This document shows positions 1-39,186 of a DNA stretch of 39,186 nucleotides, piece by piece. The stretch lies in contig JAHELW010000008.1 in the NCBI GenBank assembly GCA_024643985.1, positions 1 through 39,186 on the forward strand, given 5' to 3'. Made by a program: the position numbers and the translations under genes. Each line of letters opens with the position of its first letter. Position 1 is the first letter of the stretch. The DNA is from Myxococcales bacterium. GTDB lineage: Bacteria > Myxococcota_A > Polyangia > Polyangiales > Houyiibacteriaceae. Below the pieces are notes generated by a model that had not been told where the DNA came from, ran no database searches, and saw only the letters and a program-made list of their open reading frames with translations.

Positions 1-957
1 ACGGCGGTCACGCGCTATCCGACCGCCGGGATCGACAACATGCTCCACGTCACGTCGGACGACTGGTCGCTTCTGAACTACAACGACTGCAACCTCCCCG
101 CGCGAGCCATTCAATCCCTGAAGAAGCACATCGGACCGATCGACGTCCTCTTCACGAACTACAATCACGCCGGGAAGCTCTTCGATCGCGACGAAGACGA
201 GACGCGCAAGAAACAGCTCCTTCGGGTTCTCGAGCTCACGACCGATGCGCTCGACCCGAAGCTCGTCATCCCCTTCGCCTCGAACCACTACTATCGCACC
301 GCCGAAAGCGCCGAACAGAACACGTCCATGCTCGACTTCGACGACCTCGACGCGCTCTCCCGGCGCGATGATCGGTATCTGGTGCCCCGGATCGGTGACC
401 TCGTGGAGCTCGAGTCGCCCTCTCGAGCGACCGTACACCCGAGACGCCCTCCGCTCGCCCCGGTCGCGCATGAGACGCACGACTACGGCGCCTCGGTACC
501 TTGGGATCAGCTCGTCGACGAAGTGTCCGCCCGCTGCGAAGCGCTTCAAACGCAGTTTCTGAAGCTAGGACGGCTCGCCGTGCCGAACCTAGTCGTACGA
601 CTGACGGACCACGGGCGAAACCTGCGTCTCGGGCTCGGTGAGCGCGCGCGCGAGGCAGACGACTCGGAGGTGCCCCACATCGAGGCTCACTCACAGGCCA
701 TGCGCATATGGCTCGCACGGCGTTTCGGTGACGACACTTTCGTGGCGGGCGCGCATTTCCACGTGCTGAACGGGGACACGACGGCGATCGAGCGATGGGC
801 TCTCGTGACGCTGCTCGAGGCCAGTCACCTCGACCCCCAAAGATGCATTCAGTACTTGACGGAGCCGGGTGGACGACGGTTCCTGTGGAACCGACGAGAG
901 GAGATCGTCGCGACGTTGCTAGGCCGCCGCGTCAAGGCGGGCCGCGTCCGGCTCTGA
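1..957 (+). CDS. MBL-fold metallo-hydrolase, C-terminal part (5' end outside window)
   Basis: The frame is open from base 1 and in phase with an internal ATG at 40, so the gene begins upstream and at least 318 codons of its 3' part are visible. Shortly after the window edge the sequence reads DNMLHVTSDDWSLLNYNDCN, which resembles the core strand region of metallo-beta-lactamase-fold hydrolases of the type also seen in CMP-sialic-acid hydroxylase-like proteins (an aspartate-bearing strand followed by LNxND). The metal-binding HxHxDH motif would lie upstream and cannot be checked. A histidine-containing FASNHYY motif follows near codon 98. The C-terminal 150 residues contain no motif I recognise. 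The substrate is unknown. The next gene starts about 15 bases after the stop, so the genes may be co-transcribed. The family call is moderately sure and the role is not. Confidence 0.6.
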   Translation, partial: TAVTRYPTAGIDNMLHVTSDDWSLLNYNDCNLPARAIQSLKKHIGPIDVLFTNYNHAGKLFDRDEDETRKKQLLRVLELTTDALDPKLVIPFASNHYYRTAESAEQNTSMLDFDDLDALSRRDDRYLVPRIGDLVELESPSRATVHPRRPPLAPVAHETHDYGASVPWDQLVDEVSARCEALQTQFLKLGRLAVPNLVVRLTDHGRNLRLGLGERAREADDSEVPHIEAHSQAMRIWLARRFGDDTFVAGAHFHVLNGDTTAIERWALVTLLEASHLDPQRCIQYLTEPGGRRFLWNRREEIVATLLGRRVKAGRVRL

Positions 958-965
958 AGAAAGGG
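957..965 (+). promoter_or_regulatory. Ribosome-binding site deciding the TTG start of the first UPF0145 gene
   Basis: The purine run AAGAAAGGG ends six bases before the TTG at 972. Starting there gives a 104-residue product that matches the normal size of YbjQ proteins. The frame is open further upstream only because it overlaps the previous gene. Confidence 0.45.
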
Positions 966-971
966 ACGACG

Positions 972-1286
972 TTGATACTCACGAACATCGAGACCGTTCC
1001 TGGACGGAGAATCGTTCAACACTTCGGATTGGTCCAGGGAAGCACCATTCGCGCGAAACACTTTGGGCGCGATTTCGCAGCAGGGCTCAAAAACATCGTA
1101 GGTGGCGAGCTCAAGGGGTACACCGAGTTGCTCCAGGAGAGCCGCGCCGAGGCCACGAGCCGCATGGTGGCTCAGGCGAAGAACCTCGGCGCCAACGCGG
1201 TCGTAAACGTCCGCTTCACGACGTCGTCGGTCGCGCAGGGCGCATCCGAAATACTCGCATACGGCACCGCCGTCCTCATCGAGTGA
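972..1286 (+). CDS. UPF0145 / YbjQ-like heavy-metal-binding-fold protein
   Basis: The 104-residue product (TTG start) has the YbjQ pattern throughout: TNIETVPGRRIVQHFGLVQG at the start, then FGRDFAAGLKNIVGGELKGY, a helix with ESRAEATSRMVAQA, the strand GANAVVNVRF and a C-terminal LAYGTAV. YbjQ proteins are small cytosolic proteins that form ring-shaped oligomers in crystal structures, and their biochemical function is not established. The longer frame upstream of the TTG lies inside the previous gene and has no family similarity, so I rejected it. A paralogue follows five bases after the stop. Family assignment is strong and function is unknown. Confidence 0.82.
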   Translation: MILTNIETVPGRRIVQHFGLVQGSTIRAKHFGRDFAAGLKNIVGGELKGYTELLQESRAEATSRMVAQAKNLGANAVVNVRFTTSSVAQGASEILAYGTAVLIE

Positions 1287-1290
1287 GCCG

Positions 1291-1755
1291 ATGTCTCTCG
1301 AGCTGATTCTCGGACTCGGCATTCCATTGGCCCTGATCGCAATCGGGAAGATCGCCGGATCGCGCATCGAGCGCAGGCACTTCGAGAGCATTGCATCGCG
1401 GGAGGCGAGCTTTTCTAACCAGCCGGCCCTCTCGGCCGAGCACCTCGATCCTCGTCCGATTCGCTCGGCCGAGCTCGCCGTCGGGTCCGTCGTCGTCTCC
1501 GTCGACCATTTCAAGCGATTCATCAGCGCGTTCCGTATGTTCTTCGGCGGCGAGGTCCGTTCGTACGCCAGCCTGATCGATCGGGCACGGCGCGAGGCGC
1601 TGCTGCGGATGAAGGAGTCACGGCCCGACGCCGACGCATTCATCAACACGCGACTGGAGACCTCGACGATCTCGAGTACCTCGGGAGACGAGGGCGTGGG
1701 AACGATCGAAGTGCTGGCCTATGGAACTGCGGTCCACTACGATCGCGCTTCATGA
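1291..1755 (+). CDS. Membrane-anchored UPF0145 / YbjQ-like protein
   Basis: This 154-residue protein begins with a hydrophobic segment (about residues 3-21, LELILGLGIPLALIAIGKIAG) likely to anchor it in the inner membrane. A YbjQ-like domain follows: FISAFRMFFGGEVRSY, a helix with RARREALLRMKE, then the strand INTRLETSTIS and the closing LAYGTAVHYD. The last part matches the LAYGTAV of the preceding gene, so the two are probably tandem paralogues, one soluble and one membrane-tethered. The start ATG lies four bases after the previous stop, and the stop overlaps the crotonase start (ATGA), so all three are likely translated from one message. Function is unknown. Confidence 0.78.
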   Translation: MSLELILGLGIPLALIAIGKIAGSRIERRHFESIASREASFSNQPALSAEHLDPRPIRSAELAVGSVVVSVDHFKRFISAFRMFFGGEVRSYASLIDRARREALLRMKESRPDADAFINTRLETSTISSTSGDEGVGTIEVLAYGTAVHYDRAS

Positions 1756-2540
1756 GCGACGACAAGCCTCGGGTAGTCACCGAACGGGACGGCCGCGTTT
1801 TCCACATCGTTCTCGATCGCGCCGACAAAATGAACGCCTTCGATCTCCGCATGCTGCGCGAGCTTGCGGAGTCCATGACCGAATACGAAAAAGACGATTC
1901 GCTCCGGTGCGCGCTTCTCTGCGCCAATGGTGACAACTTCACCGCCGGCCTGGACCTCGCGGAGGTCGGTCCGGCCGTCCGGAGCGGCGCTCGCCTATTC
2001 CCCGAAGGCTCCGTCGACGTTCTCAATCTGCACGAGCCGAAGCGGAAGAAACCCCTCGTGATGGCCGCCCAGGGCTGGTGCTTGACCATCGGCATCGAAA
2101 TGATGCTCGCTGCGGACATCCGTCTGTGCGCGGAGGGCGCTCGCTTTGGGCAAATCGAAATCAATCGCGGAATCTTCCCCTTCGGCGGCGCCACGATCCG
2201 GCTGCCGCAGGTGGCTGGGTGGGGCAATGCGATGCGCTGGCTCCTCACGGGCGACCGGTTCGACGCGAACGAGGCGCATCGAATCGGCCTGGTCCAAGAA
2301 GTAGTGGCCGTAGGGAAGCTCCGGGAGAAGGCGAACGAAATCGCGCACACGGTCGCGAAGCGAGCGCCACTCGGCGTACAGGCGACGATCCGATCCTCGC
2401 GGACAGCTGCTCACGAGGGCGTCGATGCCGCCATCTCCGAGCTCCTGGTCATCGCGCGAGAGCTCATGGACACGGAAGACGCTGCCGAAGGTGTCCGATC
2501 GTTCCTCGAGCGTCGCGAAGGCGAATTCAAGGGGCGCTGA
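1752..2540 (+). CDS. Enoyl-CoA hydratase/isomerase (crotonase) family protein
   Basis: This is a 262-residue single-domain crotonase. Visible family features are the N-terminal strand with LDRADKMNAFD, the oxyanion-hole segment DNFTAGLDL (about 61-69) and the second oxyanion segment GWCLTIGIEMMLAADIRL. Both positions that carry catalytic glutamates in hydratases are glutamate here (E116 in GIEMM and E136 in FGQIEINRG), so hydratase activity on a 2-enoyl-CoA is plausible, although the family also contains isomerases and hydrolases. The length is normal. It overlaps the upstream UPF0145 gene by four bases (ATGA). Substrate chain length cannot be told from sequence. Confidence 0.85.
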   Translation: MSDDKPRVVTERDGRVFHIVLDRADKMNAFDLRMLRELAESMTEYEKDDSLRCALLCANGDNFTAGLDLAEVGPAVRSGARLFPEGSVDVLNLHEPKRKKPLVMAAQGWCLTIGIEMMLAADIRLCAEGARFGQIEINRGIFPFGGATIRLPQVAGWGNAMRWLLTGDRFDANEAHRIGLVQEVVAVGKLREKANEIAHTVAKRAPLGVQATIRSSRTAAHEGVDAAISELLVIARELMDTEDAAEGVRSFLERREGEFKGR

Positions 2541-2554
2541 GGTCTCGCTGCGGG

Positions 2555-2806
2555 TCAGGCGCGGCGTTTCGCCCTCGGCACTGCCTTCTTGATCCGAATC
2601 GCGCACTCGTCTCCGACCACCTTGCGAAGAGCTGGCTCGATGACGCCGGCTCGAACGTATTCCGCACCTACGCCGAACGCGGCGCGGCCGGCGACCTCCA
2701 CGACGACCTCTTCCTCGTCGACCGTGAGCAGCTCGATACTGCTCTCGTCTTTCTCGAGAAGCGGGTTCAAGACCTCGTCGATCAGTCGCTGGAGCGCCTC
2801 GCGCAC
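2555..2806 (-). CDS. Small NifU-C-like domain protein lacking the CxxC motif
   Basis: The 83-residue product starts at a GTG placed immediately after an in-frame stop, so no longer start exists. Its layout resembles the NifU C-terminal scaffold domain: helix ALQRLIDEVLNPLL, strands with SIELLTVDEEEVVVEVAGRA, then a turn and the helix YVRAGVIEPALRKVV. In NifU-C the turn reads GxCxxCPxS and carries the two cluster-ligand cysteines. Here the matching segment is GRAAFGVGAEYVRAGVIEPAL with no cysteine, and the only cysteine lies later in DECAIRI. Iron-sulfur scaffolding is therefore unlikely. The tail is basic (KKAVPRAKRRA). It is divergent from the tetR gene and convergent with the crotonase. Homology is inferred by eye and should be treated as tentative. 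Confidence 0.55.
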   Translation of the reverse strand: MREALQRLIDEVLNPLLEKDESSIELLTVDEEEVVVEVAGRAAFGVGAEYVRAGVIEPALRKVVGDECAIRIKKAVPRAKRRA

Positions 2807-2812
2807 TTACTG

Positions 2813-2841
2813 AGCATGCGAAATTGCGGCATCGAACGCAA
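2813..2841 (-). promoter_or_regulatory. Putative promoter of the NifU-C-like gene
   Basis: On the minus strand TTGCGT (2841-2836) is followed after 17 bases by CATGCT (2818-2813), and the GTG start lies six bases further on. This predicts transcription starting at the start codon. The -10 box is a poor match, so the call leans on spacing and on the same arrangement at other genes in the window. Confidence 0.35.
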
Positions 2842-2879
2842 ACCTTCGTGGCGTTTCCGGCATGTTCCGGAAGCTGGGC

Positions 2880-2885
2880 TATACT
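2880..2885 (+). promoter_or_regulatory. Putative -10 box (TATACT) of the tetR gene
   Basis: TATACT lies ten bases before the ATG at 2896, predicting a leader of only a few bases. Just upstream, TTCCGG occurs at 2855-2860 and 2865-2870, the second as part of the palindrome TTCCGGAA. These could be an operator for the regulator itself, but this is inference. Confidence 0.4.
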
Positions 2886-2895
2886 CCCCCGCGTC

Positions 2896-3513
2896 ATGCA
2901 ACCCGCGCGCACTCGCCTTCAGGTGGACGTCCGGAGGCGGCAGCTCCTCGAGCTCGGCCTGGAGCTCTTCGCGAGCCAGAGCTACGACGAGCTTTCGATC
3001 GACGAGATCGCCAAACGAGCCGGCGTTTCCAAGGGACTCCTCTATCACTACTACCCGAGCAAGAGGGCCTTCTACGTGGCCGCTGTGCAAGAGGCCGCAC
3101 GGCAGTTTCTCGAGGAAACCGACGTCGATAGGCACGGAACCGGGAGCGAGCCGGATCCAGAAGGCCAGCGAGCCGGGCTCGAGGCGTTCCTGCGCTATGT
3201 CGGCCGTCACCGCGTGGTGTACACGTTTCTCCTCCGGGGCGGCATCGGGACGGATCCGGAGGTGGCGGAGATCCTCGAGACGACCCGTGAGGCACTGGTC
3301 AACCGCATGCTTTCCCGCCTCTCACGGTTTGGCGCACGGGTCGATGACCCGGCCGCGCGGCTTCGGCTGCGCGGGTGGCTCGGTTTTCTCGAGGCGACCA
3401 GCCTCGACTGGGCGGAAAAGCAGGAGCTCGCCGACAGGGAGCTTTTGCAGCTCCTTCTCCACATGTCGCGAGTCGTGTTCGATTCCGTCCTCAATCCACC
3501 CGAATCGTCGTGA
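2896..3513 (+). CDS. TetR/AcrR family transcriptional regulator
   Basis: The 205-residue product has a classic N-terminal TetR helix-turn-helix at about residues 11-58: RRRQLLELGLELFASQSYDE, then SIDEIAKRAGVSKGLLYHYY and PSKRAFYVAAV. The C-terminal two thirds are helical and variable, as expected for the ligand-binding and dimer domain. I chose the ATG at 2896 because the frame upstream has no family similarity and TATACT sits just before this codon. The stop overlaps the GTG of the following mepA-like gene (GTGA). No dedicated transporter or catabolic operon sits beside it, so its target is unknown. It may control itself or its divergent neighbour. Confidence 0.87.
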   Translation: MQPARTRLQVDVRRRQLLELGLELFASQSYDELSIDEIAKRAGVSKGLLYHYYPSKRAFYVAAVQEAARQFLEETDVDRHGTGSEPDPEGQRAGLEAFLRYVGRHRVVYTFLLRGGIGTDPEVAEILETTREALVNRMLSRLSRFGARVDDPAARLRLRGWLGFLEATSLDWAEKQELADRELLQLLLHMSRVVFDSVLNPPESS

Positions 3514-4520
3514 CGCGCGCGACACGCCTGGTGCTCGTAACGCTTTGTGGAGCGCTGATCGCTTGCAGTAGCTCGCCCAAGAACCCGGTCGCGACGCCCC
3601 CTGCACGAGCGCTCGAAACCGAGCCCGTGGCAGCTCGGACGATCGATTGGAGCGTTTTCGACTCGACGAGCATTCGAAATCCCAACGACGGCTCTCTTCG
3701 AGGCGGTGTACCGCTGCCAGTGTCGTCGCCTGGGCTTCGATTCAACCCGAACCGGGATCCCGAGGCGCGGTACGGAACCGTCGAAGTAGTGCGGGCTCTC
3801 GTCGAGGCCGCGGCGCGGGTGCACCGGGAGCTCGGGGGACTCCCCGTCACGGTCAACGACCTGAGCCTGGAGTCTGGCGGGCCGATCCCGCATCACAAGT
3901 CGCACCAGAGTGGTCGAGACGTCGACGTGCTGTTCTACCAGCTTGGCCCGGACGGACAGCCGATCGAAAGCGTCGGCGCATTCTTCGAACCTGAAGGCCG
4001 CGGAGTCGATTTCCGCGATCTCGCGGATCCCTCGGACGACGTCCGTCTGACGATCGACGTGCCGCGAACTTGGCTCTTCCTGCAGGCGCTCATCGAGGAC
4101 GACGATGCGCAGATCCAAACCATCTTCGTCGCCGAGCACCTGAGGACTCTCTTGCTTGCCCATGCGCGGTCGAAGTCCGTCTCCGCCTCGACGATCTCAC
4201 GGTTCGAAGCAGTCACCTGTCAGCCGAGCTACCCTCACGACGACCACTTCCACTTCAGGTTCTTCTGCGCGCCGGACGACATCGAAGACGGCTGCCGCGA
4301 TTCCCCGCCGATGTATCCATGGCAGAAAACGAGGCTCGAAGCTGCGGGCGTACGACGTCTGCCGCTGGCACCCAAACGCGCGCAGGCCGCCGCGAAGATC
4401 GTCACACACGAAGAGGCCCGCGAGGCGGCAGGGCCTCTCGATGCCGAGGTCGAGCGCTGGCTGGAGTTGCGCAAAAGGTGGATCCGAAAACCGCACCCCG
4501 GACGCGAGTACTGCCCATGA
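3510..4520 (+). CDS. MepA-type penicillin-insensitive murein endopeptidase, lipoprotein
   Basis: The 336-residue product starts with a lipoprotein signal (MTRATRLVLVTLCGALIAC, lipobox LIAC), so it is probably lipid-anchored. The peptidase M74 signature is intact: SHQSGRDVDV gives H132, D137 and D139, and PHDDHFHFRF gives H243, H246 and H248, matching the zinc-site histidines and aspartate of E. coli MepA. Such enzymes cut D-Ala-mDAP cross-links in peptidoglycan. The GTG start overlaps the tetR stop, which excludes a longer frame running through the upstream gene. The stop overlaps the RNase D start (ATGA). About 70 residues after the zinc site form an unrecognised tail. A second MepA homologue is at 15286-16299. 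Confidence 0.88.
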   Translation: MTRATRLVLVTLCGALIACSSSPKNPVATPPARALETEPVAARTIDWSVFDSTSIRNPNDGSLRGGVPLPVSSPGLRFNPNRDPEARYGTVEVVRALVEAAARVHRELGGLPVTVNDLSLESGGPIPHHKSHQSGRDVDVLFYQLGPDGQPIESVGAFFEPEGRGVDFRDLADPSDDVRLTIDVPRTWLFLQALIEDDDAQIQTIFVAEHLRTLLLAHARSKSVSASTISRFEAVTCQPSYPHDDHFHFRFFCAPDDIEDGCRDSPPMYPWQKTRLEAAGVRRLPLAPKRAQAAAKIVTHEEAREAAGPLDAEVERWLELRKRWIRKPHPGREYCP

Positions 4521-5662
4521 GCGAGTTCGAGTGGATCGCGAACCAGCAGCGCTTCGACGAGCTCGTGCAAACGCTTCGAAGCGCGCCGGCGTTCGCGCTC
4601 GACACCGAGTTTCACCGCGAACGCACCTACGTGCCCGTCTTGGCGCTTCTTCAGGTCGCAAGCGCGGAAGGCGTGGCGCTAGTCGATCCGCTCGCGGTCG
4701 ACGTCTCGCCGCTGTCGGAGCTGCTGCAAGGTCGCGGCGTTTGCGTCATGCACGCGGCGTCTCAAGACCTCGAAATCCTGGAGCTCGCTTGCGGAACGGC
4801 CCCCCGGCACCTCTTCGACACGCAAATCGCTGCGCTTTTCTGCGGTTACCGGACCAGCTCACTCGCGAAGCTAGTCGAGGGCTTTCTAGACGTGCGCCTC
4901 GACAAGAGCGCGCAGCTCACCGACTGGACGAGGCGCCCTCTGCCCGACGCGGACTCGCGCTACGCGGCGGCCGACGTCTCGTATCTCCTGCGGCTTCGAC
5001 AGACGCTGACCGAAGCGCTCGAGGCCCGGGGACGCCTCTCATGGGCGGATGAAGAGATGGCACGGCTTCGGACGAAGGACAGAACGCCTCCCGATCCTGA
5101 AACCCTGTGGTGGAAGCTTCGCGGAAAGACCAAGCTCAACGGCAAAGCGCGGGGCGTCGCCCAGGAGCTCGCCGTTTGGCGCGACCAGGAAGCGCGGAGG
5201 AGAAATCGGCCGCCCCGTTCGATCTTGTCCGACATGGCGCTCCTCGGCCTGGCGCAGCGGCCGGCGCGAAACCCGGGCGAGCTCCGCGGAATTCGCAATT
5301 TCGACGCCAGCCGCTTCAAGCACACCGATGCGCTTCTCGCAGCCATCGAGCGGGGTCTGCGTTTGCCACGGCGCGCCATCCGCACCCCACCGAAAAAGCC
5401 GGCGGACGTCCCGAGCGTCGATGGGGTCGTCGCACTCTGTCTGGCTTGGCTCGCCCAGCGCGCGAATCGCGAGGACCTCGACCTCACGGTTCTCGGCACG
5501 CGGGACGACGTGACACGGCTCGTGCTCGGCGAGCCCTCTCGGCTTTCGTCGGGCTGGCGCGCCGAGCTGGTGGGCCGCGAGCTTTTTGCAATCATCGATG
5601 GCAGCGCTGCGCTCAGGGTGAACGGCACCGAGCTCGAGCTCGTCGATCGCGCTACGTCCTGA
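4517..5662 (+). CDS. rnd: Ribonuclease D (DEDDy 3'-5' exoribonuclease)
   Basis: The 381-residue product has the length and order of RNase D: an N-terminal DEDDy exonuclease domain followed by HRDC-like helical domains. The catalytic residues are visible: D29 and E31 (ALDTEF), D84 (HAASQDLEIL), and Y149 with D153 (RYAAADVSYLL). The HRDC regions begin about residue 190 (ELAVWRDQEARRRNRPPRSILSD). RNase D trims 3' ends of tRNA precursors and other stable RNAs in the cytoplasm. The ATG at 4517 overlaps the stop of the mepA-like gene by four bases, which suggests translational coupling although the functions are unrelated. Confidence 0.92.
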   Translation: MSEFEWIANQQRFDELVQTLRSAPAFALDTEFHRERTYVPVLALLQVASAEGVALVDPLAVDVSPLSELLQGRGVCVMHAASQDLEILELACGTAPRHLFDTQIAALFCGYRTSSLAKLVEGFLDVRLDKSAQLTDWTRRPLPDADSRYAAADVSYLLRLRQTLTEALEARGRLSWADEEMARLRTKDRTPPDPETLWWKLRGKTKLNGKARGVAQELAVWRDQEARRRNRPPRSILSDMALLGLAQRPARNPGELRGIRNFDASRFKHTDALLAAIERGLRLPRRAIRTPPKKPADVPSVDGVVALCLAWLAQRANREDLDLTVLGTRDDVTRLVLGEPSRLSSGWRAELVGRELFAIIDGSAALRVNGTELELVDRATS

Positions 5663-5669
5663 TTCGCGC

Positions 5670-5675
5670 TACATT
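5670..5675 (+). promoter_or_regulatory. Putative -10 box (TACATT) of the AI-2E family gene, leaderless arrangement
   Basis: TACATT ends six bases before the ATG at 5682, so the predicted transcript would begin at the start codon. No good -35 box is seen at 16-18 bases. The same spacing recurs at several other genes here. Confidence 0.4.
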
Positions 5676-5681
5676 GAACGA

Positions 5682-6743
5682 ATGGCCCTAGGCAAAGGCG
5701 CACGCATCCTCGCGATCATCGCCTCGATCGTGGTGATCGGGGCGGGCATCAAGCTCGCTGCGCCACTGCTCGTACCCGTGCTGGTCGCCGCCTTCATCGC
5801 CATCGTGACCGCACCTCTCGTGATGTGGCTTTGCGACCGCGGCGTCCCCACCCTCGTGGCCGTCCTGTTGGGACTCCTGATCGACGTTGCCGCCGGCTCA
5901 GCGCTCGGATTTCCGCTGGCGGGCGCAGTCGCCACGTTCACCGAGCGAGTCCCCAAGTACGCCGCGATGCTGTCCGGACGCATGGAGGAGGCCGAGGCGT
6001 GGCTCGCCGGCCGGGGCATCTACCTCGAATCGATATACGACTTCTCGGAGCCGACTTGGCTGCTCAACCTGGCGACGGTCATGGCGCAGTCGGCAGCCTC
6101 CTTCGTCTCACAAATGGTCCTCGTGCTCTTGATCGTCGCCTTCATGCTCTTCGAGTCGACCGGACTGCGTGAGAAGCTCGCGAAGGTTGCGACCCCGAGC
6201 CAAATCCACGAGCTTTCGGCCGCCGCCCGAGAGGTCAACACGTACCTCGTCGCGAAGACGGTCCTCAGCGTCATGACGGGCGTCGCGGTCTTCGTTTGGT
6301 GCTGGTGGCGAGGGGTCGACGTCCCGCTTCTCTGGGGCCTCTTGGCCTACCTTCTCAACTACATCCCCACCGTCGGGCAAGTCATCGCTGCGATTCCTGC
6401 CATCGCGCTTGCGTTCGTACAGCTCGGCCCAGGAGAGGCGCTGGTGGTGGCAGCTGGCTTTGGTGCAATCAACCTCGCGATCGGCGCCATCGAGCCTCGC
6501 GTGATGGGCGACGCGCTCGGGCTTTCGGCCCTGGTGGTGCTCGTGTCGATGGTCGTTTGGGGCTGGCTGCTCGGCCCCGTCGGCGCGCTCGTCTCGGCGC
6601 CGTTGACGATGGTGATCAAGCACGGGCTCGCGCACAGCGAGGAGCTTCGTTGGATGGCCGAGCTGCTCGGGCCTACACCGAAACCCGCCGGCAAGTCACC
6701 TGCAAAAGAGAAAGACTCGGCCGACGAGCTCAGTCGCGCTTGA
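5682..6743 (+). CDS. AI-2E family (PerM/YdiK-like) inner-membrane transporter
   Basis: The 353-residue polytopic protein has two hydrophobic segments near the N-terminus (about 9-60), a soluble loop around 85-125, then several further membrane segments. The family hallmark LLAYLLNYIPTVGQVIAAIPAIALA and the later GWLLGPVGALVSAPLTMVIK are both present. Members of the family export autoinducer-2 in some species or act as cation/proton antiporters in others, so the name does not fix the substrate. The C-terminus is a hydrophilic lysine-rich tail. The 3' end overlaps the convergent meaB gene by 14 bases. Confidence 0.87.
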   Translation: MALGKGARILAIIASIVVIGAGIKLAAPLLVPVLVAAFIAIVTAPLVMWLCDRGVPTLVAVLLGLLIDVAAGSALGFPLAGAVATFTERVPKYAAMLSGRMEEAEAWLAGRGIYLESIYDFSEPTWLLNLATVMAQSAASFVSQMVLVLLIVAFMLFESTGLREKLAKVATPSQIHELSAAAREVNTYLVAKTVLSVMTGVAVFVWCWWRGVDVPLLWGLLAYLLNYIPTVGQVIAAIPAIALAFVQLGPGEALVVAAGFGAINLAIGAIEPRVMGDALGLSALVVLVSMVVWGWLLGPVGALVSAPLTMVIKHGLAHSEELRWMAELLGPTPKPAGKSPAKEKDSADELSRA

Positions 6744-7728
6744 GCGCTTCGCCCGCCCGCTCCGCAAACGTCTCGAGCATGCGCCATGCTGCGCTGCTCG
6801 GTGTGGTCCGCCCCTGAGCGACGGCCTCCTGGAGCTCTTCAGTGAGCTCTGACAGCACGGGGTCTCCTCGGAGTGCGCGGCGAAGGCCGTCTTCAACCAT
6901 GTCCCACATCCAGCGCACCTGCTGCTGTTGACGCTTGCGCCCGAGCTCACCGGACCCTTCGAGCCGGTTCCACTCGTCCAAGATGGTCTTCCACAGCTCG
7001 TCGAGGCCCGTTTTCTCTAGCGCGCTGCAGGTGACGACGGGCGGCGCCTTCCCGGGCCGCATCAAGCCCAGCGCGCTTTGATACGAGGCTTGCGCGCGGA
7101 TCGCTCGTGGACGGTTGTCGCCGTCGGCTTTGTTGATGGCCAACATGTCGGCAACCTCGAGAATGCCGCGCTTGATCCCCTGAAGCTCGTCTCCCGCGCC
7201 CGCGATCATCAGCACCAGAAAGAAGTCCACCATGCCTGCGACGATCGTTTCGGACTGGCCCACGCCCACCGTCTCGACCAGCACCACGTCGAAACCCGCG
7301 GCCTCGCAAAGCAGAATGGTTTCACGGGTTTTGCGAGTCACCCCACCGAGCGTTCCGCTGGTTGGTGACGGCCGGATGTAGGCGGCCGGGTCGCCGGCAA
7401 GCGCCGACATCCGGGTCTTGTCGCCGAGAATGCTGCCTCCACTCACGCTGCTGGTCGGATCGACCGCCAGCACCGCGACCCGGTGGCTGCGACCGGTCAG
7501 CATCGTTCCGAGCGAGTCGATGAACGTGCTCTTGCCCGCGCCGGGAACGCCGCTGATCCCGACACGGCAGGCTCCTCCGGTGTGGGGCAGCAGCTCTTCG
7601 AGCACTTTCTGCGCGAGCTTTGCGTGCGCGGGCTGCTCGCTCTCGATCAGTGTGATGGCTCTTGCAAGAATCGCGCGGTCACCACCGCGGACGCCGTCGA
7701 CGTACGCTCGGGCATCGAGGCGCTTCAC
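6730..7728 (-). CDS. meaB: Methylmalonyl-CoA mutase-associated G3E GTPase MeaB
   Basis: The 332-residue product is a MeaB/ArgK-type P-loop GTPase. It has Walker [10 protein letters not shown] (60-68, K66), the switch segment [19 protein letters not shown], Walker B/DxxG-like [10 protein letters not shown], and the NKAD base-recognition motif. MeaB gates loading of adenosylcobalamin onto methylmalonyl-CoA mutase and protects the enzyme from inactivation. The GTG start at 7728 overlaps the mutB stop (GTGA). Upstream extensions of the frame lie inside mutB and have no similarity to the family. Position directly after mutB confirms the role. The C-terminus shares 14 bases with the convergent transporter gene. 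Confidence 0.93.
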
Positions 7729-9899
7729 GGCCCTCCGAGCTGTGCATCGAGTCGGTCGAGGAGCTCGATCGCCGCATCGGCGATCACGGTGCCGGGACCG
7801 AAGATCGCCGCGGCGCCGGCATCGCGAAGAGTCTCGTAGTCTTCCGGGGGAATCACGCCGCCAACCACGACGAGAATGTCGTCGCGCCCGAGGTCTCGCA
7901 GCGCTTGCTTGAGCTGCGGAACCAGCGTCAAATGCCCCGCCGCGAGCGAGCTCGCGCCGACGATGTGCACGTCGTTCTCGACCGCCTGTTTGGCGCTCTC
8001 TTCGGGCGTTTGGAACAGCGGGCCGATGTCCACGTCGAAGCCTAGATCCGCGAACGCGGTCGCGATGACCTTCTGCCCGCGGTCGTGACCATCCTGACCC
8101 ATCTTGGCGACCAAAATTCGGGGCCTTCGGCCGTGCTTGTCGAGGAACTCCTCGCTTCGAGCTCTCACGCGCTCGACGCCCTCCGAATCGTTTCCTACTT
8201 CGCTTCGATACACGCCTTCGATACTCCGAATCGTTGCCTGGTAGCGTCCCCACACGCGCTCGAGCGCGTCACTGATCTCACCAACGGTCGCGCGATGCCT
8301 GGCCGCGTCGATCGCAAGCTCGAGCAGATTGCCCTCACCAGTGTCCGCGCACTTCGTCAATGCCTCAAGTTTCGGTCTCAGCACCCCATCGTCACGCTCC
8401 TCGCGGAGCTCGCGAAGGCGCGCGATCTGGGCGCCACGCACGGCGCTGTTGTCGACTTTGAGAACGTCGATGTGGTCTTCCTCGTCGAGCGCATACTTGT
8501 TGATCCCGACGATGGTCTGCTGCCCCGAGTCGATGCGCGCCTGTGTGCGCGCCGCGGCTTCTTCGATGCGAAGCTTTGGAAGGCCGGCCTCGATGGCCTT
8601 CGTCATGCCGCCGAGCTCTTCGACCTCCTCGATGTGCCGCCAAGCAGCAAGCGCAAGCTCGTGGGTGAGCCGTTCGACGTAGTAGCTGCCACCCCATGGG
8701 TCGATGACCCGGGTCGTCCCGCTTTCGAGCTGGAGGTAGAGCTGCGTGTTACGCGCGATGCGCGCGCTGAAGTCCGTCGGTAACGCGATGGCCTCGTCGA
8801 GCGAGTTGGTGTGCAGGCTTTGCGTGTGCCCCTGCGTCGCGGCCATCGCCTCGATGCAGGTTCTCACGACGTTGTTGTAGACGTCTTGCGCGGTCAGGCT
8901 CCAGCCGGAAGTCTGGCTGTGTGTCCGAAGGGCCATGCTCTTCGGGTTCTTGGGGCCGAATTGGTCGATCAGCTTGGCCCAGAGAAGGCGCCCGGCCCGG
9001 AGCTTGGCGACCTCCATGAAGAAGTTGGTCCCGATTGCCCAAAAGAAGCTGATGCGCGGCGCAAAGTCGTCGATCCCGAGGCCGGCGTCCAATCCGGTTC
9101 GCACGTACTCGAGACCGTCGGCGAGCGTGTACCCCAGCTCGAGATCCTGCGTCGCCCCGGCCTCCTGCATGTGATAGCCGCTGACGCTGATGCTGTTGAA
9201 TCGCGGCATGTTCGCCGCCGTGTACTTGAAGATGTCGGCGACGATCCGCATCGAGGGCGACGGCGGGTAGATGTACGTATTCCGCACCATGAACTCTTTC
9301 AGAATGTCGTTCTGAATGGTTCCAGTGAGCTTTTCCGGAGGAACGCCCTGCTCTTCCGCGGCGACGACGTAGAGCGCGAGCACGGGAAGGACGGCCCCAT
9401 TCATCGTCATCGACACGCTCATCTGATCGAGAGGGATTCCATCGAACAGGATGCGCATGTCCTTGATCGAGTCGATGGCTACGCCGGCCATTCCAACGTC
9501 GCCCGTCACGCGCGGGTGGTCCGAGTCGTACCCACGGTGCGTCGCCAGATCAAAGGCGATGGAAAGCCCTTTTTGCCCCGCGGCGAGGTTGCGACGATAA
9601 AACGCGTTGCTCTGCTCCGCCGTCGAGAACCCGGAATACTGGCGGATCGTCCAAGGCCGCCGTACGTACATCGTGCTGTACGGGCCCCGCAAAAACGGCG
9701 GCAGGCCGGGCGCCGTGCTCAGATGATCGACCGGCGCGAGGTCCTCGGCGGTGTAGACCGGCTTCACCGCGACGCCCTCCGGCGTCTTCCATCGGCGGCT
9801 CGCCTCTTCGCCCGCGAGGGCTTTCCAATCGGCCAGGGATAATGAATCGCCGCCGACCGCGTCGAAATCGAGCTCGCTGAAATCGGGTACGCGGCTCAC
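7725..9899 (-). CDS. mutB: Methylmalonyl-CoA mutase large (catalytic) subunit
   Basis: The 724-residue product has the full mutase architecture: an N-terminal substrate-binding TIM barrel (for example [19 protein letters not shown], and [16 protein letters not shown]) and a C-terminal cobalamin-binding Rossmann domain. The B12 motif is intact ([15 protein letters not shown], with H605 the expected lower axial ligand, followed by SSLAAGH and VVVGG). The enzyme interconverts (R)-methylmalonyl-CoA and succinyl-CoA using adenosylcobalamin and pairs with the MutA subunit encoded just upstream. The GTG start at 9899 is preceded by GGAGGTGGAG and overlaps the mutA stop (GTGA). Confidence 0.95.
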
Positions 9900-11944
9900 C
9901 GCTCCACCTCCACCGAGTCGAGCACGTCCGTCATCACGCGGTGGACGTCCCCCCCGGCGAAGACGAAGTCGCTCACGCCCGCCTCGCGAAGCGCCGATGC
10001 GTCGTTCCCCGGACGGCCCGCGACGAGAACGAGCGGACAGCCTGCCTTCTTGAGCGCCGCCACGGCCGGCTCGAGCATGGTTTCGTAGTCCCTGTCGCTC
10101 CCACATACGATCGCGAGAGAAGCGGGCGCTCGTTCGAACGCTGCGCCGAGCGCGGCGGGGTCGTCGAAGCCGTCGTTGTCGTGCACTTCGATTCCGGCGG
10201 CACCGAGAAGGTTCGTCGCCCAGGTGGACCGCGCCTTGTGCGCTGGAATCGAGCCGAGGTTCGCAAGCAATGCGCTTGGCCGTTTCGCGCTTCGGTCACT
10301 GCGGTCTCGCAGTTGCTCCCACGCCTCGGCGGCGCGCCATTGCGGAATCGGCTCGACGTGAAAATCCGGCTGCCCGTGCTGAAGGACCGCGGCCACGCTG
10401 TACATGTCCGTACCCCCGACGGCCGCAGAGACGCACGCGTCGGTGACCGCGCCCGGACCACCCTCCCCGTCGTGAATCTTGCGCGCGAGTGCGATCAGGT
10501 TATCCCGATGAGCACCCACGTCGAGCTCGTCGAGGGCGGCGCGGAGCAACCGGCTCACGTCCTCGGCAGATACGGGCTTGCGCTCGAGCCGCTTTTCGCT
10601 GACGTTCGGGAACTCGCTCACGCCGACGATGGGGGTCTTTCGGCGCGCGATTGCGGCGCGGCGATCCGCGGTGACCGCCGCAATCGCGTCGACCAGAGTG
10701 CCGGCGCCGAGGGCCACGACGATGCCTCCTCGACGTTCGACGGCGCGGAGCTCCTCCCACGCTGCGCGCGCGAGCTGGTCGGTCAGCTTCTCGACGAACC
10801 AGCTGCCACCGGCTGGATCGGCCACGGCGTCCAAATGGGACTCGTCGCGAAGCACGACCTGCGTGTTGCGGGCGACGCGCTGCGCGAGCTCGTCCGGCGG
10901 CCCTGCGACGCAATCAAACGGCAGCGTCGCGACGCTCTGCGACCCGCCGAGGACCGCGGCCGTGCATTCTGCGGTCACCCTGAGCATGTTGACCCAGGGG
11001 TCTCGCTCCGTCTTCGTGAAGCGCGACGTCCGAGCGTGAATGCGCATCTCCGCCGCGTTCGGCTCGCCCCCCGAGGCGGTGATCACTTTCGACCAAAGCA
11101 GGCGCGCCGCTCGGAGCTTCGCGATTTGGGTGAAGAAGTCCCCCGACACCGAGTAGCTGAAAGCGATTCGACGCGCAGCGGATTCGATGCGCAACCCCGC
11201 ATCGGTGAGCTGACGCAGATACTCGATACCGGTGGCAATGGTGTAGGCGAGCTCCTGGACGGTGCTCGCGCCGCCGCCGTCGTAGGGTTCGCTCGACACG
11301 TCGACCGCGTGTAGACCGGGTGCGTTCTCGGTGCACCACGCTGCCAGGTCGCTGAGCTCTGCCAGCCGCGATCGAAGCCCTCCTTGAATTCGGCCCTCTC
11401 CGGCGAGCAGGCCGATCGGGTCGAAGGCAAAGCCACCACGAAGCGTCTCGTACGACACGCCTCTTCGGCGCGCTAGCGCCAGAAAGCCCGCCGCGGAGGC
11501 AAGGGTATCCGAGCCTCCGTCGATGCAAACCGAGGTGGTCGACAGGTCGACCCCCCCGAGAAGCTCGTCGAAATCTTCCAGCGTGAGCACGCGGCAACCG
11601 CGACGCGGTCCCATGCGCAGATACACGGCGTCTACACCGCGCGAGAGGTCCCGGCCGATCTGCTGCTTGCAAACCTCCAGCCTCGGGTCGTCGTACTCCT
11701 GGCGGATGACCCAGCCGCCGGTCGGGGCAGCGCCGCGAACGAATGGGTAGACGCCGGGGAGGCCGTTCTGGCGGTCGGCTTCGACGTCTTCCGCGGTGTA
11801 GAGAGGCTCGAGCTCGAGCTCGCCTGGCGCTCGCGAACGGAGGCGATCGAACGATGCGCCCTTCAAGTCAGCCTCGACCTTGGCCAACCATTCAGCTTTG
11901 CTCACGGGCGGGAACGCATTGAGTCGCTCGGTCGTGTCGGACAC
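9896..11944 (-). CDS. mutA: Methylmalonyl-CoA mutase small subunit
   Basis: The 682-residue product aligns in plan with MutB but is diverged: an N-terminal extension ([16 protein letters not shown]), a barrel with [12 protein letters not shown] in place of the catalytic [11 protein letters not shown], and a C-terminal Rossmann-like domain. The cobalamin motif DxHxxG is absent; the matching segment is [20 protein letters not shown]. This is what is expected of the non-catalytic subunit of the heterodimeric enzyme. The GTG start at 11944 has no Shine-Dalgarno sequence. It is the first gene of the mutA-mutB-meaB operon. No methylmalonyl-CoA epimerase or propionyl-CoA carboxylase gene is in the window. 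Confidence 0.92.
9902..9911 (-). promoter_or_regulatory. Strong ribosome-binding site of mutB inside the end of mutA
   Basis: GGAGGTGGAG on the minus strand ends two bases before the GTG at 9899, with the GGAGG core seven bases away. It fixes the mutB start and is one of the strongest Shine-Dalgarno sequences in the window, consistent with high output of the catalytic subunit from within the coupled operon. Confidence 0.6.
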
Positions 11945-11953
11945 AGCGAAAGC

Positions 11954-11982
11954 TAGATAGAACAGAGCGATTGGCGCCGCAA
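11954..11982 (-). promoter_or_regulatory. Putative promoter of the mutA-mutB-meaB operon
   Basis: On the minus strand TTGCGG (11982-11977) and TATCTA (11959-11954) are separated by 17 bases, and the GTG of mutA lies nine bases after the second box. Each box is only a half match to the consensus. The leader would be at most a few bases long, in line with the lack of a Shine-Dalgarno sequence. Confidence 0.3.
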
Positions 11983-11991
11983 CGCGCGCCT

Positions 11992-14565
11992 TCAGGGTAG
12001 GCGCGGATTGTCCAAGGACCCTTCACGCTCGCCCTGCCAGAACTCCTCGACGGGCCCCACGCGGTCGTGCGTCTCGATGTACGTTTCATCGACGTCCACG
12101 AAGACGTAACCCACGCCTTTTTCGCGGCCGAGACGGCTCTTGACCCTCGCGAGGTCGACGACGCTCAAACCCGAAGACACCACCACGACGACACGATGCG
12201 CAAGCCGCGCAGCTCTTCGCAGCACCGGTCCAGTGAGCGGGCCGTTCCATGCGAGCGCCACGCCCCGCACGTCGTCAGGCGTGGTCGACACCGGCCTCGA
12301 AGGCGGCGCGGACGGGCGAACCTGGGTCACGTCCTCCCCCTCGTCCCCGAGAAGCCGAACGGCTGCCCGCATCACCGCGTTCGACGCGCTCGAACGCTGC
12401 GGCTCTTCGCCGAGATCGATCGAAGGGCCCACAAGCGAAGAGGTCTTGTCCCTACCGACCGGTACGGGCCTCGTCAGAGGAACCGCATCCTCTGAGGCTC
12501 CCGCCGAAGCACTCGTTGGAGCCGTGTCTCCGGCACTGACGTCCGGATGCACGGGCACGATCATCCGGACCGTCGCCCTTGCCCGGCGCTTTCTCTGGAA
12601 CGGCTGCATCCCTCCGGAGGAAGACGCGGACTTCGAGGTCGGTCTCGCGGGAGGCCCAGGCGCATCGGCGATGGGCTCCGCATGGATCTGAATGGGCTCG
12701 GCGGGATCGGCCGCCGGCAGCCCGATCACGGTCTTCTTGCGGGGAGGCCTCGAGCTCGACGGGCCGGTCGGCTCGGGCTTCGCGGGTGTCCTCTCCACGG
12801 CAGTCGGTGCGCTCGGGCTCGTCGGCGGCGGCACGAAGCCCTGCATCGTCGGTTTGTGTGGAACGGCGCGCCCGTGAGCGACGGAAGGAATGCCCTCGGA
12901 CGAAAGCCGCCGTCGCCTTGGAGCGGGTGCGGGAGTCACGATCGGGGGGGACTCGCCGCTCGGCGCGGGTGTCACGAATGGCGACGAATCCGGCCCGCGG
13001 TCGCCCACATCGAGAATCGCTGCTGCGAGCCATGGAGCTTCAGCGAGGCGCATTGCAAAGGAGCACGCGAGGTCGCGCTCTTTCTCGGTGGCGGGAACGA
13101 CCAGTGTGCGTCCCGCACCGTACACGGCTTGGTCTTCGAGCTCGTCGACGAACGCGTCGAGGGCGTCCGACTCTCGAGGCCAGTTGCTCGTCCCGAGCAC
13201 GGGTCCGTTGCCCCACCAGGCAACCTCCCGGGGCGCGACGACTTCGAGCGCCTTCAATGCACGCCAGATCAGGATGCCTGCATGGACGAGAAGCACCAGA
13301 ACCGGGAAAAGAACGAGCAGCATGACCAGAGGCTTCGAGCGCTCCGCCTCCTCCGACAGGGCGGGCGTCGACAGCACCCGAAAGCCGGTACCCGGCTGGA
13401 AACTCGTGTCGTGTAGCATGGCCCCGCGTGCGGCGAGCTCGTCGTACCTCGCGATCGCCGCGTCGAGCTCTCCGATGACCTGACGCGCTTCCCCCTCTTC
13501 AGGGGCGAGCGTGTCCATCTGCCGCTCCACGTCCGTGAGAAGGACCCGCAGCGCGGATTCGCGCTCCCCCGCCGCTGCAAGCGCGGCACGCGCGGTCGCC
13601 AGCTGCCTGTCAACATCCGCGCGGGCGGGATTCGCTGTCAGCGTCTGCTCGCCCACCTCGACTGGGAGTCCGCTCTTTTGCGCCTGAAGGCTCGCGACGC
13701 GCTGCTTCAACGCTTGCACCCTCGGATGATGCTCGCTCAGCGTCGCGCGCGCCTCCGCCAGCTCCGCGCGGGCTCTGGCCAGCGGACCTTCGACGGGAGA
13801 GCCCTTTCTCGCGCTCGCCAAGATTTGGGCGGGAAGCTCTTGCTGGGCTTGGTCGAGCTCCGCAACCAGCGCGCGCTGCGCCGCGATCTCGACGGCCGCC
13901 TCGTCCAACTTCGTTCGAAGATCGGACGCACGCTCCAAGAGCTGCGCCTTCTCGTCGAGAAGATCCGGCTTGCCGCTCTTCTCGGCGAACGCGTTGAACG
14001 CCTCCTGCGCAGCGTCACGCCGCTGTTCGGCGCGCGCAAGCGCGCGATCGTTCTCGACGATCAGTTGCCCGAGCTTCTGGGCGTTGAAGCTCACCTGGTG
14101 CGAGAGGAACACCTCGAGCAACGTCTGCGCAAGAAGCTGTGCGTCCTCGGGCGTGTCGGCGCGCGCCGTGAGCCGTAGCGACTCCCTGGTTTCCTTCGAC
14201 GCACGCACCCGGGTCGCTAGAGCGTCCAGCGAGACGTCCCAACCGAGCCGCTCGCGGACTTCACGCAAGCGGCTTGGCGCCACCGCGGACTGAACGAAAG
14301 CACGAGCATCCGTCGAAATCCGCTCGTCGGGCCTCCGCGGCAGCGGTGTCCCCTCGTACAGCAGCACTGCGGCCGACTCATACGTCTTCGGAACGAACAG
14401 CGAGGCGACCAGCGAGACCGCGGCGGCGACGAGAAACGCGCGCAGGAGGCGGCTTCGATGCGGCGCGAGAATCCTCAAAACTCGCCGCGGCTCCACGGGA
14501 AGCCCCGGACGCCCGCGCTTTGCGCCGAGCTCTTCGGCTCCGGTGTCGTATATCGCGTCGTCCAA
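11992..14565 (-). CDS. Wzz/GumC-like polysaccharide co-polymerase with degenerate split cytoplasmic domain
   Basis: About 857 residues. A Wzz-type layout is clear: first membrane segment about 41-58, a periplasmic region rich in coiled coil (about 150-380, with LDEKAQLLERASDLRTKLDE), and a second membrane segment about 410-436 followed by a cytoplasmic part. In GumC/BY-kinase relatives that part holds a P-loop kinase. Here the expected strand and loop read RTLVVPATEKERDLACSF (about 485-502) with no GKS/T, then AAILDVGD. Next comes about 230 residues of Pro/Ser/Thr/Arg-rich, probably disordered sequence (about 525-760), then a closing segment HRVVVVVSSGLSVVDLARVK that resembles the late strands of the fold. 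I prefer the TTG at 14565 because GAGGA lies six bases before it; a TTG at 14580 is possible. No other polysaccharide gene is nearby. The chain-length role is inferred. Confidence 0.72.
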   Translation of the reverse strand: MDDAIYDTGAEELGAKRGRPGLPVEPRRVLRILAPHRSRLLRAFLVAAAVSLVASLFVPKTYESAAVLLYEGTPLPRRPDERISTDARAFVQSAVAPSRLREVRERLGWDVSLDALATRVRASKETRESLRLTARADTPEDAQLLAQTLLEVFLSHQVSFNAQKLGQLIVENDRALARAEQRRDAAQEAFNAFAEKSGKPDLLDEKAQLLERASDLRTKLDEAAVEIAAQRALVAELDQAQQELPAQILASARKGSPVEGPLARARAELAEARATLSEHHPRVQALKQRVASLQAQKSGLPVEVGEQTLTANPARADVDRQLATARAALAAAGERESALRVLLTDVERQMDTLAPEEGEARQVIGELDAAIARYDELAARGAMLHDTSFQPGTGFRVLSTPALSEEAERSKPLVMLLVLFPVLVLLVHAGILIWRALKALEVVAPREVAWWGNGPVLGTSNWPRESDALDAFVDELEDQAVYGAGRTLVVPATEKERDLACSFAMRLAEAPWLAAAILDVGDRGPDSSPFVTPAPSGESPPIVTPAPAPRRRRLSSEGIPSVAHGRAVPHKPTMQGFVPPPTSPSAPTAVERTPAKPEPTGPSSSRPPRKKTVIGLPAADPAEPIQIHAEPIADAPGPPARPTSKSASSSGGMQPFQRKRRARATVRMIVPVHPDVSAGDTAPTSASAGASEDAVPLTRPVPVGRDKTSSLVGPSIDLGEEPQRSSASNAVMRAAVRLLGDEGEDVTQVRPSAPPSRPVSTTPDDVRGVALAWNGPLTGPVLRRAARLAHRVVVVVSSGLSVVDLARVKSRLGREKGVGYVFVDVDETYIETHDRVGPVEEFWQGEREGSLDNPRLP

Positions 14566-14635
14566 GCCTCTTCCTCGCAACGGAGATCATGGCGGGGGAG
14601 CCCTCCCCGGGGCAAGTCGACATCGCACCCGAGAC

Positions 14636-14644
14636 TGCTAACGT
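14636..14644 (+). promoter_or_regulatory. Putative extended -10 box (TGCTAACGT) before the small membrane protein gene
   Basis: TGCTAACGT ends nine bases before the ATG at 14654, predicting a leader of two or three bases. It lies in the 88-base divergent gap shared with the Wzz-like gene. Confidence 0.35.
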
Positions 14645-14653
14645 CGCGCGCTC

Positions 14654-15202
14654 ATGCGGCCGGCGGTCGAAAAACTCGTGGCTGCCTGGGGAATCGCCTG
14701 GGTTTCACTCCTGCTCGGGCGGGCGATCTGGCGGCTCACCCCTTGGGCGCTCGAGCCCTGGACCGAGGACCTCATGACGACCGGCCAGAAAGGGATCTAC
14801 GTCGTCTGGTTAGTCGCCAACGCGTACCTCGAAGGCTATCGCGGTTTTCAACTTCGCTTCTCGCCGCGGGTGGTGTCGCGCGCCGTCTACCTGGGCGAAA
14901 ACCCCCGTCCGCTTTGGCTCATCCTGGCGCTCCCGTTCTGCATGAGCCTGTTTCATTCCACGCGCCGGCAGATGACCGTGAGCTGGGTGTTCATCGGGGC
15001 TCTGATTCTCCTGATCTGGTGGGTGCGCTCGCTGCCGCAGCCGTGGCGGGGCATCATTGACGGCGGCGTGGTCCTGGGGCTCGCGTGGGGCCAGCTCGTC
15101 ATCTGGGGTCTCTTCGCGCGGTATCTCTTGGGACACCCGGTTGCCCCCCCAAACGACCTTCCCTTGAAAAAAACAGGGGCCGAAGCCGCTGCGGTGGGTT
15201 GA
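14654..15202 (+). CDS. Unrecognised polytopic membrane protein
   Basis: The 182-residue product contains about four hydrophobic stretches likely to span the inner membrane: around residues 8-25 (AAWGIAWVSLLLGRAIW), 84-100 (PLWLILALPFCMSLFH), 107-125 (MTVSWVFIGALILLIWWV) and 135-157 (IIDGGVVLGLAWGQLVIWGLFA). It is rich in tryptophan and ends in a short hydrophilic tail. I do not recognise the family. It is divergent from the Wzz-like gene and upstream of a mepA-like gene, with a possible terminator overlapping its stop codon. Coding is supported by a clean start, no competing long frame with family similarity, and membrane-protein composition. Confidence 0.65.
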   Translation: MRPAVEKLVAAWGIAWVSLLLGRAIWRLTPWALEPWTEDLMTTGQKGIYVVWLVANAYLEGYRGFQLRFSPRVVSRAVYLGENPRPLWLILALPFCMSLFHSTRRQMTVSWVFIGALILLIWWVRSLPQPWRGIIDGGVVLGLAWGQLVIWGLFARYLLGHPVAPPNDLPLKKTGAEAAAVG

Positions 15203-15216
15203 TCTGCGGTTTTTTT
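15184..15216 (+). terminator. Possible weak rho-independent terminator
   Basis: A six-base stem (AGCCGC with GCGGTT, one G-T pair) with a 16-base loop is followed by a run of seven T residues at 15210-15216. The stop codon of the membrane protein lies in the loop. The stem is short and the loop long, so the T run is the main support. Confidence 0.35.
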
Positions 15217-15285
15217 CGCGAATTGGCCGACCGCGGATAGAGAAAACCGTGTAAAACGCTGGCTGAACGGGCTCTCAGCCTTGGC

Positions 15286-16299
15286 ATGAGGCTGCCCAAA
15301 CCGGCACACTGGCATTCGAGGGGATTCGAGCCACACTTGGCGTCGCGGAAAATGGGGACGAGGCACACCGAGGGCAGCAGGGGATCGCGATTGGTACCCT
15401 GGATCTGCGCGTTGACGGCGGCGGCGTTGGTTTGGGCGTCGGGTTCGTTTGGCACCTCTGCGTCCGCCGAGCTCCCGATGACCGGCGACCCCGTGCTCCG
15501 CGAGGCGCAGCACGCGGAGTCCCACGCAGAGCCCTCGGACGAGGACCTCGAAAAGATCTCACGTATGCCCCGCACGGTGTCGCCTTCCGACCTGGAGGCC
15601 GCCCCGAGCGTGTCGGTTGGCTACCCCAATCGCGGGCTCCTTCGCTTCGGTGAGAGGCTCAACGACGACAAAGACCTGACGGTCAAGGTCGGCTCGCAGG
15701 ATTCGCGTCACGGAACCGGTGAGCTGGTTCGTCTCGTCGAGCGCGCCGCGCACGAAGTCGCGTTCCGCTACCCGCGAGCACGCCTCACGGTGGGAGATCT
15801 TTCACGGCCGGGCGGAGGACGCTTTCGGCCGCACGTCTCGCACCAGAGCGGCCGCGACGTGGACATCGGCTTCTATCTCCTCGACCGTCGCTCGACGCCC
15901 GTGAACGTCCATCTATTCGTTCGGCTGAGCAACAAAGCGATGGGAATCCAATGGGGCAATCTCTACAAGTTCGACGCGGCCCGCAACTGGGCGCTAATCG
16001 AATCATTGCTCAGCCACCCGACGACCGACGTCCAGCACATCTTCGTGGCCAATGCGATTAAGCGACGGCTGCTCAAGCAAGCGGTCAAGGAACGCGCGAA
16101 CCCCGAGGTGCTGATGCGGGCGAGGCGCGCGATCACCCAGCCGCGTCACGGGGCGCCGCACCGAAGCCACTTCCACGTCCGGGTGTACTGCGCGGACGAC
16201 GACCGGCCGATGTGTAAGGATCGGCCGCCTTTCCACGCGTGGCACCAGAGTCCCGACCGGGCGCCCACGGTGGCGGAGTTCAAGCCCAACGAATCATGA
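15286..16299 (+). CDS. Second MepA-type murein endopeptidase, secreted
   Basis: Up to 337 residues, with the peptidase M74 signature intact: HVSHQSGRDVDIGFY (H186, D191, D193) and PHRSHFHVRVYC (H292, H295, H297). It also has the preceding RLTVGDLSRPGGGRF, which is closer to E. coli MepA than the paralogue at 3510-4520 is. A hydrophobic signal (VPWICALTAAALVWASG) ends in an ASA-type cleavage site with no lipobox cysteine, so the protein is probably released into the periplasm. The start is uncertain: an internal ATG at 15352 leaves a more normal 14-residue n-region and may be the true one. The stop overlaps the next gene (ATGA), and three genes from here appear to form one operon. Confidence 0.86.
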   Translation: MRLPKPAHWHSRGFEPHLASRKMGTRHTEGSRGSRLVPWICALTAAALVWASGSFGTSASAELPMTGDPVLREAQHAESHAEPSDEDLEKISRMPRTVSPSDLEAAPSVSVGYPNRGLLRFGERLNDDKDLTVKVGSQDSRHGTGELVRLVERAAHEVAFRYPRARLTVGDLSRPGGGRFRPHVSHQSGRDVDIGFYLLDRRSTPVNVHLFVRLSNKAMGIQWGNLYKFDAARNWALIESLLSHPTTDVQHIFVANAIKRRLLKQAVKERANPEVLMRARRAITQPRHGAPHRSHFHVRVYCADDDRPMCKDRPPFHAWHQSPDRAPTVAEFKPNES

Positions 16300-17234
16300 G
16301 CTGGAGGGGTCATTTCTGGACCCTCGGCCCGTTTCTCCGACACAGCCTGCTACCCCCTCGAGTCCCCGAGTGGGAGCGCTGGGAAACGAAGCTCGAGGAC
16401 GGCGTCGTCGGCACGCTCCAGCTGAGCGGGCGGCTCGCTCGCGGCAAGGCGTCCGACACCATCGTCGTCATCCTTCACGGGCTCGGTGGAAGCGCCACGA
16501 GCTACTACGCGCGAAAGGCAGCGAAGGCTGCCGCGGACGCCGGTCTCGACAGCTTGCGCCTCAACCTCCGAGGCGCCGATCGGGAGGGCGCGGACTATTA
16601 TCACGCAGGCCTCACGGACGACCTCGCCGCTGCGCTTGGAAGCAACGCGCTCGAAGGGTACGAGCACCTCTTGCTTCTCGCGTACTCGCTGGGCGGAAAC
16701 ATGATGCTGCGCTACCTGGCCGGCGAGCCCGACCCTCGCGTGCGCGCTGCGGCGGCCGTCTGCTCCCCGATTGATCTCGAGCGGGGCGCCCGCGCGATCG
16801 ATCGGCCGCGTGGCTTTTTCTACCGCCGCCACGTGCTGAACGCGCTGAAGGACATCTATCGGCACGTCGCGGCCCGGCGCGACGTGCCGGTTCCCGTCTC
16901 GGAAGCGGCCCGAATCGACACGATCGAGCTCTGGGACGAACGCATCATCGCACCTCGCCATGGGTTTGCCGGCGCGGAAGACTACTGGGCGAAGACGAGC
17001 GCGTGCCACGTGCTCGGCGAGATCGGCACGCCGACCCTGTTCGTCGCCGCGGAGCGCGACCCCATGGTGCCGATCGACACGGTGCGGCCTTGGCTGCAGA
17101 ATGCGACCACGCTTCGCCGGATCGTCACGAGCCACGGGGGACACGTCGGCTTCCCACGGAGAGTGGACCTCGGGCTCGGTAGCGGGGGTACCGTCGAAGA
17201 TCAAATCATCCAATGGATGCTCGCACCCACATAG
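16296..17234 (+). CDS. Alpha/beta hydrolase, YheT/ABHD1-3 type
   Basis: The 312-residue product follows the YheT (COG0429) pattern: VVILHGLGGSATSYYARKAA near the N-terminus, LNLRGADREG, the nucleophile elbow AYSLGGNMMLRYL with S131, an acid candidate in VAAERDPMVP and the histidine in SHGGHVGF. Members are cytosolic or membrane-associated esterases of poorly defined substrate. The ATG at 16296 overlaps the stop of the murein endopeptidase gene by four bases. Its own 3' end overlaps the following NlpC/P60 gene by 22 bases, so the three are tightly coupled. Confidence 0.87.
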   Translation: MSWRGHFWTLGPFLRHSLLPPRVPEWERWETKLEDGVVGTLQLSGRLARGKASDTIVVILHGLGGSATSYYARKAAKAAADAGLDSLRLNLRGADREGADYYHAGLTDDLAAALGSNALEGYEHLLLLAYSLGGNMMLRYLAGEPDPRVRAAAAVCSPIDLERGARAIDRPRGFFYRRHVLNALKDIYRHVAARRDVPVPVSEAARIDTIELWDERIIAPRHGFAGAEDYWAKTSACHVLGEIGTPTLFVAAERDPMVPIDTVRPWLQNATTLRRIVTSHGGHVGFPRRVDLGLGSGGTVEDQIIQWMLAPT

Positions 17235-20200
17235 AGCGCTTGGCCGCCGTGCTGGTGGCCTCATGGCTTTTTGGCGTCGGCGGGTGTGAGGGCGGGCTCG
17301 TCGCCCCCAGTGAGCCGCAAAGACCTGCGTCATGCCCCGAGACGCGACGAGTATCGCCCCCGATGCCTGGTGTGCGCCCCGAGCATCGCACGGCGGAGTA
17401 CTGGGTGGCGCGCCAGGCGCGATACGGCGCCGTGGACGAGCCGCTGATGAGCCCAGCCGCTGCGGCCCGGCACAACGACGCTCTTCGACGCCCCATCGAC
17501 GGCGAGCCGATCGGCCAAATCGGCCTTCTCGCAGAGGTCGAGCCGACGATGCTCGATGCTCAGGTCGAGGGGCGGTTGGCCCACATGCGCGGCAAGCTCG
17601 AGTCGGAGGAGCTCGTCGACGAGCACGGCGAGCCCGTCGACGCCGACGTGCTCGATGCTTTCAACGTGCCTACGTCGCTCGACGCCATGAAAGACTGGCG
17701 AGCGGCCGAGGGATTGGTGCCACTTCGCTGCGGACCCTACAGCCGCGGCCTCTTCCATTTGCCGGTCGACGTGGAGTTCGACCGCAACCGGTGCAGCACC
17801 CTCCGTGAGGGTGAGCTCCTTCAGCTGCTGGCTCGCTGGCCGAACGGGATGTTCCTCGCACGAACCCCGTACACACTTGGCTGGGTCGACCGCAGCGGGC
17901 TTTCGGCGCCGCTTTCGGCGGCCGACGTCGCGGCCAGAATGCAAAGCCGAGCGGCCCAAGCGATGACGCGGCGGGCTGTTCTGACGGAGGCGTTTTCGAT
18001 GCTGGGCGAGCCCTATGGCTGGGGCGGCCGGGGCGGAGGCTACGACTGCTCCCGATTCCTGTTGGATCTGTTCGCGCGTTTTGGAATCGCTCTTCCGCGG
18101 AACAGCGCGAGGCAGGCGATGGCGGGCACCTTTTCGCTCGACGTTTCGATGCTCGAGGACCTCAACGAGAAGCGGCTCCTCATCGAGGCCGCAGCACGGC
18201 GAGGGATCGTGCTTCTGCAGTTCCCCGGCCACATCATGCTGTATCTCGGCACGACGGACGATGGCGCTCCGATGGCGATCCACTCGTTCTCGGAGTTCCT
18301 GACACCCTGCGACGGGACGGAGCTCGAGACGGTCAACCGCGTCGATCGCGTCGCCGTGAGCGATCTCACGCTCGGAGACGGAAGCTCCCGCACCGATTTC
18401 TTGAGTCGGATCACGCGTGTCACCGTAATTGGCGGAACGCCCGGACGCGGGCTCGCCGCCGACGCCGAGCTGCGACCTGCCGCGCCCGTCGCACTCCCGG
18501 TGGGCCAGTGTACGGACTCGAAGCGCACCGCGATCTTCCGAACCCCGCTTCGTGCCGATGCTTCCCGCCCTCTTCGGGTGATCGCGGCGAGCGAGCGTGA
18601 CCCCGGAGCCGCATCCCTGACGCTCTTCACTCCAGAAGGCACACCGGTCGAGCCCGAGCAGCACGTGCTCGATGGACCGCCGTTCGGCCGCTGGGTCGAG
18701 GTGGCAGATCCGATGCCGGGCCGCTGGACGGCCGTCTTCGGCGATGGGAATCAAATCTTGGCCTGCGAGCGCATCGGGGTGGCGCCGCGGCCAGCGGCGG
18801 CCGAGCGAAGGAGCGCGCCCGGCCCCGCCTGGAACGTGTCCTCGCAGTGGGGGCGCGCGAGCGAAAACCTCTACTCGATCTTCATCGAACAGCTCTTTCG
18901 CGAGCCTATCGGCGACGACACGACGTGGCCCTCGCTCCAAGCGCTCATCGGAGACCCGAAACGCAATCTCCTGTACGACTACCGCGAGATCGGGGAGGAC
19001 GAGGCGCTTGCGCTCGAACCGGACTGCGCCGACCTACCCTATTTCCTTCGGGCGTACTTCGCGTGGAAGCTGCGGCTGCCGTTCGTGTACCGTATGTGCA
19101 CGCGGGGCCGCAAGGACAGCGCTCCGACGTGCGAGCCGTTCGTTCTGAGCAATCTCGACTCGGTGCCTGACAGGACCTCGGCGGCAGCTTTTCGGAGATT
19201 CGCTCGCCGCGTCGCCAACACCGTACACTCGTCGAGCCCGCGTACGCTGCCGAATGACGACGAAACCGACTTCTATCCCTTGCGCCTCAGCCGTCAGTCG
19301 TTGCGTCCGGGCACCGTCTACGCGGATCCCTACGGACACGTTCTCGTCGTCGCGCGATGGAAGCCCCAGGGAGTCACCGACTACGGCGTGCTGATCGGCG
19401 CGGACGCGCAGCCGGACGGCACCGTGGGCCGCAGGCGTTTCTGGCGAGGCTCGTTTCTGTTCACGCCCGAGACCGAGCAGGTCGGTGCGGGCTTCAAAGC
19501 ATGGCGGCCGGTGCAACACGACCCGTCCTTGGCCACTGGCATCGACGCCCAGCGGATCGACGCTGCGGACGCTTCCGAAGGCGATGCGGCGGCGGACCCC
19601 GCTCTGCCGCCGCCTCAACCATGGAAGATCGCGACCAACGCGCAGCTCCGCGAGGCCAAAGGCATTCGTGCATGGTCGGACGCGCAGTATCGGGGGAGCG
19701 CGGATGACTTCTATGCGACGATGGAGGGCATCATCAACCCTCGCCCTCTCGATCCCGTGCGGATGCAGATCAGCCTGGTCGACGCGCTCGAGGAGTCGGT
19801 GGAGCGACGCGTGAGCTCGGTGCAAAACGGCGAAGACTTCATGCGAGAGCAGAGCTATGCCGTCGTCGACATGCCGTTCGGCGCTCGGCTTTTTCTGACG
19901 ACCGGGCCCTGGGAAGACTTCTCGACGCCCTCTCGCGACATGCGCTTGCTCATCAGCATCGACGCCGTCCTCTCGTTTGCACGAACCGTAGAAGCCCACC
20001 CCGATCGTTTCGGCGTCCCGGAAACCGATCGGACCGCCGCCGTCGAGCTCATACGAGCTACTCTCCAGTCGGAGCTCGAGAAGCGCACGTTCGAGTACAC
20101 CCGGTCCGATGGCAGCGCTTGGACACTTTCGCTTGCAGACGTCATCGAGCGGGCAAAAGCCCTCGAGGTCGCCTACAACCCGAACGATTGCGTCGAGCTC

Positions 20201-20323
20201 CGTTGGGGAGCACTCGAAGGCTCGGAAGAACGCGCGACGTGCCAGCGAAGAGCCCCCGAGGCGCAGGCCAGGCGAATGCAGAAGTATCGCGCTTGGTTTT
20301 CGGCGAGGCGACGCCCAGAGTGA
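17213..20323 (+). CDS. Large NlpC/P60 lipoprotein with SH3-like modules and a second Cys-His domain
   Basis: The 1036-residue product starts with a probable lipoprotein signal (LAAVLVASWLFGVGGC). Residues about 60-110 (EYWVARQARYGAVDEPLMSP) resemble the stabilising N-terminal domain of NlpC/P60 enzymes, and about 165-240 look SH3-like. The C40 peptidase core is clear: GEPYGWGGRGGGYDCSRFLL with C279, FPGHIMLYLG with H340 and MAIHSF with H357, all in normal order. Such enzymes cut peptidoglycan stem peptides. The remaining 600 residues are unusual for the family. They include PDCADLPYFLRAYFAWKL (C605, D607) and DPYGHVLVVARW (H709), an arrangement reminiscent of a second papain-like or transglutaminase-like fold. 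It overlaps the upstream hydrolase gene by 22 bases. The stop is one base from the convergent lipoprotein gene. Confidence 0.83.
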   Translation: MDARTHIERLAAVLVASWLFGVGGCEGGLVAPSEPQRPASCPETRRVSPPMPGVRPEHRTAEYWVARQARYGAVDEPLMSPAAAARHNDALRRPIDGEPIGQIGLLAEVEPTMLDAQVEGRLAHMRGKLESEELVDEHGEPVDADVLDAFNVPTSLDAMKDWRAAEGLVPLRCGPYSRGLFHLPVDVEFDRNRCSTLREGELLQLLARWPNGMFLARTPYTLGWVDRSGLSAPLSAADVAARMQSRAAQAMTRRAVLTEAFSMLGEPYGWGGRGGGYDCSRFLLDLFARFGIALPRNSARQAMAGTFSLDVSMLEDLNEKRLLIEAAARRGIVLLQFPGHIMLYLGTTDDGAPMAIHSFSEFLTPCDGTELETVNRVDRVAVSDLTLGDGSSRTDFLSRITRVTVIGGTPGRGLAADAELRPAAPVALPVGQCTDSKRTAIFRTPLRADASRPLRVIAASERDPGAASLTLFTPEGTPVEPEQHVLDGPPFGRWVEVADPMPGRWTAVFGDGNQILACERIGVAPRPAAAERRSAPGPAWNVSSQWGRASENLYSIFIEQLFREPIGDDTTWPSLQALIGDPKRNLLYDYREIGEDEALALEPDCADLPYFLRAYFAWKLRLPFVYRMCTRGRKDSAPTCEPFVLSNLDSVPDRTSAAAFRRFARRVANTVHSSSPRTLPNDDETDFYPLRLSRQSLRPGTVYADPYGHVLVVARWKPQGVTDYGVLIGADAQPDGTVGRRRFWRGSFLFTPETEQVGAGFKAWRPVQHDPSLATGIDAQRIDAADASEGDAAADPALPPPQPWKIATNAQLREAKGIRAWSDAQYRGSADDFYATMEGIINPRPLDPVRMQISLVDALEESVERRVSSVQNGEDFMREQSYAVVDMPFGARLFLTTGPWEDFSTPSRDMRLLISIDAVLSFARTVEAHPDRFGVPETDRTAAVELIRATLQSELEKRTFEYTRSDGSAWTLSLADVIERAKALEVAYNPNDCVELRWGALEGSEERATCQRRAPEAQARRMQKYRAWFSARRRPE

Positions 20324-20324
20324 G

Positions 20325-21071
20325 TTACCGAGGCGGGTTGGTCCACTCCTGCGCGTTTTCGTCGACCTCGTAGCCGTCGATCGGCTTGGGCTTCGGGCCT
20401 TGAACTCTTCTCGACTTTGGCTCCTGGATCGGGCGGCCGCCGTCGAAGCCACCGCTGATCCACTTCTCGGTCGGCCAGCCAGCGACGGGCCTGCCCGAAG
20501 CCTCGACCTCAGGCCGCTTGGGGAGCGGTTCCCGGACGTTTCGAAGGCTTGGCTCCGGAACACCGGGCTCCGCTTCCACGACGACCTCGGGGGTATAGTT
20601 GAACTCGATGATCGTCGAGGCAGGCTTAGACACCGGTTCGTCCAGCTCGGGCAGAACGACCGTTTCCGCGCGGCGCGCGATGCACTCGCGCGCGGCGTTC
20701 GAAAGGCCTGCGCCATAGACCGATGGAGAGATCACCATGCCGGTCGGCCGCACCGTCGCGGCGACGCTGATTCGAACTTTCATCGGCCGCGCCGCGGTGT
20801 AGTCGCGAAGGCACGCCGTCGGAACGCCCAGGGCGGCCTTGAGCTCGGCGTCGAGGTCCCGTTCCGGCTCTTTCTCGGTGTCTCCACGCTCGGGAAGGTC
20901 GACCGCCCTTTCTGGCCGCGGCGCCTCGACGGGCTCGCGCGGCGGCCTCGGCGGGGGCGGCGAATAGTGCACCGGATCGGTACCAGGGTTGGCGCCCCGC
21001 AGGGGCTCTTCGCCGCTTTGGCATCCGAGAACCGAGATCGCCAGCCAGAGCAAGACCGCGGAGCGCAACAT
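20325..21071 (-). CDS. Lipoprotein with TonB/AgmX-like C-terminal domain
   Basis: The 248-residue product has a lipoprotein signal (MLRSAVLLWLAISVLGC, lipobox VLGC at residue 17), then a proline-rich stretch (YSPPPPRPPREPVEAPRPER). A domain at about residues 80-165 follows, containing KVRISVAATVRPTGMVISPSV, AARECIARRAETVVLPEL and STIIEFNY. This order resembles TonB C-terminal and AgmX/PglI C-terminal domains (strand, GxV turn, C-containing helix, strand). The tail is Pro/Arg rich. I chose the ATG at 21071 because it starts the lipoprotein signal and TACTAT lies six bases before it. The role may be envelope protein-protein contact. The domain match is by eye. Confidence 0.68.
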   Translation of the reverse strand: MLRSAVLLWLAISVLGCQSGEEPLRGANPGTDPVHYSPPPPRPPREPVEAPRPERAVDLPERGDTEKEPERDLDAELKAALGVPTACLRDYTAARPMKVRISVAATVRPTGMVISPSVYGAGLSNAARECIARRAETVVLPELDEPVSKPASTIIEFNYTPEVVVEAEPGVPEPSLRNVREPLPKRPEVEASGRPVAGWPTEKWISGGFDGGRPIQEPKSRRVQGPKPKPIDGYEVDENAQEWTNPPR

Positions 21072-21077
21072 GTGCAC

Positions 21078-21083
21078 ATAGTA
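21078..21083 (-). promoter_or_regulatory. Putative -10 box (TACTAT) of the TonB-C-like lipoprotein gene
   Basis: TACTAT on the minus strand ends six bases before the ATG at 21071, predicting a leaderless message separate from the upstream barrel gene, whose stop is about 55 bases away. No clear -35 box is seen. Confidence 0.4.
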
Positions 21084-21126
21084 GCGGGCATTCGGCATCC
21101 GCGGTACTTCGTGGGTTTCGCCGCGC

Positions 21127-22845
21127 CTAGCGACGCCAAGCGAATCCAAGCGTTCCCACCAGATAGCGGTCGAGCGCGCCTCCGGCCACGTACGGGGCGT
21201 TCGGCGGAACCGGGTTCAGCTTGAACCAGTAGCGCCGGAAATCGAGACCGAGTCGAATCTCGAAGCCGAGGGGAAGCGCAAAGCCGACGAAGAGGCCCGT
21301 GTCGAGGCCGTTGGCCTTGGCCTCGGGGAACCAGGTGTTGGTCCCGATCCCGCCGACGTTGAATACGGCCCGAAGCGCGAGGTTGCCACCGATGATGTAG
21401 GTTTCTTTCTTCCCTAGCGCGACGCGGAAGCCACCGCCGATTCGAACGAGCTCGTACCTCACACCCGGCACGCCGGCCGTGTTGTCCTGGCCGGGGATCG
21501 GCGGCCCCGACACCCCGAATTCGAAGCTGTGCACGCCATAGTCGAGGACGACGAACGGCTCCCACCTCCCCGTCGGATAGCGCCACCTCAAGCCAACGAG
21601 AAACTGCTGCGAGCTCGTTGGAAACGTCGAGCCGTCTGCGCGCGTCGAATCGATCGCAAACAGCCGCTCCCACTCGAAGTCGATGCCAAACTGCGCGCCC
21701 ACGCCGGACGTGAAGTGCGCGCCTGGGAAGTATTGAAACCGTAGGCCGACTCCCGGGCCAGCGTTCAACGTGTAGTTGCGGAGCTGACCAAAGACGTCGT
21801 CGTTGTAGCCAAACGTTCGGCGCACGAGGCGAAACTCGGCGAGCAGGTCGACCGCCGCGGGCCGCTTCTTCTTAGAGGGGCGCGCCTTAGCCTTTTTCTC
21901 GTCGGCTTCTTTCTTCGGGGCTCGCGCGACGGAGGCGGTAGGCGCGACTACGACGGCACCCGGCTTCATCACCTCGAGCTTCCCGAGGTCCTTGCGGAAG
22001 TCGGGCCCGACTCGGGCCTCCAGCGACTTCGTCAACCCGCCTAGGGTGTCTGCCTCGTAGTAGCGCTGTCGGATGACCGTGCTGCTCCGACCCTCGACGA
22101 GACGCACGTAGGCGGACCAGACCCCCTGTTCACGCAGAACGTCCCCTTCGAACAGGGCGCTCACCGCAAGCGCGGTGGCCGGAGCGACGTGCCCGCCCTC
22201 GGACTGGAGGCTCACGCCGAGGCTTCTTGCCTTCTCGACGAAGTCGCCGTTGGGATAGAGCTCGATCTGCTCGTCGCGTAGCCCGCGCACGGCGGCGCTT
22301 CGAACCTTCGCGCCCTGAGTGCCTTGAAAAGACCGGACGACCACCCGCGGCTGGTTCGGCTGCTTGGCCGGCTCCGGCGGCTCCGGGGCTGCTTTCGGCG
22401 GCGCGGCGGCGGCTGCAGCCCCGGCGCTCGGCAGGAGACCCGTCTTCAATAGCTGCGCGACCAGCCGGCTCGAAAGCCGGCCGACGCTCGAAGAGCTGGT
22501 CTTCAGCTTCTTCACCCGCTGCCCTTTGGCGTTCCTGACCTCGGTGTCCGCGACCCAACGGCCCTCCGCGCGGCGCACCTTGGCACGGACCAGCACGGAG
22601 GCGTCGAGCCGAGCCGCCTGCTTTGCGTAACCCTTCGTCTTCTTGGCGACCGCACTCACCTGCTTGAGGGGTACGACCTCGACATCGGCCCTCCGCAGGC
22701 CGGTCTGCACGTTTTGGCGGACCTTCGCGCTTTGGGGACCTTGGAACGGAAGCAGCGCGGCGGCCCCGGCGTCTGCACGAGCCACGCCGGCCACCCATGG
22801 CGAAGCTACTACCAAGACTAGCGCGCAGGCGCGCAACCACCCCAT
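21127..22845 (-). CDS. Secreted protein with two copies of an unrecognised domain and a C-terminal beta-barrel
   Basis: The 572-residue product has a signal peptide (LRACALVLVVASPWVAGVARA, cleavage near 24). Two related domains follow. The first, about 28-137, contains LLPFQGPQSAKVRQNVQTGL, and the second, about 167-282, contains VRSFQGTQGAKVRSAAVRGL. They are separated by an Ala/Pro linker (141-166). A lysine-rich linker (about 305-330) leads into about 240 residues of alternating strands with aromatic girdles (VGLRFQYFPGAHFTSGVGAQFGIDF, FVGFALPLGFEIRLGLDF), typical of an outer-membrane barrel. The ATG is preceded by GGGGGTGATCG, and the gene starts three bases after the haem lipoprotein stop. 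It may be an outer-membrane protein with a periplasmic head. I do not recognise the repeated domain. Confidence 0.72.
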   Translation of the reverse strand: MGWLRACALVLVVASPWVAGVARADAGAAALLPFQGPQSAKVRQNVQTGLRRADVEVVPLKQVSAVAKKTKGYAKQAARLDASVLVRAKVRRAEGRWVADTEVRNAKGQRVKKLKTSSSSVGRLSSRLVAQLLKTGLLPSAGAAAAAAPPKAAPEPPEPAKQPNQPRVVVRSFQGTQGAKVRSAAVRGLRDEQIELYPNGDFVEKARSLGVSLQSEGGHVAPATALAVSALFEGDVLREQGVWSAYVRLVEGRSSTVIRQRYYEADTLGGLTKSLEARVGPDFRKDLGKLEVMKPGAVVVAPTASVARAPKKEADEKKAKARPSKKKRPAAVDLLAEFRLVRRTFGYNDDVFGQLRNYTLNAGPGVGLRFQYFPGAHFTSGVGAQFGIDFEWERLFAIDSTRADGSTFPTSSQQFLVGLRWRYPTGRWEPFVVLDYGVHSFEFGVSGPPIPGQDNTAGVPGVRYELVRIGGGFRVALGKKETYIIGGNLALRAVFNVGGIGTNTWFPEAKANGLDTGLFVGFALPLGFEIRLGLDFRRYWFKLNPVPPNAPYVAGGALDRYLVGTLGFAWRR

Positions 22846-22848
22846 CGA

Positions 22849-23295
22849 TCACCCCCCGTCCAGCATTCCTCCAGAGGAGCCGCCGAGGTCGAGTATCCAC
22901 TGTCGCAGCGTCTCGATGTCCTCGGCTGGCAGCGTTCCGACGACGGGCATTTGAAGCCCGCAGATGCCCGGAACGTTGAGGACCTTGTCGATCAGATAGC
23001 TGCCGTCCGGATCCCCCGCGACCACGATCGTCCTGTCCGTGCATCCAGCGGTGATGGCGTTGACGTCGACCACGCGGTTCTCGACTCCTGGCGAGCGAAG
23101 GTCGAGGCCTGCCTGAGCCTGCGACGTGTCGTCGTGGCACCCGGTCGTGCCGCAGCTCTGCGAGAGGATCGCCTCGGCATCGCGCAGCTCGATGCCGCCG
23201 TCTCCGAACGCATCCCCGTTCGCGAGGCTGCCGGGACAGCCGCCAGCCAAGATCGCCGAGCTCAGGCCCAGCAGAAGCAATACAACGCGCACCAT
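22849..23295 (-). CDS. Haem-binding lipoprotein with CxxxxCH motif (cytochrome-c-like)
   Basis: The 148-residue product has a lipoprotein signal (VVLLLLGLSSAILAGGC) and one candidate haem motif, LSQSCGTTGCHDD, where the cysteines are four residues apart (CxxxxCH). The surrounding pattern is GLDLRSPG, then AGDPDGSYLIDKVLN, then CGLQMPVVGTLPAEDIETLRQWILDLGG. It matches the plan of planctomycete-type single-haem cytochrome c domains, in which a methionine in the late MP motif can be the second iron ligand. The start ATG follows GAGGGGG. It is the first gene of a pair with the barrel protein, three bases apart. A redox or structural role at the envelope is inferred. Confidence 0.68.
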   Translation of the reverse strand: MVRVVLLLLGLSSAILAGGCPGSLANGDAFGDGGIELRDAEAILSQSCGTTGCHDDTSQAQAGLDLRSPGVENRVVDVNAITAGCTDRTIVVAGDPDGSYLIDKVLNVPGICGLQMPVVGTLPAEDIETLRQWILDLGGSSGGMLDGG

Positions 23296-23383
23296 GTCCC
23301 CCTCGCGACTCCCCCGAAATCGTCCCTAAATCTTAGTAATCTATGGCATCCTTCGTCGAGGCCTGCCGCATTTTTCGTGCAAT

Positions 23384-24277
23384 TCAGCGCTCGGCAACCT
23401 GATTCAGCGTCCAGTCATACGGCTCGAACACCACATCGAACCCTGCCGCTCGCGCCTCCCGAACCGCGTCGGCCGTCTCGGGCGCCGCAAAAGCAAGCAC
23501 GAAATCGACGAGGGTCGCCGGTCGGCCGAGCCTGCGAGCGTGCTCCTCGAAGTCGGAGCGGTACCAGTCGAAGATCGCAGAGAGCTGGATCTCACTGGCG
23601 TCTCGATCGACTCGAACGTGGGGCAGGCTGGAACAAAAGGCGACCGTGACGTCGTCGAGCTGCTGGTCGAGCGTCTCCGGAACGAACGCGTGGGGCGCGA
23701 GAGCCGGGCAGGATTTCGACGCGCAGTTGATCGCGGCGTGGATTCGAGCGTCGAGAAAACCACGAATGACTTGGTTTTCCAGGTCGTAGAGATTGATCGC
23801 CTCTCCGTCGAAAGGAAACCGCAGTCCGTAGAAGAAGCCGAAGCCGGCTCTCGGATCGAGCCAGCCACGGACGTCGTGAACGCTTTCGATAGGCCAGCTG
23901 TCGATCACCGCAAAGAGCGTGAGCGCATTGTACGCGTTGATGTAGTAGGCGAGCCGGTGTGGCTCCGTGGGAAACCGTTCTGGCGTGGAGCGAGGGCCCG
24001 TCGTCGCCAAGGTCGCGACGAAACGGCGGAGGTCGTCCTCTTCAGCGCGCACCTGCTCGTAATCGACTCGGCCGTCTTGGACCCATCTTTCGAGGGCCCC
24101 ATCCCACCAGCCGTAGTCGAAGCCTCGAGGCGGAAGCGCAAACGGCTCCGCATCCGCCGAGACGGAGCGCAGCCCGAGCGCCTTGACCGTGAGCACGCCC
24201 GTCGCGCCGAAGACCACGAGGAGAATCGAGCCGATCGCCCACCAGCGCCCGTACCATCGGCTCGGCCTTTCGCCCAC
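23384..24277 (-). CDS. DUF547 domain protein, membrane-anchored
   Basis: The 297-residue product has an N-terminal hydrophobic segment (about 13-35, WWAIGSILLVVFGATGVLTV), probably a signal anchor, followed by a DUF547 domain. The hallmarks are LAYYINAYNALTLFAVID, INLYDLENQVIRGFLDARIHAAINCASKSCPAL and IQLSAIFDWYRSDF. DUF547 has a fold related to papain-like and transglutaminase proteins, with the conserved Cys in NCAS and His before it; the activity is not established. The GTG start is preceded by TGCAATACT six bases away and has no Shine-Dalgarno sequence. No functional link to its neighbours is visible. Confidence 0.84.
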   Translation of the reverse strand: MGERPSRWYGRWWAIGSILLVVFGATGVLTVKALGLRSVSADAEPFALPPRGFDYGWWDGALERWVQDGRVDYEQVRAEEDDLRRFVATLATTGPRSTPERFPTEPHRLAYYINAYNALTLFAVIDSWPIESVHDVRGWLDPRAGFGFFYGLRFPFDGEAINLYDLENQVIRGFLDARIHAAINCASKSCPALAPHAFVPETLDQQLDDVTVAFCSSLPHVRVDRDASEIQLSAIFDWYRSDFEEHARRLGRPATLVDFVLAFAAPETADAVREARAAGFDVVFEPYDWTLNQVAER

Positions 24278-24283
24278 TGGCAG

Positions 24284-24292
24284 AGTATTGCA
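24284..24292 (-). promoter_or_regulatory. Putative extended -10 box (TGCAATACT) of the DUF547 gene
   Basis: TGCAATACT on the minus strand ends six bases before the GTG at 24277. It fits the extended -10 form TGnnAnnnT and predicts a leaderless transcript. Confidence 0.4.
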
Positions 24293-24353
24293 CGAGCGCT
24301 CGAATCGTTACATGCCTTCCGCAGCGAGATGGCGATTGGGCGGGGCGCTTGCC

Positions 24354-25037
24354 TCAGGTGAACGCCTCGAGCACCGCGGGCGCCCTGAGATCGGTGAAGA
24401 CGACACTGGCGCCTGCAGCTCGCAGCGTCGACCCGTCGAAGCTTCCCGTCGTGACCGCCACACACTCGGCGCCTATCGCGCGTGCGGCGCGCACATCGTG
24501 GGGCGTATCGCCAATCACGACGGTCCGCACCTCGCGTGCTTCCGCCGCCCTTTGCCTGCCTCTTTCGAGTCCGACTCGGAGGAGCTCGGCGCGCTCCACG
24601 TGATCGGACCCGAAGCCACCGAACGAGAAAAACGAGTCGAGGTTTCCGCGTGCGAGCTTCGCGTATGCCGCGCGCTCGGTATTGCCCGTGCCGAGACCGA
24701 GCACGAGGTCCGTGCGCTCCGAGAGCTTGGTGAGCAGCGAAGCCACGCCCGGCAGCACCTCGAACGCCTCGGCCTGCGCAAGCTGCTCGGGAAGCAGCGA
24801 TACGTAGCGACGCAGCACGGCGGAGATCAGCGCATCGTCGGGGCTCGCGCCATACTTGGTCAGCGCCTCGGAGACGATCCAGGGGTCGGTGCGGCCCGCG
24901 AACTCCACGGACTCGAGATCCACGTCCTCGCGGCCGCCGAGCACCTCGCCGAGCGCAAGCTCGACGGCGCGCCGGCCGGCCCCCCCAGCGCGCAGCAGCG
25001 TTCCGTCGATGTCGAAGAGCGCGATCGTGACACGCAT
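24354..25037 (-). CDS. HAD-family hydrolase, phosphoglycolate-phosphatase-like
   Basis: The 227-residue product has the HAD motifs in order: I, LFDIDGTLL (D9 nucleophile, D11); II, the threonine of GLGTGN; III, the basic region before VVIGDTPHD; and IV, GDTPHDVRAA. A helical cap of type C1 lies between I and II (about 20-95). It is close in plan to Gph/PGPase-like phosphatases, but many HAD enzymes share this layout and the substrate cannot be read from the motifs. I chose the ATG at 25037 because MRVTIALFDIDG is the normal family start and TGCTACATT lies seven bases before it. It is divergent from the M50 protease gene. Confidence 0.84.
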   Translation of the reverse strand: MRVTIALFDIDGTLLRAGGAGRRAVELALGEVLGGREDVDLESVEFAGRTDPWIVSEALTKYGASPDDALISAVLRRYVSLLPEQLAQAEAFEVLPGVASLLTKLSERTDLVLGLGTGNTERAAYAKLARGNLDSFFSFGGFGSDHVERAELLRVGLERGRQRAAEAREVRTVVIGDTPHDVRAARAIGAECVAVTTGSFDGSTLRAAGASVVFTDLRAPAVLEAFT

Positions 25038-25044
25038 TGGGCGC

Positions 25045-25053
25045 AATGTAGCA
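25045..25053 (-). promoter_or_regulatory. Putative extended -10 box (TGCTACATT) of the HAD hydrolase gene
   Basis: TGCTACATT on the minus strand ends seven bases before the ATG at 25037. It is one of the clearest examples of the recurring extended -10 arrangement. The divergent M50 gene has TAGGCT at 25071-25076, eleven bases before its ATG. Confidence 0.45.
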
Positions 25054-25087
25054 GGCGACCGTTTTCGTAGTAGGCTCCCGCGCGCTG

Positions 25088-25780
25088 ATGGACGCCGACA
25101 TCCTCGCCACCCTTCCCCTCTGGCTGGCCGCCTTTTTGCTGTCACTCACGTGTCACGAGGCGGCCCACGCGCTTGCTGGAAGGCTAGGCGGCGATTCGAC
25201 GGCCTCCGATCAGGTCACGTTGGACCCCATCCCTCACATCAAGCGGGAGCCGTTTGGCACCCTCGTCGTGCCCGTCGTGTCCTTCTTTTTGCAGGGGGGC
25301 GGTTGGATGATCGGATGGGCGAGCGCCCCGTATGACCCGACGTGGGCTAGCCGCTTCCCGAAGCGAGCCGCGCTCATGGCCGCCGCGGGACCGGCCGCAA
25401 ACTTCGCCTTGGCGCTCATCGCGGCGGTCGCGATTCGGGTCGGGATCGGAGCCGGGTATTTCGAGCTGCCGGCCGGCGGGCTGTCCCTCGAGACCCTTGC
25501 AGTCGCCCCGGAAGGCGTCGCCCGCGGGCTCGCCCTCTTTCTGAGCGTCCTGTTCTCGATCAACCTCATCCTGGGGTGCTTCAACCTGATCCCTCTGCCC
25601 CCGCTCGACGGCTACGCGATCGTGCCGCTGGTCTTGAGCGATCGAATGCGCCACAAATGGTTCGGCTTGTTTTCGGGCGGAAGCGCGCTCCTCGGGCTCA
25701 TCGTTGCGTTCGTCGTGTTCGGATCGATCATGCCTCCAGTCTTTCAAACGGCGATCGGCTTGCTCTATCACGGCGTCTAG
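25088..25780 (+). CDS. Site-2 protease family (M50) membrane metalloprotease
   Basis: The 230-residue polytopic protein has the zinc motif in the first membrane helix (TCHEAAHALAG, H23, E24, H27) and the third ligand region NLIPLPPLDGYA with D174 near the end. Several membrane segments lie between (about 55-75, 95-115, 145-165) and after (about 190-220). The short, PDZ-free form is the common 'site-2 protease family' protein of bacteria, which cuts within or next to membranes. The substrate is unknown. It starts divergently from the HAD gene. The stop is inside a small GGCC-TTC-GGCC hairpin ahead of the TPR gene. Confidence 0.88.
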   Translation: MDADILATLPLWLAAFLLSLTCHEAAHALAGRLGGDSTASDQVTLDPIPHIKREPFGTLVVPVVSFFLQGGGWMIGWASAPYDPTWASRFPKRAALMAAAGPAANFALALIAAVAIRVGIGAGYFELPAGGLSLETLAVAPEGVARGLALFLSVLFSINLILGCFNLIPLPPLDGYAIVPLVLSDRMRHKWFGLFSGGSALLGLIVAFVVFGSIMPPVFQTAIGLLYHGV

Positions 25781-25790
25781 GCCTTCGGCC
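25780..25790 (+). other. Short inverted repeat (GGCC-TTC-GGCC) at the end of the M50 gene
   Basis: A perfect four-base stem with a three-base loop begins on the last base of the M50 stop codon. There is no T run, so termination is doubtful. It directly precedes the -10-like box of the TPR gene. Confidence 0.3.
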
Positions 25791-25791
25791 G

Positions 25792-25800
25792 TGCTAGACT
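25792..25800 (+). promoter_or_regulatory. Putative extended -10 box (TGCTAGACT) of the TPR gene
   Basis: TGCTAGACT ends six bases before the GTG at 25807. Together with the lack of a Shine-Dalgarno sequence this predicts a message starting at the GTG. It lies within the 26-base gap after the M50 gene. Confidence 0.45.
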
Positions 25801-25806
25801 GAGCGC

Positions 25807-26652
25807 GTGCGGTGGCTCGGGGTGGCTCTGGGGTGCGCGCTGTGGCTGACAGCGCCAGCAATTGTCTCGGCGGACGAGGCGGATGCCCACTACCGCCTCG
25901 CGAAAACACTTCGGGACGAGGGTCGGTACGAAGAAGCGCTCGCGGAGATCGACGCTGCCGTCGCAGCACGTCCGACCTATGCCCAGGGGCACGTGACCCG
26001 CGGCTCCATCCTTCGACGGCTGGGCAGGTACGAGGAGGCGCTGAGCGCCTTCAAGCGGGGAATCGAGCTCCAGCCAAAGGACGGCCGCGCATATGGTCTC
26101 GCGGGCGCGGTGCTGATCCGGCTCGAGCGGCCAAAGCAAGCGATCTCGTACCTGAAGAAGGCGACCGAGCTCGAGCCCCAGCACAAGAACCACTGGTTGA
26201 ATCTCGGCGTTGCGTACCGCCGTGCCAACGACAACGAGGCCGCGATCCGAGCGTACCGCCGTGGGCTTGCGGCGCACCCGAACGATTCCCAGCTGTTGAA
26301 CAATCTCGGGGTGGCTCTTCGCAAGGCGCGCCGGTACGATCAGGCGATCCGCGCGCACGAGCGCGCCGTCGACGCCGACCCGTATGATGCCGCGTCGGCT
26401 CGAAACCTAGCGATCGCGTATCGTGGTGCGGAGCGCTACAAGCGGGCGATCCCGATCTACATCAAGGCGATTGAGCTCGGCGATGGTGGGCCGCCGGATC
26501 TTCTGTTCGACTTGGCGTCCTGCTACGAGAAGACCGGAAACACCGAGATGGCGATCGCGACGTTCGAGCGCTACATCCGTGCCGTCAAAAAGAGCGACCC
26601 TTCCGGCGCCGACCGCGCCGCGCGCGCCGTCGAAAACCTCAAGAAGAGATAG
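25807..26652 (+). CDS. Secreted tetratricopeptide-repeat protein
   Basis: The 281-residue product has a signal peptide (RWLGVALGCALWLTAPAIVSA, cleavage near 22). It is then built almost entirely from about seven tandem 34-residue TPR units, for example AHYRLAKTLRDEGRYEEALA, GHVTRGSILRRLGRYEEALS, HWLNLGVAYRRANDNEAAIR and LLNNLGVALRKARRYDQAIR. TPR arrays form a superhelix that binds other proteins, and the signal suggests a periplasmic scaffold. No partner can be named; the M50 gene just upstream is the only same-strand neighbour. The last 14 bases overlap the convergent oxidoreductase gene. Confidence 0.85.
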   Translation: MRWLGVALGCALWLTAPAIVSADEADAHYRLAKTLRDEGRYEEALAEIDAAVAARPTYAQGHVTRGSILRRLGRYEEALSAFKRGIELQPKDGRAYGLAGAVLIRLERPKQAISYLKKATELEPQHKNHWLNLGVAYRRANDNEAAIRAYRRGLAAHPNDSQLLNNLGVALRKARRYDQAIRAHERAVDADPYDAASARNLAIAYRGAERYKRAIPIYIKAIELGDGGPPDLLFDLASCYEKTGNTEMAIATFERYIRAVKKSDPSGADRAARAVENLKKR

Positions 26653-28186
26653 CCAGGTCGGAGAGCGCGGCCCTGGCCGCGTTGTGGCCCGCGGCGCCGA
26701 TGACCGAACCGGCCGGATGGCAGCCCGCCCCACACGCGTACAGCCCGTCGACGGGAAGGCGGTACGGAAGCCGATCGGCAAAACCAAAGCTGTTGTCGAC
26801 GTGGTGAATGTGCCCCGCCGTGATTCCGAAATGCGATTCGATTTTGGGTGGCGTGAGGGTGAAGACGTCTTCGACCAGCGCCGAAGCTCCCGGGGCAAAT
26901 CGGTCGCAGATCTCGAGCAGCCGCTCGACGAACCTGCCCTCCTCCCGTTCCCAGGAGCTCTCCGCGAGCTCGTAGGGAACCCACTGGCAAAAGAGCGCCG
27001 CGCTGTGCCGGCCCTCGTCATCGCAAAGCGAGGGGTCGAGGGCCGTGTGGATGTACCATTCGATCGGCGGAGCCTCGGGGAGCAACCCTGCCCGGCATTG
27101 GTCGAACGCATCGTCCAGGGCCGCTCGTGTGTCGGTTTCGGGAAGGAGGTGAATGGTCGCCTGATGCTGGCCGCACCGGTCGGGCAGACAGGAAAACTCG
27201 GGAAGCTCCGCGAGACATAGATTGACCTTGATGCTGGTGCCGGGGCGGCGATACGAGTCGACGCGGCGTCGAAGCGGGTCCGGGCAATCGGCGGCGAGGA
27301 GCGAGATCAAATGGAAAGGGTCGGCGTTGACCAACACGACCTCGGCTCGATGATGCTGCCCGTCCGCGGTCGCGACGCCAGTCGCCGTGCCTCCCGTCGT
27401 CTCGATGCGCGCGACGGTAGCGCCGAGCACGATTTCGGCGCCCGCACGCCGCGCCGCGTCGGCCAGAACCTTCGTCACCGTGCCCATGCCGCCCTGCACC
27501 ACCATCCAGGTGCCGTCGCTTCCCGGCAGCCGGCACATGTTGTGCACGAGGAAGTTCATGCCGCTGCCGGGCGAGTCCCAGCTTCCAAAGAGGCCCGTGA
27601 AGCCGTCGGTTACGGCGTACATCGCTTGCAGCAGCTCGCTTTCGAACCCGAATCGCGCGAGATAGGCTCCAACCGAGCCACGGCACAGGTTGACGAACGC
27701 GCGTCGGAGCGCCGGCCTCACGAAGCGCTCGGCGGTCTCCTCGATCGTCAGAGGGCTCTCGAGCCAGGAGGGTGCGACGTCTTCACGCAGCATGGAGAGC
27801 TCGAGCTGCAACGCGCGGTCCGCTTCGACGTCCCGAGTCGAAAAGAAACGCGCGAGCTGCGCTTCGGCGTTCGAGCGATCGCTGCCGATCAGAAGGTGTC
27901 TGCCGTCGGTCGTCGGCACGAAGTAGTGAGGATCTCGCCTCAGGAGGGGAAACGAGACCTCGAGCGCCGCCATCAGCTCCGGGGGCATGAGCCCGAAGAG
28001 ATACGCGCCGGTCGACTGCCCGACCCGAGGCGCACGCGCGAACGGATACTCGGTCCGGCACGCGCCACCGATGACGTCGGCGGATTCCAGCACCCTCACC
28101 GAGAGGCCCGCCCGAGCGAGCATCGTCGCCGCAACGAGCCCATTGTGGCCGGCCCCGACGACGATCGCGTCTACGGGCGGCGCCAT
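26639..28186 (-). CDS. FAD-dependent phytoene-desaturase-like / PYROXD2-like oxidoreductase
   Basis: The 515-residue product starts with a dinucleotide-binding motif, DAIVVGAGHNGLVAATMLARA, followed by VLESADVIGGACRTEYPF, as in COG1233 carotenoid-desaturase-like flavoproteins. The C-terminal FAD motif is also present (GLYACGAGCHPAGSVIGAAG). The middle contains GMGTVTKVLADAARRAGAEI, typical of the family. The family includes phytoene desaturases, retinol saturase-like enzymes and PYROXD2. No phytoene synthase or other carotenoid gene is in the window, so carotenoid work is not implied. The gene lies four bases after a small exported-protein gene, so they probably share a transcript. Confidence 0.85.
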   Translation of the reverse strand: MAPPVDAIVVGAGHNGLVAATMLARAGLSVRVLESADVIGGACRTEYPFARAPRVGQSTGAYLFGLMPPELMAALEVSFPLLRRDPHYFVPTTDGRHLLIGSDRSNAEAQLARFFSTRDVEADRALQLELSMLREDVAPSWLESPLTIEETAERFVRPALRRAFVNLCRGSVGAYLARFGFESELLQAMYAVTDGFTGLFGSWDSPGSGMNFLVHNMCRLPGSDGTWMVVQGGMGTVTKVLADAARRAGAEIVLGATVARIETTGGTATGVATADGQHHRAEVVLVNADPFHLISLLAADCPDPLRRRVDSYRRPGTSIKVNLCLAELPEFSCLPDRCGQHQATIHLLPETDTRAALDDAFDQCRAGLLPEAPPIEWYIHTALDPSLCDDEGRHSAALFCQWVPYELAESSWEREEGRFVERLLEICDRFAPGASALVEDVFTLTPPKIESHFGITAGHIHHVDNSFGFADRLPYRLPVDGLYACGAGCHPAGSVIGAAGHNAARAALSDLAISS

Positions 28187-28190
28187 CGCC

Positions 28191-28721
28191 CTATTTCACG
28201 AAGAAGCTGAAGCCGGCTTCGATCGTCCACGCTTGGCGTGGGGCGCCCTCGGGCATTCGGAAATACCTCATCCAACGGCCGCGCGCCTCGAAGCCCATCC
28301 ACGACAGGAAACCATACCCAAGGCCGGCAAACGCGCCAATCGTGCCCGCTCCTTCCGAGCCGATGGGAAGGGGAACCCGGAGATACCCGCCGGTGAACGC
28401 TCCGGAGACCCTGAGCTTCTTGATGTTACCTCGAAGCGCGATCAGGCCGCCCCCTCCGAAGCCTGGGTCGTCGAGCGGGAAGCTTCTTCCAAGCCACTGG
28501 AAATAGGCGCCGATGTGAAGGGGCCCCGCGGCACCCCAAGAGCCGTCGATCCAGAGGCTCGGCTGCCATTTTCTCGCGCCGGCATACCGCGCGACGGTGC
28601 CGCCGAAAAGCGCATCGAACGTGGCGAGGTCGCGGTTCCCCTTGTCTGCGGAAGCCTGCGCGGGAAGTTGGCTCGCAAGAAGACACGAAAGCGCGAGAAG
28701 CCCGGGCGCAAGTCGCTTCAC
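28191..28721 (-). CDS. Small exported, probably outer-membrane beta-barrel protein
   Basis: The 176-residue product has a signal peptide (KRLAPGLLALSCLLASQLPAQA, cleavage near 24) and then alternating hydrophobic strands rich in glycine and aromatics (WIDGSWGAAGPLHIGAYFQWLG, AGTIGAFAGLGYGFLSWMGFEARGRW). It ends in IEAGFSFFVK, close to the aromatic C-terminal strand of outer-membrane proteins. I do not recognise the family. The GTG start lies seven bases after an extended -10-like TGATAGAGC on the minus strand. It is the first gene of a pair with the flavoprotein. Confidence 0.68.
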   Translation of the reverse strand: MKRLAPGLLALSCLLASQLPAQASADKGNRDLATFDALFGGTVARYAGARKWQPSLWIDGSWGAAGPLHIGAYFQWLGRSFPLDDPGFGGGGLIALRGNIKKLRVSGAFTGGYLRVPLPIGSEGAGTIGAFAGLGYGFLSWMGFEARGRWMRYFRMPEGAPRQAWTIEAGFSFFVK

Positions 28722-28832
28722 GGTCCTGGCTCTATCACAGGTACTCTCCCGTCCCGCAAAATCTGCGCGCTCGTCTCGCGGGCGAACGCGTCTTACCGCG
28801 TGCGATCCGAGGACCGCAGCGACTCGTTCGAG

Positions 28833-28860
28833 TTGATGGGGTACCCGAATGGGCTACAGT
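28833..28860 (+). promoter_or_regulatory. Putative sigma-70-type promoter of pckG
   Basis: TTGATG (28833-28838) and TACAGT (28855-28860) are 16 bases apart, each matching the consensus at four of six positions. The predicted start near 28867 leaves a leader of about 110 bases, ending in AAGGAG at 28965-28970. This contrasts with the near-leaderless arrangement seen at many other genes here. Confidence 0.4.
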
Positions 28861-28975
28861 CCACCCTGTCATTGTTCAGAACGCCCGATCAGTCTACTTC
28901 TTCGGTTTCTCCAACCCGAGAAGGGGCGTTTGACCCTAGGGCCTGACAGGGTACCGAGAAGACCAAGGAGAACAA

Positions 28976-30931
28976 ATGCTGGAGCTCAAGAAGGGCGTCG
29001 ACATCCTCGCTGATACCGGCGGAGTGGGGACCATCGACGAGGCGAAGACCATCATCGAGCAGAAGCTCGACGCGGGCAATCTGAAGAAGCTCGCTCCGAT
29101 CAAGAACGAAGAAGCGCTGATTAAAATTGCCAACGCGATCGCGCTTTGCGAGCCGGATGACGTCTTCATCGACACGGGCAGCGAGGCCGATACCCAGTGG
29201 GTTCGCGAATACTCACTGCGCAAAGGCGAGGAGAAGAAGCTCGCCAAGGAAGGGCACACGATCCACTTCGACCTTCCTCAGGACCAGGCGCGTCTGGTCA
29301 ACCAGACGTTCTACATCGTCAACGAGCGGGAGAGTCTGAGCGCTCTGGCGAAGTCGATGCCGCGTGCGGAAGCCCTGGAGTACGTCCGCGGGAACATGCG
29401 CGGCATCATGAAGGGCATGAGCATGCTCATCGGCTTCTTCTGCCGTGGGCCCGCTGGCGCAGATGCGGCGATTCCCGCCATCGAGATGTCGTCGTCAGGA
29501 TACGTCTTCCATTCGGCGGCGCTCCTCTACCGCAATTGCTACGACCGCTTCGACGCGGAGGTGGAACGCAAGGGCTTGTTCTTCACGAATCTGCACTCCG
29601 AAGGCCCGAATCGACCCGAAGACGTGCCGAACGCCCGCATCTTCATGGATCGGAGCTGGCTGACGACGTTTTCGACCTACTGCACCTATGCCGGCAACAC
29701 CTTGCTGATGAAGAAGGGGAATCACCGCTTCTCCGTCGACTGCGCAACCTACCTTCGGCCCGGCGAAGAGCTGTCGGAGCACATGTTCCTCACCGGCATG
29801 ACGGGCCCCGGTGGCCGCAAGACCTTTTTCGCAGGTGCTGCGCCCTCGGGTTGCGGCAAGACCACGACCGCCATGGTCGGCAGCGATTTCGTCGGTGACG
29901 ATTTGGCGCAGATGTGGATCGCCCAGGACGGCACCGTGCGGGCGGTCAATCCGGAGAAGGGTATTTTCGGCATCGTGGAGGACGTCAACCGTGAAGGCGA
30001 CCCATACCTGATGGAGTGCCTGCGGGGCGACGGTACCGAGGTCATTTGGTCGAACGTGCTCGTCGACGACAAAGGCGTGCCTCACTGGACGGGCAACGGC
30101 GAGCCGCGCCCACTCGAAGGGGTCAACTACCAGGGCGAGTGGCATCGAGGGAAGACGGACGCCCAGGGCAACGAGATTCCCATGTCTCACAAGAACGCCC
30201 GCGCCACGCTGCTCTGCTCTGCGATCAAGAACCACGCGACCGAGGCCAATGCGGATCCGGCCGGCGTGCCGGTTAAGGTCGTCACCTACTCCGGCCGCGA
30301 TGCGGACACCATGCCGCCTGTCTGGGTGGCCAAGGACAACAATCAGGGCGTCGCCATCGGAGCGTCGATCGTCTCGGCCGCCACGGCCACCGAAATCGGA
30401 GCCACGGGTGTGAGGCGGCAGCCTTGGGCCAACGCGCCGTTCATCCCCGGTCCCCTCGCCGACTACATGGACGCTCAGTTCAAGTTCTACAACAACCCGA
30501 AGCTGTCCAAAGAGGGCAAGCCCATCATGGCCGGGCTGAACTACTTCTTGACGCATGCAGACCGCGGCAGCAGCGGCAAGGGTCTGCTCGGCGAGAAGCG
30601 CGACGTGAAAGTCTGGCTCGGGTGGCTCGAGCTCTTCGCCCACGGCGACGTCGAAGCCTTAGAGACTCCGATCGGCTACATTCCCAAGTACGAGGACCTC
30701 AAGAAGCTCTTCGCCGGGATCGACAAGGAATACCCGAAGAGCCTGTACGCGATGCAGTTCGCGCTCTACATCGACAAGATCGTCGCCAGGATCGATCTGC
30801 AGACCGAGGCGTACGGCAAGGAGGAAAACCTCCCGCCGCAGCTGTTCGAGGTCTACGCCGCACAGAAGGCCGAGCTCTCCGCGCTGAAGGACAAGCACGG
30901 CCCGATCGTCCAGCCGGATCAACTCGGCTGA
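28976..30931 (+). CDS. pckG: Phosphoenolpyruvate carboxykinase, GTP-dependent family
   Basis: The 651-residue product belongs to the GTP-type PEP carboxykinases, which convert oxaloacetate and NTP to PEP and CO2 in gluconeogenesis. The P-loop region reads FAGAAPSGCGKTTTAMVGSD (C293, K295), followed by VGDDLAQMWIAQDGTVRAVNPEKGIFGIVEDVN, as in the family. Differences are notable: the usual PSACGKTNLAM is PSGCGKTTTAM, and the nucleotide-binding stretch normally written PFAMRPFxGYN is replaced by RQPWANAPFIPGPLADYM. It is therefore a divergent subfamily and GTP preference is not assured. AAGGAG lies five bases before the ATG. The gene has a long, AT-richer leader and begins a run of + strand central-metabolism genes. 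Confidence 0.88.
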   Translation: MLELKKGVDILADTGGVGTIDEAKTIIEQKLDAGNLKKLAPIKNEEALIKIANAIALCEPDDVFIDTGSEADTQWVREYSLRKGEEKKLAKEGHTIHFDLPQDQARLVNQTFYIVNERESLSALAKSMPRAEALEYVRGNMRGIMKGMSMLIGFFCRGPAGADAAIPAIEMSSSGYVFHSAALLYRNCYDRFDAEVERKGLFFTNLHSEGPNRPEDVPNARIFMDRSWLTTFSTYCTYAGNTLLMKKGNHRFSVDCATYLRPGEELSEHMFLTGMTGPGGRKTFFAGAAPSGCGKTTTAMVGSDFVGDDLAQMWIAQDGTVRAVNPEKGIFGIVEDVNREGDPYLMECLRGDGTEVIWSNVLVDDKGVPHWTGNGEPRPLEGVNYQGEWHRGKTDAQGNEIPMSHKNARATLLCSAIKNHATEANADPAGVPVKVVTYSGRDADTMPPVWVAKDNNQGVAIGASIVSAATATEIGATGVRRQPWANAPFIPGPLADYMDAQFKFYNNPKLSKEGKPIMAGLNYFLTHADRGSSGKGLLGEKRDVKVWLGWLELFAHGDVEALETPIGYIPKYEDLKKLFAGIDKEYPKSLYAMQFALYIDKIVARIDLQTEAYGKEENLPPQLFEVYAAQKAELSALKDKHGPIVQPDQLG

Positions 30932-30969
30932 TCCTACATGGCAGGCCCTACGTTGGGCGTGGGGCATAG

Positions 30970-30997
30970 TTGCCGCCAAGTCGACACGAAGTAAGCT
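30970..30997 (+). promoter_or_regulatory. Putative promoter of the KamA-family gene
   Basis: TTGCCG (30970-30975) and TAAGCT (30992-30997) are 16 bases apart, and the GTG start lies seven bases after the second box. This is the best two-box case of the short-leader arrangement in the window. Confidence 0.45.
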
Positions 30998-31004
30998 CGG
31001 CGCA

Positions 31005-32132
31005 GTGCGCGCGCGACCGCAAAATTTTCGCGAGGCGTCGGCCTTCGACGCGTCGGATTGGGAAGACTGGCGCTGGCAGGCGCGGCACGCAGCAACGAGC
31101 TTGCAGGCTCTCGACGAGGCGCTGAATCTCACCGAGGCCGAGCGCGTCGGTGCGACGCGCGCGGCGGCGGCAGGCCTGCCGATCTCGATCACGCCTTACT
31201 ATCTAGCGCTCTGCGATCCGGTCGATCCCGATTGCCCGATACGGCTACAGTGCGTTCCCCGTGCCGAAGAGGCGATCGCGGTTCGAGGCGATCTTCGGGA
31301 TCCGCTGGGAGAGGAGCGGCACCAAGTGGCCCCGCATCTGATTCGGCGCTACCCGGACCGCGTTCTTCTCATCGCCACCGATCGATGCGGGGTCTACTGT
31401 CGCTTCTGCACCCGATCGCGCATGGTCGGCGATGGAGGCGGAGCACGATCGCTCGCGGCGCTAGAGCCTGCCTTCGATTGGCTCGAGGCTCACTCGGAGG
31501 TTCGCGAGGTGATCGTTTCCGGCGGTGATCCGTGCCTGATGTCGAGCGAGCGCATCGGTCGACTGCTCCGCCGAATCGGCCAGGTCGAGCACATCGATAC
31601 CGTTCGGCTCGCGACCCGCGTCCCGGTCACGCTTCCTCAGCGCGTCACGACCGAGCTCTGTGCTGCGATTCGAGAGAGCTTCGAGGCCACGTGGATCATG
31701 ACCCATTTCAATCACCCGAAAGAGCTCACGAGCGCGTCGAGCGCAGCCTGTGCCCGACTCGCGGACGCGGGCCTCCCGGTCATGAATCAGACCGTCCTGC
31801 TTCGCGGCGTCAACGACGATGCTGCAACGCTTGAAAGTCTCTTTCGAGGTCTGGTCCAGAGGCGCGTCCGACCCTATTACTTGCTGCAAATGGATCCGGT
31901 GAGCGGAACGGGGCACTTGCGCACACCACTCCGGCGTGGAGTCGAGCTCATGGCAGACCTTCAGGGACGAGTCAGCGGAATTGCGCTGCCGAAGCTGATC
32001 GTCGATACGCCGGGCGGACTTGGCAAAGTGCCGATCGGTCCGAAATATCTAATAAGCCAGGGTGAAGGCGTCACCGTGCTCGAGACCTTTCGGGGCGACT
32101 TCGTGGAGTACTACGACCCCCCAGAGCCCTGA
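31005..32132 (+). CDS. KamA-family radical SAM aminomutase (lysine 2,3-aminomutase-like)
   Basis: The 375-residue product carries the radical SAM cluster motif in the family form (DRCGVYCRFCTRSRMVG) and the GGDP motif (IVSGGDPCLMSS). The PLP-lysine region DTPGGLGKVPIGPKYLIS corresponds to PGGGGKTP of clostridial lysine 2,3-aminomutase. These enzymes move the 2-amino group of lysine or a related amino acid to carbon 3 using SAM, PLP and a 4Fe-4S cluster. The C-terminal CxCxxC zinc site of clostridial KamA is absent because the protein ends at YYDPPEP, as in shorter EpmB-like members. No EpmA-like gene is in the window. The substrate is therefore open. The GTG start has no Shine-Dalgarno sequence. 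Confidence 0.83.
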   Translation: MRARPQNFREASAFDASDWEDWRWQARHAATSLQALDEALNLTEAERVGATRAAAAGLPISITPYYLALCDPVDPDCPIRLQCVPRAEEAIAVRGDLRDPLGEERHQVAPHLIRRYPDRVLLIATDRCGVYCRFCTRSRMVGDGGGARSLAALEPAFDWLEAHSEVREVIVSGGDPCLMSSERIGRLLRRIGQVEHIDTVRLATRVPVTLPQRVTTELCAAIRESFEATWIMTHFNHPKELTSASSAACARLADAGLPVMNQTVLLRGVNDDAATLESLFRGLVQRRVRPYYLLQMDPVSGTGHLRTPLRRGVELMADLQGRVSGIALPKLIVDTPGGLGKVPIGPKYLISQGEGVTVLETFRGDFVEYYDPPEP

Positions 32133-32221
32133 CACCAACGCGTTTTCGGGCCCGCCGGATGGCAAATCGCCGTCGGTCGCAGTATGAACCGGCCGCCCGC
32201 GCCCGCCCGCGAGGAGACACG

Positions 32222-32869
32222 ATGCAACGAGCCCTAACCCTCCATCAAACGACCATCGGCAAGAAAGTCCTGATGGCGGTGTCCGGCGCGATCATCGTCG
32301 GCTTCACCATTGGCCACTTTCTCGGCAATCTGAACCTCTACCTCGGACCGGAGGCGTTGAACGGGTACGCCGAGTTTCTCCACAGCCTGCCCGCGCTCGT
32401 CTGGGGAACGCGGCTGGTTCTGCTCTTCGCGTTCGGAGTTCACGTCGCGTCGGCCTACTCGCTTTGGACCCGCAACCGGCAGGCCCGCGGGTCCCGCTAC
32501 AAGCAACGCAAAGACCTCGCTACCGACTACGCAGCGCGAACGATGTACTGGACGGGCCCGATCTTGCTGCTCTACCTCGTCTATCACCTGCTTCACTTCA
32601 CGATTCTTCCGGCGCACCCCGGAGACGTGTACCGAAACGTCGTGGAAGGTTTTCAGGATCCGCTGATTGCAGGCGTTTACATTGTCGGAAACCTCGCACT
32701 GGGCTTCCACCTGTTTCACGGGATCTTCAGCGCCTTCCAATCGCTCGGCGCAAACCACCCTCGCTACAACCGCTACAGGCGTGACCTGGCGATTGCGATT
32801 TCGGCCCTCATCACCATAGGTAATGTGTCGTTTCCGGTCTCGGTGCTGACCGGCGTCGTCACCCTCTAA
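32222..32869 (+). CDS. sdhC: Succinate dehydrogenase cytochrome b subunit (type B, di-haem)
   Basis: The 215-residue product has five predicted membrane helices with histidines placed as in single-subunit di-haem anchors: helix I ([11 protein letters not shown]), II ([11 protein letters not shown]), III ([10 protein letters not shown]) and IV ([11 protein letters not shown]). It anchors SdhAB in the inner membrane and passes electrons to menaquinone or ubiquinone. The absence of an sdhD gene and the order C-A-B are typical of type-B complexes. I chose the ATG at 32222 because GAGGAG (32211-32216) precedes it and the family motif [12 protein letters not shown] lies about 20 residues in. The frame extends upstream to 32159, but that adds a basic stretch without similarity. 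Confidence 0.9.
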
Positions 32870-32877
32870 AGGTCGTC

Positions 32878-34809
<1,932 letters not shown>

Positions 34810-34820
34810 AGGTCTTATCC

Positions 34821-35609
34821 ATGAGCAACGATCTCATCAATCTCACCCTTCACGTCTGGCGGCAGGATGGGCCCGATGCCAAGGGCCGGTTCGAGACCTT
34901 TCAGGCGAAAGACATCACTACCCACATGTCTTTCCTCGAGATGCTGGACGTCGTCAACGAAGAGCTCATCGAACAGGGAGAGGATCCCATTGCCTTCGAT
35001 CACGATTGCCGAGAAGGGATCTGCGGTTCGTGCGGGATGGTGATCAACGGCGTCGCTCACGGACCTCAGACGCGCACGACCGCCTGCCAGCTTCACATGC
35101 GCCAGTTTCAAGACGGTGACGAGATCTGGCTCGAACCGTGGCGAGCGAAGGCGTTTCCGATCATCAAGGATCTCGTCGTAGACCGCTCTGCCTTCGATCG
35201 GATCATTCAGGCCGGGGGCTACATCTCGATTCGCACGGGCAGCGCCCCGGAGGCGAACGAGCTTCCCGTGGCGAAGGGAGACGCGGACAAAGCGATGGAT
35301 GCCGCGGAGTGCATCGGGTGCGGCGCCTGTGTTGCAGCATGCCCGAATGCATCCGCCAGCCTGTTTACCGCGGCGAAGGTCTCTCACCTCTCGCTCGTAC
35401 CGCAGGGCCAGGCGGAGCGGCGCGATCGCGTGCGCAAGATGGTCGCGCAGATGGATGCCGAGGGCTTCGGGAGCTGCACGAACCACGGCTCGTGCGAAGC
35501 AGCATGCCCGAAGGGCGTGAGCGTACGGTGGATCGCACGCATGAACCGCGACCTGCTCCGGTCGATGATTCGTTCGGACTCCTCGGTCGAGTCGCGCGAA
35601 CGAGCCTGA
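34821..35609 (+). CDS. sdhB: Succinate dehydrogenase iron-sulfur subunit
   Basis: The 262-residue product has all three cluster sites: [2Fe-2S] [18 protein letters not shown] with the fourth cysteine in RTTACQLH, and the ferredoxin-like [14 protein letters not shown] and [14 protein letters not shown]. It relays electrons from SdhA to the haem/quinone site. I chose the ATG at 34821 because [15 protein letters not shown] matches the family start. The longer frame upstream lies within sdhA. The stop codon lies within an eight-base inverted repeat that probably ends the operon. Confidence 0.93.
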
Positions 35610-35618
35610 GCAGGCTCG
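35601..35618. terminator. Hairpin between convergent sdhB and dedA, possible bidirectional terminator
   Basis: CGAGCCTG (35601-35608) and CAGGCTCG (35611-35618) form a perfect eight-base inverted repeat with almost no loop (in practice a seven-base stem with a GAGC loop). It overlaps the sdhB stop codon and sits in the 25-base gap between the two convergent genes. No T run follows on either side, so intrinsic termination is uncertain. Confidence 0.45.
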
Positions 35619-35634
35619 GGTCTTCGAGAAGCCG

Positions 35635-36246
35635 TCACGGGCGCTTCGCGTCGTATGCGAAGCGCGCGAGCACACCGACGACCACGACGACGATGATAAA
35701 GAAAGTCGCTGCGGTGTAGCGCTCGGCGACGTCGCGGAGTAGGTCCCAGTTGCTGCCGACCGCATAGCCCGCACCCATCAGAAGTGCGTTCCACAGCAGC
35801 GCGGAGATTCCACCATAGAGAATCACCGCGCCTGCGCTCATACGTGAGAGCCCGGCGCCCAAAAAAAAGAAAGCGCGCAGCGCAGGTAGAAAACGGTTCA
35901 CCGTCAGGTACATCGGGCCGTGCTGGGAGTAGCCACGACGCACTGCGTCGAGAGCGCGTGTGGCCGTAGGCGTCTTCAGGAACGCGGGCCAACTTTCTTC
36001 GTGCTTCGCGAGCCACATACCAAACGCCCAAGCGACGAGACCGCCCGCGAGCGCACCGGCAGTCATCGACAAGTACACGAACAGCCAATGCAATTGCGCG
36101 CGGACCGCGAGCGCGACGGCGAACAACGCCACCGTATCCCCGGGAATTGGCGGAAAAACATACTCGATGCCCGCAGCCGCTGCGACGAGCAAGTACGCCC
36201 AGTACCGAGGGCCGTGCTCCAATGTATGCAGAAATTCGTCAAGCAC
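35635..36246 (-). CDS. DedA/VTT-domain (SNARE-associated-like) membrane protein
   Basis: The 203-residue polytopic protein has the DedA pattern: a re-entrant N-terminal region with AAGIEYVFPPIPGDTVALFA, then GALAGGLVAWAFGMWLA, the YSQHGPMYLTVNRFLPALRAFFFLGAGLSRM segment with the family arginines, and a closing hydrophobic helix. Related proteins act as undecaprenyl-phosphate or phospholipid flippases in other bacteria; that role is inferred here. The GTG start at 36246 has no Shine-Dalgarno sequence. It is convergent with sdhB. Confidence 0.85.
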   Translation of the reverse strand: MLDEFLHTLEHGPRYWAYLLVAAAAGIEYVFPPIPGDTVALFAVALAVRAQLHWLFVYLSMTAGALAGGLVAWAFGMWLAKHEESWPAFLKTPTATRALDAVRRGYSQHGPMYLTVNRFLPALRAFFFLGAGLSRMSAGAVILYGGISALLWNALLMGAGYAVGSNWDLLRDVAERYTAATFFIIVVVVVGVLARFAYDAKRP

Positions 36247-36346
36247 CGGAACAACACATACGCTTCGAACACCGGTTGCTTAGCACACGGATCGGCTAGA
36301 CATCAGCGCTCGATGGGTCAATCTACTTCAACGCAAGGATAGAAAC

Positions 36347-37165
36347 GTGGCGAGCGGAGATCCCTTGGTGTCGGTGTTGGAGCGTCCCGGTGTGCGGGTC
36401 GAAGACGTTGCCATCCTCCTCGCCAAGGAAGCCAACCCCTTGCTGGACGAGCACGCGCTTCGTCGCGGTCTCGACGGGCTGGGTGCTGAAACACTCATTC
36501 GCCGGGGCATGAGATCGACACCGGAGCGCGACGGACGGATCCTGGCGGAGCTTCTTTTCGAAGAGCTGGGCTTCGAGGGCGACAGGGACGACTACTACGA
36601 TCCGCGAAACAGCTACCTCGACCAAGTGATGGTGCGCCGGCGCGGGATTCCGATTTCACTTTCAGTGCTCACGATGGCAATCGGTGAACGCGCTGGGATG
36701 GACGTCGAGGGCGTTGGGTTCCCAGGTCACTTCTTGGTTCGAGTCGGTGGACCGGAAGGCGTTTACCAGGATCCTTTCCACGGCGGAGAGCTACTCGACG
36801 GAGATGGCTTGCGCGCCTTGGCGGCACGTTTCCTAGGCGCTGAGGTGGCCCTCCACCCGAGCTACCTCGAGCCGGTGGATTGCCACACCATCACGATTCG
36901 AATGCTCGCGAATCTCAAGAACGCTCATCGGCGTCGAGGCGAGTATGCCCGCGCGATGCTCGCGTGCGACCACCTCGTCGAGCTGACGCAGGCTCCCGAG
37001 CATCGGCGGGACCGCGGTCTTTTGGCCCATGCGCTCCGCACCTACGGAGCGGCAAGCGAGGATCTGGCCGCGTACCTCGAAGCACGCCCCAACGCCAAGG
37101 ACGCCAGCGTGATCAGCCTGGCCCTGGAGGAAGCCCGGGAGCAGGCCGACCAGGTCCTTCACTAG
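36347..37165 (+). CDS. SirB1-family protein (transglutaminase-like core plus helical repeat tail)
   Basis: The 272-residue product matches SirB1/YchA proteins. It has an N-terminal helical part, then the transglutaminase-like segment FEGDRDDYYDPRNSYLDQVMVRRRGIPISLSVLTMAIGERAG, then VEGVGFPGHFLVRVGG and YQDPFHGGELL, and a C-terminal TPR-like stretch (ANLKNAHRRRGEYARAMLAC). The transglutaminase cysteine is replaced in this family, and its biochemical role is not known. The GTG at 36347 follows AAGGATAG, a fair Shine-Dalgarno sequence. Two hairpins lie between it and hisC. Confidence 0.85.
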   Translation: MASGDPLVSVLERPGVRVEDVAILLAKEANPLLDEHALRRGLDGLGAETLIRRGMRSTPERDGRILAELLFEELGFEGDRDDYYDPRNSYLDQVMVRRRGIPISLSVLTMAIGERAGMDVEGVGFPGHFLVRVGGPEGVYQDPFHGGELLDGDGLRALAARFLGAEVALHPSYLEPVDCHTITIRMLANLKNAHRRRGEYARAMLACDHLVELTQAPEHRRDRGLLAHALRTYGAASEDLAAYLEARPNAKDASVISLALEEAREQADQVLH

Positions 37166-37176
37166 GCGGGGCGCCT
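37164..37176 (+). other. Hairpin at the stop codon of the SirB1-like gene
   Basis: AGGCG-GGG-CGCCT is a perfect five-base stem with a three-base loop that begins on the stop codon. It is followed by GCTTTA with no full T run. It may be a weak terminator and is the first of two hairpins in a 56-base gap. Confidence 0.35.
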
Positions 37177-37191
37177 GCTTTACACGGCCGC

Positions 37192-37212
37192 CGGGCGTGT
37201 CAAAAACGCCCG
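37192..37212 (+). other. Perfect seven-base hairpin upstream of hisC
   Basis: CGGGCGT (37192-37198) pairs with ACGCCCG (37206-37212) around the loop GTCAAAA, and the hisC ATG follows nine bases later. There is no T run. It could shield the start region of hisC or be a protein- or RNA-level control element. Confidence 0.4.
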
Positions 37213-37221
37213 ACCTTCGCG

Positions 37222-38316
37222 ATGTCGCTCGAATCCCTGAAATCTCTGTTTCGGCCCGAGCTCGAAGAGCTTTCCGCCTACCGCGTGCCCCCGCGGCCGC
37301 CCGAGGTGAAGCTCGACGCCAACGAAAGCCCCTGGCCTCTCACTCCAGAAGCCCGCGCTCGCTTGGCTAGCGTGATGCACGCGACCGACATCAACCGATA
37401 CCCGGACGGTCGGGCCACCGAGCTGCGGGAAGCGCTCGCCTGGGCGCTAGGCGGAAGCACCGACGAGTACGTGTTGGGCTCCGGGTCCGACGAGCTGATC
37501 GCTCTGCTCGCTACCGCGATGTGCCAACCTCGCGACGGCGCCGAGCGCCCGGCCGTCGTGTATCCCGATCCGACGTTCGTGATGTACGGAATCACCAGCC
37601 GTGCGCATGGTTGGAAGCCGATCGGTGTGCCGCTCGACGAGCGCTGGGACTTGGACGCGGACGCGATGGCAGAGACCATCGAACGCGAGCGCCCGAACCT
37701 GGTCTACTACGCCACACCCAACAATCCGACCGGCAACTGCTTCTCGCGCGAGAAAGTCGAAGCGCTCGTCGACGCCTTTCCCGACACCTTGCACGTGATC
37801 GACGAGGCCTACGGCGCGTACTCGGGACAATCCTATGCAACCCTCTGCGAGGAGCGTGCTCAGTGCGCGCTTCTCGGCACCCTATCGAAGGTTGGGTTTG
37901 CAGGCATTCGAGTCGGCTGGGTCCGCCTCGACGAGGCGCTTTCGGCGGAGCTCGAGAAGGTGCGACAGCCGTTCAATCTCAATACGGCATCGCAGGTGGT
38001 GGCTAGGCTCGCCCTGACCGACCTCGCACCCCTGCTCGAAACGCAGATCACCAGCATCGTCGCCGAGCGTGAGCGGCTCGCGGCGGAGCTCGATCGCCAC
38101 GGCGCGCTCCACTGCTTCCCGAGCGACGCGAACTTCCTGCTCGTCCGGTACACGGGTGACGTCGAGGAGCTGTGTCGCGCCCTTTTGGACCGAGAAATCG
38201 CGGTGAGGCAGTTCAAGCACGGCAATTCCCGGCTCCGGAGTTGCGTTCGGATCACGATTGGGACACCTGAGGAGAATCAGCGCCTCGTCGAGGCGCTCGG
38301 CGATATACTAGGCTGA
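37222..38316 (+). CDS. hisC: Histidinol-phosphate aminotransferase family (HisC-like)
   Basis: The 364-residue PLP enzyme has HisC-type motifs: KLDANESPWPLTPEA at the start, NRYPDGRATELREALA, LGSGSDELIALLATA, the ATPNNPTGN cofactor loop, the VIDEAYGAYSG aspartate and the PLP lysine in LLGTLSKVGFAGIRVGW. It closes with the family RSCVRITIGTPEENQRLVEAL. HisC transfers the amino group of glutamate to imidazole-acetol phosphate in histidine synthesis. No other his gene is in the window, so a role on aromatic or other amino acids is possible. I chose the ATG at 37222 because upstream codons lie in the SirB1-like gene and in a hairpin. Confidence 0.87.
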   Translation: MSLESLKSLFRPELEELSAYRVPPRPPEVKLDANESPWPLTPEARARLASVMHATDINRYPDGRATELREALAWALGGSTDEYVLGSGSDELIALLATAMCQPRDGAERPAVVYPDPTFVMYGITSRAHGWKPIGVPLDERWDLDADAMAETIERERPNLVYYATPNNPTGNCFSREKVEALVDAFPDTLHVIDEAYGAYSGQSYATLCEERAQCALLGTLSKVGFAGIRVGWVRLDEALSAELEKVRQPFNLNTASQVVARLALTDLAPLLETQITSIVAERERLAAELDRHGALHCFPSDANFLLVRYTGDVEELCRALLDREIAVRQFKHGNSRLRSCVRITIGTPEENQRLVEALGDILG

Positions 38317-38319
38317 ACG

Positions 38320-39186
38320 ATGTCAGCAGTGACCAAGCGAGACGCGACGCCCGAGCGCGCGATCGAGGCGCTGAAGTGGGCGGCGGACGTGGCTTCGGAA
38401 CCCCGTCTCCTCGAGGAGCGGCCCGAGCGACCTGCGCCTGCGGAGTGGCGCGCGGTTCCGCGAGCGGTGTTGCGTACGCACCTGGACCGCCTGTTGACCT
38501 CCAAGCATCCCGAGCCGGGCCTAGACGCGATTGAATCGGTAGGCTGCCTCGACGCCTGGCTTCCCGAGGTGGCGGCCATGGTCGGCTTCGGAGACAACGA
38601 ATGGCGTCACAAGGACGTTTGGAAGCACACCAAGCAGGTCGTCAAGCAATCCGTGCCGCGTTTGGAAGTTCGTTGGGGCGCGCTCCTTCACGACATCGGC
38701 AAACCCAAGACCCGGCGCATCGACGACCGCGGCAACGTGACGTTTCATGGTCACGCCAAAGTCGGTGCGTCGATGTTCCGCAAGCGCGTCGCCGACCGCC
38801 TCGGCTTCGAGGGCTTCGAGCGCGAGCGCGTACACTTTCTGATCTTGCACCATCTACGCGCCGCTCAGTACGAGGAGGACTGGACCGACGCGGCCGTCCG
38901 CCGGTTCTACAAGCAGATGGACGACGGGCTTCGCGACCTGCTCGACTTGAGCCGTGCAGACATCACGACGAAGCGGCCTGAGAAGCGACGCCGCGGGGTT
39001 CGTCAAATCAGCTTGCTGGCAAAACGCATTCGCGACCTCAAAGAGGAAGACGCAAAGGTAGCGCCGCTTCCAAAAGGGCTCGGTACGCGCATCATGGAAG
39101 CCTTCGGGGTCCCTCCGTCGAAACGGTTGGGCGACTTGATGAAGCAGCTCGCGTCGGCGGCCGAGGCCGGCGAAATCGAGCCGCAG
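38320..39186 (+). CDS. HD-domain protein related to CCA-adding enzymes but without the head domain (3' end outside window)
   Basis: The frame is open from the ATG at 38320 to the window end (289 codons). Residues about 50-90 (VLRTHLDRLLTSKHPEPGLDAIESVGCLDAWLPEV) resemble the RNA-binding/neck region of tRNA nucleotidyltransferases. The following HD domain has the metal residues: DVWKHTKQVV (H103), ALLHDIGKPKT (H124, D125), FHGHAKVGA (H143 and H145) and LILHHLRA (H177, H178). The nucleotidyltransferase head with its GSxxRD and DxD motifs should precede these and is absent, so CCA addition is not possible for this polypeptide alone. A phosphohydrolase role is plausible. TATACT lies ten bases before the ATG, which is three bases past the hisC stop. 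Confidence 0.75.
   Translation, partial: MSAVTKRDATPERAIEALKWAADVASEPRLLEERPERPAPAEWRAVPRAVLRTHLDRLLTSKHPEPGLDAIESVGCLDAWLPEVAAMVGFGDNEWRHKDVWKHTKQVVKQSVPRLEVRWGALLHDIGKPKTRRIDDRGNVTFHGHAKVGASMFRKRVADRLGFEGFERERVHFLILHHLRAAQYEEDWTDAAVRRFYKQMDDGLRDLLDLSRADITTKRPEKRRRGVRQISLLAKRIRDLKEEDAKVAPLPKGLGTRIMEAFGVPPSKRLGDLMKQLASAAEAGEIEPQ

Follow-up and report, generated by a model that had tools for sequence, protein, structure and literature searches.

Co-polymerases that contain or work with a BY-pseudokinase have already been described, both as fused and as separate proteins, and include EcpK/EpsV, HfsAB and SMc01795. In Myxococcus xanthus, EcpK is proposed to guide the assembly of EpsV by binding rather than by tyrosine phosphorylation, and earlier sequence work mentioned in the same source had pointed to forms in which the pseudokinase is fused to a PCP-2 protein, SMc01795 from Sinorhizobium meliloti being an example (PMC12004946). 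The EcpK/EpsV system raises the open question of how a co-polymerase ring cycles without tyrosine phosphorylation.

The protein described here is encoded in a 39,186-nucleotide stretch of DNA (the window) belonging to a 3.5 Mb draft genome that is 80.6% complete with 5% contamination. As a whole, it is probably best explained as an orphan, PCP-2-like polysaccharide co-polymerase with a fused BY-pseudokinase. This co-polymerase reading is supported by the PCP build, the predicted fold, the presence of short paralogues in export loci and the separate clade formed by the long form. In a narrow literature search, no earlier description of an orphan clade with a motif-bearing insert was found.

The gene and its membrane-bound part

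The open reading frame on the minus strand covers 11992-14580 (862 codons) and contains TTG start codons at 14580 and 14565. The start at 14565, giving a protein of 857 residues, is preferred because it yields an LDDA beginning that is common to the nearest orthologue and because GAGGAAGAGG lies just upstream of it in the window; the start at 14580 is not shared with that orthologue. Orthologues carrying the same insert, at 52-64% identity, are encoded in a dozen related genomes, and the gene is for this reason considered real rather than a chance reading frame. A search of the genome collection with the window protein returned thirteen loci, eleven of them from close relatives (52-63% identity), and 36 of the 57 related genomes searched hold a match. 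The Wzz/GumC-like protein that the earlier note had placed at 11992-14565 is thus borne out, including its start. The gene and its first three parts, with residue numbers following the 862-codon frame, are:

11992..14565, minus strand: full coding sequence of the orphan PCP-2-like protein with a fused BY-pseudokinase-like domain (857 residues; orthologues)
14401..14490, minus strand: first transmembrane helix, residues 31-60 (from the model of the whole chain)
13336..14400, minus strand: periplasmic Wzz/Wzc-type part with long coiled coils, residues 61-415 (TIGR03007, family profile, Foldseek)
13255..13335, minus strand: second transmembrane helix, residues 416-442 (from the model of the whole chain)

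Single-protein searches of Pfam, PDB sequences and NCBIfam return little besides TIGR03007, the XrtA/PEP-CTERM chain-length determinant, and coiled-coil noise. TIGR03007 aligns with residues 123-425 (E 4.6e-18), and its 64.7 bits lie far under the curated cut-off of 278.85, which places the protein outside that family proper. The Pfam Wzz domain is recognised in 14 of the 23 family members and not in the window protein. General family libraries thus hardly pick up this co-polymerase family of the order and its fused pseudokinase. Among solved structures, the family profile finds PslE chains (3.2e-12) and Wzc chains (1e-7 to 1e-6). For the model of the whole protein (mean pLDDT 72.4), Wzc is the top Foldseek match (E 3.7e-11), followed by WzzE and KpsE, and Wzc is also its best match in VIA-align, with a high rmsd that may be read as a different placement of the domains in the model. 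Profiles and model together give the PCP-2 build, with two transmembrane helices around a mostly helical periplasmic domain of the Wzz/Wzc type; the membrane and coiled-coil parts of a co-polymerase, suggested earlier from the letters of the sequence, are confirmed by the same lines of evidence.

The cytoplasmic domain and its insert

Behind the second membrane helix, the chain continues into two ordered segments separated by a long disordered stretch:

13009..13254, minus strand: first half of the BY-kinase-like fold, residues 443-524, with the linker EVAWWGNGPVLGTS, a helix, the strand RTLVVP, a helix and the strand AAILDV (pLDDT about 90 except for short dips)
13066..13113, minus strand: place of the lost P-loop, RTLVVPATEKERDLA, where a canonical BY-kinase of the same genome has SMLLTSSMPAEGKSTTA (alignment; no GK[ST])
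12268..13008, minus strand: disordered Pro/Ser/Arg-rich insert, residues 525-771 of the 862-codon frame, or about 520-767 of 857 (pLDDT, composition)
12715..12738, minus strand: conserved basic-Thr block KKTVIGLP in the insert (conservation)
12559..12594, minus strand: conserved insert block RKRRARATVRMI (conservation)
12343..12396, minus strand: short predicted helix in the insert, NAVMRAAVRLLGD, residues 729-744 (model; recurs in another family, L051)
12019..12267, minus strand: second half of the BY-kinase-like fold, residues 772-854, with DRVGPVEEFW at its end (pLDDT mostly 91-97)

A model of the cytoplasmic fragment, built from 37 relatives, has a pLDDT of about 90-97 for the greater part of each half; in the insert the values are 36-60. 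In VIA-align, this fragment matches thirteen BY-kinase entries (Wzc, CapAB and BceF) with Z scores of 10.5-12.4 over 169-182 residues and an rmsd of 3.1-4.1, while the next, unrelated entry, Clp1, has a Z score of 7.0. The joined flanks are thus predicted to form one Rossmann-like fold of the BY-kinase type, the outcome that the earlier note had asked to see checked. Foldseek with the fragment alone gives nothing significant, probably because the disordered insert dominates the comparison, and it was VIA-align that resolved the fold. Sequence profiles give another picture. HHalign finds no detectable homology (probability 0.2%) between the cytoplasmic domain and the canonical BY-kinases of these genomes, in a comparison whose kinase alignment consists of two sequences only, and an hmmsearch of the PDB with the cytoplasmic domain of the short paralogues finds no kinase. 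Of the kinase-like domain claimed before, the predicted fold stands, while these profile comparisons show no sign of a kinship in sequence; the pseudokinase reading therefore rests on the predicted fold and on the position of the domain behind the PCP part.

The catalytic apparatus of active BY-kinases of the PCP-2a, Wzc type is missing from this protein. The Walker A signature GK[ST] is absent from all 857 residues, which settles the search for a P-loop elsewhere in the chain, and neither Walker A' nor the Walker B pattern is found. An alignment by eye sets RTLVVPATEKE, followed by a three-position gap and RDLACSFAMRLAEAPWLAAAILDVGD, against KSMLLTSSMPAEGKSTTAVCLARLMALSGKKVLLMDADLR of a canonical BY-kinase of the same genome (L199); the window protein has a shorter P-loop that lacks the lysine, in line with the loss of the Walker A lysine claimed at the outset. 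The P-loop is lost across the whole family, in which R, G, D and FW columns of the second half are invariant. The Tyr-rich C-terminal tail is absent as well, with only three tyrosines in the 422-residue cytoplasmic part (at 482, 820 and 829). BY-kinases carry the ring motif EX2RX2R on a helix; this motif is not visible in the window protein, where the corresponding helix reads SDALDAFVDELED, a point against the proposed explanation. A predicted BY-kinase fold that has lost its catalytic motifs and tyrosine tail matches what defines BY-pseudokinases of the EcpK and HfsB type.

The insert, expected at about 230 residues and found to be about 245, lies between the strands equivalent to Walker A' and Walker B. 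It consists of 18% Pro, 12% Ser, 12% Ala and 9% Arg, has a net charge of +7, and its pLDDT is mostly below 50, with the exception of the short helix at 729-744; in the two flanks it is for the most part close to 90 or higher. The Pro/Ser/Arg-rich stretch splitting the domain is in this way corroborated.

An alternative explanation is that the protein is an ordinary co-polymerase paralogue working like the short ones, with an insert that arose by neutral, low-complexity growth of a tolerated loop and does nothing specific. This is unlikely, although it deserves serious attention: over nine orthologues of the genus, the insert has 18% invariant positions and an average conservation of 0.64, against 0.90 in the first flank and 0.88 in the second. 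Neutral growth is harder to reconcile with the five blocks within the insert that are strongly conserved in the genus, namely RRRLSSE, SSRPPRKKTV, RKRRARATVRMI, EDAVPLTRPVPV and AVMRAAVRLLGD. In a comparison of 12-residue windows over the whole insert, with control linkers and shuffles, the helix block AVMRAAVRLLGD recurs in the L051 lineage of another family as AVLMLAMRILGD with a z of 6.8 and none of 300 shuffles as good, whereas the same block reaches a z of at most 3.7 in the control linkers. A match of the RATVR block in L062 (z 4.3) was discarded, being no better than the best control windows.

The conserved short blocks lend indirect support to the suggestion that the insert may be a tether for a partner or for phosphorylation. 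One of them, KKTVIGLP, is similar to two stretches, KTMLGIP and KRTVMGMP, of a zinc-ribbon protein of the same genome that has 209 residues and a C-terminal hydrophobic anchor. This zinc-ribbon protein of about 200 residues (L137, on contig C181 of the same genome, near 3779-3798; orthologues L114, L118, L120, L122, L124, L127-L129 and L134) has a disordered-looking middle and carries one or two copies of K-T-hydrophobic-hydrophobic-G-hydrophobic-P, a motif like the one in the insert. A DNA pattern for KT-hyd-hyd-G-hyd-[PA] occurs at 38 places in 19 genomes of the genus against 3 in the reversed control, with several to many of these places outside plausible genes and an order-wide excess of only about twofold, so a genome-wide motif would be a lead only.

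The family and its genomic neighbourhoods

Members of the family (E at most 1e-40) are found in 55 of the 183 genomes of the order. The short paralogues, of about 620-700 residues, are mostly encoded beside OPX (Poly_export/SLBB) genes, a Bac_transf initiating transferase (PGT) or both, and it is mainly for this adjacency that the family is called one of co-polymerases; some of these loci also hold a Wzx flippase and a Wzy-like protein. In four loci (L050, L056, L112 and L113), the OPX gene adjoins one for a protein of about 1540 residues with formyltransferase, AMP-binding, luciferase-like and carrier parts, which suggests that an NRPS-like enzyme has been linked to a polysaccharide locus.

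In the tree, the window protein groups apart from the short forms, in a clade of 16 rows (UFB 96 / aLRT 95) that comprises its own genus, one locus from another genus of the same taxonomic family (G022) and three loci from a genus belonging to a different family. That the long form makes up a clade of its own speaks against the neutral growth of the insert, while two facts fit such growth: every family member has some Pro-rich linker at that position, and in one of the three loci from the other family, L096, which is related to the g22 lineage, the insert is much shorter. In G013 (L027), the long-form gene is followed without a break by a stretch of unknown bases and, after it, by unrelated sequence, a copy broken by assembly or masking.

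PCP-2 co-polymerases are usually encoded together with Wzx, Wzy, OPX and PGT genes, as an association rather than a strict definition. Most short paralogues show it; the window copy and its orthologues in the genus do not. No glycosyltransferase, Wzx, Wzy or OPX gene occurs among the window genes scanned, and no clade member was found in a polysaccharide cluster in the neighbourhoods examined. The orphan position noticed at first reading accordingly holds for the window and for the genus orthologues.

Parts of a polysaccharide pathway are nevertheless present elsewhere in the genome, since contigs C74 and C259 carry OPX genes and contigs C139 and C20 encode canonical BY-kinases. Patterns of presence and absence did not discriminate among the OPX loci as partners of the orphan. 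On C74 (L195), as on C29 of genome G003 (L201), an OPX-4PPT-FemAB-CNNM block is kept and the usual neighbouring transferase and short co-polymerase are missing from that place. On C139, a plus-strand frame (L063:6452-9037) encodes a canonical Wzc beginning with Walker A (EGKTT) but turns into an FG-GAP repeat protein towards the end of the contig; it is probably an assembly chimera rather than a real fusion. A further conserved polysaccharide export locus (L196, L197 and L202) encodes an OPX protein of about 202 residues and a 443-residue protein resembling an outer-membrane beta-barrel. No gene for a co-polymerase was recognised in the part of this locus that was read, which makes it a possible client of an orphan co-polymerase.

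Several genomes have the long form and no detected short form. Among them is G005, rated 100% complete, with neither a PF02397 initiating transferase nor a short paralogue detected. This persistence would suit a protein that no longer acts on polysaccharide and has become a membrane scaffold for another task, for example cell-wall remodelling with the M74 murein endopeptidase and NlpC/P60 proteins, whose genes are conserved neighbours. Such a change of task is improbable: an OPX locus and a canonical Wzc are retained in G005, and the M74 and NlpC/P60 genes are transcribed divergently and belong to the general synteny of the genus.

Downstream of the gene lie a spacer and a mutase gene:

11945..11991, minus strand: conserved promoter-like spacer between the co-polymerase gene and mutA (sequence comparison)
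9896..11944, minus strand: downstream neighbour, methylmalonyl-CoA mutase small subunit (mutA), given for context only (PF01642; conserved neighbour)

At every locus of the genus that reaches far enough, the co-polymerase gene lies 45-63 bp upstream of mutA-mutB in the same direction, usually with meaB after them, and in G022, which belongs to another genus, a mutase subunit and meaB are again near the long-form copy. This arrangement could be taken for an operon pair, with the insert bringing the mutase or a regulator to the membrane. Such a functional tie is very improbable, as the genus neighbourhood is syntenic over about 20 kb and the adjacency therefore counts only once; moreover, meaB does not adjoin mutB in the window, and the g22 members of the clade adjoin other genes. 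Also against the tie, the gap before mutA is filled by a conserved element, TTGCGGC-N2-CAATC...TCTAT[CT]TAGC, which from its letters looks like a promoter for mutA and is possibly a regulator site. The element is found in the corresponding gap of L002-L008 and L012 as well, and is partly palindromic in some relatives.

Proposed working and comparison with known systems

If the protein is indeed an orphan co-polymerase with a fused pseudokinase, its dead kinase domains would, in the manner proposed for EcpK/EpsV, need neither ATP nor tyrosine phosphorylation to serve as a ring-forming scaffold beneath the membrane, and the insert loops would hang from this ring as flexible arms. The motifs on the arms, basic-Thr blocks and one helix, may recruit a cytoplasmic partner or take Ser/Thr phosphorylation in place of the tyrosine switch, and the polysaccharide pathway served would be encoded elsewhere in the genome. 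There are hints of a switch that works by docking rather than by self-phosphorylation. A bolder and doubtful version makes the long-insert clade a dedicated co-polymerase whose assembly switch is no longer tyrosine autophosphorylation; instead, Ser/Thr kinases and a motif reader would act on the ring arms of about 245 residues, through a short Thr motif common to other membrane-anchored proteins of the same bacteria. With a dead kinase fused to the co-polymerase and a conserved disordered arm between the strands equivalent to Walker A' and B, the clade would allow the switch to be sought in one place.

The overall build of the protein is that of Wzc from E. coli, a PCP-2a tyrosine autokinase and the best match of the full-length model, which has Walker A, A' and B and a Tyr-rich tail where the window protein has none. 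Among solved structures, PslE from Pseudomonas aeruginosa (PDB 9v75, 9v6l) is matched best by the sequence profile of the periplasmic part, over that part and the second membrane helix only.

EcpK is comparable in the state of its kinase domain, a BY-kinase fold without Walker motifs or Tyr tail that works with a PCP-2 protein, EpsV, as a proposed phosphorylation-independent scaffold, and M. xanthus belongs to the same broad bacterial group as the organism of the window (PMC12004946). By description, what sets the two apart is that EcpK is a separate protein, whereas the pseudokinase of the window is fused to its co-polymerase and split by about 245 disordered residues. SMc01795 of S. meliloti shares the joining of co-polymerase and BY-pseudokinase in one chain; a long insert in fused forms of this type is not mentioned in the available parts of PMC12004946, a difference drawn from description only.

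The short Polyangia paralogues (e.g. L045, L048 and L056) have the same domain order, the same lost P-loop and the same DRxGxVxxFW ending. Their linker is about 50-90 residues long and their genes are sited with OPX and/or PGT genes, whereas the window protein has an insert of about 245 residues and an orphan gene.
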